From: an uncultured beta proteobacterium
GTDB taxonomy: Bacteria > Pseudomonadota > Gammaproteobacteria > Burkholderiales > Burkholderiaceae_C
DNA length: 64,000 bases
Assembly (NCBI GenBank): GCA_903930255.1
Contig: CAIYYA010000255.1
Coordinates: 1-64,000 of the forward strand
Direction of reading: 5' to 3'
Part shown: positions 1 to 64,000 of the stretch, piece after piece
Layout: the number at the start of each line of letters is the position of its first letter
Numbering within the stretch: position 1 is the stretch's first letter
Position numbers and translations under genes: made by a program
Notes under the pieces: model-generated
The model's database searches: none
The model's input: the letters and a program-made list of their open reading frames with translations, nothing else
Told to the model about the DNA's origin: nothing

Positions 1-2
1 AA

Positions 3-467
3 GAACAACTACTTGCCGAGTGCAACCTGCACACCATCGTGCGCCTGCCCAACGGCGTGTTTGCGCCCTACACCGGCATCAAGACCAACCTGCTGTTCTT
101 CACCAAAGGCACGCCCACCCAAGACGTTTGGTACTACGAGCACCCGTACCCCGCAGGCGTGAAGAACTACAACAAGACCAAGCCCATCCGCATCGAAGAG
201 TTTGATGCCGAGAAAGCCTGGTGGGGCAGCGAGGCGGATGGCTTTGCAGTGCGTGTGGAGAACGAACGCGCGTGGAAGGTCAGCATCGACCAGATCAAAG
301 CCGCCAACTACAACCTCGACCAGAAGAACCCCCACGCCGCAGATACCGTGAGCCACGACCCCGAGCAACTGCTGGCCGATTACGCGCGACTGCAAGGTGA
401 GGCGCAGGCACTGCGGGATGAGTTGAAAGACATATTGGTGAAGTCCTTGGGTGACTTGCAAAAATAA
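3..467 (+). CDS. hsdM: Type I restriction-modification DNA methyltransferase subunit HsdM, C-terminal part (gene begins before window)
   Basis: Open frame from window start (EQLLAECNLHTIVRLPNGVFAPYTGIKTNLLFFTKG...); HsdM C-terminal sequence style; hsdS lies downstream. Confidence 0.88.
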   Translation, partial: EQLLAECNLHTIVRLPNGVFAPYTGIKTNLLFFTKGTPTQDVWYYEHPYPAGVKNYNKTKPIRIEEFDAEKAWWGSEADGFAVRVENERAWKVSIDQIKAANYNLDQKNPHAADTVSHDPEQLLADYARLQGEAQALRDELKDILVKSLGDLQK

Positions 468-479
468 CCAAGTAGGTTA
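465..479. promoter_or_regulatory. Putative MqsA operator palindrome TAACC-aagta-GGTTA
   Basis: Perfect 5-bp inverted arms overlapping the hsdM stop codon, 7 nt before mqsR; resembles the AACCT-Nx-AGGTT MqsA operator known from E. coli. Confidence 0.5.
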
Positions 480-485
480 ATAATC

Positions 486-782
486 GTGGAAAAATCAACA
501 CCGCATTGCAAGCTACAGGTTGTGAAAGCCTTGCTGGATGCCGGAAAGTTTCAAGTGACGCGCACCGCACGCAACGGTGCAGCGGCATTGGGTTTTGACT
601 ATCCGGGCATGTTGGCAGTGGTCGCAGCTTTGCAGTTGTCAGACTTTTACAAAAGCATGACCACGCACGCTGACCACACCGTTTGGCAAGATGTTTACCG
701 CGCGGCTACGCCACTGGGCGACGTGTATCTGAAGCTAACGGTGGTGGATGATTTGTTGATCGTCTCTTTCAAGGAACTATGA
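486..782 (+). CDS. mqsR: MqsR-family type II toxin (mRNA interferase)
   Basis: 98 aa, MEKSTPHCKLQVVKALLDAGKFQVTRTARNGAAALGFDYPGMLAVVAAL...; directly followed by an MqsA-like gene. Confidence 0.85.
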   Translation: MEKSTPHCKLQVVKALLDAGKFQVTRTARNGAAALGFDYPGMLAVVAALQLSDFYKSMTTHADHTVWQDVYRAATPLGDVYLKLTVVDDLLIVSFKEL

Positions 783-783
783 C

Positions 784-1182
784 ATGAAATGCCCAAGCTG
801 CGGCGCTGCCGAACTGATCCACGACACCCGTGACGAAACGTACACCTACAAAGGCGTCAGCACAGTCATCCCCGCCGTCACCGGAGACTTCTGCCCTGCT
901 TGCGCCGAGTCGATTCACGATGGCGCTGAAACGGAACGCGTGATGAAAGAAATGAGCGCATTTCAGCGCCAAGTCAACGCCGCGTTTGTTCCCCCCAGCT
1001 TCATCACCGACATCCGCAAGAAGCTAGCCCTGGACCAGCGCGAAGCCGCTGAAATTTTTGGTGGCGGTGTCAACGCCTTCTCGCGGTATGAAACTGGCAA
1101 AACCAAACCTCCGCTGGCGCTGGTGAAGCTGCTCAAGGTGTTGGACCGCCACCCGGAGCTGCTGGCCGAGGTGCGGGCTTGA
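784..1182 (+). CDS. mqsA: MqsA-family antitoxin (N-terminal zinc CPxC pairs, C-terminal Xre-type HTH)
   Basis: MKCPSCGAAELIHDTRDETYTYKGV...DFCPAC plus HTH ...ITDIRKKLALDQREAAEIFGGGVNAFSRYETGKTKPP. Confidence 0.88.
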   Translation: MKCPSCGAAELIHDTRDETYTYKGVSTVIPAVTGDFCPACAESIHDGAETERVMKEMSAFQRQVNAAFVPPSFITDIRKKLALDQREAAEIFGGGVNAFSRYETGKTKPPLALVKLLKVLDRHPELLAEVRA

Positions 1183-1219
1183 GATTTTCTATTGAATTGG
1201 CCTCTAGCCCCCGTGGAAT

Positions 1220-2917
1220 GTGCGCATGCTGCTATCAAATGTGAATCTATTGGCGAAAGCCCCAAATGGCGTGGCGCGTCTGCGCGAGCTGATTTTGACG
1301 CTGGCCGTGCAAGGCAAGCTGGTGCCGCAAGACCCGAAGGACGAACCGGCGAGTGAATTGCTGAAGAAGATTCGGGTGGAGAAAGACCGGCTGATTGCCG
1401 AGGGCAAGATCAAGCGTGACAAGCCGCTGGCGGAGATTGCGGAGGAGGAAATGCCGTTCTTGCTGCCTTCGGGTTGGGAATGGGAAAGATTTGGCGCGAT
1501 CGCTGGTATTGAGCGTGGTGGTTCGCCTCGCCCAATTGACTCATTTCTGACGGACGATCCTGATGGGTTGAATTGGATCAAGATCGGGGACACAGAAAAA
1601 GGTGGAAAGTACATCACCTCTGCCAGCCAGAAGATTAGGCGAGAAGGTTTGGTGAAGACGCGAATGGTTTTCCCAGGCGACTTTCTCCTCACGAACTCGA
1701 TGAGCTTCGGGCGCCCGTACATAACTCAAATTGAAGGGTGTATCCATGACGGATGGTTGCGCATCAGTCCGCCAAGTTCTCTGAACAAAGATTATCTTTA
1801 TCTGTTGCTCTCGTCCCGGTTCATTCGCACCGTTTTCGAAGCAGCAGCGGCTGGTGGTGTCGTACTGAACCTGAATGCAGACAAGGTTCGCACGGTTCCA
1901 ATTCCGCTGCCGCCGCTCGTCGAACAATCCCGCATCGTCACCCGCGTGGAAGAACTCATGCGCCTGTGCGACGCGCTCGAAGCCAAAGGCCAGCTCGAAG
2001 CCACGCAACACACCCAGCTCGTCAGCACCCTGCTGGCCACGCTCACCGACAACGAAACGCCCGCGCAACTGACTGAGAACTGGCACCGCATCGCCACCCA
2101 CTTCGACCTGCTGCTAGACCGCCCCCAGGCCGTGGACGCGCTGGAGCAAACCATCCTGCAACTCGCAGTGCGCGGCCTGCTCGTCCCCCAAGACCCGCAA
2201 GACGAACCCGCCAGTGAACTATTGAAGAAAATCCGCGCCGAGAAAGACAAGCTCATCGCCCAAGGCAAGATCAAACGCGACAAACCCTTGCCGCCGATTG
2301 CGGAAGACGAACAGCCGTTTGCGTTGCCGCCGGGATGGGAGTGGGTGCGAATTGAGACACTGGCAGATGTCGGAACCGGAACGACACCATCCCGAGACAA
2401 CGTGGCTTTTTTCGCCAATGGTTCGATACCGTGGGTTACCAGCGGTGAAACAGGCAAGCCGTTCATTGCTGAAACTGCTCAGCACGTTACTGAGTTTGCC
2501 CTTTTACAAACCAATTTAACGGTCTACCCGGTTGGGACACTGGTTCTGGCAATGTATGGGCAAGGCAAAACGCGGGGGCAAGTTTCGGAACTGCAAATTG
2601 AAGCAACGACAAACCAAGCATGTGCAGCCATTGTGCTCGTAGAGCAGTCGTTGGCACATCGCAGTTTCGTTAAGCTTGTGTTTGAAAAGAGCTACGACAA
2701 GATACGTCAGCTTTCCGCAGGTGGCGCGCAGCCAAATTTGAATGTCGGAAAAATCAAAGCGACGTTGATCCCCCTCCCGCCCCTCGCCGAACAATCCCGC
2801 ATCGTCACCCGCGTAGCCCAGCTGCGCCGCCTGTGTTCCGACCTGCGCAAGCGCCTGACCGCCAGTCAATCCACCCAAGCCCATCTGGCCGAGGCGTTGG
2901 TTCAGGATGTTGCGTAG
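1220..2917 (+). CDS. hsdS: Type I restriction enzyme specificity subunit HsdS
   Basis: 565 aa with two repeated conserved regions (LVPQDPxDEPASELLKKIRxEKD...GWEWxR and IPLPPLxEQSRIVTRV) flanking two variable target-recognition regions. Start is GTG 1220 or ATG 1226. Confidence 0.92.
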   Translation: MRMLLSNVNLLAKAPNGVARLRELILTLAVQGKLVPQDPKDEPASELLKKIRVEKDRLIAEGKIKRDKPLAEIAEEEMPFLLPSGWEWERFGAIAGIERGGSPRPIDSFLTDDPDGLNWIKIGDTEKGGKYITSASQKIRREGLVKTRMVFPGDFLLTNSMSFGRPYITQIEGCIHDGWLRISPPSSLNKDYLYLLLSSRFIRTVFEAAAAGGVVLNLNADKVRTVPIPLPPLVEQSRIVTRVEELMRLCDALEAKGQLEATQHTQLVSTLLATLTDNETPAQLTENWHRIATHFDLLLDRPQAVDALEQTILQLAVRGLLVPQDPQDEPASELLKKIRAEKDKLIAQGKIKRDKPLPPIAEDEQPFALPPGWEWVRIETLADVGTGTTPSRDNVAFFANGSIPWVTSGETGKPFIAETAQHVTEFALLQTNLTVYPVGTLVLAMYGQGKTRGQVSELQIEATTNQACAAIVLVEQSLAHRSFVKLVFEKSYDKIRQLSAGGAQPNLNVGKIKATLIPLPPLAEQSRIVTRVAQLRRLCSDLRKRLTASQSTQAHLAEALVQDVA

Positions 2918-2988
2918 AAAGCGAAAAATCGTTGATTCGGCTTGATTAAACTTGATTTCAACCGCTTTGCACCGATAATCTACTGCTT

Positions 2989-4110
2989 ATGCACAAAGTT
3001 ATCCACAGCGACAACGTCAAATCCGCTATCCAGAAGCTGGGTTGGACCCAGAAAGAACTGGCTGCGCAGTTGGGTGTAACAGGTCAAGCTGTTACCAACT
3101 GGATGAAGGGAACAGATTTCCCCCGCCCCGACAAGCTACTCAAGCTTGCAACCACTCTGAAGCTGGGGTTTGCCGAATTGGTGCAGTTGCCCCAAGCCGC
3201 TCAGCCTGTCGTGGCATTTCGCAAAAAGGCTGGGGCCAAGACGACTGACGCACATGTTTCCAAAGCCATGGCGATGGGTGCGCTCCTCAAAGGCTTAGTC
3301 CCGTTTCTACCGACTCTGCCGCAATTGCGCCGCCAAGTGCCCAACCCCAATACTGATTACGTCGCCTTGCAGGCTGTTGCGGCGCAGGTGCGCGCAACCC
3401 TGGGTTTGACCCAAGGCGCGGTGCTGCATTACGGACACTTGCTGGGTGAGTTTGTCGAGAACGGTGCTGTGGTCGTGCCGGTGATGTGGGGCAGTCAGCA
3501 AAACCACAAAAACGCACTACACATCCTGTTACCGCAAGAGCGTGTAACGTTTATTTTGTTGAACTTGGATACGTACCCGGAGGACTTCAAGTTCTGGATG
3601 GCACATGAATTGGCGCATGTGTTTACGCCAGACCTTGCAGGCAAGATAGAGGGTGAAGACTTTGCCGATGCATTTGCGGGTGCGTTGTTGTTTCCTGTGG
3701 AGTTGGCCCGTACGGTGTACGAAAAGGCATCTGGTGGTAATAAAACTAATGAGTCAAAGGTGTTGCAGGCATTTGCGGCCGAACATGGCATTTCTTTGTT
3801 TAGCGTTTTCAATGAAGCAAATCGTTTTGCGCAAGCCAACGGCCTGCCTCCGTTAAAACACGACGCAACAGAGATACATGCCATTCGCAACGCACAACGC
3901 GGCAAACTGGTGAGTGAGATGTTGTTTGCGCCATTGCCGCCCGAACCGTCGGTCTATGTGGCTGCTGCTGAAAAGCAATTTAAGAGTCCGTTCTTTTACG
4001 CCTTGCGCCGCATGGTGAAAGAGCAGCAAACGGGTGCTGGATACATTCAGCAAGTTATGGACATTCCTATGCAGGATGCAGCGGCACTGCATAAGGAATT
4101 GGCTCGGTGA
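2989..4110 (+). CDS. Xre-family HTH protein fused to ImmA/IrrE-type zinc metallopeptidase domain
   Basis: N-terminal HTH (LGWTQKELAAQLGVTGQAVTNWMKG), HELAH zinc motif, downstream GEDFADAFAGALLFP. Confidence 0.85.
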   Translation: MHKVIHSDNVKSAIQKLGWTQKELAAQLGVTGQAVTNWMKGTDFPRPDKLLKLATTLKLGFAELVQLPQAAQPVVAFRKKAGAKTTDAHVSKAMAMGALLKGLVPFLPTLPQLRRQVPNPNTDYVALQAVAAQVRATLGLTQGAVLHYGHLLGEFVENGAVVVPVMWGSQQNHKNALHILLPQERVTFILLNLDTYPEDFKFWMAHELAHVFTPDLAGKIEGEDFADAFAGALLFPVELARTVYEKASGGNKTNESKVLQAFAAEHGISLFSVFNEANRFAQANGLPPLKHDATEIHAIRNAQRGKLVSEMLFAPLPPEPSVYVAAAEKQFKSPFFYALRRMVKEQQTGAGYIQQVMDIPMQDAAALHKELAR

Positions 4111-4692
4111 CAACCCAGGTCCTGCTGGACACCAACACCTACCTTCGGCTTGCAAAACGAATACGTCCGGCTGTAGGGCGGAAGTTCGGGCAGGTGCCTT
4201 ATGTACTGGTCATCCTCAAGGCGGTGGAAGACGAGGTGCACCGAAGTGCGCGGTTGAGATTTCTAAATCCGTGGTTTGATGAGCCTGAAATTTGCGCAAG
4301 AGCGAATGGCAAAGCAAACTCGGCTCAGTGCAGCGGAAAAACAGGACTTGAAGCTGGTGCAAGACGTGCTGCGGGGCACAGTTCAGTTGGATGTTGCCAA
4401 GTACACAACCGGTCGTTCACCACCGGGGGCCACGGATTGCTGGTTGCTGGCATACGGTCAAGTCAAGGATGCCATTGTGGCAACCGATGACTTGGGCATG
4501 CATACGCTGGCGGCAGACTTTGGTCTTAAGGTTTGGCATGGATTTGAGTTGTTGGCAAAACTCAAATCAGCGAAGGTAGTAGACAACGATCTGATCCGCG
4601 ACATCTACGATGCATTGGAGCGCAACGGCGATATGACTGAAACTTGGCGCAAGGCCAAGTACAGTGAGTTCGCGAGAATCTTTGGCGTTTAA
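4107..4692 (+). pseudogene. PIN-domain protein interrupted by a single frameshift (possible toxin partner of the Xre-ImmA gene)
   Basis: Frame 4107.. encodes TTQVLLDTNTYLRLAKRI...PWFDEPE. The shifted frame to 4692 encodes FAQERMAKQTRLS...GATDCWLLAYGQVKDAIVATDDLGMHTLAADFGLKV. Removing one nt in the gAAATTTg tract at 4287-4293 joins them. GTG start overlaps the upstream TGA (GTGA). Confidence 0.7.
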
Positions 4693-4777
4693 CGCTTCAC
4701 CAAAGAAAAACCCCCAAGCAGTTGACACCGAAGTGCGTTTCTGAAGGGGGCCGTGTTGAGAAGAAGTTTACTAAAAG

Positions 4778-6286
4778 TTACCGGCTACTCGGAAAACTAA
4801 ACACCGCCCCCTCGCGCACGCCAGCACTTGGCCAGCGCTGGGTAATGGTCTTGCGCTTGGTATAAAAGCGCATCGCGTCCGGGCCGTAGCCGTGCAGGTC
4901 GCCAAATAGAGAACGCTTCCAGCCACCAAACGAGTGGTACGCCACCGGCACCGGCAGCGGCACATTCACGCCCACCATGCCGACCAGAATGTTGTCGGTG
5001 AAATAACGCGCGGCTTCTCCGTCGCGGGTGAAGATGCAGGTGCCGTTGCCGTATTCGTGGGCATCGATCATGTCCATCGCCTCTTGCAAAGTTTTTACCC
5101 GCACCACACCCAGCACCGGGCCAAAAATTTCTTCCTGGTAAGTCACCATGCCAGGCTTCACGTTGTCAAACAGGCAAGCGCCTAAAAAGTAACCTGCTTC
5201 GTGACCGGGCACGCTGACGCCACGGCCATCCACCACCAGCGTGGCACCCTCGGCCACACCCTGATCAACGTAGCCTTTAACCTTGTCGAAATGCGCCTTG
5301 GTCACCAGCGGTCCCATGTCGCAAGCAGCATCGGTGCCGGGGCCGACCTTCATCTTGGCAATTTCGACCGTCAGGCCTGCCACCACCGCGTCGGCCGTGG
5401 CGTCACCGACGGCTACCACCAGCGGAATCGCCATGCAGCGCTCGCCGCACGAACCATAAGCGGCGCCCATCAGCGCATTCACCGCGTTGGCGATGTCGGC
5501 ATCGGGCATCACCACGGCGTGGTTTTTGGCACCACCCAAAGCCTGCACACGCTTGCCCTGACTGCATCCCGTGCTATAAATATATTCAGCAATGGGGGTG
5601 GAGCCGACAAAGCTGATGGCTTTGACGCGTGGGTCGTTCAGCAGCGTATCGACGGCCTCTTTGTCGCCATGCACCACGTTAAGCACGCCCGGTGGCAGAC
5701 CCGCTTGCAGCGCCAGTTGCGCCACCAGCAAGGCACTGCTGGGGTCACGCTCGGAAGGTTTCAAAATGAAAGTGTTGCCGCAGGCTACGGCCATCGGCCA
5801 CATCCACAACGGCACCATCACCGGAAAGTTGAACGGTGTGATGCCGGCGGTGACACCCAGCGCCTGGAATTCGCTCCACGAATCAATCGCAGGGCCGACA
5901 TTTTTGCTGTGCTCACCCTTGAGCAATTCAGGGGCATACGAGGCGTATTCGACGTTTTCAATGCCACGCTGCAGCTCGCCCATGCTGTCGGCTAGCACCT
6001 TGCCGTGCTCGGCAGTGACCAGTGCGCAGATCGCCTGTGCGTTGGCTTCGAGCAGCACTTTCAGATTGCTCATGACGCGCGCACGCTTGAGCGGCGGCGT
6101 ATTGCGCCAGGCCGGGTAAGCGGCTTGGGCACTGGCGATGGCCGCCTCGACGGTCAGTTTGTCTGCCAGCAGCACACGCTTTTCGACCTGGCCGGTGGCG
6201 GGATTGAACACGTCGGCACTGCGGCTGCCACCTTGGGTGGCTTTGCCGTCAATCAGGTGCGCAATGAGGGGAAGTGTTTTGCTCAT
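4778..6286 (-). CDS. mmsA: CoA-acylating methylmalonate-semialdehyde dehydrogenase
   Basis: 502 aa, full aldehyde dehydrogenase frame; ITPFNFPVMVPLWMWPMAVACGNTFILKPSERDPS and GSCGERCMAI are MmsA-typical. Confidence 0.92.
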   Translation of the reverse strand: MSKTLPLIAHLIDGKATQGGSRSADVFNPATGQVEKRVLLADKLTVEAAIASAQAAYPAWRNTPPLKRARVMSNLKVLLEANAQAICALVTAEHGKVLADSMGELQRGIENVEYASYAPELLKGEHSKNVGPAIDSWSEFQALGVTAGITPFNFPVMVPLWMWPMAVACGNTFILKPSERDPSSALLVAQLALQAGLPPGVLNVVHGDKEAVDTLLNDPRVKAISFVGSTPIAEYIYSTGCSQGKRVQALGGAKNHAVVMPDADIANAVNALMGAAYGSCGERCMAIPLVVAVGDATADAVVAGLTVEIAKMKVGPGTDAACDMGPLVTKAHFDKVKGYVDQGVAEGATLVVDGRGVSVPGHEAGYFLGACLFDNVKPGMVTYQEEIFGPVLGVVRVKTLQEAMDMIDAHEYGNGTCIFTRDGEAARYFTDNILVGMVGVNVPLPVPVAYHSFGGWKRSLFGDLHGYGPDAMRFYTKRKTITQRWPSAGVREGAVFSFPSSR

Positions 6287-6307
6287 GATCAGTCTCTGTT
6301 TTATAGA

Positions 6308-6355
6308 AAAAATAAGGCTTTAGCGCTTGCTACATAAGCGCCAACAGCTATGTTA
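6308..6355 (+). repeat. Dispersed repeat 'ALAPV element' copy (intergenic, upstream of mmsA)
   Basis: aaaataaggctttagcgcttgctacataagcgccaacagctatgtt; translates K-A-L-A-L-A-T-*-A-P-T-A in the coding-type frame. Confidence 0.65.
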
Positions 6356-6404
6356 AGCATAGCGCGTTCCAAGCCGCGCCACAGCGGGTTCAGGCCGTTA
6401 CCAG

Positions 6405-7031
6405 TCATGTCATCAGGGCAGCCACTTGCCGCGCGGCCTCCTGTGGTTCGCCCAGCAGACCCTGGCGCACACCCTGCCGACTCTCGGGCGGGTGATTCTG
6501 GCTCAACTTAAATTTGCCGACCAGGCTGGTCAGCGTGATCTCCAGGCCAACCACACCGGCCATCATGCGGCTGATGTAATCGCCGGGGGCATCGCCCACC
6601 TGCCAGGGCGCGGCGCGGCGTGCCTCCTGGCTGTTGGTTAACGCATCGAGTTGGGCGCGCAGCCATTGCGGGTCGCCATCCACCACGCGTAAAAAGCCGC
6701 TGGCTTGCACCACCGAATAGTTCCAGGTGGGAACCACGCGGCCATGCTCAGCTTTGCCGGGGTACCAAGAGGGCGAGACATAGGCTTGTGGCCCATGGAA
6801 AACCACCAAAACCTGGCGCTGCGCCGGGTGCAGCTGCCAAAGCGGATTGGCGCGGGCAACGTGGGCGCGCAGGGTGCCATGTGCGCCCGCACTGGCGTCC
6901 AGCACAAAGGGCACCTGATCGGCCACGGGCGCACCGTTGGCCTCGGTGATCAGGGTGCCCAGTGCGTTTTGCGCAATGAGCGCGTGCAGTTGCTCGGCTT
7001 GTGTCTGAGAAAAATGGGCTGGTAAATACAT
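6405..7031 (-). CDS. FMN-binding negative transcriptional regulator, PaiB family
   Basis: MYLPAHFSQTQAEQLHALIAQNALGTLITEANGAPVADQVPFVLD...PTWNYSVVQASG. Confidence 0.88.
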   Translation of the reverse strand: MYLPAHFSQTQAEQLHALIAQNALGTLITEANGAPVADQVPFVLDASAGAHGTLRAHVARANPLWQLHPAQRQVLVVFHGPQAYVSPSWYPGKAEHGRVVPTWNYSVVQASGFLRVVDGDPQWLRAQLDALTNSQEARRAAPWQVGDAPGDYISRMMAGVVGLEITLTSLVGKFKLSQNHPPESRQGVRQGLLGEPQEAARQVAALMT

Positions 7032-7058
7032 GGTCAGAGACGCTTGAATATGTTGGGC

Positions 7059-8399
7059 TTATGCCGTGGCGTTGATGCATTCACCCAGCGCATTGATCAG
7101 GCTGTCAATTTGTGCCGGGGTAGTGATAAAAGGCGGCGCCAGCGCAATCACATCGCCACCATAGCGTACATAAAAACCTTTTTTCAGCATCGCCATGGCA
7201 ACTTCATAGGGGCGCTTGGCGGGCTCACCCGGCAGCGCTGCCAGGGTCAAACCGGCAGCCAGACCCAGGTTACGAATATCGGTGATGTGTTGCACCCCTT
7301 TGAGGCTGTGCACCGCATTCTCGAAATAAGGGCTGAGCGCTTTAGCACGCTCCACCATGTTTTCGCGCTGCAAAATATCCAGCGTGGCCAGGCCCACCGC
7401 ACAGGCCACCGGGTGTGCCGAATAGGTGTAGCCGTGGGCAAATTCGAGCATGTAGTCGGGCCCGCCCTGCGCCATGAAAGTGTCGTAGATGTCTTGGCTG
7501 GCCAGCACCGCGCCCAGCGGTTGTGCCCCGTTGGTGATCTGCTTGGCCACGTTCATGATGTCGGGTGTCACACCAAAAAAATCGGCGCCGGTGTTGGCAC
7601 CCAGGCGACCAAAGCCGGTGATCACTTCGTCAAAAATCAGCAGGATGTTGTTAGCCGTGCAAATCTCGCGCAGGCGCTGCAGGTAGCCCTGCGGTGGCAC
7701 CACCACGCCGCCTGAGCCCGCCATGGGCTCGACAATCACCGCGGCGATGTTGCTGGCATCGTGCAGCGCGATGAGTTTGAGCAGCTCGTCGGCCAGCTCC
7801 GCACCCTGCGCCGGGCAGCCGCGTGAAAACACATTGCTGGCCAACTGGGTGTGCGGCAAGTGGTCGGCTTCAATGCCTTGACCAAACATCTTGCGGTTGC
7901 CCACCATGCCGCCCACCGAAATGCCGCCAAAGTTAACCCCGTGATAGCCTTTTTCACGGCCAATCAGGCGGGTTTTGCTGGCCTGCCCTTTGGCACGCCA
8001 GTAGGCGCGTGCCATCTTTAGCGAAGTGTCGGCCGCTTCAGAGCCCGAGCCGGTAAAAAACACATAGTCGAGCCCGGCCGGGGTGAGCTCTTTGAGTTTG
8101 TTGGCCAACGCAAACGACAGTGGGTGGCCAAACTGAAAGGCCGGTGAATAGTCAAGCGTGGCGAGTTGTCTGGCGGCTGCATCCACAATCTCTTGGCGCC
8201 CATGCCCCAAGCCGCTGCACCACAAACCCGACAGACCATCAAAAATCTGCCGCCCATCGACATCGGTGTAATAACAGCCCTGGGCGCTGGTTATCAGGCG
8301 CGGATTGGCCTTGAAGTTGCGGTTGCCGGTGAAGGGCATCCAGTGCGCGTCGAGCCAGGCGGCATCGGTGCGCGGCGGTGCGGTGTCAGTTGTGCTCAT
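7059..8399 (-). CDS. aptA: Class III aminotransferase, omega-amino acid (beta-alanine):pyruvate type
   Basis: HWMPFTGNRNFKANPRLITSAQGCYYTDVDGRQIFDGLSGLWCSGLGHGR and PLP-Lys region NVAKQITNGAQPLGAV. Confidence 0.87.
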   Translation of the reverse strand: MSTTDTAPPRTDAAWLDAHWMPFTGNRNFKANPRLITSAQGCYYTDVDGRQIFDGLSGLWCSGLGHGRQEIVDAAARQLATLDYSPAFQFGHPLSFALANKLKELTPAGLDYVFFTGSGSEAADTSLKMARAYWRAKGQASKTRLIGREKGYHGVNFGGISVGGMVGNRKMFGQGIEADHLPHTQLASNVFSRGCPAQGAELADELLKLIALHDASNIAAVIVEPMAGSGGVVVPPQGYLQRLREICTANNILLIFDEVITGFGRLGANTGADFFGVTPDIMNVAKQITNGAQPLGAVLASQDIYDTFMAQGGPDYMLEFAHGYTYSAHPVACAVGLATLDILQRENMVERAKALSPYFENAVHSLKGVQHITDIRNLGLAAGLTLAALPGEPAKRPYEVAMAMLKKGFYVRYGGDVIALAPPFITTPAQIDSLINALGECINATA

Positions 8400-8492
8400 G
8401 CGGTCTTTCTTTAGAAATCGAATCGGTGGGCGATTGTGCGGGGCTCTATTACTCTTATGATTGCTTAACTATCAAACTTTAGTTGCGAGTTT

Positions 8493-9440
8493 ATGCAAGT
8501 AACAACCCGCCCAGCGTTGGGACAGCTCAGTGATATGGACATTCGCTTGTTGCGTGTGTTCAAAACCGTGGTCGAGTGCGGCGGCATGGCGGCGGCCGAA
8601 CTTGAGCTCAATATTGGCACTTCAACGGTCAGCCGCCACATCAAAGACCTGGAAACGCGTTTGGGTCTGACGCTGTGTCGGCGTGGGCGCGCCGGTTTTG
8701 CCATGACTCCCGAGGGCGAGCAAATTTATGCTGAAACAGGGCTGCTGCTGGCGGGTGTTGATGCGTTTCGCAGCCGGGTGGATGAAATCCACCAGCGCAT
8801 GGGTGGCGAACTGCACCTGGCAGTGTTTGACAAAACGGCTAGCAACCCCGAGGCGCACATTGGAGCGGCGATAACCATGTTTGCCCAGCAAGCGCCTGAT
8901 GTGCGACTGCACCTGCACGTGGCGCCGCTCAACACCATTGAGCGCGGCGTGCTCGATGGACAGTTTCAACTTGGCATTATTCCTGGCCATCGCAGTTCTG
9001 ACGCCCTGGCCTACGACGAGCTGTTTACCGAGACGATGTATTTGTATTGTGGGGTGGCGCATACGCTGTTTGCTGCTGGCGCGGTGCAACAGCCGGCCGA
9101 CTGGTCGGCTCTGCGCACCCATGCCTTTGCCGGGCTGGGCTACCACTCGCCGAATATGGAGCTGACACAGCGTGAGCAGCTGGCACGTGCCGCCACTGGC
9201 TACGACCAAGAGTCGATTGCTACGTTGATTTTGTCAGGCCGGTTTTTGGGGTTTTTGCCCGATCACTACGCACAGGCGTTTGTGCAGAGCGGTCAAATGC
9301 GGGCGGTGAACCCACAAGTGTTCAATTACTGTTGCCGTTTTTTCAGCATCGTGCGCAGCTCACCGCAAGCCGCCCGGGTGACGCGCGCATTGCAAGCGTG
9401 TCTTATCCAGGCACATGCCACAAAAATTCAAAATATATAG
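8493..9440 (+). CDS. LysR-family transcriptional regulator
   Basis: N-terminal wHTH DIRLLRVFKTVVECGGMAAAELELNIGTSTVSRHIKDLETRLGLTLCRRGRAGF; divergent from aptA. Confidence 0.9.
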   Translation: MQVTTRPALGQLSDMDIRLLRVFKTVVECGGMAAAELELNIGTSTVSRHIKDLETRLGLTLCRRGRAGFAMTPEGEQIYAETGLLLAGVDAFRSRVDEIHQRMGGELHLAVFDKTASNPEAHIGAAITMFAQQAPDVRLHLHVAPLNTIERGVLDGQFQLGIIPGHRSSDALAYDELFTETMYLYCGVAHTLFAAGAVQQPADWSALRTHAFAGLGYHSPNMELTQREQLARAATGYDQESIATLILSGRFLGFLPDHYAQAFVQSGQMRAVNPQVFNYCCRFFSIVRSSPQAARVTRALQACLIQAHATKIQNI

Positions 9441-9465
9441 CACGTTAAGCTTGCTGGAAGAGCAT

Positions 9466-11499
9466 TCAGCTCAATCTGAACACACTCGCACTGCGCACCA
9501 GCTCTTGCCCCTGTGCCTCCAGGTTGCGCGCTGAGCTGGCGGCATTTTCGGCCATGGGCACATTTTGTTGCGTGGCTTCATCAATATGCTGCACCAATTC
9601 GGCCACCCGCGAAATCGCCAGCCCTTGTGCATGCGATGCGCTGACGATTTCCTGCATCAGCGTGGCCACGCGTGAAACCGCTTGAATCGATGAGTCGATG
9701 GTTTGCCGCGCTTCGCTCACCTGCACCAACCCACCTTGCACCTTTTGCACCGAGTCTTCGATCAAAGCTTTGATTTCTTTGGCGGCTGCAGCCGAGCGCC
9801 CGGCCAGCGAACGCACTTCGCTCGCCACCACCGCAAAGCCACGCCCTTGCTCACCCGCACGGGCCGCTTCCACGGCGGCATTCAGCGCCAAAATATTGGT
9901 TTGGAACGCAATGCCATCAATCACACCAATGATGTCGGTGATGCGCCTTGAGCTGGTGGCAATCGAATCCATGGTGCCCACAACCTTGCCGATGGCGCTG
10001 CCCCCTTCGCTCACGATACTGCCAGCCTCTTGCACCAGTTGATTGGCAGCGCTTGCGTGATCGGTATTTTGTTGCACGGTAGCAGCCACTTGTTCCATGT
10101 TGCCCCTGGTTTCTTGCAGCGCGACAGCCTGCTCTTCGGTGCGTCCGGCCAAGGCCTCATTACTTTGGCTAATATTGTTGGCTTCTTCACTGACGGTTTC
10201 CGAGCTGACCAGAATCACCGTCGCCATCGAGGCCAGACTGCGTTGCATGGCATGCAAGGCATTCATCAGTTGTGCCGTTTCGTCAGTGCCACCAAGCTCC
10301 ACTTTATTACCCAAAAATCCGCCGGCAATTTGCTTGGAAATGCCCACGGCTTGGTGAATGCGCTGCACCACGCTGCCTTTTAAATGCCGGCTCATGCCCA
10401 CCAGTAAAACCAAACCCAGCAGCATGCCTGTCAAAGCCAGGATTTGCACGCGCAGCAAATTGTCTTCAGCTTCTTTCAGGGCTTGCACGGCAGCCTCATC
10501 CTGCTGCCGCAACTGAGCGTTCAAGTAGACGCTGAGTTTGTCAAAAAGCCCAATCGTGGTGTAACGGTAAGTTCGCGCGACCAGAGCAAAGTCGCTCTTG
10601 CGCAGCGCGACGACGGCCGGTCGCAGACCCGTATCGACATATTGTTTGAGCAGCCCCTCAAACTCGGCCTGGTTTTTTTGCTCTTCGGGGGTGTGGCCAA
10701 TGGCCAGATATGCTTTCCAAGTGGCGTTGACCTTCTCAATGTTGCTTTCGATTTGCTGCGCCAGCGCCTGCGCTTTTTCAGCCTGCTTGAAATCGACCTC
10801 GTCGGTGGCCAGAGAGGTGGACAGCATGAGCTGGGTGTGCAGTTGCAGCCGTGCAATGCTGTTGATCTGGCTCACCGCTTGTGAACCTTCGCGGTACATC
10901 GACTGGGTTTGCTGATTGGTTGAGTGCATGCCCGATAAGCCGAGCCAGCCAACCACGAGCAACAGCAGCGCGGCCAGGCTGATCATCAAGGTCAAGCGTC
11001 GATGAATGTTCGGGCGCCGCCATTTGTCAATCTGCCCGAGCCAGCCGGTGCGCACCACCTGGCCATGTGCAATGCGCAGGCCGTTGGCACGGTTTTCGCG
11101 AAAGCGTTGATACAGTGCCTCAACCGGTGCAATGGCATCGCGTTCGGGCTTGATACGAACCGAGGCATAACCCACCAGTTGACCGGCCTCCCAAATGGGC
11201 GAAACATTTGCCAGAACCCAATAAAAATCACCGTTTTTGCGCCGGTTTTTAACCATGCCAGTCCACGACAGACCCAGTAGGAGGTCGTGCCACATGTCGG
11301 CAAAAGCGGCTTCGGGCATGTCGGGGTGGCGCACCATATTGTGCGCCTTGCCCATCAATTCATCCACCGAAAAGCCACTGGCTTCACAAAAATCAGCATT
11401 CACATATGTGATGCGACCTTTGCTGTCGGTGCGCGAGATCGGCGCCTGGTTGTCGCGCAGGATATATTCGTGCTGGCTGACCGGCTGGTTATTAAGCAT
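9466..11499 (-). CDS. PAS-containing methyl-accepting chemotaxis protein (Aer-like)
   Basis: PAS ([42 protein letters not shown]), TM segments, MCP hairpin tip ([12 protein letters not shown]...[44 protein letters not shown]). Start chosen at MLNNQPV rather than the longer ORF. Confidence 0.92.
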
Positions 11500-11570
11500 A
11501 TTCTTTTTCGTCCAACGTAGTTCGGCAAATCGAGTTGCCAATCGCGCGATTCTAGCCAGACAAACAAGCC

Positions 11571-13436
11571 TCAACCGATGGCTATTTCGTGCGCAAAGAT
11601 CAAAGAAACACAAGTTCCGCAGCCGGGCTCGCTGGCAATCTCAACGCTGCCACGGTGCAGCAACATGATTTCATTCACAATGCTTATGCCAAGCCCTGTA
11701 CCGGATATTTTTCCTGACATGTCAGCCCGGTAAAAGCGTTCGCCAACACGCTTTAGTTGTGCCGGCGTCATGCCGATGCCCTGATCAGTCACGCACACAG
11801 CGATGCCTTTTTCATGGGACTTCAAGCCGATCTGCACGGCCCCTTCAAACGACGAATATTTGTAAGCGTTAGTCAGCACATTCAGAATGGCTTGACGGAC
11901 TCTTTTTGAATCAGCCATGATGCTCAACGCAAGGTCTGATGTGTTAAGTGTCGGAGCGCTGCGACCTACCGGAGGCTTAAAGTCCTGAATGAGTTTTGCG
12001 ACCAATTGGTGCAATTGAATCGACTCAAAAACAAAATCTTTACCCCGGCGTGAATCGATGCGGGCCAAGTCGAGCCAGTCGTTCAAGATGGACACCATCA
12101 ATTCTGACTGCTTCAGGATCACGTCCAAGCTTTCTTGAAAGCTGGCCTGGCTGATAGTTTCAGATTTCAATAACTCGGCATAGCCATAAATGCTGACCAT
12201 GGGCGTGCGCAGCTCGTGCGCCGCGTTGGTTATAAACTGGCATTTGATTTTTTCGACTTCTGTTTCGTTCGTGACGTCGCGAAAATGGAGAATCTGCGAC
12301 ACGGCGCGGTTCTGAGCGCTGTATAGACGAGCCTCTAGCACACGTTTGCCGGCCAATGCTAGTTCGAAACGCTGAGGCGCATCGGATTCCTGCCGGCGCA
12401 GAGCCTGAATGCCTGAAAACGGGGCTTCTGCAGTGCAAATACGAGCCAGCAAGCTGGCAAAATGTGATTCATTAAGCCCCGTCAGTTGCTCTTGACGAAG
12501 CCCGGTCATGCGGGTGAAGGCCGGGCTGGCAGCGTGCACCCGGTGTTGCGCATCAAACGACACATAAGCGTCGGGACTGAAGTCAAAAATCGCATTCAGC
12601 AGTTCGGTTTTTTCCTGCAACAAGAGCGCGGCCTCTTTGCGCTCGGTGATGTCGCGTGCATAGCCCACCGTGCCCCCCACTTCGCCGCTTGGCAGAAGCA
12701 ACGGCTTAATGAAAATTTCGAACCAGCGCAGTTGACCAGCCACTTTATGCCTGTCTTCACGCTCTTGAGGCTGGCCACTTTGCATGACTTTAGTGTCAAT
12801 TTTTCGGTTGAACTCGGCCAATGGCGCATGCCAAAGGTCGAGATCGGTCAATCCCACCACATCGGCAGGTGACGCGCGCTTGCAACTCTCGGCGAATGCC
12901 TGATTCACCGCCACATAATGCCCCAACGCATCTTTGAGCCAAAACAAAAAGGGTAGGTTGTCGAGTGTGGCGCGCTGACACCATTCGCGTTGACGTAAGG
13001 CTGCATGGGTGAGGACTAATTCTTGAGCCAAGGTCAGTTCAGCCTGCTGCCGCACGTGTTCGGTGATGTCGGTACGAATCGAAACGTAATGTTCAATGCT
13101 GCCATTGGCATCAAAAAATGGGGATATCTGTGTTTGAACCCAATACAGGGCGCCGCTCTTGTTGCGGTTGCACACAACGCCTTGCCAGACACGACCCGCA
13201 GAAATGGTTTGCCACATGGTGCGCCAAAATGCAGCGCTTTGAACGGTTGACTTGACGATTCGGTGATTATTCCCAAGTAACTCTTCCCGGCTATAGCCAC
13301 TGATGTTGACAAATTTGTCATTCACGTAGGTGATCGTGCCGCTAGGGTCGGCCATCGAAACGATGGCGTGTTGACCTATCGCCTTCCAAATGGCATCGGC
13401 GTTGTGGGGCAGTCTGCGGGATTCGTCGGTAAACAA
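11571..13436 (-). CDS. PAS-containing sensor histidine kinase
   Basis: PAS domains plus HisKA ([19 protein letters not shown]) and HATPase boxes ([20 protein letters not shown]). Confidence 0.92.
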
Positions 13437-13437
13437 G

Positions 13438-16116
13438 TTAGAACGTCGCTAAAGGTTGGATCGGAAAGGCGAGCGTGACGGTGGTACCCTGACCCAACTC
13501 ACTTTGAATGGCAACGCTGCCATGGTGCAGGTTCATGATTTCTGTGACGATGCTCATGCCCAAGCCGGTGCCAGGCACTTTGCCAGACGTATCGGCCCGG
13601 TAAAAGCGTTCGCCTACGCGTTCGATTTCACCGCGTGTCATGCCAATGCCCTGATCCGTCACGCTAATCGTTACGTTGCTGCCCACTTGTGCAATGCTGA
13701 TGTGCACCAAGTCGCTTGAATATTTGTAGGCGTTTGACAGCACATTCAAAATGGCTTGCAGGGCCTTCTTCTTGTCTGCCATCAGGAACAAGGGCGTTCC
13801 AGGCGCATCAATTTGGGGTGCAATGCGTTTGGCTGGTAGCTTGAAGCTGTTCACAACATCGGCCACCAGACCCTGTGCTTGCAAGGACTCAATGACAAAG
13901 TCTTTGCCACGGCGTGCCTCAATACGGGCCAAGTCCAGCAACTCATTCAAAATGGACGCCATCAACTCCGACTGGCGGTAGATGATGCCCAAAAACTCCT
14001 GCAGTTCGGCTGCGCCGACCTTTTGTTTCAGCAATACCTCGGCAAAGCCATAAATACTGGCCATCGGTGTGCGCAACTCGTGCGCCGCCGTGCTCAGAAA
14101 TTCGGTTTTAAGGCGATCTACTTCGGTCTCATGGGTGATGTCGCGCAGATACAAAATTTGCGAAACACTCTCGGCGTGTGATTCACGCAGACTCACCTCT
14201 AGCACGCGTTTGCTGGCATCGGTCAGCTCGATCACCTGGCGCGGTCGCGTTAGCGATTTATCGTCCGTTGCCGCCGCGCCAACCGCTTCACGAATGCGGA
14301 TAACACGCAGCGCCTGCACGCCCACAAAACGAGCGCTGGGGATACAAATCTGTGCCAACTTGTGAGAAAAGATGGCTTCAGCATCACCCGCAAGCTGGAT
14401 TTCAGTCAGTCCCGTCAGGGTTGTGAACGCTGGGTTGACATATTTGACGCATCGGTCAGCATCAAACGTCACAAAACCGTCTGGACTGAGCTCAAAAATG
14501 GCGTTGAGTTGCGCAGCGTGTTCACGCACCCGGGCTTGGGTCGAACGGCGTTCGGTGATGTCACTGTGCGAGCCCAGCATGCGTATAGGCTTGCCTTGCG
14601 CATCAATATAGGCACGGCCACGATCCAAAATCCATTTGTAGTCACCGTTTTTGCAGCGCATGCGGTGTTCACTTTGGTAAAAATCGGTCTCACCACGCAA
14701 GTGGCGCTGCACCTCGGCCATGGTTCTATCCATATCCTGCGGATGAACACGCAGAATCCATTCCTGCACATTTGAGCCAATTTCATTTTCTTCGTAGCCC
14801 AGCATGGACTTCCAGCGTTTCGAAAAATAAACCTCACCACTTTGCGGATTCCAGTCCCAAATGCCATCGTTGACACTGCTCATGGCGAGCTCCCAGCGTT
14901 GCTCACTTTGACTCAGGGCTTGGGTCGTGTTTTTCAGCTCGGTGATGTCGATGCGGTTGCCCACAATAAAGCCGCTGGGCGTGCGTGACTCCACAATCAG
15001 CAACCAACGTCCGTCAGCCAGCTGCTGCTCCAGCATTTCACCATTGGCCAGTTGGTGCTGCGCTACGCGTTGCTGGACCCAGGCATCGACATGGCCGATC
15101 GCTTCTTTGTATTGGCCACGCTCGGCGCCAGCTCGAACAATCATCTCGAAGGTATTGCCCGGCACGAGCAGATCTCGACTCGATTCATAGATGCGCTTGT
15201 AGGCTTCGTTGCAAAGATAGAGTCGATCCTGCTCGTCGTAAATCGTAAAACCCTGCTCAATGCTATAGACCGCCTCTTTCAGCAAGTTGTTGGCGCGTTC
15301 GGCGGCCAGCTCGGCGGCTTTGCGTGCACTGATATCAACAAAACTGCCGACCACGCGCAAGGGCTTGCCCAGAGCATCACGCTCGACAACATCGCCACGG
15401 TCATGCACCCACACCACCTGGCCATTTTTAAGGCGCATTCGATGTTCACTTTGATAGCGCTCCTTGCCTGCCAGACACGACTGGAGCTTTTCCATCACCC
15501 GGTCTTTGTCGTCCGCATGCAAAAGTTCGGCAAACACAGCCAGCGGATGCTGCAGGTAGTTGTCGTCCAGGCCCACAATCTGACACCAGCGACGGTTGTG
15601 CGTCACGATGTTTGTTGCGATGTCCCAATCCCATACGCCTTCACCCGTGGCATCTAGCACGTAGCGCAGGCGTCGCTCACTTTCTTCAAGTTTTTTTTGC
15701 GTGCGTTTGAGTTCAGACACATCATTGGCGATGACCAAAAGTTGTCTTTTTCCATCGGGTGTGGTGAGTGGGATTTTGATGGATTGGTAGTACAGCGTCT
15801 CTCCCGTGGCCGCATCGGTGGATTCCTCCATCACCACTTGGGTTTTATCCTGAGACATCACCTCGCGCACGTTTTGCAAATAAAAAGCCACTTGTTCGGC
15901 GTTCGGATTGAAATCGCCGTCGTCTTTGCCTACTAGCGCTTCGGATGTGGTTCCGTAAAGCCCTGCCAAAGCCCGGTTGCCCAGCAAAAACTTGCCGTCC
16001 CAGTCTTTCATCAAAATGATGTTTGGATTTTCATCGATCGCCAAGCGCAGCAGTGCGTTGGTCTCCATCAACGCGGTGTCGGGGTTGTCGGTGCTGCGTC
16101 GGGTTGTATTTTTCAT
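13438..16116 (-). CDS. Multi-PAS sensor histidine kinase
   Basis: 892 aa, several PAS/PAC repeats; [43 protein letters not shown]. Confidence 0.93.
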   Translation of the reverse strand: MKNTTRRSTDNPDTALMETNALLRLAIDENPNIILMKDWDGKFLLGNRALAGLYGTTSEALVGKDDGDFNPNAEQVAFYLQNVREVMSQDKTQVVMEESTDAATGETLYYQSIKIPLTTPDGKRQLLVIANDVSELKRTQKKLEESERRLRYVLDATGEGVWDWDIATNIVTHNRRWCQIVGLDDNYLQHPLAVFAELLHADDKDRVMEKLQSCLAGKERYQSEHRMRLKNGQVVWVHDRGDVVERDALGKPLRVVGSFVDISARKAAELAAERANNLLKEAVYSIEQGFTIYDEQDRLYLCNEAYKRIYESSRDLLVPGNTFEMIVRAGAERGQYKEAIGHVDAWVQQRVAQHQLANGEMLEQQLADGRWLLIVESRTPSGFIVGNRIDITELKNTTQALSQSEQRWELAMSSVNDGIWDWNPQSGEVYFSKRWKSMLGYEENEIGSNVQEWILRVHPQDMDRTMAEVQRHLRGETDFYQSEHRMRCKNGDYKWILDRGRAYIDAQGKPIRMLGSHSDITERRSTQARVREHAAQLNAIFELSPDGFVTFDADRCVKYVNPAFTTLTGLTEIQLAGDAEAIFSHKLAQICIPSARFVGVQALRVIRIREAVGAAATDDKSLTRPRQVIELTDASKRVLEVSLRESHAESVSQILYLRDITHETEVDRLKTEFLSTAAHELRTPMASIYGFAEVLLKQKVGAAELQEFLGIIYRQSELMASILNELLDLARIEARRGKDFVIESLQAQGLVADVVNSFKLPAKRIAPQIDAPGTPLFLMADKKKALQAILNVLSNAYKYSSDLVHISIAQVGSNVTISVTDQGIGMTRGEIERVGERFYRADTSGKVPGTGLGMSIVTEIMNLHHGSVAIQSELGQGTTVTLAFPIQPLATF

Positions 16117-16131
16117 GATAATTTACTACAA

Positions 16132-16183
16132 AAATTGAAGCAGCTTACGCTTTCTGGATAAGCTTTAGAGGCATATTTATTGC
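16132..16183 (-). repeat. Dispersed repeat 'ALAPV element' copy (overlaps the stop codon of the HD-GYP gene)
   Basis: aaattgaagcagcttacgctttctggataagctttagaggcatatttattg; closest to the 63.0-kb copy. Confidence 0.65.
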
Positions 16184-17349
16184 TTGATACTGTTGCCAAA
16201 TTCATCACCAGTGACGGTGGATAAAAAGCATGCTTTGGTTTGCAATTCTTCATCGCTGTCGGCAAAGCGTTCGGCAATCTCCTGAAACTCGTCGCCCAGA
16301 TGCACAAACGCTTCGACCACGTCGGGGTCGAAATGCGTGGCATAGCCGTCAACGATGATTTTGACAGCCTGCACATGACGCATGCCGGGCTTGTAAACGC
16401 GTCGGCTAATCAGAGCGTCATAGACATCGGCCAGTGCCATCAACCGCGCAGGCATAGGAATCGCATGCCCCGCTAAACCTTGCGGATAGCCCGAGCCGTC
16501 CCATTTTTCGTGGTGCGAATAAACGATTTGTTTGGCAATCTCAAGAAATTCGATCGATTCGCTAGCCGCTTTTTGGGCATGCTCTAGTGCATCACAGCCC
16601 AACGTGGGGTGGGTCTTCATGATGGCATATTCGTGCGGCTCGAAGCGTCCCGGTTTGAGCAGAATGCGGTCAGGGATGCCCACTTTGCCGATGTCGTGCA
16701 GCGGCGCACACTTGAACAACATGTCAATCATGCGGGGGCTTAAGGCCTCTGAAAAATTAGGGTGACCGGACAGATGGGTGGCCAGTGCACGAATGTAGTG
16801 CTGGGTGCGACGCAGGTGGTTGCCGGTGTCAACATCGCGAACTTCGGCCAGCGAGGCCAAGGCCAAAATGGTGGCTTCTTGCAAGGCTGCGAGCTCGCGG
16901 GCGCGCTTGGCTACTTCGTACTCCAGGTATTCATTGTTGATGCGCATCGTGCGGGCGTGCGAGGCATCAACAAAATGGGCTCTCACACGCGACAGCAAAA
17001 TAGCCGGGTTGATCGGCCGTGTGATGTAGTCCACAGCACCCAGCGACATGCCCATTTCTTCGTTTTCAGCCTCGGTTTTGCTGGTTAAAAAGATCACCGG
17101 AATATGCTGCGTGAGGGCACTCGACTTCAATATCCGGCAAACCTCATAACCGTTGATGTCCGGCATCATGATGTCCAGCAAAATCAACGAGGGGTTGGCC
17201 TGGTGCACCATTTTGAGTGCTTTGGCACCGTGGTTGGCGGCCTTCACATGGTAATGCTCGTGCAGCAAGCCACCCAGCAGCGATAAATTGGCCGGGGAGT
17301 CATCAACAATCAAGATTGTGGGTTTAACAGGTGAAAAAACGTCCATCAT
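16177..17349 (-). CDS. Response regulator with HD-GYP c-di-GMP phosphodiesterase domain
   Basis: REC (ILIVDDSPANLSLLGGLL...LILLDIMMPDINGYEV) plus HD-GYP (LHDIGKVGIPD, HHEKWDGSGYPQGL). Confidence 0.93.
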   Translation of the reverse strand: MMDVFSPVKPTILIVDDSPANLSLLGGLLHEHYHVKAANHGAKALKMVHQANPSLILLDIMMPDINGYEVCRILKSSALTQHIPVIFLTSKTEAENEEMGMSLGAVDYITRPINPAILLSRVRAHFVDASHARTMRINNEYLEYEVAKRARELAALQEATILALASLAEVRDVDTGNHLRRTQHYIRALATHLSGHPNFSEALSPRMIDMLFKCAPLHDIGKVGIPDRILLKPGRFEPHEYAIMKTHPTLGCDALEHAQKAASESIEFLEIAKQIVYSHHEKWDGSGYPQGLAGHAIPMPARLMALADVYDALISRRVYKPGMRHVQAVKIIVDGYATHFDPDVVEAFVHLGDEFQEIAERFADSDEELQTKACFLSTVTGDEFGNSIKQ

Positions 17350-17353
17350 GGTC

Positions 17354-20300
17354 TCATTCAGTGAGTTGGATACGGGCCTGCGCAGCGGCTTTGCTAAGTG
17401 TGCTCAGTGCCTCTGAAAAGTCATAGTTGTGCACCTGCTGCTGCAGCAGCTCAAAGGCTTCACCCAAACCCAGGCGAAACAGCGCCTCTTGCGATTGCAG
17501 CAGCATTTCAGCTTCGACGCTATCCGCTTGCAACAGGTCCAGCAGTTGCTGGCTCTGTTGCTGCAGTTGCAACGCATCGACCACGGTTGTACTTGGCAGA
17601 TTGACAGGTGTGCAATCGGGTGCCAAGGCCAACCGCAAACCCTGTTCGAGCTCAAACAGGTGTGTTAAAAGTTGCGCGCACAAAGCGCTGGGCGTGTTCA
17701 CCTGGCCAGTTTGCGCAACGGTCTGGTTCAATAGGTGCTCGACTTCGGCGCACAGGGTGCTGCATTGGCTGGCACCAATGTTGCCGGAAACCCCTTTGAG
17801 GTTGTGCACCATGCGTTCGGCGTGCTCAAGCTCACCCGCCGCGAGCGCTTGCTGCAACAGCTGCGGCAGGCGGCGGATGCTTTGAAAAAACTTGGCCAGC
17901 AAGTTTTGATACAAGGCCTTGTTGCCAGCGCACAGGCGTAACCCCAAGGCAGTGTCAACACCGGCAATGCGCAGATCGAGCAACTGATTTGCTTCAAATT
18001 CTGTAGCTTTCTGCGCTTGCTGGACGGGCGCTAGAGCCCAATTTTGTGTTGATTCTAGGCGTGATTTCAAGGACAAATCAGTCACCGGTTTACCCCAGTC
18101 TGCCAAGCACTTGTAGAGCGTGTCGGGGTCAATTGGTTTGCTCAGATGGGCGTTCATGCCCTCGCTCAAACAGCGTTGGGCTTCCTGTGCCGAGGCGTGG
18201 GCAGTCAGGGCAATAATGGGCAAGTCGTTAAAACGCACCTGCTGGCGTAGCGCCAGGGTGGCTTGGTGGCCGTCCATCACCGGCATTTGCAGATCCATCA
18301 GCACCAGCGACCAGGGCAGCAAATCGCCGGCATCTTGCAGCAGGTCGAGTGCTTGTTGACCGTTGTCTGCCAGCATCACTTGCACGCCCATCGACTCCAT
18401 CAGCTCACGCGCAATTTGCTGGTTGATCTCGTTGTCTTCAACCAGCAGAACGCGCAGACCAGCAAGTTTCTCGTTTGAATGGGTTGCCAGTGTGCTGGCT
18501 TGCAAAGTCACCGACTCGGGGTGAATCAGGCCGACCAGTGTGTCCCACATGCGCGATTGGCTGACCGGTTTGTCCAAAATTGCACGGGCGCCAGCTTGGG
18601 TGCCGGCATTGCGAGCTTCGTCGGCTCCAAAAGCGGTCACCATCACCACCGCAGGCTGATGCGTTAGCGTGGGGTCTTGCACAATGCGCCGGGTTGCTTC
18701 GATGCCATCCACGCCGGGCATTTGCCAGTCCATCAGCACCAATTCATAGGGGTCTTGCAAATCAGCGCTGTGCAAAGCGTTGAGTCCCGCAATGGCGTTG
18801 CTGGCTGCATCTACGCGCAGGCCCAAGCTGGTCAGTTGCTCGATCAGAATTTGTCGGGCCGTGTCGTTGTCGTCCACCACCAGTGCACGGATATTTCGTT
18901 GCATCGGCGACCTGACCGGTGCATGAGCTTGCTGCTCGGGCAGGTCGAACCACGCCGTCAGGCTGAATGTGCTGCCCACGCCGGGTTCAGAAACCACCGC
19001 AATCTGCCCGTCCATCATTTCAACAAAACGCTTGGAAATTGCCAGACCCAAGCCGGTGCCGCCAAAGCGACGTGTGGTGGAGCTATCGGCCTGTGAGAAT
19101 GACTTAAACAAACCACTGCATTGCTTTGCCGTCATACCAATGCCGGTGTCGGCCACTGAAACCTTCAACTGCACCCGATTCAAATCGTATGCCTGTCCCG
19201 TCATTCCTTGCTGACGCTGCCCCACCTCCAGCGTCAGCGTCACCTGGCCTCGCTCGGTAAATTTAATGGCGTTACTGGTCAGGTTGGTCAATATCTGCTT
19301 AAAACGTGTGGCATCGCCGATGAGTGCTTGGGGTACGTCGGGTTTCACCCTGATCAGGAATTCAAGACTCTTTTCTTGGGTTTTGGGCGCAACCAGTGTG
19401 CTCAAACTGTCCAGCACGTTGTCGAGCCAAAAAGGGGCTGACTCGAGAGTCATTTTGTCAGCTTCAATTTTTGAATAATCCAGAATGTCGTTGATGATGC
19501 CGAGCAACGCCTTGCCTTCTGAATTGATTTTTGACAGGTAGTCACGCTGTCGGTCTGACAGCTCGGTTTTTAGCGCTAGGTGCGACAAACCAATCACGGC
19601 ATTCATGGGCGTGCGAATTTCGTGACTCATGTTGGCCAGAAATTCGCTCTTGGCGCGCGTGGCTTGCTCTGCTTGCTGCTTGGCCTGCTCTGCCACCTCA
19701 AATTGAAGCTGCAATTCATGGGCCTGGCTTTTCAGCTCTTCTTGCTGCATGCGCAACTCTTCCTCAGACTGTTGCAAATCGTGCGCCTGCTCCTGGGTTT
19801 GCGTGAGCAAGTCACGCGTGACCCGGTTGCGCTCCAAAATTTCCAGACTCAGCGCCACCAGCGGCAACATTTCGTTGAGTAGCGCCTGATGGCGTGCGTC
19901 AAACGCGTTGACTGTGCACAACTCCATAACGCCCAGCACTTTGCCTGTGACCGCGCTGACGACGGGAACAATGCGCACGCTGCACGCCAGGGTGTCGAGC
20001 ACGCCAGAGTGCACGCGCATCTGGTGCTGGCTGACCGGTGCAACATCGATCGCCTTGGCCTGCAGGGCACATTGCCCAACCAAACCTTCGCCCAGTGCGA
20101 ATGTCGGTGTTAAGGTGTTGCTAGCAGCCACACCTGCACCGCCTGCAAAGTGGTAACTCTGTAGGCGCTGGTTCCAGACATACAGCAGCCCGGTCTGTGC
20201 GCCGGTCAGTGGGGTCAATTGCGTCATCAAGGTGCCAGCAAATTCATTGACGCGATCAATCGATAAGACACTGGATGAGATGGTGGCTGTGTTGGATTTG

Positions 20301-21136
20301 ACCCAGCGAACGGTTTCAACCTCGCGCGCGGCTTGTTGCAAGACTGATACCGAACGTGCCATGGCACCCACTTCGTTTTGAAAATCGGTGTGCAAAACAA
20401 CTTGATCAAGTTGCCCACTGGCGATGTCCTCGATGTTGCGGCGCAGTCGATCAAGGGGGCGTCTCACCGATGCGCCAAGCAATACGCCGACGCCTAAACC
20501 AGCGGACAGACCCAGTAATAGCAAGACCAGACTCAGTCGTTCGCTACCCAGAGAAAACGCTTCGGCACTTTGCCAGGTCAAAAACGCGGTTTCCTCTTTG
20601 TTTTTGACCAGTTGCCCCATCAGGCGGTCGGTCTCTTCAAACACGCTCACATTGTTGGCGTTAAAGAGCAAGCTGGCCGTGGCATCCGAGCGAAATTGTG
20701 GGTTCTCTGCGATATGGGTCAAAATTTGATCGACGTTTTGCAGATAAAGCCGCACCGTGTCATATGTGGTCACCAGCAGCAGCTTGTTTTTTTCTGTCAC
20801 AAAATGGCTTTTGCTGGACTCCAGGTTGGACAACATCAGTTGCCGAGCTGTCGTCAAGGTTTGCAGCGCTGCGGCTCGATCTTTGGCTGTGGGTGCCAGC
20901 ATCATTTGGCGCAAAGAGCGGCCGACCTCCATCAAATGTGTATTCGCCTCTTTCATTTGTGAAACACCCAGCAGCTCTTGCTGGTACATCAGGCGCACCT
21001 GCTCGGCTTGCATGCGGTTGCTGTAAATGGCGTGTGAACCGATCAGCGCCGTTATGCACAGCAGCAGCCCAATGCCCCAGCCGAGTTTTTTGCTGAGGTT
21101 CAGTTTTTCAAGAAAGTTCATAAAATTGTTCATCAT
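17354..21136 (-). CDS. Hybrid sensor histidine kinase (TM-HAMP-GAF-HisKA-HATPase-REC-REC-Hpt)
   Basis: 1260 aa; [25 protein letters not shown], two receiver domains ([24 protein letters not shown]), C-terminal Hpt-like [17 protein letters not shown]. Confidence 0.93.
18000..18048 (-). repeat. Dispersed repeat 'ALAPV element' copy inside hybrid kinase CDS
   Basis: Encodes [14 protein letters not shown] between the second REC and the Hpt domain. Confidence 0.7.
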
Positions 21137-22914
21137 GCAGCTTTCTGGGGTAATTCAAACCAGAAGGTGCTGCCTTGCCCGGGTGTGCTGAGCACCCCCA
21201 TACGCCCGTGCATCAGCGTCACCAAGTTACGCCAGATCACCAGCCCCAGACCAATGCCGCCATATTGGCGGGTCATGCTCCCATCGCCTTGGACAAAGGG
21301 ATAAAACAACCGCTCGCGCACGCTGTCGGTCAAGCCAATGCCGGTGTCGCGAACTTCAAAGCGTAAGCTGGCCTGGGTTTCTGCATCTGCAGTTACAGCA
21401 CTGACCACCAGATCGATCCTGCCGGCAGCGGTGAACTTGACAGCGTTGTCGAGCAATATCTGCAAGCATTGGCGTAATCGGCGTTCGTCACCAAGGAGTT
21501 CTTCTGGTACGACCGGATCAACGCTGCAGCAAAGAGCCAATTTTTTGGCTTGCGCCTTGGGAGCAATCTGGGATTCGAGTGACTGAACGACGACTCGCAA
21601 GGCAAAAGCTCGCTTTTCGATACCCATGTGACCGCTGTCGATTATTGAAAAATCGAGGGCTTTCTCAATGACTTGCATGTAATCCTGAGCTGAATTGACG
21701 ATGTGGTTGACAAACATGGATTGCTGGCTCGTGAGTTCGGTGTCTTGCAACAATTGCCCCAAGCCGATCACTGCGTTCATGGGCGTGCGCATTTCGTGGC
21801 TAATCCCCGACAAAAACGCTGATTTCAAGCGCGAGCTTTCTTGCGCTCGCTCGAGCAACTCGAGCATTGACGATTCGGCCAGCTTGCGTTCACTGATGTC
21901 GTGTTGCACCGATATCCGGAACCAGCCTATGTCGCCAACCACCTGGGCAATGTCGATTTCGCTCCATGAATGCTCACCATTTTTTTTGTAATAGATCAGC
22001 TCCGCATGCACGGGTTGCCACTGCGACAACGCTTGGTTTATGCGCTCGAGCTCGCTGAGTTGCGTTAAGGGGCCTCGCAGCAAGCTGGGGCTCTTGCCCA
22101 AAACCTCGCTGCGGCTATAACCCGTCATGCGTTCAAATGCGTCGTTGACAAAAACAATGCGCGGATGGGGCACCTCAAACGGCAGCACTTGCGTGATGAC
22201 GACCACCTCACTGAGTTTGGCAATGCACAGCTCCAACATGCGGCGTTGATCTTCGGTCTTTTTCAATGCATTCTCTGCAGCGCGGCGCAGCGTGATGTCG
22301 CGGCCAATGCCCTGCACGCCGGTTAAATTGCCTGCAGCATCCCACACCGGGGTTTTGATGATTTCAAATAGGCTGGGCTTGCCACCTTGGGCTGGGGTGT
22401 GCCATTCTTCCGTTGCCAAGGGTTTGCGTGCAGCGATGGCTTGGCGGTCGTTGGCACGGTAGTGCTCAGCGTGCTCCGGCGTGCTCAGGTCAAAGTCGGT
22501 TTTTCCTACAATCAGTTCACGCGGAGTGGCCATATATTGTTCAAACGGCAAGTTGCAGCTCAGGTAAATGCCGTTGACGTCTTTCACCCAAACCAAATCC
22601 GGACTGACTTCGATCAGATCATGCATTTGCTGCGTGACAGATTGCAGGTCAGTCGTTTTGCTGGCTATTTTTTTATTCAGTACGGCAGTTTCTGCTTGAC
22701 TTACCAGCTCGAGTTCACGCTTGAGCTTCATCACCCATAGGCCAAGACCCAGCAGAAGCAAGGAGAAGCCGATTTGAATGGGATGCATGAATTGGGTTAC
22801 TGCGCTATCGGGCAGAAGTAACTCAAAAAGCATCAGACTCATCAAAACCAGCACGAGCCCCAGCAGTAGCCCAATTACGCCGGTCAGGCGGTTAAATAAT
22901 TCAAGTAATTTCAT
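21133..22914 (-). CDS. PAS-containing sensor histidine kinase
   Basis: Two TM, two [21 protein letters not shown], HATPase boxes; ATGA overlap with the hybrid kinase gene. Confidence 0.92.
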
Positions 22915-22920
22915 GGGGTG

Positions 22921-25032
22921 TTAGCTCAAGGTTGCGGGTCGGGTGTCTGGGTCGCGGCATAGCGCTGCGCTGTCAGAACTGTCTTGCAAAGTGGTGTAAG
23001 AGGGCAGGCATAGTTGCACTCGTGTGCCGTGACCAAGGTGGCTGTCAATCTTCAGTGTGCCGTGGTGCAGCTCTATGATTTCTTTGACGATGCTCATACC
23101 CAAGCCAGTTCCTAATATTTTGCCCGACGTGTCAGCGCGGTAAAAGCGCTCGCAAACCCGCGCCAGTTGCTCTGGTGTCATGCCGATACCGTAGTCAACG
23201 ATTTCAATGCAGACCTTGGGCGTTTGCTCGGCTTCGTTGTGAAGCCAGGCTCTGATGTGCACTAGGCCGCCCTGGGGCGAGTATTTGTAGGCGTTTGAGA
23301 TGACGTTGAGCAGAGCCTGACGCAGCTTGCCAGCATCGGCCATCAAAAACAATGGTTGCGCTGGCATGTCGAGTTCTGCCACCGCTCGACCGTTGGGCAA
23401 GGGGTAGCTTTTGAGTAACTCAACCAGCAGTTCTTGCAGGTCAACCTGGGTGTAGCGAAAGTCTTTGTCGCGGCGTGCTTCGATGCGAGCCAAGTCCAGC
23501 AGCTCGTTCAAAATGTTGGCCATCAATTGCGATTGCCGGTAAATGGTGTCAAGAAACTCCCGCTGGGTGTCGGGGTCATACGTTTCATGTAGCAAAATTT
23601 CCGAATACCCCAAAATGCTGGCCATGGGGGTGCGTAGTTCGTGAGCAGCGATGGACAAAAACTCGCTTTTCATGTGGTCGACTTCAGTTTCGTGGGTAAC
23701 GTCACGCAGGTACAAAATTTGTGACACCTGGTTGGAGTCACTGCAGCTCATGCCAATTTGCAAAACCCGTTTGCCCGGCGCGTCGAGTTCGACGATCTCG
23801 CGCTGGTTTGGTTTGCCGCCTGAGACCTTGGCGCGCAAGGCTGAAACGCCAATAAATGGCGTTGCAGGTGTGCACCGTTGGGCGAGCCAGCTAGAAAAAT
23901 CGCGTTCGTTCATGCCCTCTAATTGGGTGCCAGCTTGCCCTGTCAGTTGGGTGAACGCCGTGCTGACGTATTTGATTCGTTTGTTGGCATCAAAAGAGAC
24001 AAAGCCATCAGGACTTAACTCAAAGATGGCGTTGAGTTGTTCGTTACGTTCTTCGATCTGGCGCTGCGCCTGCTGGCGAATGCTGATCTCGCGGCGTAAC
24101 TGGCGCAAGTAGCGCGTTAGCGCGGCGGCCAGCGCCAAAATCAGCAAACTCACCATGGCGGCTTGCAACCACAGCGCTTGTTTGGCATTGTTGTGATTGG
24201 TCAACAGGTATTGGGTGTCGAGGCCATTAACCACCACCAGTTGGTAGCCAGGTATTTTGCGAAAGTAATAAAGCCGCTCGATGCCGTCCACCACCGAACG
24301 GTTGGTGTAACCGCCTTCGAGTTGGCCTTGACTGATGCGTTGAAACATGGGTGCATTGATCGCGTTCGAGCCAAACTCTTCTTTGTTGCCCACTTTGCGA
24401 ACCCGTGCAATGCCGTCAAGACCATACAGCGCCACCACGCCCTGACTGCCTAATTTGAGTTCACCATAAAAGCGAGTGAAATAGTCGACCGCAATCGACA
24501 CCACCACCACCCCGGCAAACTCACCATTTGGCCGATTGATGCGCCGGGTCAACTGAATCGACCATTTGCCACTGGCACGTCCGAGCACGGGTTTGGAGAC
24601 AAACAGCTCGCCGGTGTCGGCGGCTAGATGCACCTTGAAGTGCTCGCGATCAGACAAATCGAGCTTGCCGGTGACGGGCAAATTAGCCAGCACATAAATT
24701 CCTTTTGCATCAATGATGCCCACCTGGGGAAAAATCTCGGCATCGATCACGCCTTTGTCTGCCAGCTCTTTCAAATTGAGCTGGTTGCCAATCTCCAGAT
24801 AGCGTGATTGGATAAAGCGGATCACCTGGTCAGCACTGCGAAAGGTGCGGTTGGCGTGCTCTTGACTGACGCGCGTCAGGTTTGCCAGATCACGCTCGGC
24901 GCTGGCAATTTCTTTGCTCCGACTCTCGCTAGTCAGAGCAAACACATGCCACCAGGTCAGACCGAGCAGCACAGTGGCGGCTACCCAGAGCATGATCAGG
25001 GTGCGACGGTAGTTGGAGGCAATAGCGGGCAT
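22921..25032 (-). CDS. Sensor histidine kinase with extracytoplasmic (dCACHE-like) and PAS domains
   Basis: N-terminal TM, periplasmic region with dCACHE-like [66 protein letters not shown]. Confidence 0.9.
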   Translation of the reverse strand: MPAIASNYRRTLIMLWVAATVLLGLTWWHVFALTSESRSKEIASAERDLANLTRVSQEHANRTFRSADQVIRFIQSRYLEIGNQLNLKELADKGVIDAEIFPQVGIIDAKGIYVLANLPVTGKLDLSDREHFKVHLAADTGELFVSKPVLGRASGKWSIQLTRRINRPNGEFAGVVVVSIAVDYFTRFYGELKLGSQGVVALYGLDGIARVRKVGNKEEFGSNAINAPMFQRISQGQLEGGYTNRSVVDGIERLYYFRKIPGYQLVVVNGLDTQYLLTNHNNAKQALWLQAAMVSLLILALAAALTRYLRQLRREISIRQQAQRQIEERNEQLNAIFELSPDGFVSFDANKRIKYVSTAFTQLTGQAGTQLEGMNERDFSSWLAQRCTPATPFIGVSALRAKVSGGKPNQREIVELDAPGKRVLQIGMSCSDSNQVSQILYLRDVTHETEVDHMKSEFLSIAAHELRTPMASILGYSEILLHETYDPDTQREFLDTIYRQSQLMANILNELLDLARIEARRDKDFRYTQVDLQELLVELLKSYPLPNGRAVAELDMPAQPLFLMADAGKLRQALLNVISNAYKYSPQGGLVHIRAWLHNEAEQTPKVCIEIVDYGIGMTPEQLARVCERFYRADTSGKILGTGLGMSIVKEIIELHHGTLKIDSHLGHGTRVQLCLPSYTTLQDSSDSAALCRDPDTRPATLS

Positions 25033-25101
25033 GGTGGTTTCTCGATTTTTGCGGGATCGCGTCGCTGCGTGTGTGGCATGGACGTGTTCTGCGAAGAGTG
25101 T

Positions 25102-26508
25102 TCAATCGTTTTGTTCGTCAAAAAAACAGAAACTGCTGCCAATGGCACGCTTGGCTGCATACATGGCACTGTCGGCATTTTTGAGCAGGGTGGCAATGTC
25201 AGTGCCATCTTGGGGGTAGCGTGCGCAGCCAATGCTGGCGCCTATCTCAAATTGCAGCTCGGACGCGTGGATGGGCTTGCGCAACTCAGAAAGAAGGGTG
25301 TTGGCGATGGCTTTAACATCTTTTGCACCGATGGTGTTTTGCAGCAGGATGACAAACTCGTCGCCACCCACGCGTGCTGCGGTGTCACCCAAGCGCACCG
25401 AGCGTTTCAGGCGACGCCCGACTTCTTGCAGCACCAGGTCACCGATTTCGTGACCATGCAGATCGTTGATCGCTTTGAAACGATCCAAATCGATAAAAAG
25501 CAGGCTTAACCCCGAGTCTTCGCGTTGCGCCTGGCTTAAGGCTTGGGTCATTCGGTCTTCCAGCAGCCGACGATTGGGCAACCCGGTGAGTGCATCATGG
25601 TAGGCTAATCGCGACAAATGTTCGATTGCACAGGTGTGGTTCGAGCTGTCGGCAAAAACCGAAATGAAACAGGTGATTTCACCAGCGGAGTTTTTGACAG
25701 CTCTGATGGTTTTCCATTCGGGGTAGATTTGGCCGTTTTTGCGGCGGTTGAAAAACTCACCTTCCCAAGAGCCCTGTTCGAGCAACTCGCTCCAAAAAGA
25801 CTGGTAAAAAGCCAGACCATGCAAACCCGAACTGAGAATGTGCGCGTTTTTGCCAATCACCTCACTGGCTTCGTAACCAGAAATACGACTGAATGTGTGA
25901 TTGGTGGCGCGCACAATGCCCTTCGCATCGGTAATCATGAGCCCTCTGCTGCTGTCTCGCAGCAACTCAAATTCGATGACTGTTTCGATGGTGTCATCGG
26001 TTGGGTGTTTGCTGGGCTGCAGTAGCCAGAAGGTTTCACGGCAATCCAACTTATTTAAGGGCACCATCAGCACACTCAGCCAGCGGGTGCTGTCGATTTC
26101 AATGGCATCAAACATTTCAAAGCGTCGCAGCTCGATGGCGGCGCTGTAGGTGGCTGCGTTCAGCGTTGCCAGCAGGGCGTTAAGTTGACCGCGCTGACGA
26201 TGGGGTGTCAGTTGCAATAGGGGCAGGCCATGCAGAGCACTTTCGTCCAAGCCCAGCAGTTGTTTAATCTCGGATTGCGCGTGCGTGATCAAGCCTTCGC
26301 GATCGGTGATCAGGTAGGGGATGCCGCTTTCGCTGAGATGGCTCATCAGCAAGTCACTGTGCAGTCCGTCGCGGCCTTGCGCCTGCAGCACGGCGAGGTG
26401 GCGCTTTTGCAAAACGCTGTGCTGCTCCATCAGATCCTGCAGGTCCTGTGCGTAGCGAAATAACTGGTTTCGCATTGCGTCAGGCTCGGTGACTGTTGGG
26501 GTGTTCAT
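25102..26508 (-). CDS. PAS-GGDEF diguanylate cyclase
   Basis: PAS domains plus DALTGLPNRRLLEDRM...RVGGDEFVILLQ. Start MNTPTV gives an ATGA overlap with the upstream REC gene. Confidence 0.92.
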   Translation of the reverse strand: MNTPTVTEPDAMRNQLFRYAQDLQDLMEQHSVLQKRHLAVLQAQGRDGLHSDLLMSHLSESGIPYLITDREGLITHAQSEIKQLLGLDESALHGLPLLQLTPHRQRGQLNALLATLNAATYSAAIELRRFEMFDAIEIDSTRWLSVLMVPLNKLDCRETFWLLQPSKHPTDDTIETVIEFELLRDSSRGLMITDAKGIVRATNHTFSRISGYEASEVIGKNAHILSSGLHGLAFYQSFWSELLEQGSWEGEFFNRRKNGQIYPEWKTIRAVKNSAGEITCFISVFADSSNHTCAIEHLSRLAYHDALTGLPNRRLLEDRMTQALSQAQREDSGLSLLFIDLDRFKAINDLHGHEIGDLVLQEVGRRLKRSVRLGDTAARVGGDEFVILLQNTIGAKDVKAIANTLLSELRKPIHASELQFEIGASIGCARYPQDGTDIATLLKNADSAMYAAKRAIGSSFCFFDEQND

Positions 26509-26867
26509 CCAAGCTTGCTTCGCACCCATGCCACCACTTGCAGTGGACTGAATGGCTTGATGAAATAGGCATCAGCCCCTCTGCTGCGTGCATCTTCGTG
26601 GTCGGCTGACTGACCTCGCGCGGTAATCATGGCGACCAGGCAGTCGCGGGTGCGCGCATTGGCTTTGATGGCGTCGAGCACCTGCAGGCCATCCATTTCG
26701 CCTGGCATCATGACATCGAGCAACACCACAGCTGGGTGATGCTGTTGCACCGCAGCCAGTGCGCTGTCGCCGTCTTCGGCCTCAATAATTTTGAAGTCCT
26801 TGCCCAAGGTGATGCTAAGCAAGCGACGGATGTCGGTGTGGTCGTCAACGATAAGGATGGTTTTCAT
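26505..26867 (-). CDS. Single-domain response regulator (REC)
   Basis: MKTILIVDDHTDIRRLLSITLGKDFKIIEAEDGDSAL...VVLLDVMMPGEMDGLQVLD. Confidence 0.93.
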   Translation of the reverse strand: MKTILIVDDHTDIRRLLSITLGKDFKIIEAEDGDSALAAVQQHHPAVVLLDVMMPGEMDGLQVLDAIKANARTRDCLVAMITARGQSADHEDARSRGADAYFIKPFSPLQVVAWVRSKLG

Positions 26868-26890
26868 GGTGAGCTCCGTTCAGTAAAAGG

Positions 26891-28015
26891 TTAGTTTTGG
26901 TGCATCAGTTGGGCTAGATCGCTGGCGTAGGCCTGCTCTTGCAAAACGTGTGGGCAATCGATGCAAGAGGCGCGGCTGCGTTCGTGTGCCGGTAGGCCTG
27001 TGCCAAGCGTCAGGGTGAAAGATTCAAGACCATGGCTTGAGTTGTCATGGGGCGTGCTGTCGTTCAACAAGGTCAGCTTGAGCTGGCCGACATGCAGCTC
27101 GATGATGCGCTGGCACATCAGCATGTGAATCTTGGCATCGCGATGCTGCAAACCTGCGGTACTGTCGGATTGCGCCGTTGGGCGGGTCGGTAAATTGGTG
27201 TTGAGAGGCATCAGACTGGGCGCAACGCGGCCAGTCAAAACTATAAAGTTGCCCATCTGGCGCAGACCGATGTTGATTTGGCTACGCGCAGGTGCACTGT
27301 TTTTGAGCGCATCAAAGAGCACGCGCAAGGCATAGCCGAGCCATTGGGCGTGGCCATACACCACACCAAGTTCAACGCTCGCCGTCTCGAGAGCGAAATC
27401 TGGGCGATTGGCGCTGGAACTTGACCGAGCTAGCGCCATGGTGGCGCGCACAATGTCGGTCAGTGCCAGACGCTCGCTGCTGAAAACTTCGTCGCGACCG
27501 AGCAGTTGCGTGAGCTCAGAGACCGACTTCAACAGCGTTTCGACGCGTGTGCACTGGACGGCTACGCCGGCAGTGTCGAGTTCCTGTGACTCGGCTTTGC
27601 TGAGCATCATGCGCAGTAAACCGATTTGTGTTCTGGCTTCTTCGCCAAGCAGATTGACATACCCGATGTCTTGAATTTGGTTCAGTCGAAATTGGATAGT
27701 TGGGTAAATCTGGGTTGGCTCTGGTGCTATAAAAATTGCATATTCGAAAGCACCGTTTTTAATCAGCCAGGCAACCGCTGTGCGGTCAATTTTGTCAATT
27801 TGACTGTCCCATTGGCCGAGTTTGATGGGCAGCTCGATGCGTCCGCGTACTTCAAGGGGAATAAGATTTTTGAGCACGCTCAGCATGCTGCGGCATTGTT
27901 TGACCCAAGGCTCAGCGGCCTGATTTTGCGAAACAATTTGCGCCTGCCGATTCAGCAGGATGATGCCATCAGATAACTTGGCGAGCAATTCGGGGTTGAA
28001 GTTCAACAACATCAC
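26891..28015 (-). CDS. Uncharacterised protein, PAS-like N-terminus and degenerate histidine-kinase-like region
   Basis: LAKLSDGIILLNRQAQIVSQNQAAEPW is PAS-like; KIHMLMCQRIIELHVGQLKL resembles the end of an HATPase domain, but no clear H, N or G boxes. Confidence 0.55.
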   Translation of the reverse strand: MMLLNFNPELLAKLSDGIILLNRQAQIVSQNQAAEPWVKQCRSMLSVLKNLIPLEVRGRIELPIKLGQWDSQIDKIDRTAVAWLIKNGAFEYAIFIAPEPTQIYPTIQFRLNQIQDIGYVNLLGEEARTQIGLLRMMLSKAESQELDTAGVAVQCTRVETLLKSVSELTQLLGRDEVFSSERLALTDIVRATMALARSSSSANRPDFALETASVELGVVYGHAQWLGYALRVLFDALKNSAPARSQINIGLRQMGNFIVLTGRVAPSLMPLNTNLPTRPTAQSDSTAGLQHRDAKIHMLMCQRIIELHVGQLKLTLLNDSTPHDNSSHGLESFTLTLGTGLPAHERSRASCIDCPHVLQEQAYASDLAQLMHQN

Positions 28016-28896
28016 ATCACTCCCGGCTGTGCTATCGCGAAAAATGCGTTGGAGTGGCTGGCGCGCGCTTCGATATGGCCAAAGAGCAGGCGGCTCTCCG
28101 GGTTCCAGATCAGACCGAGCTGCTCGCAGGCTTGGCGGGAAAGTTGGGTGACGTGGTTTTCAGCGCCAGCACAGAGGGCTAACGCGTTGCTCAGCACTTC
28201 GGCCACGTGCACCAGTGCCACCAATGGCGACTTTAGATCACTCTGCGGGTTGTGATGGTGGCGAATGGCTTCAATCACACTGCTCGGTAAGGCCCAGTGT
28301 TCTACCAACCAACTGCCCAGTGTGCCGTGGTCGATACCGAAGTGTTCATGTTCAATTTCTTCGATGCCCAGCGTGCGCAATTTGGCCTGCTGTTGGCAAA
28401 CCTGAAATTCGGCCGCCTTGAAATGGAGCAACCATAGCTGACCGATGTCGTGCAGCAAGCCCGCAACCAGTGCTGTTGCGGGAGTTACGCTGGTCTGCGT
28501 TTGCTGGGTCAATTCTTCGCAGCAGATCCCCACGGCTACGCTGTGTTGCCAAAAGCTTGTCGGAACGCGCAGCGGGCTGTTGCCAGCTATAAAAGTGCTC
28601 AGGCTGCTAATCAGGGTGATGTGGCGTACACGACTCATGCCAATCAGGGAAGTGGCGGTGCGAATGTCGCAAATTTCAGAGTCACGCCGGCCACGCACGG
28701 CAGCACTGTTGGCGACCGAGAGGATCCGTGCACTGATGAGCGGATCGAGGTTAATGCAGCGCATTAAGGTGTTGAGGTTGCCATCGGGGTCGTCTAGCGT
28801 GGCCAAAATTTGCGTGATCAGGCTCGGAAAGCTTGGCAAACTGCGGCTTTGGCGAATCACTTCGTCGCGTGTTAGTGGTGTGCGGTTATGCATCAT
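28012..28896 (-). CDS. HDOD-domain protein
   Basis: SLPSFPSLITQILATLDDPDGNLNTLMRCINLDPLISARILSVANSA...LIGMSRVRHI...LLHDIGQLWLL. Confidence 0.92.
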   Translation of the reverse strand: MMHNRTPLTRDEVIRQSRSLPSFPSLITQILATLDDPDGNLNTLMRCINLDPLISARILSVANSAAVRGRRDSEICDIRTATSLIGMSRVRHITLISSLSTFIAGNSPLRVPTSFWQHSVAVGICCEELTQQTQTSVTPATALVAGLLHDIGQLWLLHFKAAEFQVCQQQAKLRTLGIEEIEHEHFGIDHGTLGSWLVEHWALPSSVIEAIRHHHNPQSDLKSPLVALVHVAEVLSNALALCAGAENHVTQLSRQACEQLGLIWNPESRLLFGHIEARASHSNAFFAIAQPGVM

Positions 28897-29219
28897 GCGC
28901 TCCGATAACCCAGCACCTGGTCAAACAGGGCGGCCATGTTCGGGTCGGTCAGATCAGCACCTTCAAAAATCTGCATGACGCGCCGAGCGGATAGGGCGAC
29001 ATCGACTGCGACTTGCTCGTCGCTGCGGTGGTCTTCTTGGGCGATGTAGATGTAATCGGCGTGGTGCGCTGCAAGTTGGCTCAGGTTTTCACTTGTAAGG
29101 GCGTGCCCGGCTGGCAGCGATAGGCTCAAATAGCCGTGCTCAACGATGTTGCAGGGCGTGCTCAGCACCATGCCCGCCTGGGCTTCCAGAAGAGGAACGA
29201 AGCTGTGTCGTGTTCGCAT
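28893..29219 (-). CDS. Small protein resembling a stand-alone leader domain of HD-GYP-type proteins
   Basis: 108 aa, LLEAQAGMVLSTPCNIVEHGYLSLSLPAGHALTSENLSQLAAHHADYIYI; ATGA overlap with the HDOD gene. Confidence 0.55.
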   Translation of the reverse strand: MRTRHSFVPLLEAQAGMVLSTPCNIVEHGYLSLSLPAGHALTSENLSQLAAHHADYIYIAQEDHRSDEQVAVDVALSARRVMQIFEGADLTDPNMAALFDQVLGYRSA

Positions 29220-29240
29220 GGTGGTGCTCCTGGAAGCGGC

Positions 29241-29870
29241 TCAGGCCGTCTTGAGTAATAAATTGTTTTTCACAGCGATCTCTGTGGCAATTTGTAGCAA
29301 ACGATCAAAGGGAATGGGTTTTGAAAGCACCTCGATACCGGGCGGTAGGCCGCCGCGTGCTGCAATGGCCGCGCTATCTAGCCCTGTCACCACGACGATC
29401 GTGGTGTTGGTCAATTCGGGTGCTTTGTGCAGCACGCGCAACATGCCAAAACCGTCCATTTCGGGCATGTGCAGGTCGGTGATGAGTAAATCAGGGCCGC
29501 CACGCCCCATCATCAGAAGCGCGGCAAACGCGTTGTCAACACCGACCGATTCACACGGGATAGACCAGTTCGACAGTTGTGCGTCATACAGGCGCAGCAG
29601 GTTCGGATCGTCTTCAACGATGAGCACGCTGAGCTTGCGTGAGGGGTTGCTTTGGCGTTCGATCAGGCTGGGCGCTGCTGGTTGATCGGCCACCTTGCGT
29701 AGCAAACGTTCAACCGAATCGCGCATCACACGGCGATGGCCTCCAGCTGTTTTCCAGGCACGCAGCAGTCCACTTTCAACCCAAAGTTGAACCGTGCCGA
29801 CCGATACGCCGAGCAGGGTGGCCGTTTCACGCGTGGTGCAAAAAGATTTTTCGATAACTTCAGATGACAT
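29241..29870 (-). CDS. N-terminal MerR/excisionase-like HTH fused to C-terminal receiver domain
   Basis: CTTRETATLLGVSVGTVQLWVESGLLRAWKTAGGHRRV followed by LSVLIVEDDPNLLRLYDAQL...LLITDLHMPEMDGFGML. Start at MSSEV. Confidence 0.85.
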   Translation of the reverse strand: MSSEVIEKSFCTTRETATLLGVSVGTVQLWVESGLLRAWKTAGGHRRVMRDSVERLLRKVADQPAAPSLIERQSNPSRKLSVLIVEDDPNLLRLYDAQLSNWSIPCESVGVDNAFAALLMMGRGGPDLLITDLHMPEMDGFGMLRVLHKAPELTNTTIVVVTGLDSAAIAARGGLPPGIEVLSKPIPFDRLLQIATEIAVKNNLLLKTA

Positions 29871-29874
29871 GAGA

Positions 29875-30186
29875 TTAACCTTGGAGAAAACGACGCCAGA
29901 AGATATAACAGAGCACACCAAAACTGCTTATGGAGAAAAAAATAATGAACCAAAGCGTGATGAGTTCACGCCAGGTCAGTGGTAGCTCTTCGATGCTTTT
30001 TCTTGAATTGCCGGTTTTTATTGTGTTCAGCACGTTCTTGCTTTGTGCGCCGAGCAAGGCAAAGTAACGTTTTTGCAGTTCACCATGTTGCTTCATGAGT
30101 AGTTGCAAATCCTGGGCGTAGCGAAACAACTGATTTTTTAGAGCGGGTGGCTCTTTGTCGAATAAGTTGTTCATAGAGGAGTCCAT
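29875..30186 (-). CDS. Small single-pass membrane protein sharing a helical motif with the GGDEF protein at 25102-26508
   Basis: KNQLFRYAQDLQLLMKQHGELQKRYFALLGAQ matches RNQLFRYAQDLQDLMEQHSVLQKRHLAVLQAQ; C-terminal TM LITLWFIIFFSISSFGVLCYIFW. Confidence 0.7.
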   Translation of the reverse strand: MDSSMNNLFDKEPPALKNQLFRYAQDLQLLMKQHGELQKRYFALLGAQSKNVLNTIKTGNSRKSIEELPLTWRELITLWFIIFFSISSFGVLCYIFWRRFLQG

Positions 30187-30416
30187 GGAGTGAAGTTATG
30201 GTGGGCAAATTTTATACCTTATTGATATATTTTGTCAAATATTAATATATTTAAACAAAATAAGATCATAAAAGTTCTATCGAACCGAGTGCTGGTCGAT
30301 TAAAAGCAGATGTGGAGACGCATTGCCTGAGCCCTATTCAGCGTTGCAACCCTTGTGCCTCAGGGGCTAGAAGGTGCGAAATCGTTGGGCTTGTCGATCG
30401 CTGTTGGCCAGTTTTT

Positions 30417-31085
30417 CTAAAAAAATGAAATTTCGTCAGTCTTGATGTTTTCAATGACAATTTTTCCTTGAAGCACCAAATCGTCGAAAAATGCAACTTG
30501 GTTTTGACCATTGTGTTTGCTGAAATAAAGCGCTTGGTCTGCTTGATCCACCATCGTCGCGGCGAACGTTTCGCGCCCCATTTTTACCGCCCCCATGCTG
30601 ATCGTGATATGACCCACTTGGGGGATGTCACGTTGTTCAACTTTTTGGCGAAATCGATCCAACGTTGCCATGCATGCAGCATGATCAGCACAAATTCTTC
30701 GCCGCCAAAGCGAAAGATCCAATCGCTTTCTCTGAATGAGGATTGCATGAGTTGGGACAAAATGACCAACACCTCGTCGCCGTAAAGGTGTCCAAATCGA
30801 TCATTGACCGACTTGAAATGGTCAATATCCCACCATGATCAGCCAATAACTCAGTGGCTTGATTTCGCGTCTTTCGTCTGGCAGCGATGCCCACACACTT
30901 GTCGTCGTTGTACACCATTTCTTTGGAGGGTTCGCCTTTGCTATTCAGATGAATCAAGCTAAGACTGAGAGCAGAAGAAAACCTTTGAGGGTTTTCAGCA
31001 GGCTGAGTTCCATCATCTCGACATCCTTAATGGCGGTCAGGCTTGCCAGTTGATTCAATAGTCTTGGGGATGCTCTTTTTGTCAT
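30417..31085 (-). pseudogene. Frameshifted GGDEF diguanylate cyclase gene
   Basis: Pieces in different frames: MTKRASPRLLNQLASLTAIKDVEMMELSLLKTLKGFLLLS / LIHLNSKGEPSKEMVYNDDKC / [50 protein letters not shown] / [29 protein letters not shown]...DQADQALYFSKHNGQNQV. Confidence 0.85.
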
Positions 31086-33655
31086 GTTGGAAGACAAAAA
31101 TTGCCACCAGATCGTGTGACAAACTGCTCAAGTCCTTGCACGGGTAGCGGCCGGCTGAACCAATAACCTTGGTACAAATGACAGCCCGCCTGCGCAAGAA
31201 AATCGCGCTGCCCCTGGGTCTCCACACCTTCTGCAATCACCGATAAGTCCAAATTTTGCGCTAGAGCGATGACCGTTCTGGCGATCGCAGCATCATTGGG
31301 ATCGCTCAGAATGTCGTCGACAAATGACTTGTCAATTTTTAACTGATTCAGTGGCAAGCGTTTCAGGTAAGCCAGTGACGAATAGCCGGTGCCAAAATCA
31401 TCGAGCGAAAACCGGATGCCGACGGCTTTGAGCGCTTGCATCTTGGCGATGATGTCTTCTTTGTTGTCCAACAACAGGCTTTCTGTCAACTCGAGTTCGA
31501 GTCGATCAGGGCGCGCTTGGTTTTGATGTACTAAATCCAGGGTATCGGCCACAAAGGTTTTTGAGCGGCATTGGTAAGCGCTGACATTGACGGCAATCGT
31601 CAAACCGGCCAACTCGGGCTGCTTAGCCCAGGCCGAGAGTTGGGCACACGCCGTTTTAAGTACGAAATGTCCGATCGGCAGGATGAGCCCGGTCTCTTCG
31701 GCGATTGAAATGAAATGACCTGGCAGCAAAAGCCCCTGCTGCGGATGTTGCCACCGAACCAGGGCTTCGACACCCACGACCCGACCCAGCACGTCAACTT
31801 GGGGCTGATAGTGAAGCACGAACTCTTGGCGACTCACAGCACTGCGCAAATCAGATTCCAGTTTGGCGCGGGCAGCAACAGCCGTTTGCATCGTCGGGTC
31901 GAAAAATCGAAGGGCATTTTTGCCTGCCGCTTTGGCCTGGTACATAGCGGTATCGGCGTGCTGCAGCAACTCATCTGCCTTGCAGGGTTGCCCTGTGAAA
32001 AGGGCAATGCCAATGCTGGCTGTGCAGTGATGGGTGACGGCCACAGCGTCTTCTTCGGATGGCAATGCTTTGAGCAAGAACGGGGTGACGAGCTGCAGCA
32101 GAATTTTGTTGCCAATCAACTCTGCCTGAATGACTGCTTGCTCACCGCTCTCCAAGCCCGAAAGTAGCACCACAAATTCATCACCACCCAGCCTGGATAC
32201 CGTGTCACCTTCACGCATGCAGGATTGAAGGCGAGAAGCGACTTCAATCAACAATTTGTCACCCATATCATGTCCCAGGGTGTCGTTGATGGTTTTGAAA
32301 TTATCCAAATCGAGCATCAAGACGGCACCGCAGCGGCGGTAGCGGTGGTTGTTGATGATCGCTTGGTTTAGCCGATCAAGCATCAGACGTCGGTTGGGGA
32401 GTTGGGTCAACGGATCATAAAACGCCAGATGCTCAATCTGGTAGGCGGCATGTTTTCGGTCGGTGATATTTTTGTGGATCAATACGGCGCCACCGCCAGC
32501 CCCCAAGAGCGGAACCACGTGCAATTCAAACCAGCGCTTCTCTGTGGGGGAATTGCAGGGGTATTCCAGGGTGAACTCGCGGGCTTCACCCCGGAGCACC
32601 GAAAGGATGCCTTGGATTGCGGCGGCGCCATCTTCTGCTTGCGCTGAGCCAGTGGCATTGGTACAAACCTGGAGGTAGTTGGCACCAACGGCCACCGACG
32701 AGGATGCAGCAGCACCATTGCCAGCGGCAAACTTATCCCACGATGCATTCACTGAAATGATCACGCCGTTGCCGTCAATCACGGCGACATGCTCAGTTAA
32801 CGAATTCACAACGCTGGTGACAAAAGATTGACTTTTTTTGAGGGTTTGCTCAAACGCCATGCGTTCGGTGATGTCAGAAAAAACGGTTGCAAACTGCCTG
32901 GGCTTGGGCGAGAAAACCTGAATCAAAAAGTGCCGCTTGAGTGGCTCGAAATATTGCTCGAAGCTGATCGGTTGGCCGGTGATCGCCACGCTGGCATAGC
33001 GCTCCAAAAATGGCGCACGGTCCAAACCATAAACTTCAGTTGCCAATTTACCCAGCACCCGTTCTTGCGCCATGCCGGTTTGATTCACGAACGCGGGGTT
33101 GACATCCAAAATGCGGTAGTCCAAGGCCTTGCCCTGTGTGTCTAGCACCAGCTCATGCAAGGCCATGCCTTCTGACATCGTCTCAAACAGCGTGCGAAAA
33201 CGGATTTCACTGGCCTTTTCGCTTTCAAGCAGCAGCATGGTCTGAGTCACGTCTTCAAATATGGCGTGCACCCCCCGTGTGGTCTGGGTTGGTTGGTCGA
33301 TAACCGGAAAAGCACGGATATTGATCCATCGACGACTCGCCCCAGCAGCGTCGCGCACGCCCATCTTCACATCTAAGACGGGCCGACGTGTGGCGAGTGC
33401 CACCATCGCCGGGTGCTGATCACCCGGAAAAGGGCTGCCATCTTCGTGAACCGCATTCCAATAGGGGTCAACCGAGCGCAGACCGCGCATTTGGTCGAGT
33501 GACAGCCCCAAAATGCGCTCGGCCGATGGATTGGCCGAAACAATGCTGCCCGTTGGATCTTGAAAAACAATCCCAAATTGCAGCGACTCAACCAACTTCT
33601 CAGAGAAGGGAAAGTGTCCCAGAGGCGTTGCATCGGATGAAGTCATGACATTCAT
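31082..33655 (-). CDS. PAS-GGDEF-EAL protein (diguanylate cyclase/c-di-GMP phosphodiesterase)
   Basis: 857 aa; LGGDEFVVLLSG, GVEALVRWQHPQQGLL, DDFGTGYSSLAYLKRLPLNQLKIDKSFV. Confidence 0.95.
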   Translation of the reverse strand: MNVMTSSDATPLGHFPFSEKLVESLQFGIVFQDPTGSIVSANPSAERILGLSLDQMRGLRSVDPYWNAVHEDGSPFPGDQHPAMVALATRRPVLDVKMGVRDAAGASRRWINIRAFPVIDQPTQTTRGVHAIFEDVTQTMLLLESEKASEIRFRTLFETMSEGMALHELVLDTQGKALDYRILDVNPAFVNQTGMAQERVLGKLATEVYGLDRAPFLERYASVAITGQPISFEQYFEPLKRHFLIQVFSPKPRQFATVFSDITERMAFEQTLKKSQSFVTSVVNSLTEHVAVIDGNGVIISVNASWDKFAAGNGAAASSSVAVGANYLQVCTNATGSAQAEDGAAAIQGILSVLRGEAREFTLEYPCNSPTEKRWFELHVVPLLGAGGGAVLIHKNITDRKHAAYQIEHLAFYDPLTQLPNRRLMLDRLNQAIINNHRYRRCGAVLMLDLDNFKTINDTLGHDMGDKLLIEVASRLQSCMREGDTVSRLGGDEFVVLLSGLESGEQAVIQAELIGNKILLQLVTPFLLKALPSEEDAVAVTHHCTASIGIALFTGQPCKADELLQHADTAMYQAKAAGKNALRFFDPTMQTAVAARAKLESDLRSAVSRQEFVLHYQPQVDVLGRVVGVEALVRWQHPQQGLLLPGHFISIAEETGLILPIGHFVLKTACAQLSAWAKQPELAGLTIAVNVSAYQCRSKTFVADTLDLVHQNQARPDRLELELTESLLLDNKEDIIAKMQALKAVGIRFSLDDFGTGYSSLAYLKRLPLNQLKIDKSFVDDILSDPNDAAIARTVIALAQNLDLSVIAEGVETQGQRDFLAQAGCHLYQGYWFSRPLPVQGLEQFVTRSGGNFCLPT

Positions 33656-33674
33656 TTTGTCTCCTCATTATCAT

Positions 33675-33812
33675 CAAGCTTAAACCGAGCGCCTTTGCAA
33701 TGTCGCGCATGCCCACGGCCTGAAACCCATTTTTCAGGAAAAGGGTTTTGGCGACGTTCAAGATGTTTTGCCGAAGGGCTGTTTTTATGAGTGCGGTGAA
33801 TGATTCAGGCAA
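33675..33812 (-). pseudogene. Truncated TetR-family regulator (N-terminal HTH only)
   Basis: ALRQNILNVAKTLFLKNGFQAVGMRDIAKALGLS is a TetR HTH start; TetR-like sequence stops abruptly beside the GGDEF-EAL gene. Confidence 0.65.
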
Positions 33813-33891
33813 ACTATAAGCATCTGTGAACTTGTTTACAAATGATTAAATTTCAACTGATCAATTCGATCAACTATCGGAGTGATGAACC

Positions 33892-34827
33892 ATGAGCACT
33901 TTTGACCCGGACGCACTCGAATGCCTGGCTGCAATCGTTGAAGAGGGTGGTTTTGAGCGTGCTGCGGTGCGCTTGTCGATCACCCAGTCGGCGGTGTCGC
34001 AGCGCTTACGCTCGCTTGAAGAGCAGCTCGGCAGTGTGTTGATCGTGCGCAGCCGTCCGCTCAAAGCCACTACGGCCGGGCGTTTGCTGCTGAAACATGC
34101 CATGCAAATGCGCCTGTTGCGTGCTGATTTGCAGCGCGACCTGCACGATTTAACACCGGGTGTGGCGGTGGCCGCGCGCGATGAAGAGCGCATTTCGTTG
34201 GCCATCAACGCTGACAGTATTGCCACTTGGGCCTTGCCGGCACTGAGCAGCCTGGCACATCAGGGTTTGGCGCTGGAGATCGTCACCGACGACCAGGATT
34301 TCACCTTTGACTGGCTGCGTGAGGGGCGCGTGCTGGGTTGTGTGACAACTCTGCGACAAACCCTGCGCGGCTGCAAAGTGGCGCCATTGGGTGCTATGCG
34401 CTATGTTGCAGTTGCTGCGCCTGAATTTGCTGCAGCGCATTGTCAGCAAGGCTTGAGTGCTCACAATTTTAGTAATTTGCCGTTTGTAGCGTTCAATCGC
34501 AAAGACGATTTACAGGCTGAATTTGTGGCCAAGGCACTGGGCTTGCGCCAAGTGAGTTTGCGCCAACTTTATGTGCCCAGCTCAGAAGGCCAGGTGCAGG
34601 CCGTTTTGGCCGGATGGGGCCTTAGCGTGTTGCCTGAGTTGAAGGTGCGCGCACATTTGCAAAATGCCGAACTGGTGAATGTGATGCCGGGGCGCAGTTT
34701 GTCGGTTGCGCTGTTTTGGCATTGCTGGAATCTTGACTCGGCTGTGTTGGACGCACTCAGCCGCGCCATCAAAAACGCTGCAGCCACTGTTTTGATGCCA
34801 GATATTATTGAAGAAAAAGCACACTGA
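33892..34827 (+). CDS. argP: LysR-family regulator, ArgP/IciA type
   Basis: FDPDALECLAAIVEEGGFERAAVRLSITQSAVSQRLRSLEEQLGSVLIVRSRPLKATTAGRLLLKHA is ArgP-typical. Confidence 0.85.
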   Translation: MSTFDPDALECLAAIVEEGGFERAAVRLSITQSAVSQRLRSLEEQLGSVLIVRSRPLKATTAGRLLLKHAMQMRLLRADLQRDLHDLTPGVAVAARDEERISLAINADSIATWALPALSSLAHQGLALEIVTDDQDFTFDWLREGRVLGCVTTLRQTLRGCKVAPLGAMRYVAVAAPEFAAAHCQQGLSAHNFSNLPFVAFNRKDDLQAEFVAKALGLRQVSLRQLYVPSSEGQVQAVLAGWGLSVLPELKVRAHLQNAELVNVMPGRSLSVALFWHCWNLDSAVLDALSRAIKNAAATVLMPDIIEEKAH

Positions 34828-34868
34828 CGCCCTCAGATAAAGCGCGAGTAGCTATGAAACAAATAGCA
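34827..34868 (+). repeat. Dispersed repeat 'ALAPV element' partial copy, just 3' of argP
   Basis: cgccctcagataaagcgcgagtagctatgaaacaaatag vs cgcccgtacaaaaagcgccagtagctattgataaaagag at 63 kb. Confidence 0.5.
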
Positions 34869-34877
34869 AGAGAGGAA

Positions 34878-35297
34878 TCAGCGCACGATCAGCACGGGTA
34901 CTTTGCAGCTCGCCAGAACTTCAGTGGCTACTGAGCCCACGACCAAGTTGACCAATGCGCTGTGTCCGTGTGAACCCATCACGAGCAGGTCAAACTTCTC
35001 GGCTTCGGCGAGTTTGGCAATGAGTTCACCCGCTTTACCGGTTTTCCAGAGGCATTTAGGCGTGATGTTGTGCCGTGCCAGGTATTTGGTCACGGGGTCC
35101 ATGACACGCCGACCTTCGTCTTCGTAGTATTTGTTGACCAGCGTTTTGCCCAATGCGTTGCGCGCCTGGCTGGGCAGCGTCATTTGCGCGTTGAACGCCG
35201 TGTATTCGTTTTTCGCCGAATACAGGTCGTGCGCAGCCAAATACGCGAGCATTTTTTTGGTGTACGCGCTACCGTCAACTGCTAAAAGAATCTTCAT
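34878..35297 (-). CDS. Universal stress protein (UspA family)
   Basis: MKILLAVDGSAYTKKMLAYL...DLLVMGSHGHSALVNLVVGSVATEVLASCKVPVLIVR. Confidence 0.93.
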   Translation of the reverse strand: MKILLAVDGSAYTKKMLAYLAAHDLYSAKNEYTAFNAQMTLPSQARNALGKTLVNKYYEDEGRRVMDPVTKYLARHNITPKCLWKTGKAGELIAKLAEAEKFDLLVMGSHGHSALVNLVVGSVATEVLASCKVPVLIVR

Positions 35298-35362
35298 GGT
35301 GATCTCCTTGTGAAAGGCTCAGTTTACACAATGACCGGCGGCGCGCTCCGGGGGGTATCGCT

Positions 35363-37201
35363 TTAAGCTTCTAGGCGCGCTTGCAATTGGGCCTTGGTGG
35401 CTTGCAGGGCTGGCGGCAGATTGTGTTGCAGCTGCGTGAAGTGTTCGGTATGCAGTTGCAACTCTTGCGTCCAGGCGGCCTTGTCGATGCTGGTCACGGT
35501 GTTGAACTGTGCCTCGCTGAAGTTCAAGCCTGTCCAGGTTATTTCGCCATAGGTTGGGCTGACACCAAACAGGTTTTCTTGGCCTTGGGCGTTGCCTTCA
35601 ACACGGTCAATGATCCACTTCAACACGCGCATGTTGTCGCCGTAGCCGGGCCAGACAAACTTGCCGTCGTCGCCTTTGCGGAACCAGTTGACGCAATAAA
35701 TACGCGGCAAGGTGGCACCGGCGGCGGTAATTTTGGCCTCCATGTTGAGCCAGTGCTGAAAGTAGTCGCTCATGTTGTAACCGCAGAAAGGCAGCATGGC
35801 AAAGGGGTCGCGACGCACCACACCCATTTGGCCGACAGCCGCAGCCGTGGTCTCAGAGCCCATGGTGGCAGCCATGTAAACCCCTTCTGTCCAGCTGCGC
35901 GCTTCGGTTGCCAGCGGCACGGTCGTGGAGCGGCGCCCACCAAACATAAAGGCATCAATGGCCACACCGGCCGGGTTGTCCCATTCGGGGTCAAGCGCCG
36001 GGTTGTTGGTGGCTGCCACGGTAAAGCGGGCGTTCGGGTGGGCTGCTTTGGCGCCGGTTTGTTTGGCGATTTCAGGTGTCCAGTCTTTGCCCTGCCAGTC
36101 AATCAGGTGAGCCGGAATGGGGCCACCGTCTTGTTCCATGCCTTCCCACCAGACGTCGCCGTCATCGGTCAGGCCCACATTGGTGTAGATCACGTTTTTG
36201 TTCAAACTCGACATGCAGTTGGGGTTGGTCTGGAAATTGGTTCCAGGTGCGACGCCAAAGTAACCGGCTTCTGGGTTGATGGCATACAGCTTGCCATCGG
36301 CAGCCGGTTTGATCCAGGCGATGTCGTCACCCACGGTGGTGATTTTCCAGCCTTCGAAAACGGCCGGTGGCACCAGCATGGCAAAGTTGGTTTTGCCGCA
36401 AGCGCTGGGGAATGCTGCTGCGACATGGTATTTTTTGCCTGCCGGGTTGGTTACGCCCAAAATCATCATGTGCTCGGCCAGCCAGCCTTCGTCGCGTGCC
36501 ATATTCGAGGCAATGCGCAGCGCAAAGCATTTCTTGCCAAGCAGGGCGTTGCCACCGTAACCGGAGCCGTGGCTCCAGATTTCGCGGGTTTCGGGGAAAT
36601 GAACAATGTATTTGTTTTTGTTACACGGCCATTTCACATCGGCCTGGCCGGCTTCAAGGGGGGCGCCAACGGTGTGCATGCAGGGAACAAAATGGCCGTT
36701 TTCGCCAATCACGTCAAAAACCGCTTTGCCCATGCGGGTCATCAGCTTCTGGTTCACGGCCACATAAGCGCTGTCGGTCAGCTCAATGCCAACGTGTGAA
36801 ATGTGCGAGCCCAAGGGCCCCATGGAAAATGGCACCACGTAGAGGGTGCGGCCTTTCATGCAGCCAGTAAATAGCGGCTTGAGGGTGGCGCGCATCTCGG
36901 TGGGGTCCATCCAGTTGTTGGTGGGACCGGCGTTTTCTTTCTTTTCGCTGCAAATGAAGGTGCGGTCTTCCACGCGCGCCACGTCGCTGGGGTCAGAGCA
37001 GGCCAGGAAGCTGTTGGGGCGCTTGGCTTCGTTGAGCTTGATAAACGTGCCGGCATCGACCAGCAATTGGCACAGGCGAGCATATTCTTCGTCGGAGCCG
37101 TCACACCAATAGATGTTGGCGGGTTGCGTGAGTTCCGCCATTTCGGCCACCCAGGCGATCAATTGGGTGTTTTTGACGTAAGCAGGTGCGTTAACTTGCA
37201 T
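35363..37201 (-). CDS. pckG: Phosphoenolpyruvate carboxykinase (GTP)
   Basis: 612 aa; [45 protein letters not shown]. Confidence 0.96.
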
Positions 37202-37374
37202 GGTTGAAAGTTCTCCAGGGTAATAAAAAAACGGCTGTTGCAGCAGTTTGGGGTGCTGGTGAGGATGGGTGTGTCAGAGGCAAAACTGCTGAAAATTGGT
37301 GGACATTTTATGAAATAGCCTGCCAGTTACCTGACAGTTACATCAAATAAGCTGCAAATAAACAGATAAATTGT

Positions 37375-38577
37375 TCATTGAACCAGTTGTGCGCTTAAGC
37401 CTGCTTGGTTCAATGCCGCCAAAACGTCAACAATGTGTTGAGGACCCCGTGTTTGCAGCACCAGCTCAATCTCAACGTTTTGTGCGGCCAGTGTGGTGAA
37501 GGCGCGTTGATGATGCACCTCGTTGATGTTGGCGCCAGCCTGTGCCACTGTGGCGGTGATAGCGGCCAGGGTGCCGGGAACGTCACGCGCGCTCACCTTC
37601 AGGCGCGCCAGGCGACCTGCGCGCACCATGCCGCGTTCAATAATGGCCGACAGCAGCAGCGGGTCGATGTTGCCACCGCACAAAACCAGCCCGACACGCT
37701 TGCCGTTGAAGCGTTCCGGGTATTTCAGCAAGGCAGCGAGTCCGGCGGCTCCGGCGCCTTCGACCAGAGTTTTCTCGACTTCGAGCAGCATCACGATGGC
37801 TTGCTCGATATCGCCTTCATCCACCAACAGCAGGTCGTTGACCTTTTCTTTGATGATGCGTTGTGGCAGCAAGCCGGGTGTGCCCACGGCAATGCCTTCG
37901 GCGATGCTGCTGCTGCCTTGCGGGTGCGAGGTGCCCAAAATGGCATTGACCATGGCTGGGAAACGTCTGCTTTGCACGCCAATGATCTCGATGCCAGGCT
38001 GAAGGGCACGCGCTGCCGTGGCCATGCCGGCAATCAGGCCACCGCCGCCAACAGCCACCACCAGGGTGTCGAGATCGCCCACATCGCTAAGCATTTCGAG
38101 CGCCACCGTGCCTTGGCCAGCCACGATGTCTGGGTCGTCATAGGGGTGCACAAAAACCAGTTGCTGTTGCTCGGCCAGCATCAGCGCATGGTTGCGTGCC
38201 TCGTCCAGCGTGTGGCCGTGCAGCACGATTTCGGCACCAAAGCCGCGGGTGCGCTCCACTTTGACGCCAGGAGTGAAAGTCGGCATGACGATCACCGCGC
38301 GAATGCCCAGACGCTGGGCATGGTAGGCCAGACCCTGGGCATGGTTGCCTGCGCTCATGGCAATCACACCCCGTGCGCGCTCGGCTGCATTGAGCTGTGC
38401 AAGTTTGTTGCAAGCGCCGCGCTCCTTGAATGACGCGGTGAATTGCAGGTTTTCAAATTTTAGAAAAACTTGCGCGCCGGTGATGTCGGAAAGCGTTTTG
38501 GAGGCCACGCAGGGTGTGCGCAGCACATGCGCTTGCAGACGGTGCGCAGCTTGTTCAATGTCAACTAAATCAAGCAT
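37375..38577 (-). CDS. ilvA: Threonine ammonia-lyase (catabolic/short type with ACT-like C-terminus)
   Basis: LKFENLQFTASFKERGACNKL, VAVGGGGLIAGMA, C-terminal ACT-like region. Confidence 0.92.
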   Translation of the reverse strand: MLDLVDIEQAAHRLQAHVLRTPCVASKTLSDITGAQVFLKFENLQFTASFKERGACNKLAQLNAAERARGVIAMSAGNHAQGLAYHAQRLGIRAVIVMPTFTPGVKVERTRGFGAEIVLHGHTLDEARNHALMLAEQQQLVFVHPYDDPDIVAGQGTVALEMLSDVGDLDTLVVAVGGGGLIAGMATAARALQPGIEIIGVQSRRFPAMVNAILGTSHPQGSSSIAEGIAVGTPGLLPQRIIKEKVNDLLLVDEGDIEQAIVMLLEVEKTLVEGAGAAGLAALLKYPERFNGKRVGLVLCGGNIDPLLLSAIIERGMVRAGRLARLKVSARDVPGTLAAITATVAQAGANINEVHHQRAFTTLAAQNVEIELVLQTRGPQHIVDVLAALNQAGLSAQLVQ

Positions 38578-38715
38578 TTGGAATAAAAAATAAGGACAAA
38601 ACTACCCGATCGGGTAGTGCGGAGTCGTGAGCCGCTGTGCATAATGAGTTGATCATTTAACCACGCCTGTCAGCGCATCGCGTTTGCCGCAGGTATTTTT
38701 AAGCTTTCTACAAAC

Positions 38716-40737
38716 ATGAAGTCGACCCCGGAGTTGCGACACTCGGTCCGAACCCGCGAAATGATTTTCACGCTGCTCATTTTTCTGAGCGGACTGGCTC
38801 TGCTGGCCGGATATGCCACCTATGCCATGCGCCAAAACCCGGCTTTGCCCGTGAGTTTGCAGCAAGGCACCTGGCTGGGCGTGCTTTTGCTGGGTTTGCT
38901 AGCCAGTGTATTGACCTGGCGCATGTGGATGCGTGCTTTTCATCCGATGGCGCAGCTCGAGCTATTGCGCAGCGAAATTCTGGTGTTGCTGGCCACCGAC
39001 ACCGCTTTGCCGCAAGTGTTAATGGCTTTGGTGCAGGGCATTCGCCGGATTCGCCCCGATTTGCGCTGTGCCGTGCTCGCGCTGGAGCCGCGCAGCGACG
39101 CGCAAGGTGCCTGTTTTCGGGTGTCTGCCAGCGTTGGCTTGCCCGATTTTTTTGTTACTGCACTCGATGGCTTGCATGTGACTGCCGGTAATGGTGGCTG
39201 TGCCACAGCCGGTTTCACGGGTGAGCGAGTGGTGATTGAAAACGTGCCCGAGCACTCTTATTGGGTGCAATATCGTGCGCTGGCAGCGCAAGCCAAGATT
39301 GGCGCCTGTTGGTCGGAGCCGGTGCTGGGTGCCGATAAGCAAGTGTTTGCGGTGTTTTCTATTTACAAGGAAACACCCCAAACACCTCCCATCGATGATT
39401 TGGAACTGATCGAACAGGTTTCTCGCTTGGCGAGCATAGCTTTTGAGCGGGATTTGGCCGCCAAGCAACTGCGCGCCAGCGCCGCACGCTTTCGTACGCT
39501 CGCAGAAAACACGCCCGAAGGCATCGTTGTGCACCGTGACAAGCGTATTTTGTATGCCAACCCGGCGGCGGTGCGCCTGTTTGGTGCTATTTCCGAAAAC
39601 GATTTGATGCGGTTTTCAACCGATGCGCTGATTCATCCGGACTTTCTGAATCAGCAAGCGCAACGCTTGCGTGCGATTGAGCAGGCACAAACCATTGAGC
39701 CCATGGTGGAGTCGCGTTTTTTGCGGCTCGATGGCACGGCGTTTGATGTTGAGGTGCAGGGCACGTCGATCATGTTTGCCGATCAAAAAGCGGTGCACGT
39801 GTCGATTCGTGATGTCACGCAGCGCAAACAAAACGAGCAGCAATTGCTGGTGGCCGCAAATGTGTTCAGCCATGCGCTCGAGGGCATTTTGATCACCAGC
39901 CCAGATGCCAGCATCATCGATGTGAATGCAGCATTCACACGCATCACCGGCTACAGCCGCGCTGAAGTGTTGGGTGAAAACCCGCGTTTGCTCAAGTCGG
40001 GGCGGCAAGAGCAGGTTTTTTATCAGACCATGTGGCGGGAACTGCTAGAACAAGGCCAGTGGTCGGGCGAGGTGTGGAATCGGCGCAAAGATGGGCGGCT
40101 CTATGTGCAAATGCAGCATATCAATGCCGTGCACAACGCCCAGGGACAAGTGATCCAATATGTGTCACTGTTTTCAGACATCACGCAGCGCAAAGAGAAC
40201 GAAGTGCGTTTGGCACAGTTGGCGCATTTTGATGACCTGACAGGCTTGCCCAACCGCTTGCTGCAGCGCGACCGTTTGCACCAGGCCATGGTGCAAGCGG
40301 TGCGGCGTGCGCAAAAACTAGCGGTGGCTTTTCTCGACCTTGACGGCTTTAAGCCGGTCAACGACACCTATGGACATGAGGCTGGTGACCATGTGCTGAT
40401 CACGCTGGCGCAGCGCATGAAAAGTGTGTTGCGCGAAGGCGATACCTTGGCGCGTATTGGCGGTGACGAATTTGCTGCTTTGCTGGTGGATTTGGATCAG
40501 CAAAGCGACTGCGAACTGCTGTTGCAGCGCCTGCTCGAAGCGGTGGCTGAGCCAATTGCGTTTGGCGAGCATAAGCTGCAGTTGAGTGTGAGCATTGGCG
40601 TGGCCTTGTATCCGCAGGTGCAAGACATCTCGTTAGACCAGTTGATGCACCAGGCTGACATGGCCATGTACCGTGCCAAAGAAGCTGGCAAAAACCGCTA
40701 TTCCCTGCACCATGAGCGAGTAGCACCGGTTTCATGA
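38716..40737 (+). CDS. Membrane GAF/PAS-GGDEF diguanylate cyclase
   Basis: Two N-terminal TM, GAF-like region, two PAS, FDDLTGLPNRLLQRDRL...RIGGDEFAALLVDL. Confidence 0.92.
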   Translation: MKSTPELRHSVRTREMIFTLLIFLSGLALLAGYATYAMRQNPALPVSLQQGTWLGVLLLGLLASVLTWRMWMRAFHPMAQLELLRSEILVLLATDTALPQVLMALVQGIRRIRPDLRCAVLALEPRSDAQGACFRVSASVGLPDFFVTALDGLHVTAGNGGCATAGFTGERVVIENVPEHSYWVQYRALAAQAKIGACWSEPVLGADKQVFAVFSIYKETPQTPPIDDLELIEQVSRLASIAFERDLAAKQLRASAARFRTLAENTPEGIVVHRDKRILYANPAAVRLFGAISENDLMRFSTDALIHPDFLNQQAQRLRAIEQAQTIEPMVESRFLRLDGTAFDVEVQGTSIMFADQKAVHVSIRDVTQRKQNEQQLLVAANVFSHALEGILITSPDASIIDVNAAFTRITGYSRAEVLGENPRLLKSGRQEQVFYQTMWRELLEQGQWSGEVWNRRKDGRLYVQMQHINAVHNAQGQVIQYVSLFSDITQRKENEVRLAQLAHFDDLTGLPNRLLQRDRLHQAMVQAVRRAQKLAVAFLDLDGFKPVNDTYGHEAGDHVLITLAQRMKSVLREGDTLARIGGDEFAALLVDLDQQSDCELLLQRLLEAVAEPIAFGEHKLQLSVSIGVALYPQVQDISLDQLMHQADMAMYRAKEAGKNRYSLHHERVAPVS

Positions 40738-41640
40738 GCGGTTTGAGCCGGCTTGGCGCGTGCCCAGCACAGCGGCTCCCACAATCATCAGTGCAGCCAG
40801 TGCCACCGGCCAGCTCAGCGTTTTACCGTTGACCAACAGCAACAGTGCGGTTGAGAGCAAAGGCGTGAGATAGCTCAATATGCCAATATGCCGGGCGTCG
40901 CCGGTTTTCAGTGCTTGGTCCCACAAAAAAAAAGCGGCACCCATCGGCCCAAGACCCATCAGGGTGATGCGCATCCAGTCGTGCAGGTTCAGGCTGGTAG
41001 CGGGTTCGATGAGTGCATGACAAAGCAGCGACAAAAGCCCCGATACCAATGCGAAGCTGCCGATGGCTGCGTTGGGAAATGCTGCGACACGTTGCGTCCA
41101 CAAGGAATAGCTGGCCCAGATGAAGGCCGAACCTAGCGCGCTGACGTAACCCCAGGCGTTGCCACCGGCACCCATCGTTGGGGCGTCACCCAAAATAACC
41201 ACCGCAGCGCCAGCAAAGCCTAATATGGCGGCCAACACATGCGCCGCTCGCCAGGTCAACTGGGGCAAAAATACAGGTGCCAGCAGCACCATCAGCAACG
41301 GCCACAAATAATTCACCAGGTTGGCTTGTAAAGCCGGTGCGTTGCGCAGTGCCAGAAAGAGCAGAAAGTGAAAGCCAAACAAGCCATAAACGCCGAGCAA
41401 CAGCGTTTTAAGCGGCACGCGCCATTGCGCCAGGCGAAAGCCCGACAAGGGTAGCGCAAGCAGACTGCCGATCAAAAGCGCCAAGCCTGTTAGCAGAAAC
41501 GGTGGCACATGTGACAAGCTCACACCCAGCGTGGCCAGGCTGGCCCAAAGCACTATGGCAGCCAGTGCCAGTTGTGTCGCCGGGGGTGCTTTTTTGCTGG
41601 GGGCGCTCAAGCTGTTTGCGCGCTGGAGGAGCGTTGCCAC
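40732..41640 (-). CDS. EamA/DMT-family transporter
   Basis: About ten hydrophobic segments, DMT-type sequence; start may be downstream of the ORF start. Confidence 0.88.
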   Translation of the reverse strand: MATLLQRANSLSAPSKKAPPATQLALAAIVLWASLATLGVSLSHVPPFLLTGLALLIGSLLALPLSGFRLAQWRVPLKTLLLGVYGLFGFHFLLFLALRNAPALQANLVNYLWPLLMVLLAPVFLPQLTWRAAHVLAAILGFAGAAVVILGDAPTMGAGGNAWGYVSALGSAFIWASYSLWTQRVAAFPNAAIGSFALVSGLLSLLCHALIEPATSLNLHDWMRITLMGLGPMGAAFFLWDQALKTGDARHIGILSYLTPLLSTALLLLVNGKTLSWPVALAALMIVGAAVLGTRQAGSNRS

Positions 41641-42650
41641 AGGTTGATGCCGCCTTCGACCGCATGCTGGTCAATGGCGGTCAGCTCATCCGTGGTAAAT
41701 GAAAGCTGCTGCAGTGCGCCAGCCAGCTCGGTAATTTGCTCTGGCCGGCTGGCACCAATCAAGGCCGAAGTTACACGGGTATCGCGCAGCACCCAGGCAA
41801 TGGCCATTTGCGCCAGGCTTTGGCCGCGTGCCAGCGCCATGCTGTTTAAGGCGCGCACGTGCTTGAGGTTGTTCTCGCTCAGGTGTTCGGGCTTGAAACT
41901 TGCACCGCCCGGGCGGTTGATGCGGGCGTCTGCCGGCGTGCCGTTGAGGTATTTGTTGCTGAGCAGACCCTGCGCCAGAGCGCTGAAAGCAATGCAGCCC
42001 ATGCCCGTGTGCGTCAGGGTATCGAGCAGGTCTTCTTCGATCCAGCGGTTGAGCAGGCTGTAGGACGGCTGGTGAATCAAGGCGCTAACCCCCATGCCTT
42101 GCAAAATGGCCACCGCCTCGCGGGTTTTGCTGGCCGAATAACTGCTCACGCCCACATACAAAGCCTTGCCTTGCTGCACGGCGCTGGCTAAGGCGCCCAT
42201 CGTTTCTTCGAGGGGTGTATCGGGGTCAAAGCGGTGGCTGTAAAAAATATCCACGTAGTCCAGCCCCATGCGCTGCAAACTCTGATCCAGGCTGGCCAGC
42301 ACATATTTGCGTGAGCCACCACCTTGCCCATAGGGGCCAGGCCACATGTCGTAGCCCGCCTTGCTGGAAATAATGAGTTCGTCGCGATAAGGCTTGAAGT
42401 CGTGACGCAGGTGCTGGCCAAAATTGCTTTCCGCGCTGCCGCTGGGTGGGCCGTAGTTGTTGGCCAGATCGAAATGGGTGATGCCCAAGTCAAACGCTGT
42501 GCGCAGCATTTCGCGCTGGGTGTTTTGCGGTGTGGCATCGCCAAAGTTGTGCCACAAGCCCAGCGAAATGGCGGGCAGCTTGAGACCACTTTTGCCGCAT
42601 CGGCGGTAAGACATGCTGTCGTATCGGGTTGGATTAGCGTGGTAATTCAT
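41607..42650 (-). CDS. Aldo/keto reductase (L-glyceraldehyde 3-phosphate reductase/YghZ-like)
   Basis: MSYRRCGKSGLKLPAISLGLWHNFG...FDLANNYGPPSGSAESNFG...SSKAGYDMWPGPYG. Confidence 0.92.
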   Translation of the reverse strand: MNYHANPTRYDSMSYRRCGKSGLKLPAISLGLWHNFGDATPQNTQREMLRTAFDLGITHFDLANNYGPPSGSAESNFGQHLRHDFKPYRDELIISSKAGYDMWPGPYGQGGGSRKYVLASLDQSLQRMGLDYVDIFYSHRFDPDTPLEETMGALASAVQQGKALYVGVSSYSASKTREAVAILQGMGVSALIHQPSYSLLNRWIEEDLLDTLTHTGMGCIAFSALAQGLLSNKYLNGTPADARINRPGGASFKPEHLSENNLKHVRALNSMALARGQSLAQMAIAWVLRDTRVTSALIGASRPEQITELAGALQQLSFTTDELTAIDQHAVEGGINLWQRSSSAQTA

Positions 42651-42779
42651 TCAAAGCACTCATTCAATTTACAAGGATAACGCTGCTAGCGTAGCACTTT
42701 TGGCAAAATTGCTGCCGCAATGGGCTTAAGATGCGAGCCTGTCGCTCACATTGCGCTATTTTGAAACGGGATCATTGAC

Positions 42780-43415
42780 ATGGCTGCACCACTCACCAAA
42801 GAAGAAGCTTACGCTCGCTTGGGCTCTATCACCCGCGAAATGCACGAGGCGTTGTCCTTGCTGGGCAACAACCAGTTACAAAGCATCGTTGAAGAGATTC
42901 CCAACGCACGTGATCGGCTCACCTATGTTGGCAAAATGACCGAGGATGCAGCCAACAAGGTGCTGACGCTGGTTGAGCAATCAAAGCCGAGCTGTGATGA
43001 TTTGGCCGTGCGTGGGCGTGAGCTTGGGCAGGCGCTTACGCGCATGGGCGCTTCGGCCGATTTCACCCCTGAGCGCGCGCGCGGCATGATGGTGGTGTGC
43101 AGCAAGTTTGCTGACCGATCTGCCAATTTTGCACAAAATCAAGCGAATGCTTTAAGCGACATCATGATGGCGCAGGATTTTCAGGATTTGTCGGGGCAAG
43201 TGATCAAAAAAGTGGTGGACATCATCAACCGCACTGAAGTTCAATTGGTGCAGTTGCTGCTTGACAGCGCCCCCGGGTCTGAAAAAGCAGCCGACAGTGA
43301 TACGCCAGTCGTGCCGGCCGATGTGCATACGCACAAACTGGACGGTCCACAAACAGCAGATAAAGCGCTCAAGCAAGATGATGTGGATGACTTGCTGGCT
43401 TCGTTAGGCTTTTGA
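42780..43415 (+). CDS. cheZ: Protein phosphatase CheZ
   Basis: ALSDIMMAQDFQDLSGQVIKKVVDIINRTE catalytic helix; C-terminal CheY-binding-type QDDVDDLLASLGF. Confidence 0.9.
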   Translation: MAAPLTKEEAYARLGSITREMHEALSLLGNNQLQSIVEEIPNARDRLTYVGKMTEDAANKVLTLVEQSKPSCDDLAVRGRELGQALTRMGASADFTPERARGMMVVCSKFADRSANFAQNQANALSDIMMAQDFQDLSGQVIKKVVDIINRTEVQLVQLLLDSAPGSEKAADSDTPVVPADVHTHKLDGPQTADKALKQDDVDDLLASLGF

Positions 43416-43428
43416 TTAAGGTTTTAAG

Positions 43429-43806
43429 ATGAATACAAAAGTGGCAGATAGTCAGCGTGTCTTTTCCCGCGTTCCATTTCATGCCCCGGTGAGGCTCGAA
43501 TTGTCCGGCCAAACACGCACGGTCACACTGCTCGACATTGCGCTCAAAGGTGCATTGGTCAGAACGGCAGAGCTGGTACCGCTGACACTGCAGGAGCCGT
43601 GCCGCTTGGTTTTGTCGCTGTCAGAGGGTGACGACAGCATTGAAATGAGTGGCCAGGTGGTGCACCTGGAAGGGCAAAATGTTGGCATCGCGTGTACCGA
43701 TATTGATGTGCTGAGCCTGACCCGCTTGCGCCGTTTGCTCGAACTCAACACCGGCGACGCAGACCTGATGGATCGTGAGCTCTCACACTTGTTTATCAAG
43801 CGCTAA
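43429..43806 (+). CDS. PilZ-domain protein
   Basis: QRVFSRVPFHAPVRLEL...TVTLLDIALKGALV...GIACTDIDVLSLTRLRRLLELN. Confidence 0.87.
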   Translation: MNTKVADSQRVFSRVPFHAPVRLELSGQTRTVTLLDIALKGALVRTAELVPLTLQEPCRLVLSLSEGDDSIEMSGQVVHLEGQNVGIACTDIDVLSLTRLRRLLELNTGDADLMDRELSHLFIKR

Positions 43807-43811
43807 TCTAA

Positions 43812-43876
43812 AGTTGGTAGTTGAAAGTTAGTAGTGGGTAGTTCAACTCAAAACTACCAACTAAAAACTAAAAACT
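43812..43876. repeat. Inverted/tandem AACTA-type intergenic repeat
   Basis: Perfect 11-bp inverted repeat AGTTGGTAGTT (43812-43822)/AACTACCAACT (43852-43862), followed by ACTAAAA-type near-tandem units. Confidence 0.75.
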
Positions 43877-43882
43877 AATAAT

Positions 43883-45076
43883 TCATTGGATATTGCACTC
43901 ATGGCGCAGCAGCGCCAGTGCATCGCTGAGTTTGGCATCGTGGTCACTCAGTAGTGTGGCTTGGGCTTGCGCCACAAAATCTTGCCAGAGTTGTTCAAAA
44001 TCGCTTTGATAGGGCTCAGGTGCGCGCGCGCGGATGAAGTCGCTGCCGAGTTGGGCTTGCAGGCCGCTTTTGCGAATTTTGCGCACCAGGGTGGCTGCCG
44101 CTTTGTCGCTCAGCAGAGCTTTGGGGGCTGTTCCAGCGGCGATGCAAAGCAACAGGGTGAGTACCGTGCTGTCGTCGGTATGGCCTTGGGTTAATTTTTG
44201 CCAGGCTGCTGACTGGTTGCGGTCGTGCTGATCGACTTCGCTCAAGGCGTCTTCGAGCCAGAAGTAGCGCCCCATGAAGGCTGGCAGTTGGTCAAACAGT
44301 TTGCGAATGGGCAACTTGGGGTCGATGATTTTGGGCAGATCGCTATGCACACTTTGCAGCACGCCTTGTACCACCGAGTGCAGTGGTGCCGGTAAATCAG
44401 CTGGCATTGCCAGCACAACAGTAGCAGTTTTTTTGCGCAGGCTCTGAATCATTTTTTCAAACGTGACCCAGTCTGGCATGTCAGGCTGGCGCGTGGCCTG
44501 GGCCAGCAAGGCGGTTCGAATCACGGCTTCGGCGTCGGGTTCGGCGTCGTGCAGGTCATCCGGTGCTAGGCCTAATTGGCTGGCCAGCCAAAAAGCGGCT
44601 TCAACCGTTTGGGCAGCACGGCTGCGCTGTGCAAGTTCAGCTTGATAGTCGGCGTAACCAAGCAGCGACCAGCGCTCGAGCTGGGGAATATGCCGGTCGT
44701 TGAAAGCACCGCGCTCGTTCATGCCAAAGTGGCTGTTTTGCGGCATCACAATGAGTGCTTTGAGCATGTCTGAGCCAGCTTTGGAGCGCGACAGCAGGGT
44801 GTTGTCACGCAGACTCTCAGCCGCTAAGCGCAGGTCGCCCTGGCTGCTGTGTTGCAACGCCAGGCTCACCAGATTGACCAGTCGCTCGCGTGCACGCTCC
44901 AGATCAGGGCGCAAAAACTCGCTGCCAAAATAGCGTGCAATCTGCACCATGCCCTTGGGCGCTTCTACGTCAAAGGCGTCGAGTTTGGCTTGGTTGAGCA
45001 GGCCATGCTGCAAGCCGAAGTGCAGCGCCTGCTCAAAAAACGGCCGCGCGTCAAACAGGGCAACCGGGGCGTTCAT
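43883..45076 (-). CDS. Uncharacterised protein (gene 4 of J-domain operon)
   Basis: 397 aa ORF, TAATG overlap with the upstream gene. Confidence 0.8.
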   Translation of the reverse strand: MNAPVALFDARPFFEQALHFGLQHGLLNQAKLDAFDVEAPKGMVQIARYFGSEFLRPDLERARERLVNLVSLALQHSSQGDLRLAAESLRDNTLLSRSKAGSDMLKALIVMPQNSHFGMNERGAFNDRHIPQLERWSLLGYADYQAELAQRSRAAQTVEAAFWLASQLGLAPDDLHDAEPDAEAVIRTALLAQATRQPDMPDWVTFEKMIQSLRKKTATVVLAMPADLPAPLHSVVQGVLQSVHSDLPKIIDPKLPIRKLFDQLPAFMGRYFWLEDALSEVDQHDRNQSAAWQKLTQGHTDDSTVLTLLLCIAAGTAPKALLSDKAAATLVRKIRKSGLQAQLGSDFIRARAPEPYQSDFEQLWQDFVAQAQATLLSDHDAKLSDALALLRHECNIQ

Positions 45077-45822
45077 TAAATGGCCGACTCTTCGTCAGAT
45101 TCGTCAAGCGCAGCCGGTGTTGCTTTGCCGCGGTCGGTGTCACTGGTCTCAACCTTGCCATCGTCATCGCTGGCTTCTTCATCTTGCTGCCCTAGCTCAA
45201 AGGCGCGTGCTTTGGCACGCAGCACCAACAGCATCTCGATGAACAGATCGGGATTTTTGGTGCGCAGCAGCCAGGCCAGTTGCATCCAGTCTTGGTCGGC
45301 CACCTCGTCCTCATCGAGTTTGGGGCGAGCGTAAGCATTGGCATATAGCTCGTCTTCAGAGACAACACTGCCATCGTCTTCAGCTGCCTCAAAACTGCCG
45401 GTGCGTGCAAAGCTTTCGATGCGGCTCCATTTTTCGTCAAAATAATCGGCCAGCGCTTCGCTGCCACCTTCAAGATCACCGATCGCATTGACAAACTCCA
45501 GTGTGTCGGCGTCGTCACGAAAGATGATCGAGTTGACCATGCCGCGCAAATGGGTGCGGGTCAGGTCGCGGTATTGTTTTTCGATCACCACCGCGCGGGC
45601 GAATTGCTCAGGCGTGAGCATCAGGTTGATGATGGACGACTTGGAGCTGTCGTATTCACGAATCACAGCCAGCACGTCTTTGGGGGGCAACTGCTCGAGC
45701 ACCAGCATCAGTGCATGGTCGCCTTCGGCATCCGCCAGTGCCACCAAGGCGGATTCGGCGCCCACAATGTCGCCAGCCGCAATCAGGCTCTGGGTCTGTT
45801 CAATCAAGGCCAGGTGGTGCAT
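45076..45822 (-). CDS. Uncharacterised protein with acidic C-terminal tail (gene 3 of J-domain operon)
   Basis: 248 aa; MHHLALIEQTQSLIAAGDIVGAESALVALADAEGDHALMLVLEQLPPKDVLAVIREYDSSK. Confidence 0.8.
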   Translation of the reverse strand: MHHLALIEQTQSLIAAGDIVGAESALVALADAEGDHALMLVLEQLPPKDVLAVIREYDSSKSSIINLMLTPEQFARAVVIEKQYRDLTRTHLRGMVNSIIFRDDADTLEFVNAIGDLEGGSEALADYFDEKWSRIESFARTGSFEAAEDDGSVVSEDELYANAYARPKLDEDEVADQDWMQLAWLLRTKNPDLFIEMLLVLRAKARAFELGQQDEEASDDDGKVETSDTDRGKATPAALDESDEESAI

Positions 45823-45834
45823 GGGTGTTCTCTC

Positions 45835-46416
45835 TTATTCTTTGCGGTCAAAACCCTGACCTTCGAGCCAGTTGGCACTGGCTTCGTCGTGGTCAACATC
45901 GTGGTGATGATCGTCATCGGCATCAAAGTCGTGCCCATGGTCCTGATCACGTCGCTGGGTTTTGCCGTGCGCTGTTTCGTCTGAACCCTGTTCGTGGGCC
46001 TCATCGCCGTGTCCATGGTGGTGTGACGAGGGGCGTTGCAGCAAATATTCGAGCGCTGCCGCCACGGTCATGAACCATTCACCTTTTGGCTCTTGCAGAA
46101 CCCCATCGGCCAATTCTTCTGCCCAAGGGGTTAATTGCACGGCGTCAGCCAGGCTGTCCCATTCTGGAAAGTCTTCAGGCTCCAGCGTTAGCACATGCTC
46201 AATGGCTGCGGGTTGTTCGAAATGAAAGCCGCCATGAAAGGCTGCTGCGACCATTTCAGGGTTGATCTCAATCATTTGGCGCAAAAAAGCCATTTGACTG
46301 CGCTTTTCGGCCAGGCGGTGACGCAACACGTCGCGGCCTTCCGAATCGGTGCTGAGGTCGTCAATCTCGGCTTGGTAAGCGCTGCGCAAGTTGCGAAAAA
46401 AAGAAGACATGCTCAT
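45835..46416 (-). CDS. Uncharacterised protein with His/Asp-rich C-terminus (gene 2 of J-domain operon)
   Basis: 193 aa; SSHHHGHGDEAHEQGSDETAHGKTQRRDQDHGHDFDADDDHHHDVDHDEAS. Confidence 0.8.
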   Translation of the reverse strand: MSMSSFFRNLRSAYQAEIDDLSTDSEGRDVLRHRLAEKRSQMAFLRQMIEINPEMVAAAFHGGFHFEQPAAIEHVLTLEPEDFPEWDSLADAVQLTPWAEELADGVLQEPKGEWFMTVAAALEYLLQRPSSHHHGHGDEAHEQGSDETAHGKTQRRDQDHGHDFDADDDHHHDVDHDEASANWLEGQGFDRKE

Positions 46417-46439
46417 GGTGTTGACTTCGAAAGTTGGGT

Positions 46440-46724
46440 TTAGGGAGTGGGCACGATGCGCCGAATATAGTTTTGCCAGATCGTGCGCGCCGTGTCGATC
46501 GGGCTGTCGAGCAAATTGCGCTGCCGATTGTCGTCGTAAGCTTGGCGCTTGCCAGCATCGGACAGCACATCGTAAGCCTCTTGCACCGTGCGAAAGCGTG
46601 CAGGCGCGTCTGGCGCAGCGTTGCGGTCCGGGTGCACAAGTGCGGCTTGTTGGCGAAAAGCCTTTTTGATGTCGGCCAAGCTGGCGCTACTGCGCAGGCC
46701 TAGCGCGGCGTAATGGTCTTGCAT
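46440..46724 (-). CDS. Small J-domain (DnaJ-like) co-chaperone
   Basis: MQDHYAALGLRSSASLADIKKAFRQQAALVHPDRNAAPDAPARFRTVQEAYDVLSDAGKRQAYD with intact HPD. Confidence 0.92.
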   Translation of the reverse strand: MQDHYAALGLRSSASLADIKKAFRQQAALVHPDRNAAPDAPARFRTVQEAYDVLSDAGKRQAYDDNRQRNLLDSPIDTARTIWQNYIRRIVPTP

Positions 46725-46751
46725 GAATCGGGGCTGGGGTGGAGTGGGTGC

Positions 46752-48815
46752 TTATTTTCGCACTTCAACCAAACAGTCGTAAAAAGTCGGTCCGCCGCCC
46801 AGGTCGGTGAGCTTCTGGCTGGTGAGTTGATTGACATTGGTGCCATCCAGACCAAACTTGCGCCACCAGACACCCAGACCGTTGACGACACCTAGGCGCG
46901 CGCGCGCACTGATGTGGGCTTTGCAATGGTGCGTGCCGCGTGCGTTAAACACGCAAACCGTGTCGCCGCTGGCAATGCCGCGTGCGGCAGCATCGGCAGC
47001 GTGCATTTCCAGCAGCGGCTCGCCTTCGATGTCGCGCAAGCTTTTTACGTTGACAAAGCTCGAGTTCAAGAAGTTGCGCGCGGGCGGTGAAATCATGGCC
47101 AAGGGGTAGCTGCTGCAGCTGTTGAACGCTTCGTGATTGGGCACATGATCGGCCAGGCCATCGAGACCCAGCTGTGCTAAGCGCTCGCTAAAAAACTCGC
47201 AGCGCCCGGACGGAGTCGGAAAGTTGCCTTCGGCAAAGGGTGCATCTGGTGTGGGCAGTGTGACAAAACCTTTCGCCAGCAGCACCTCAAAATCAATGCC
47301 CGTGCCAAACGCCTGGCGGCACAGGGTTTCATCGCTGTCGTCAAAGCAGCCATCGGTAAAGCCCATGCGTTGCGCCAATTCGCGAAAAATTTGTGTGTTT
47401 GGCTTGGCTTGGCCAAGTGGCGCGATGGCTGGGCGATTCAGCAACACGTCGGTATGGCCATAGCTGCGATGGATGTCCCAGTGCTCCAGCTGCGTGGTGG
47501 CGGGCAGGATGTAGTCGGCATAGTCCGCCGTGTCGGTTTGAAAGTGCTCCAGCACCACGGTAAAAAGGTCTTCACGCGCGAGGCCTTGCTGCACCTTGGC
47601 GGACTCGGGAGCTACCGCCAGTGGATTGCTGTTGTAAACCACCAATGCCTCAATGGCCGGGCCAAACTCGGCACTGCAGGGGCGCAGCAAGTCGTCCCCC
47701 AGTGTGCTCATATTGATAGCACGCGGAGCACGTCCAGCAAGCAGTTCGGACTGTTGAAGCCAATTTTGTTGAACCGGAAAACTGCCCGAACTCGACAACA
47801 GAACACCCCCTGCGCGGTTGCGCCAGGCGCCAATCAGTGCGGGCAAAGCCGCAATCAGGCGCACCGCATTGGCACCGCCGTGCACGCGCTGCAGACCGTA
47901 GTTCATGCGAATGGCGGCTGGTTGCTGGTTGTTTGCGCAAGCGCCGTAAGCGAGCGCCAGTGCACGAATCTGCTCGGTTTCGATGCCACAAACCAGCGCA
48001 GCGCGCTCAGGCGGCCATTGCAATGCCCGCTCACGCATGGCTTGCCAACCCAGGGTGTAACGCGCTAGGTAGTCGTGGTCGAGCCAGTCGTGGGTGATCA
48101 GCTCGTGCATCAAGGCCAGCGCCAGTGCGCCGTCGGTACCAGGCAGCAGGGCAATGTGCTCGTGGCATTTGTCAGCGGTTTCGCTTTTGCGCGGGTCGAT
48201 GCAGATCAGCTTGGCGCCATTGCGCTTGGCCTGGTTGGCATAGCGCCAGAAATGTAGGTTGCTGCTGATCGAGTTACTGCCCCAGATCAGGATCAGTTTT
48301 GACTGCGCAAAAAATTCGACCCGCATGCCCAGTTTGCCACCCAGCGTGTGCACCAAGCCCTCACCCCCGGCAGCTGCGCAAATGGTGCGGTTCAGCAGTG
48401 AAGCACCGAGTTTGTGAAAAAAGCGCGCGGCGATGCTCTCGCCTTGCACCAAACCCATGGTGCCGGCGTAGCTGTAGGGCAGGATGGCTTGCGGGTTGCG
48501 CGCTGCAATTGCAGCTAGGCGCGTTGCAATGTCGCTCAGCGCGGCATCCCAACTGACCGGCTCAAACTGGCCCGAACCCTTGCTGCCCACGCGCTTCAAG
48601 GGTTGCACGACACGCTCAGGGTGATAGGTGCGCTCGGTGTAGCGCGAAACCTTGGTGCAGAGTGCACCATCGGTGTGCGGGTGGGCCGGGTTGCCTTGCA
48701 CTTTGATGGCGATGCCGCGTTCCACTGTAGTGAGGAGCGAGCAGGTGTCGGGGCAATCGTGTGGGCAAGCACCCAGCACTTGGGTTGATGTGGGGGAATT
48801 TGGTGAATGGGTCAT
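46752..48815 (-). CDS. Molybdopterin-dependent oxidoreductase (formate dehydrogenase/DMSO reductase superfamily) with N-terminal Fe-S motif
   Basis: [14 protein letters not shown]...[44 protein letters not shown]. Confidence 0.92.
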
Positions 48816-49660
48816 GGTGTTGCGTTCTGAATTGCAGGGTTGATTCTGTTGCGCCAGCCCAAGCCACGGGTGGTGCCACCCGGCAGTGCGCCCAGACGCG
48901 GACGGTATTCGCAGCCGATCCAGCCGGGGTAGCCCAGCGTGTCGATCAAGGCAAACAAATACGCATCATTAAGTTCGCCGCTGTCGGGCTCCTGGCGCTC
49001 GGGCACACTGGCAATTTGGATGTGGCCGATGCGTCCCCGGCTCAGATCGCGGCGCAGTTTGCTGGTCACGTCGCCCTCAGACACTTGACAGTGGTACAGA
49101 TCCATCTGGATTTGCAGGTTGGTAACGTTCAATGCATCGAGGACTGCGTGGGCTTGATCTTGCCGGTGCAAAAAATAGCCGGGCATGTCGCGCAGGTTGA
49201 TTGGCTCAAGCAGCAGGGTGACAGCGCAGCGCGCTGCTGCTTCGCAAGCCCAGCGCAGGTTGCCCAGCAACACATTGTGCAGATGATCTCGTGCTATCCC
49301 TGCTGGCATCAAACCGCTCATCACATGCAGGCGAGGGCATTGCAGCGCTGTGCAGTATTCCAGCGCCAACGCCATGCCTTGACGAAACTCGGCTTCACGG
49401 CCTGGCAGACAGGCCAGGCCACGCTGACCGCTGTCCCAGGCGTGTGTGTTTGAGGCACCATTGGTGCCACCGGCTGGTGCATTGAACAGCACTTGCTGCA
49501 AACCATTAACGCGCAGGCGGGCGCTAATTTCGTGGCTCGGCCAGGCGTAGGGAAACAGGTATTCGACCGCAGTAAACCCATCGCGCGCTGCCGCCTCAAA
49601 ACGATCCAGAAAGGCCAGTTCGGGGTATAAAAAACTCAGGTTGGCAGCAAAACGGGGCAT
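48812..49660 (-). CDS. hyi: Hydroxypyruvate isomerase-like sugar phosphate isomerase/epimerase (TIM barrel)
   Basis: [82 protein letters not shown]. Confidence 0.88.
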
Positions 49661-49674
49661 ATTTCAAACATTCC

Positions 49675-50598
49675 TCAGGTATTTTGCACGGCTTGCCCGT
49701 TGCGTAGGGCGGCTTTGCTGTGCACCAGTTCGTCCACCAGCTGCGTGAGCCAGTCGGCCAGGTCGAGTGTGTTGGCTTGGTCTTGATGAATGTGCAGCAA
49801 CAGTTCGGTGGTCTTGGCCCAGGCCAGTAAGTCTAGCCATTCAATGCGTTGGGCTTCGAGCAGCTTGAATTTGATCAGCACCTTGGCTGCATAGCGAATG
49901 TGACGCTCGGGTGATTGCACAAAGCCCGCGAGGCGCCGGCGCGCGCGCCCAATGGCTGCTGAGACATCGCTAAACGCGCCGCCATGTCCGGGTATGACCA
50001 AACGCGGTGCCAGCGTTTCGATCAAGTCCAACGTCGTTGCGACATCGTCAAAAGCCTGGTCGCCGTCGAGTTCGGGGAAAACCACGCCAAAACCGTTTTC
50101 CCAAAGGGCATCGGCAGAGAGCATGAGTCTTGACTGCGGCTCAAACAAAATGACCGAGTCGGGGTCGTGCCCGGGCGCTGCGTGTACTTGCCAAAGGGCA
50201 TCGCCCAGACGGATTTCGCTGTTCGCCTGCAAGGTGCCGGTATAACTAAATGCCGGACATTGCTGACCGGTTGGGGTGTACGACAAGGCGTGCGGGTTCC
50301 ATGGGCTTACATGCCTGGCTTGTCCTGGTGGAATCAGCGTTTGCATGGCCGGGTAGCGCTGTTGCAGCGCCGCATTGCCGCCACAGTGGTCGCTGTGCAA
50401 ATGGGTGTTGAGCAGCACATCGAGGCTGCGCCCTTGCAACTCGGCTTCAAGCAACGCCAGAGTTTGACTGGCGTGGGTGGCGTAGCCGCTGTCGATCAGT
50501 GCGCAGTGATCTGTGCCGCAGATCAACACGTTATTGCTGGATAACCAGCCGCGCTCAAGCAGCGTCACGCCAGCGGGTAAATGAAAAGTTTGGTGCAT
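49675..50598 (-). CDS. MBL-fold metallo-hydrolase
   Basis: NTHLHSDHCGGNAAL motif and VIPGHGGAFSDV. Confidence 0.92.
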   Translation of the reverse strand: MHQTFHLPAGVTLLERGWLSSNNVLICGTDHCALIDSGYATHASQTLALLEAELQGRSLDVLLNTHLHSDHCGGNAALQQRYPAMQTLIPPGQARHVSPWNPHALSYTPTGQQCPAFSYTGTLQANSEIRLGDALWQVHAAPGHDPDSVILFEPQSRLMLSADALWENGFGVVFPELDGDQAFDDVATTLDLIETLAPRLVIPGHGGAFSDVSAAIGRARRRLAGFVQSPERHIRYAAKVLIKFKLLEAQRIEWLDLLAWAKTTELLLHIHQDQANTLDLADWLTQLVDELVHSKAALRNGQAVQNT

Positions 50599-50729
50599 CG
50601 TTATTCTTGACTAGCAATCAAGTTCAGCCCGCCTTGAGATGAAATCGGTGGGAAGATGAAAACGCAAATCAAAATCCATTTCCAAGCGGATAGAACGTAG
50701 CGAATTGAACGTCATTGAGGGTCAAGACG

Positions 50730-52424
50730 TTATTTACCACTGCGCAACTCACGGCGCAGAATTTTGCCGACATTGGACTTGGGCAGTTCGTCACGGAACT
50801 CAATGTATTTGGGATGTTTGTAGCCGGTCAGATTGTCGCGGCAATAGCGGGCTACGTCGTCTTCGCTGAGCGTTGGGTCGTCTTTGATGATAAAAACTTT
50901 GATGGCTTCACCCTGTTTGGCATCGGGAACGCCCACAGCAGCGCATTCGACGACACCTGGGCAGAGCGAGATCACGTTCTCCAATTCATTCGGATAGACG
51001 TTGAAACCACTCACCAAAATCATGTCTTTTTTGCGGTCAACAATGGTGGTGAAGCCGCGCTCATCCATGATGCCTATGTCGCCGGTGCGCAGAAAACCGT
51101 CGGGTGTGAACGCTGCCGCCGTCTCTTCGGGTTGCCGGTAATAGCCGCTCATGACGTTCGGCCCTTTGATGCAAATTTCGCCTGCAGCGCCCAGTGGTCG
51201 TGCTTCACCAGCATCGTTTTTGATAGCAATTTCAATGCCGGGCAGTGGCAGACCAATGCTCCCGGTAAATTCGTGACTGGTGACCGGGTTGTTGGTGCCA
51301 ATGGCACAGGTTTCGCTCATGCCCCAGCCTTCGATCATCGGGCTACCGGTCACTTTGAGCCAGTGTTGTGCCGTGCCAAGTGAGGCGGCCATGCCTCCAG
51401 CCTGCGCTACACACAGCGATGAAAAATCGACATTTTTGAACTGGGGATGCTGCAGGAGCGCATTGAACAGGGTGTTGACCGCTGGCAGCAGGTGAAACGG
51501 ACGCATTTTGAGTGTTTCGACAAATTTGCCGATGTCACGCGGGTTGGGAATGAGCGTCATGTGTGAGCCCCAGCGCATTGACAAGAGCGACAGCGTCAGC
51601 GCAAAGATGTGGTAAAGCGGCAGCGCAGTGATGTTGTTGGCATCGCGCATGTCGCCGATGCGTCCAAGCGCCGGGGTGAACCAGGCTTCTGCTTGCAAAA
51701 TAGCAGCCACGATGTTGCGATGCGTCAGAATGGCGCCTTTACTCAGACCCGTGGTGCCGCCGGTGTATTGCAAAAATGCAATGCTATCGAGCGTGCAATT
51801 GCTGCTTTTGAATGGCAAACTGGCTCCGATTTGCAGTGCATTCATAAAGGGGGTCACACTGCGGCCGTTGGACAGAGGCAGGGTGAAAGCGGGCACCATT
51901 TTGGCCAAGTGGCGCACGGCAAACGTGATCCAGTGACCATACCAGAAGCCCAACAGGTCACCCATTGAGGCCAGCACCACATGCTGCACGGCCGTTTGGT
52001 CAATCACTTCGGCCAAGGTTGCCGCAAAGTTTTCCAGAACCACAATCACGGTAGACCCGGAGTCATTCAACTGGTGTTTGAGTTCGCGTGCGGTATAGAG
52101 TGGGTTCACGTTGACGCAGGTGTAGCCACTGCGCAGCACGGCGGACATGGTCACTGAAAACTGTGGAATATTGGGCAACATGATGGCCACGCGTGCGTCG
52201 CTTGGCAAACCCAGCGACTGCAACCAGGCTCCCAGTGCGTCGGCATACTGGTGCACTTGTCGGTAGCTAAGCCAGCGCTCCATGCAGATACAAAACGGCC
52301 GATCGGCATTTTTGCGAAAGGACTCATCCAGCAAGGCGCCCAGCGACGGGTATTGTTCGGGCCGCACGGTATGCGGCACACCCTCGGGATAACTGTTGAG
52401 CCAAACCTTGTTCATGGTGTCCAT
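50730..52424 (-). CDS. Long-chain fatty-acid-CoA ligase (AMP-binding)
   Basis: LQYTGGTTGLSKGAILTHRNIV, GWGMSETCAI, RTGDIGIMDERGFTTIVDRKKDMI. Confidence 0.93.
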   Translation of the reverse strand: MDTMNKVWLNSYPEGVPHTVRPEQYPSLGALLDESFRKNADRPFCICMERWLSYRQVHQYADALGAWLQSLGLPSDARVAIMLPNIPQFSVTMSAVLRSGYTCVNVNPLYTARELKHQLNDSGSTVIVVLENFAATLAEVIDQTAVQHVVLASMGDLLGFWYGHWITFAVRHLAKMVPAFTLPLSNGRSVTPFMNALQIGASLPFKSSNCTLDSIAFLQYTGGTTGLSKGAILTHRNIVAAILQAEAWFTPALGRIGDMRDANNITALPLYHIFALTLSLLSMRWGSHMTLIPNPRDIGKFVETLKMRPFHLLPAVNTLFNALLQHPQFKNVDFSSLCVAQAGGMAASLGTAQHWLKVTGSPMIEGWGMSETCAIGTNNPVTSHEFTGSIGLPLPGIEIAIKNDAGEARPLGAAGEICIKGPNVMSGYYRQPEETAAAFTPDGFLRTGDIGIMDERGFTTIVDRKKDMILVSGFNVYPNELENVISLCPGVVECAAVGVPDAKQGEAIKVFIIKDDPTLSEDDVARYCRDNLTGYKHPKYIEFRDELPKSNVGKILRRELRSGK

Positions 52425-52463
52425 TTGCAGATGAGTTCTTGAGCACCCATTGTGGCGGCAACT

Positions 52464-53222
52464 TTAGGTTTGCGGGCTTGGGGCTAACGCTAGGGTTTGC
52501 TGCAATTGCGAGCTGCAGCGACTGGCTTCGTCATCAAACAGACGCGTAATCCAGTCGGTTTCACGCGCCTGGATGGTTTCCAGAAAATACGCAACTTTGC
52601 CGCCTTGGCGCGCCATGCTGGCAAAGTGTTCAAAACCAGACTCTAAAAATGTATGCAAAGCTGCCAAACCGGCCAGCTGTGCGGGTTGCCGCATCATTTT
52701 TAGCAGCATGCGCAAACCGGGCTTGCGCGTGAAGCGACCCAGCGACTGGCCAATTTCAATCACCGTTGTCAATTGCCAAAGGCGCTGCTGGCGTTGACCA
52801 ACCCTGCGCCAGGCCTGCACATAGGCTTGCGCGTCGGGCGCTGATTCGCCGCTTGGCCAATTTTGGGCCATGGCGAAATCGAGCGCTTCGGTCGCCTGAT
52901 GCAGTTGTGCCAGCGTCAGTGCCGTGCTGACCACCGATTCAGGCAGTGCGCGCTCGAGCGTTCCAGCCATGCGCGCAAACTGGGCATCGCGTTCGCTGAA
53001 ATCACGGGCACTGTAAAGGTCTTGCAGAAAAAAACGGGTGCTGGAACCATACATGGGTGAATTCAACAGGTCAGCGTAGGTGCCAGCAAAGCGCAGTGCT
53101 TGCAAGGACTTGACGCGCACGCAGGTCATCTGCAAGGCGCTGTGTTGTGTGGATAATTTGCGCAACTCGGCAACTTGGCTCAGTGCGTGGCGAATTTCTT
53201 GGGCTGCGTGCATGATGGACAA
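52464..53222 (-). CDS. Uncharacterised protein, probable relative of the FFLEELY-motif family
   Basis: YADLLNSPMYGSSTRFFLQDLYSARDFSERDAQFARM; family assignment from memory of the motif. Confidence 0.6.
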   Translation of the reverse strand: MSIMHAAQEIRHALSQVAELRKLSTQHSALQMTCVRVKSLQALRFAGTYADLLNSPMYGSSTRFFLQDLYSARDFSERDAQFARMAGTLERALPESVVSTALTLAQLHQATEALDFAMAQNWPSGESAPDAQAYVQAWRRVGQRQQRLWQLTTVIEIGQSLGRFTRKPGLRMLLKMMRQPAQLAGLAALHTFLESGFEHFASMARQGGKVAYFLETIQARETDWITRLFDDEASRCSSQLQQTLALAPSPQT

Positions 53223-53319
53223 AGTTTATCGGCTGAATTTGTCTGGTGTCCACAACAACAGGGGTCGGAGTGCATTGATTAGAGCTTTGCATCTAAGGGA
53301 AAACCCTTACATTAGTCGC

Positions 53320-53967
53320 ATGAACAACAGTCCTACCCTCGATTCTGCAACTGAGCCCACGCCGCCGAACTCTGTGCTGATGGTGCCAATTCGCTCGTTG
53401 GGTGAAAACCACCGTGACCGTATCGCCGTGCATCTGAAGGCGCTCGATGCAAACGATCGCTATTACCGCTTTGGCTATGCCGCCAGCGATAGCCAGATTG
53501 ACGCCTATGTGAGTGCACTGAATTTTGCGCGTGATGAAATTTTTGGCATTTACAACCGTCACCTGCGACTCATCGCCATGGCACATCTGGCTTTTGCTCG
53601 CACGCCGGCAGGTGTTCCAGTGGTTGAGTTTGGTGTGTCGGTGCTGGCAAAAGCCCGTGGCCGCCAGTATGGCGCACGCCTTTTTGAGCGCGCCGTAATG
53701 CACGCACGCAACGAAGGTGTGCAGGTGATGTATGTGCATGTGCTGAGCGAAAACACCGCCATGCTCAAAATTGCCCGCCATTGCGGGGCTGTTTTTGTGC
53801 GCGATGGCGCAGAGTCCGAGGCGCACCTGAAATTGACCCCTGCCACCTTGAATACCCACCTCACAGAAATGGTTGAGGAACACATGGCGCAAGCCAATTA
53901 CCTGATCAAGCGCCATGCCAAACATTGGCGCGATGCCGTCGATGATTTGCAAAGTCCGTGGATTTAA
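53320..53967 (+). CDS. GNAT-family N-acetyltransferase
   Basis: VSVLAKARGRQYGARLFERAVMHARNEGVQVMYVHVLSENTAMLKIARHCGAVF. Start chosen at MNNSPTL. Confidence 0.87.
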   Translation: MNNSPTLDSATEPTPPNSVLMVPIRSLGENHRDRIAVHLKALDANDRYYRFGYAASDSQIDAYVSALNFARDEIFGIYNRHLRLIAMAHLAFARTPAGVPVVEFGVSVLAKARGRQYGARLFERAVMHARNEGVQVMYVHVLSENTAMLKIARHCGAVFVRDGAESEAHLKLTPATLNTHLTEMVEEHMAQANYLIKRHAKHWRDAVDDLQSPWI

Positions 53968-54028
53968 CTTGCATTAATCCGCTATCCTCGCGGCATGTTC
54001 AACAACCGCATGTCCTGCAGCACTGCCT

Positions 54029-54895
54029 GTGTCTGACCCTTCTCCTGCGCGCCCGGATCGGGATGACAAGCGCACGTTTTTTCAAAAAATTGCTGAATTT
54101 ATTCACCCTGGCCCTGACTCGACGGATGAATTGATCGACACCCTGGCTGAGGCCGAGCATAACCAGCTGATCGGTGCTGAGTCACGCAAAATGCTCGAGG
54201 GCGTGATCCGTATGGCGGACATGAGCGCGGGCGATGTGATGGTGCCCACACCGCGCATGGACATGATCGACATTGATGCGCCGTTTGACGAACTGCTGCA
54301 TGGTGTGATCGACACGGCGCATTCGCGTTTTCCGGTGTTTGAGCGCGAGCGCGAGAACATCATTGGCATTCTCATGGCCAAGGATTTTCTGAAACTGCAG
54401 CGAGCTCCCGAGCTGAGCATTCGCGCTTTGTTGCGTCCGGCGGTTTTTGTACCCGAGAGCAAGGTGCTCAATGATTTGTTGCGCGATTTTCAGAGCAACC
54501 ACAACCATTTGGCCATTGTGATTGACGAATTTGGCAGAGTTGCTGGTTTGGTCACGATTGAAGACGTGCTTGAAGAAATTGTGGGTGAAATCGAAGACGA
54601 GTTTGACATTGCCGACGATGAGGGTGACATCTTTGGGCTGGTCGATCGGAGTTATCGCGTCAGCGGTGACACCACCATTGAGCGGGTCGAGCATGCGTTT
54701 GGTGTCAAGCTGCAAAGTGCCGATCCCGATGATGACTTTGACACCATTGGCGGTTTGATTGCCCACGCCATGGGGCATGTGCCACGCCGTGGTGAGCGTC
54801 ATGAGATTGCCGGACTCGACTTTCTGGTGATGCTCACCAAAGGCGGTGCCGTCAAATGGTTCAAGGTCGCGCCGGTGCGTAATGAGTCTGCCTGA
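54029..54895 (+). CDS. corC: HlyC/CorC family protein (CBS pair, transporter-associated domain)
   Basis: DMSAGDVMVPTPRMDMIDIDAPFDELLHGVIDTAHSRFPVFE...IVIDEFGRVAGLVTIEDVLEEIVGEIEDEFD. GTG start. Confidence 0.92.
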   Translation: MSDPSPARPDRDDKRTFFQKIAEFIHPGPDSTDELIDTLAEAEHNQLIGAESRKMLEGVIRMADMSAGDVMVPTPRMDMIDIDAPFDELLHGVIDTAHSRFPVFERERENIIGILMAKDFLKLQRAPELSIRALLRPAVFVPESKVLNDLLRDFQSNHNHLAIVIDEFGRVAGLVTIEDVLEEIVGEIEDEFDIADDEGDIFGLVDRSYRVSGDTTIERVEHAFGVKLQSADPDDDFDTIGGLIAHAMGHVPRRGERHEIAGLDFLVMLTKGGAVKWFKVAPVRNESA

Positions 54896-54929
54896 GTTCG
54901 GTGCATGAGCAATGGGTGAGGACTGAGGG

Positions 54930-56627
54930 ATGCAGAAAATACAAATATCCCATTTCAGGCGGCACTGGCGAGCGCATTGCTTCGTTGCTCATCGCTTTTG
55001 TGGTCTTGCCATACCGCACTCTGAAGGCCTAGCGTTGCATCCCTCCAGCACTCGCCAAAAACGGAACATTTGCAATTTCTGCATCTCTAATTTGTTCGCA
55101 TTGCTCGCGGGTGCGCTGCTCGCCGCCAGCCTGGCCTGGCCAACCAGCGTGCCGCAAGCCCTTGCCCCACTTGGGTTGGTGCAGGGACAGCCGCTCTGGT
55201 GGGGGGCTTGCCTGGCCATGACCGTGTTGGCAGGCTTGCTGGATTCGAGCCAGAGCTGGCGCACGGCGGCTCTGCGCGGTTGGCTCTTTGCCACGGCTTG
55301 GCTGGCTTGCACCTTCGGCTGGCTGTTTACCTCGATGCATACCTATGGCGGATTAAGCGCTCCGCTGGCTTTGTTGGCCGTCATCATTTTGGCTGGATTT
55401 TTGGCAATTTACTATGCGTTTTTTTGTGGTTTGTATAAGGCGCTAGCGCCCGTCAATCAAGCGCTAAGCGCTCTTTGTTTTGTAGCGACTTGGTTGCTTG
55501 CAGAGCTCGCACGAGGTGTCTTGCTGAGCGGGTTTGGCTGGGGCTCAGTGGGTTATACGCAGTTGGATGGCCCTCTTGCAGGGTGGCTGGCTTGGCTGGG
55601 TGTATATGGTTGCGGTGCCTTCGTGGCGAGTTTGGCGGCCTTGCTGGCGCTGGCTTGGCGCACGTCGAACGGGCGCCGCGCCGCTGGCCTGGCTCTGGGT
55701 TCGCTCGCTTTGCTGCTCTCGGGCACCCTGTTGCCGCAGCTGCAAGGCGCTAGCGCCGGACTATTGAACGTCACATTGCTGCAAGGCAACATCGCGCAGG
55801 AAGAAAAATTTGAAGCCAGTAGCGGTGTGCCCAAGGCGCTGCGCTGGTATGGTGAGCAACTTCAGGCCAGCCGCAGTGCGCTCATCATTACCCCCGAGAC
55901 TGCGCTGGCCTTGCTGCCCGAACAACTGCCAGATGGCTACTGGCAGGCTTTGCAACAGCGCTTTGCCACGGGAGAGCAGGCTGCCCTGGTGGGAATTCCG
56001 CTGGGCAGTTATACCGAAGGCTATACCAATTCGGTGGTTGGCTTGAAACCGGGGCAAGCTGCACCCTGGCGTTACGACAAGCACCATCTGGTGCCGTTTG
56101 GTGAGTTCATTCCGCCGTTTTTTCGCTGGTTTACGAATCTGATGCACATTCCCCTGGGTGATTTCAGCCGGGGTGCTTTGCCGCAACCGAGCTTTGAATG
56201 GCAAGGCCAGCGATTGGCGGCCACTATTTGTTATGAAAATCTGTTCACCGAAGAACTCGCCACGCAGTTCGCCGATGCAGCGCTGGCACCGACCATTCTG
56301 TTCAACATCAGCAATATGGGCTGGTTTGGCGAGAGTCTGGCAATGAACCAGCATCTGCAAATTGCCCGCATGCGTGCACTGGAATTTGGCCGCCCTTTTT
56401 TGCTGGCTACTAACACAGGTCAAACAGCCATCGTCAACTACCAGGGCAAGGTTACGCACCTAGCTCAAGCGCATGTGGCAACAGCGCTGCACGGTGTGGT
56501 TGAAGGGCGCACGGGTTTCACGCCCTATGCCGGCTGGGTTTCGCAATTCGGACTCTGGCCACTGTGGCTGTTCGGGTTGGGGGTGTTGGGGGCATTGCAT
56601 TGGACGCGAAAACATCGATCACTTTGA
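54930..56627 (+). CDS. lnt: Apolipoprotein N-acyltransferase (true start probably downstream of ORF start)
   Basis: LITPETALALLPEQLPDGYW, LVGIPLGSYTEGYTNSVVGL, KHHLVPFGEFIPPFFRW, ICYENLFTEELA. Confidence 0.92.
   Translation: MQKIQISHFRRHWRAHCFVAHRFCGLAIPHSEGLALHPSSTRQKRNICNFCISNLFALLAGALLAASLAWPTSVPQALAPLGLVQGQPLWWGACLAMTVLAGLLDSSQSWRTAALRGWLFATAWLACTFGWLFTSMHTYGGLSAPLALLAVIILAGFLAIYYAFFCGLYKALAPVNQALSALCFVATWLLAELARGVLLSGFGWGSVGYTQLDGPLAGWLAWLGVYGCGAFVASLAALLALAWRTSNGRRAAGLALGSLALLLSGTLLPQLQGASAGLLNVTLLQGNIAQEEKFEASSGVPKALRWYGEQLQASRSALIITPETALALLPEQLPDGYWQALQQRFATGEQAALVGIPLGSYTEGYTNSVVGLKPGQAAPWRYDKHHLVPFGEFIPPFFRWFTNLMHIPLGDFSRGALPQPSFEWQGQRLAATICYENLFTEELATQFADAALAPTILFNISNMGWFGESLAMNQHLQIARMRALEFGRPFLLATNTGQTAIVNYQGKVTHLAQAHVATALHGVVEGRTGFTPYAGWVSQFGLWPLWLFGLGVLGALHWTRKHRSL
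55431..55485 (+). repeat. Dispersed repeat 'ALAPV element' copy inside lnt
   Basis: ttgtataaggcgctagcgcccgtcaatcaagcgctaagcgct encodes YKALAPVNQALSA. Confidence 0.65.
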
Positions 56628-56664
56628 AGTCAAAACCAGTTTGCTTGAGCGATTTTTGCGCGTT
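56585..56664 (+). repeat. Direct repeat copy 1 (overlaps 3' end and stop codon of lnt)
   Basis: ttgggggcattgcattggacgcgaaaacatcgatcactttgaagtcaaaaccagtttgcttgagcgatttttgcgcgtt; near-identical to 56973-57052. Confidence 0.9.
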
Positions 56665-56703
56665 TAACTTCTCTAATTTTGTTTTGCCGTAGTTGCCCCA
56701 CTC

Positions 56704-56765
56704 TCCCCCAACCCCTCTCGCCCCGCCGGGCGAGAGGGGAGCTTTTAACAGCCACATTTGGCCGG
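56704..56765 (+). repeat. Left arm of about 60-bp inverted repeat, with internal 12-bp-stem hairpin (56712-56739)
   Basis: tcccccaacccctctcgccccgccgggcgagaggggagcttttaacagccacatttggccgg; near-identical to the reverse complement of 56921-56980. Confidence 0.9.
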
Positions 56766-56920
56766 TGCAAACTTCGAAGTTTGTGATCAACAACCCTGTA
56801 TTTGTGTACGGATATCAATATCCAAAATGGCGATTGATGCCGGTTGGATTTTGTGACCAACACTTTGTACCCAGTTCATCACGAAGCAATGGTGGTTGCT
56901 CACACTTATCGCCATGCTAA

Positions 56921-56980
56921 CCGGCCAAATGTGGCTGTTCGGCTCCCCTCGCGCCCGTCGGGGCGAGAGGGGTTGGGGGA
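56921..56980 (-). repeat. Right arm of about 60-bp inverted repeat
   Basis: Reverse complement tcccccaacccctctcgccccgacgggcgcgaggggagccgaacagccacatttggccgg. Confidence 0.9.
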
Positions 56981-57052
56981 CATTGAGTTTGAAGCGAAAA
57001 CATCGATCACTTTGAAGTCAAAACCAGTTTGCTTGAGCGATTTCTGTGCGTT
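56973..57052 (+). repeat. Direct repeat copy 2
   Basis: ttgggggacattgagtttgaagcgaaaacatcgatcactttgaagtcaaaaccagtttgcttgagcgatttctgtgcgtt. Confidence 0.9.
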
Positions 57053-57122
57053 ATGGCTCGATTGGCTTCTTTTTGTAGCACTTACCCCCACTCTGCCTGC
57101 AGCGGGGATCACTTTGGTTTTG

Positions 57123-57167
57123 AAAAACCTGCAATGTGAAAATTAAATCTTCACATTGCAGGTTTTT
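57123..57167 (+). promoter_or_regulatory. Perfect 18-bp hairpin with T-run just upstream of the AAA/DUF4143 gene (terminator- or attenuator-like)
   Basis: AAAAACCTGCAATGTGAA-aattaaatc-TTCACATTGCAGGTTTTT, 15 nt before the ATG. Confidence 0.85.
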
Positions 57168-57182
57168 TGCTAACATGACCCC

Positions 57183-58352
57183 ATGATTGAACGCACCATC
57201 ACCCCTTTGCTGCGGCAACTGGCCAGCCAATACCCCGTCATCACCCTCACCGGACCGCGCCAAAGTGGCAAGACCACGTTGGCTAAGAGCCTGTTTGCTG
57301 GCAAGCCCTATGTGACTCTTGAAGACCCTGACATGCGCCGCTTCGCAGCTGAAGACCCCTGGGGATTTTTGGCGACTTACCAACAAGGTGCCATCTTTGA
57401 CGAGATTCAGCGGGTACCCGAACTGGCCTCATATTTGCAGGGAATGGTCGATGCCGACCCACAGCCTGGACGTTTCTTGCTGACGGGTAGCCATCAGTTT
57501 GAGTTGATGACACAAGTGTCGCAATCACTGGCTGGGCGCACGGCCGTGCTACGCCTGTTGCCGTTTACGCTGGCTGAGGTGCAGCGCATCAAGGTGGAAA
57601 ATGCACCCGATCTGGCGCAAACCCTGCTGACCGGTTTTTATCCTCGCATCCATGACAAAGGCCTGAACCCTTCGCAGGCGTTGGCAGATTATTTTGCAAC
57701 CTATGTGGAGCGGGATTTGCGGCAACTGGCGGCGGTGCATGATTTGCAGAGGTTTGAGCGGTTTGTGCGTTTGTGTGCCGGACGCACCGGGCAATTGCTC
57801 AACCTTAACAGCCTTGGCAACGATGCAGGCGTGTCACATGTCACGGCTCGGGCTTGGGTGGACCTGCTGCAAACGAGCTACATCGTGCATTTGCTGCCCC
57901 CCTGGTTTACCAACAGCGGCAAACGCCTGATCAAGGCATCCAAACTGTATTTTTATGATGTCGGACTGGCCTGTTGGTTGCTGGGCTTGCGCACCGCACA
58001 GCAGGTTGCACGCGACCCCCTGTGGGGCAGTTTGTTTGAAAATTTCATCATCATGGAAGCCATGAAAGACCGGCTGAATGCAGGGGAAAGTGCCGAAATG
58101 TATTTTTACCGCGACTCAGAAGGCAATGAAGTTGATTTGTTGCTGCCTACAGGGGGCAAGATGCACGCCATCGAAATCAAAGCGGGGGCAACGGTGAACC
58201 CGGATTATTTCAAAGGGCTGAAAAACTTTGCTGCGCATCACCCGGCAGCGGTATCGGGTGGGGGGGTGGTGTTTGGCGGCACGCAAAACCAAAACCGCAG
58301 TGACTGGCCGGTGTATTCATGGCTAAGTTTGAAGAACAAGCCGCATGCGTAA
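57183..58352 (+). CDS. AAA-family ATPase with DUF4143 C-terminal (restriction-endonuclease-like) domain
   Basis: Walker [13 protein letters not shown], Walker B-like [14 protein letters not shown]-terminal [28 protein letters not shown]. Confidence 0.9.
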
Positions 58353-58456
58353 ACTTCAATCAAGACCATTGCGCCCCAGCCCGTAAAATCGCCCCCTTGC
58401 ACGCTGCTTCTGGTGTGCGGTTTTCAACTTCTGGGCTGTTGTTGCCCCTTCCATTT

Positions 58457-59377
58457 ATGTTGACATTTCAGCAAATCATTTTGAAACTGCAGTCGTACTG
58501 GGATGCTCAGGGCTGTGCGTTGTTGCAGCCCTACGACATGGAAGTGGGCGCTGGTACGTCACATACAGCTACATTTTTAAGAGCGCTTGGGCCAGAACCC
58601 TGGAAGGCTGCCTACGTGCAGCCAAGCCGTCGCCCAAAAGACGGGCGCTACGGCGAGAACCCGAACCGGCTGCAGCACTATTACCAATATCAGGTCGTGC
58701 TGAAACCGGCGCCGAGCAACATTTTGGAGTTGTATCTGGGCAGCCTGGAGGCGTTGGGCTTTGATTTGAAAAAAAACGACATCCGCTTTGTCGAAGACGA
58801 TTGGGAAAACCCAACCCTGGGTGCCTGGGGTCTTGGCTGGGAGGTTTGGCTCAACGGCATGGAAGTGACCCAGTTCACCTATTTCCAGCAGGTTGGCGGC
58901 ATCGACTGCAAGCCCATCACGGGCGAAATTACCTATGGGCTGGAGCGCCTGGCGATGTATCTGCAAGGTGTGGACAACGTTTATAACCTGCTCTGGACGC
59001 AAGCTGCTGATGGCAGCCAGCTGACTTATGGCGATGTGTACAAACAAAACGAGGTTGAGCAGTCCACCTACAACTTTGAGCACAGCGATGCCGATTTCTT
59101 GTTTACGGCCTTTAGTGCCCATGAAAAACAGGCCAAGCATCTGATGGATGTGCAATTGGCTTTGCCCGCTTATGAACAGGTGCTGAAATGTGCGCACAGT
59201 TTCAACCTGCTGGATGCGCGTGGCGCCATCAGCGTGACTGAACGCGCAGCCTACATCGGGCGCATTCGCAATCTGGCGCGGGGTGTGGCACAAAGCTACT
59301 TTGACAGCCGCGAGCGCCTGGGTTTTCCCATGGCACCGCGCGAGTGGGTTGCCCAAATGAGCAAAAAGGCAGCCTAA
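58457..59377 (+). CDS. glyQ: Glycine-tRNA ligase alpha subunit
   Basis: [49 protein letters not shown]. Confidence 0.96.
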
Positions 59378-59411
59378 GGCTTGGTTCCTGATAGCAACCG
59401 CACCCAACATC

Positions 59412-61553
59412 ATGACTTCTCAAAACCTCCTTGTTGAACTATTCGTTGAAGAGCTGCCACCCAAAGCGCTGAAAAAGCTGGGTGACGCCTTTGCCATGCA
59501 ACTCGCTGAGCAATTGCGCACACTGGGCTTGGCTCGCGCAGACTCAGTGGTCACTGCTTTTGCTTCACCACGACGCCTGGGTGCTCACATCACCGATGTA
59601 GCCGCCAAGGCTGCTGACAAAGCCGTGCAGCAAAAACTCATGCCGGTCAGTGTCGGTTTGGATGCCTCGGGCAACGCCACTGCCGCGTTGCTGAAAAAGC
59701 TGCAGGCACTGGGAGCCGATGTGTCTGATCCGGTGTTTGCCGTGGCCGCCTTGCGCAAAGCGCCTGACGGCAAGGCTGATGCACTGTTTTACGACAGCCA
59801 GGTGAATGGTGCGACGCTCGATACAGGTCTGCAAGTGGCGCTTGAGGCAACCCTGGCCAAGCTGCCGATCCCCAAGGTTATGAGCTACCAGCTGGAGACT
59901 GATTGCGCCTTGCCAGGTTGGAGTAGTGTGAATTTTGTGCGTCCGGCGCATGGTTTGCTGGCCTTGCATGGCAGCACGGTGGTGCCGGTGAAGGTGCTGG
60001 GGTTGACGGCTGGCAACACCACACAGGGTCACCGTTTTGAGGCAACAGTGTCGCCAGTGCTGATTCAAAATGCCGATGACTACTCGCAAACCCTGGCACG
60101 CGACGGCGCGGTGATGGCATCCTTTGCCGAACGCCGTGCCGAGATCGTGCGCCAGCTCGGTGCTGCAGCTGAAAAAGTGGGTGGCGACTGCAAGCCGATT
60201 CAGGACGAGGCGCTGCTTGATGAGGTGACCGCTTTGGTCGAACGCCCGAATGTGTTGGTGTGCAGCTTTGAAAAAGAATTTCTCGAAGTGCCGCAAGAGT
60301 GCCTGATTTTGACCATGAAGGCCAATCAGAAATACTTTCCGCTGCTCGACGCCCAAGGCAAGCTGACCAACCAGTTTCTGGTGGTGAGCAACATCAACCC
60401 GGCCGATGCCAGTTTTGTGATTGGCGGCAATGAACGCGTGGTGCGCCCGCGCTTGAGCGATGCCAAGTTTTTCTTTGACCAAGACCGCAAAAAGTCGCTT
60501 GAATCGCGCGTGGCCGGGCTCGACAAGGTGGTGTATCACAACAAGCTGGGCACGCAGGGCGAGCGCATGGCCCGGGTTTGCAACATTGCCTACGCGCTGG
60601 GTGTGCAGTTGGGCGATGCCACCCTGGCCGAGCAGGCTGAGCAGGCCGCAAGATTGGCCAAAACTGATTTGCTGACCGACATGGTGGGCGAGTTCCCAGA
60701 GTTGCAAGGCATCATGGGCGGCTACTACGCGCGCCATGATGGTTTGGGTGAGGTCATTGCTGAGGCCATAGAAGACCATTACAAACCGCGTTTTGCCGGC
60801 GATGCACTGGCACGCAATGATGTTGGCCTGGTGGTGGCGCTGGCCGACAAGCTCGAAACCTTGGTGGGCATGTTTGGCATTGGCAATCTGCCAACCGGCG
60901 ACAAAGACCCTTTTGCCCTGCGCCGCCATGCACTCGGGGTGATCCGCATGCTGGTCGAAAAGGACCTGCCGCTTGATTTGAATGCCTTGGTTGCTGCGGC
61001 CATCCCTGCTTTTGGCAACAAAATTGTCGATGCCAATGTGGCTCTGTGCGACTTTGTCTTTGACCGTCTGGCAGGCTCCTTGCGTGAGCAAGGTTACAGC
61101 GCGCTCGAGGTCGATGCCGTGCTGGCGCTGCGCCCACAGTGTTTGGGTGATGTGCCCGCGCGCTTAGCTGCAGTGCGCTCTTTTGCCGCGTTGCCAGAAG
61201 CGCCGGCCTTGGCTGCGGCCAACAAGCGCATTAGCAATATTCTGAAAAAAGCCGACAACGCGGCCATTGCAGACGCCCATGTGAGCGTTGTGCTACTCAA
61301 AGAGCCAGCAGAAATTGCACTTTACGCTGCCATGCAAGCCATTGCCCCAAGAGCGTTGGCGCAGTTTGATGCCGGGGAATATGCCGCTTCGTTGCAAGCA
61401 TTGGCAGCGCTGCGTGAGCCGGTGGATGCATTTTTTGAAGGCGTGATGGTGAATGCCGAGGCCCTGGACGTGCGCCTAAACCGCCTTGGGTTGCTGAAAA
61501 CCCTGCACCTGGCGATGAACCAGGTGGCCGATTTGTCACGCCTGGCGACCTGA
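59412..61553 (+). CDS. glyS: Glycine-tRNA ligase beta subunit
   Basis: NLLVELFVEELPPKALKKLGDAFA...FFFDQDRKKSLESRVAGLDKVVYHNKLGTQGERM. Confidence 0.96.
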   Translation: MTSQNLLVELFVEELPPKALKKLGDAFAMQLAEQLRTLGLARADSVVTAFASPRRLGAHITDVAAKAADKAVQQKLMPVSVGLDASGNATAALLKKLQALGADVSDPVFAVAALRKAPDGKADALFYDSQVNGATLDTGLQVALEATLAKLPIPKVMSYQLETDCALPGWSSVNFVRPAHGLLALHGSTVVPVKVLGLTAGNTTQGHRFEATVSPVLIQNADDYSQTLARDGAVMASFAERRAEIVRQLGAAAEKVGGDCKPIQDEALLDEVTALVERPNVLVCSFEKEFLEVPQECLILTMKANQKYFPLLDAQGKLTNQFLVVSNINPADASFVIGGNERVVRPRLSDAKFFFDQDRKKSLESRVAGLDKVVYHNKLGTQGERMARVCNIAYALGVQLGDATLAEQAEQAARLAKTDLLTDMVGEFPELQGIMGGYYARHDGLGEVIAEAIEDHYKPRFAGDALARNDVGLVVALADKLETLVGMFGIGNLPTGDKDPFALRRHALGVIRMLVEKDLPLDLNALVAAAIPAFGNKIVDANVALCDFVFDRLAGSLREQGYSALEVDAVLALRPQCLGDVPARLAAVRSFAALPEAPALAAANKRISNILKKADNAAIADAHVSVVLLKEPAEIALYAAMQAIAPRALAQFDAGEYAASLQALAALREPVDAFFEGVMVNAEALDVRLNRLGLLKTLHLAMNQVADLSRLAT

Positions 61554-61586
61554 GCCGCGTTACACCCCCTTCCTTCAAGGCACATC

Positions 61587-62168
61587 ATGATTCCAATCAA
61601 ACTGGTCATTCTCGACCGCGATGGCACGATCAACCACGACAGCGACGAATACATTAAAAACGCTGATGAGTGGCAGCCGCTGCCTGGTGCGATGGAAGCT
61701 ATTGCCAAGCTGAACCATGCGGGCTGGCATGTGATTGTGGTGTCGAACCAATCGGGTTTGGGGCGCGGCCTGTTTGATGTGTCGGACCTGAACGACATTC
61801 ACGCCAAGATGCATCGCTTGCTGGCATCTGTGGGTGGACGCATTGACGCGGTGTTTTATTGCCCGCACGCACCCGATGAGGTGTGCAATTGCCGCAAACC
61901 CAAGAGTGGGCTTTATGAGCAAATTGCTGAGCGTTACAACATCGATTTGAAAAATGTTGCGACTGTGGGCGATTCGGCGCGCGACCTGGTTGCCGGTGCC
62001 AGCATGGGCTGCGAGCCACACTTGGTGCTAACCGGAAAATCAGCGGTGCTTAAAGGGCGCGCCTTGACAAGCGAGTTTCCGCCGGGAACCCAGGTGCATG
62101 CTGATTTGGCTGCTTTTGCCGAGTTTTTTGTGCAGCGTGAAGCCGTGTTGAATGAGCGGTTGGCCTGA
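61587..62168 (+). CDS. gmhB: D-glycero-beta-D-manno-heptose 1,7-bisphosphate 7-phosphatase
   Basis: LVILDRDGTINHDSDEYIKNADEWQPLPGAMEAIAKLNHAGWHVIVVSNQSGLGRG; CRKPKSGL. Confidence 0.93.
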   Translation: MIPIKLVILDRDGTINHDSDEYIKNADEWQPLPGAMEAIAKLNHAGWHVIVVSNQSGLGRGLFDVSDLNDIHAKMHRLLASVGGRIDAVFYCPHAPDEVCNCRKPKSGLYEQIAERYNIDLKNVATVGDSARDLVAGASMGCEPHLVLTGKSAVLKGRALTSEFPPGTQVHADLAAFAEFFVQREAVLNERLA

Positions 62169-62232
62169 ATATTGCTATATTAATTGAAGCTGCTGACGCA
62201 TTCTGCATAAGCGCTAGAGCCCAATTATTCAA
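62169..62232 (-). repeat. Dispersed repeat 'ALAPV element' copy between gmhB and plsC
   Basis: attgctatattaattgaagctgctgacgcattctgcataagcgctagagcccaattattc; reverse strand would read NNWALALMQNASAAS. Confidence 0.65.
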
Positions 62233-62973
62233 ATGCCTTTGATTCGTTCTATTTTGCACATGACCTGGCTGGTCTGCACGGTGATTCCGTGGGGGCTGGC
62301 TCTCTTGCTGATCTCGCTGGTGGCACCGCGCAACACCGTGTGGTGGACTGCCGTGCGCTGGTTTCGCATCGTCATGTGGGGCACGCGGGTTATTTTGGGT
62401 GTGCAAATGCGAGTCATCGGCTTGGAGCATCTGCCCAGCGGCGTCAACAGCCCGGCTGTGCTGCTTGCCAAGCATCAGTCCACGCTCGAAACCCTCTGGC
62501 TGCCAACGATCATGCCGCACCCTTTGGCTTTTGTTTTTAAGCGTGAGTTGCTCAAAATCCCATTTTTTGGTTGGTCGATGGCACGCATGGACATGATTCA
62601 CATTGACCGTGAATCGCGCGCTGCAGCCATGAAACACGTGATTGAGCAGGGTCGGCGCTTGCTCGCGCACGGCACTTGGGTGCTGATGTTTCCAGAGGGC
62701 ACGCGCATTGCGCGCGGCGAAAAGGGCACCTACCAAACCGCTGGGACGCGCCTAGCCGTGGAAACCGGTGCACCTGTGATTCCGATTGCGCTAGCCACTG
62801 CACGCTGCTGGCCGCGCCAGGGCTTCATCAAGTATCCGGGCGTGGTCACGGTGTCGATCGGCCCAGCCATGTCCAGTGTCGGGCGTGACCCTAAAGTGCT
62901 GATGCGCGAAGTTGAGACCTGGATTGAGTACGAAATGCACCGGATTGACCCCGAGGCTTACGCTCATCCATAA
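62233..62973 (+). CDS. plsC: 1-acyl-sn-glycerol-3-phosphate acyltransferase
   Basis: LAKHQSTLETLWLP (H-x4-E variant HQSTLE) and MFPEGTRIARGEKGTYQTAG. Confidence 0.92.
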   Translation: MPLIRSILHMTWLVCTVIPWGLALLLISLVAPRNTVWWTAVRWFRIVMWGTRVILGVQMRVIGLEHLPSGVNSPAVLLAKHQSTLETLWLPTIMPHPLAFVFKRELLKIPFFGWSMARMDMIHIDRESRAAAMKHVIEQGRRLLAHGTWVLMFPEGTRIARGEKGTYQTAGTRLAVETGAPVIPIALATARCWPRQGFIKYPGVVTVSIGPAMSSVGRDPKVLMREVETWIEYEMHRIDPEAYAHP

Positions 62974-62976
62974 AAG

Positions 62977-63936
62977 ATGCATCCGCTGCTGCGCTTTACA
63001 CTGGATTTGTTTGGGTCAAATATGCCTCTGGCGCCCGTACAAAAAGCGCCAGTAGCTATTGATAAAAGAGAAAAAACCCCACCCCCAACCAGGCCACCCA
63101 GGTTGCGAGCTCCGGTGTCAGCACCCGGCAGCGAGTCGTCCAAGGGGTTATTTCCAGCTAATTTTCACCATCCACAAGCCAATCGCCAAGCACATTTGGG
63201 CGAAGTGCTGGTCGCCTATGCGTTCAAACGTGCGCAACGGCGCAGCATCGGGTTTAGCGTGGGTCCGCTGGGCCTGGCGGTGCGTGCCCCCAAATGGACA
63301 CCGCTGCATGCCGTGGATGCAGCCCTGCAAGACAAAGCCGCTTGGATTTTGCGCAAACTGCACGAAACCAGCACGCGCCATGCTCAACAAGAGGCACAGG
63401 TGATCGATTGGCGCGACGGTGCCAGCATGCTTTATCTGGGGCAACCCATCACGCTGCATCTCGATCCGGAGCAAGGCTTTGGCGCTGCAGCTGCGCAATT
63501 GATCGCTGTGGATGCGCATGGCCAGGGCGCAACGCCTTCAGCCTCCATGCGTTTGCATATTGGGCTGACGCACAGCGCAAGCGCCGAACAGATTCGGGAT
63601 GCGGTGCAAGCCTGGCTGATGCGCCAGGCGCGTGCGCTTTTTCAGCAGCGACTCGAGCACTTTGCGCCCCAACTCAATGTGCAATGGAAAAAACTCAGTT
63701 TGAGCAGCGCCCGCACACGCTGGGGCAGTGCCCGCGCCGATGGCTCAATTCGCTTGAACTGGCGCTTGCTGCATTTCGAAATGAGGCTGATTGACTATGT
63801 GGTGGTGCACGAACTTAGCCATCTGCGGGAAATGAACCACAGTCCGCGATTTTGGGGCGCGCTGGCACAGGTTTTACCTGACTATGCTGCCCTGCGCCGA
63901 GAACTCAAAAGCAAAATTGCACCGCATTGGGGCTGA
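62977..63936 (+). CDS. YgjP/SprT-like zinc metallopeptidase-family protein
   Basis: RTRWGSARADGSIRLNWRLLHFEMRLIDYVVVHELSHLREMNHSPRFW. Confidence 0.88.
   Translation: MHPLLRFTLDLFGSNMPLAPVQKAPVAIDKREKTPPPTRPPRLRAPVSAPGSESSKGLFPANFHHPQANRQAHLGEVLVAYAFKRAQRRSIGFSVGPLGLAVRAPKWTPLHAVDAALQDKAAWILRKLHETSTRHAQQEAQVIDWRDGASMLYLGQPITLHLDPEQGFGAAAAQLIAVDAHGQGATPSASMRLHIGLTHSASAEQIRDAVQAWLMRQARALFQQRLEHFAPQLNVQWKKLSLSSARTRWGSARADGSIRLNWRLLHFEMRLIDYVVVHELSHLREMNHSPRFWGALAQVLPDYAALRRELKSKIAPHWG
63017..63068 (+). repeat. Dispersed repeat 'ALAPV element' copy in the N-terminal coding region of the YgjP/SprT-like gene
   Basis: aaatatgcctctggcgcccgtacaaaaagcgccagtagctattgataaaag encodes NMPLAPVQKAPVAIDK. Confidence 0.7.
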
Positions 63937-64000
63937 CACACTTTTGTCATAGTTTTTCGCTCTACTCAGAATAACTTCAGCGCGGATACCCGATGTTCGT

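Follow-up and report, generated by a model that had tools for sequence, protein, structure and literature searches.

A probable toxin-antitoxin exchange slot between hsdM and hsdS, occupied by mqsRA, in a Comamonadaceae Type I restriction-modification operon

The mqsRA genes described here probably represent one occupant of a toxin-antitoxin (TA) exchange slot at the hsdM/hsdS junction of a Comamonadaceae Type I restriction-modification (R-M) operon, with the gene order hsdR, hsdM, slot, hsdS, and carry their own MqsA-controlled promoter reading into hsdS. The state of the slot varies among close relatives, and the slot sits at a copy of a repeat found genome-wide. In the mechanism that we propose, free MqsA would bind positions 465-479 and silence the internal promoter. 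Loss of MqsA, or its sequestration by MqsR, would let transcription start at about 485-490 and continue across mqsRA into hsdS. These transcripts would supplement the read-through that begins upstream of hsdM, and derepression would raise mqsRA and hsdS jointly. Where the coupling of hsdS to hsdM is lost, the supply of the S subunit would lean more on the internal promoter. Recombination at the repeat or close to it would bring in the cassettes and exchange them. The locus provides a concrete case of TA or small defence modules nesting in restriction operons, with a defined junction, a repeat, empty and filled versions, and turnover. If the mechanism is true, HsdS supply would follow the state of the antitoxin, and the cell's capacity for modification and restriction would be linked to TA activity.

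The mqsRA pair and its predicted operator

The window (the whole stretch of DNA analysed) comprises the initial 64 kb of contig C255, from an assembly of 377 contigs, and the closest HsdM relatives of its R-M locus were from Comamonadaceae. Open reading frames and Pfam matches confirmed the co-directional order hsdM, mqsR, mqsA, hsdS given in a preliminary description of this DNA. The visible 3' end of hsdM (positions 3-467, plus strand, 154 aa; Pfam N6_Mtase 6e-18, and junction comparison) is cut by the contig start and finishes with a stop codon at 465-467. It is followed by mqsR (486-782, plus strand), encoding a predicted GC-specific RNase toxin (Pfam MqsR_toxin PF15723, 8e-34), and by mqsA (784-1182, plus strand), encoding a predicted zinc-binding antitoxin and repressor with a helix-turn-helix (HTH) domain (MqsA_antitoxin PF15731, 7.5e-62; TIGR03830, 1.8e-45, above the cut-off). 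After a gap of 43 bp comes hsdS (1226-2917, plus strand; Methylase_S 4e-28), with two target-recognition domains; it occupies the place behind mqsA from which a SecB-like chaperone gene is absent. The gene hsdS was correctly recognized in the preliminary description, but its start was placed at GTG 1220, and comparison with relatives favoured ATG 1226 instead (ATGCTGCTATCAAAT, MLLSN...).

Both TA proteins aligned over their full length with E. coli structures in the PDB, their nearest relatives of solved structure (MqsR with 3hi2, 7e-32; MqsA with 2kz8/3gn5/3o9x, 2e-39). Read from the alignment, MqsR keeps H7, K56, Q68, R72, Y81 and K96, among which K56 and Y81 are reported as essential in E. 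coli (PMC9636575). MqsA has the zinc-binding CxxC pairs (C3, C6, C37, C40) and the C-terminal HTH, and retains N97 and R101, which contact DNA (PMC5422877). Given that the essential toxin residues and the DNA contacts of the antitoxin are present, the genes look like an intact MqsRA type II TA pair, as judged by domains and residues. The start codon of mqsR is GTG, compared with ATG in five other intact slot copies. Counts of GCU, the MqsR cleavage site, were 33 in hsdS (26 when shuffled) and 14 in mqsA (6 when shuffled).

The palindrome TAACC-AAGTA-GGTTA at 465-479, which takes in the hsdM stop codon exactly as first described and ends 6 bp before mqsR, is very probably an MqsA operator, judging from its sequence and published MqsA sites. 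It was the sole match in the window with one mismatch allowed, although 0.44 such matches are expected per 64 kb and the presence of one is therefore unremarkable. The DNA preceding mqsR was examined in loci drawn from the family, order and class. Of the 97 mqsR genes that lie outside R-M loci, 61 had AACC-N5-GGTT no more than 60 bp upstream (shuffled control: mean 0.055, maximum 1). As most mqsR genes are preceded by this site, a chance palindrome can be ruled out. The E. coli MqsA site is AACCT-N3-AGGTT (PMC4894380), and in Pseudomonas putida MqsA binds TTAACCT-GGA-AGGTTAA in electrophoretic mobility shift assays, whereas the MqsR:MqsA complex does not (PMC5422877). This shared geometry, the recurrence of the site and the position of the predicted promoter all strengthen the earlier proposal of an MqsA-type operator.

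That promoter, a sigma70-like TTGCAA-17-AATAAT at 456-484 (plus strand) predicted from sequence only, was the sole promoter-like site within 380-1400. Its -35 hexamer (456-461) doubles as the last hsdM codons, its -10 hexamer lies at 479-484, and the palindrome falls between them. The -10 is so near the start codon that the mqsRA mRNA may be leaderless. The usual layout upstream of free mqsRA is TTGCCA ... TAACCaactaGGTTAaAAT n6 ATG, where the palindrome again separates the -35 from the -10. Stand-alone mqsRA share this promoter. The overlap of operator and hsdM stop reflects no special wiring and simply results from a promoter-bearing cassette having joined hsdM. Scanning 380-1400 revealed no promoter-like site directly before hsdS, and the stretch from the mqsA stop to hsdS had neither a hairpin nor a terminator-like site. 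On the plus strand, two weak terminator matches fall within the mqsR and mqsA coding sequences, with 3 found against 1.4 expected (sd 1.4), which is within chance. It is plausible that MqsA also sets hsdS supply; whether the control would be measurable is, in our estimation, evenly balanced.

Occupancy and structure of the hsdM/hsdS junction

The junction was surveyed in the 80 closest HsdM relatives, most of which are represented by metagenome-assembled genomes (MAGs). It is empty in many of them. The preliminary description had suggested looking elsewhere for the order hsdM-mqsRA-hsdS, and six other records have it (L053, L076, L086, L092, L099 and L102), which makes an assembly artefact at the contig edge unlikely, though these records are mostly MAGs. 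Other junctions hold PhdYefM and PIN (L073, L075, L084, L085), FitA and PIN (L085), RelE and HigA (L052, L061), or MNT-HEPN (L055, L063, L069, L087, L091, L097; the MNT gene alone in L099). Positions checked by tblastn placed each slot TA gene on the hsd strand, mostly at full length; in L053, mqsR is broken and mqsA intact. Taken together, these occupants very likely mark the junction as a slot at which TA cassettes are exchanged.

Presence of a TA cassette changes at least 17 times, and that of mqsRA 7 times, on an HsdM tree that is weakly resolved (420 columns). The mqsRA genes in slots form two lineages, and a single ancient insertion was rejected for L102, which belongs to another mqsRA lineage (AU p = 0.005). 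Some cassettes also carry palindromes of their own before the first TA gene, namely GTAGTG-N5-CACTAC for Phd-PIN (L073, L075, L084) and TGCCAC-N3-GTGGCA for RelE-HigA (L061, L052), and in L052, L061, L073 and L075 the palindrome is located right at the end of hsdM or close to it. HsdM and HsdS were not found within about 5 kb of free mqsRA when the window proteins were used as tblastn queries; the arrangement therefore seems limited to this R-M lineage, at the tblastn sensitivity used. Two side observations concern the same gap. In L061 (6483-7472) and L052 (2695-3603), the RelE-HigA cassette is followed by an mqsA remnant, the relic of an earlier cassette that was replaced. At the repeat-free junctions of L065, L066, L067, L080, L082, L093, L095 and L123, the space between hsdM and hsdS is taken up by YhcG nuclease and/or RhuM-Fic genes.

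Empty junctions typically read ...KSLASPR-TGA, with the hsdS ATG 8 nt on, while hsdM in the window ends in ...KSLGDLQK-TAA in place of the KSLASPR* typical of empty-slot relatives. The segment TTGCAAAAATAA encodes LQK* and contains the cassette -35 and the start of the operator, and the end of hsdM in empty-slot relatives, CTAGCCCCCGTTGAATGTGCGC, has its counterpart in CTAGCCCCCGTGGAATGTGCGC behind mqsA. Comparison of these ends shows a cassette that joined hsdM within the last codons and kept its own predicted MqsA-type promoter and operator, the old hsdM tail surviving as a vestige before hsdS. With the insertion, the distance from the hsdM stop to the hsdS start grew from 8 nt to about 760 nt, and translational coupling between hsdM and hsdS should consequently be lost; coupling of this kind is known for EcoKI (PMC3510504).

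A dispersed repeat at the junction and the remainder of the locus

A copy of a dispersed repeat of about 55 bp (1192-1246, plus strand) spans the right edge of the cassette and the hsdS start. It scored 48.8 bits (E 3e-14) against repeat model R1, which was built from ten copies including this one. R1 copies number at least 150 in the own genome and at least 150 in the single-contig congener G122; other congeners have from 0 to at least 150, and eight genomes of other families have none, placing the repeat, among the genomes tested, only in some members of one genus. Further copies in the window are at 6309-6362, 16126-16179, 17991-18046, 55443-55486, 62175-62228 and 63015-63069. We call the repeat only REP-like because the junction copy has no significant hairpin (z = -0.17) and overlaps coding ends.

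Within one and the same HsdM group, the repeat occurs at empty junctions as well as at filled ones. Of 42 junctions carrying the repeat, 19 held a TA insert, against 0 of the 36 that lack it (p = 1e-6), but just three independent pairs exist and shared ancestry may therefore explain the association. In L055, L063, L069, L084, L087 and L099, MNT-HEPN and Phd-PIN cassettes are flanked on both sides by direct repeats of 33-99 bp, and in L099 and L085 cassettes stand in tandem with the dispersed repeat between them. The mqsRA cassette in the window is flanked by the repeat on the right but not on the left. Free mqsRA, considered as repeat-bearing donors, had no repeat directly behind mqsA. For both reasons, the recombination route proposed for this cassette is a guess. 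We offer as a tentative idea, towards which we lean rather less than away, that repeat copies at hsd junctions could act as integrase-free docking sites where promoter-bearing TA cassettes are swapped by recombination, re-wiring HsdS supply to the resident antitoxin.

The R-M locus of this genome is split over three contigs: the window holds the hsdM 3' end and hsdS, and hsdR and the hsdM 5' end lie on C232 and C75. We infer the contiguity of these parts with C255 from the relatives L053 and L054. A second cassette, an AAA-ATPase and PIN pair (PADLOC PDC-M07), lies between hsdR and hsdM (L263, G000:C75, 1451-3691), bracketed by a 134-bp direct repeat that is 94% identical overall, with about 100 bp identical. 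Each 134-bp copy includes the first hsdM codons and a portion of the dispersed repeat, which points to a recent duplicative insertion at a repeat copy as the probable origin of this cassette. Behind hsdS is a second TA-like pair, consisting of an HTH gene with an M78 (ImmA/IrrE-like) domain assigned by Pfam (2989-4110, plus strand) and a frame-broken partner (4107-4692, plus strand). The partner is visible as overlapping frames of 127 and 138 aa, is an intact 196 aa in L054, and had no Pfam or PADLOC match; the frame break may be an assembly error or mark a pseudogene. The pair recurs behind hsdS in L054, L057, L068 and L077.

Alternative explanations and comparison with known systems

We weighed three other accounts of the mqsRA insertion. 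The junction could be a tolerant insertion point, offering a dispensable hsdM tail and a repeat copy, where a self-regulating mqsRA hitchhikes neutrally and leaves both hsdS and the retention of the R-M locus unaffected. The identical promoter and operator layout of free mqsRA, with nothing R-M-specific in the operator, agrees with this account, as do the empty slots of many relatives and the decay or replacement of slot copies (the broken mqsR of L053; the mqsA remnants of L052 and L061). However, a neutral site should collect other genes in both orientations, and all identified occupants of repeat-bearing junctions are TA modules co-directional with hsd, leading us to regard neutrality as unlikely. 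We consider it more improbable still that mqsRA serves as an addiction module or anchor, penalizing loss or recombination of the R-M locus through post-segregational toxicity. A central position in the operon, intact catalytic and DNA-contact residues and the presence of several different TA families at one site would all suit such a role, yet copies with a dead toxin, or reduced to a remnant, are still found next to hsdS (L053, L052, L061), and the repeated changes of TA presence on the HsdM tree imply that cassettes are readily lost or swapped. The suggestion in the preliminary description that loss of the R-M locus would be toxic is weakened in the same way by decayed copies, by empty slots and by other TA families in the same place.

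A TA cassette expressed together with R-M could also serve as an abortive-infection back-up, in the manner of DarTG2 in the Type I island of enteropathogenic E. coli (EPEC). The DarTG2/RptR precedent (PMC12255303) favours such layered defence, as does the agreement of the MNT-HEPN (PDC-M05) and AAA-ATPase/PIN (PDC-M07) occupants with PADLOC defence candidates, and MqsRAC, with its SecB-like chaperone, protects E. coli from T2 (PMC9519451). The pair in the window, however, has no chaperone gene, with only 43 bp separating mqsA from hsdS, and plain MqsRA has no documented phage-defence role according to the same report (PMC9519451); we think this explanation doubtful for mqsRA.

The mqsRA operons of E. 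coli K-12 and P. putida KT2440 share with the pair in the window a toxin-first order, the catalytic and zinc-binding residues, the HTH contacts N97 and R101, and an AACC-N5-GGTT operator in the promoter. They are stand-alone operons, whereas the pair described here lies inside hsdM-hsdS, with a -35 and an operator that, unlike theirs, overlap hsdM codons and stop; the window has one palindrome where E. coli has two (PMC4894380). The chaperone-dependent MqsRAC system (TAC) differs in the SecB-like gene that follows mqsA. Known REP-type repeats resemble the repeat described here in being short and of high copy number (at least 150 per genome) but are repetitive extragenic palindromes, unlike the hairpin-poor junction copy overlapping coding ends. 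In PADLOC, PDC-M05 and PDC-M07 correspond to occupants of this locus family, and mqsR had no match. Searches of the open-licence literature returned no report of mqsRA within hsd genes and no description of a common TA exchange slot at a dispersed repeat.

The nesting of TA genes in Type I R-M operons is already known in kind from DarTG2, which is embedded in the EPEC operon under RptR at a site suggested as a potential recombination hotspot (PMC12255303). Both cases place a TA module inside a Type I R-M operon, and both have a repressor, predicted in the case of MqsA, with palindromic sites at the -10, but DarTG2 is located between hsdS and hsdR and mqsRA between hsdM and hsdS. RptR is a dedicated repressor governing the EPEC island from the front, where the window has the antitoxin's own predicted internal promoter. 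The slot in the window further differs from the DarTG2 site in accommodating several alternative TA families and in having a dispersed repeat at its junction.
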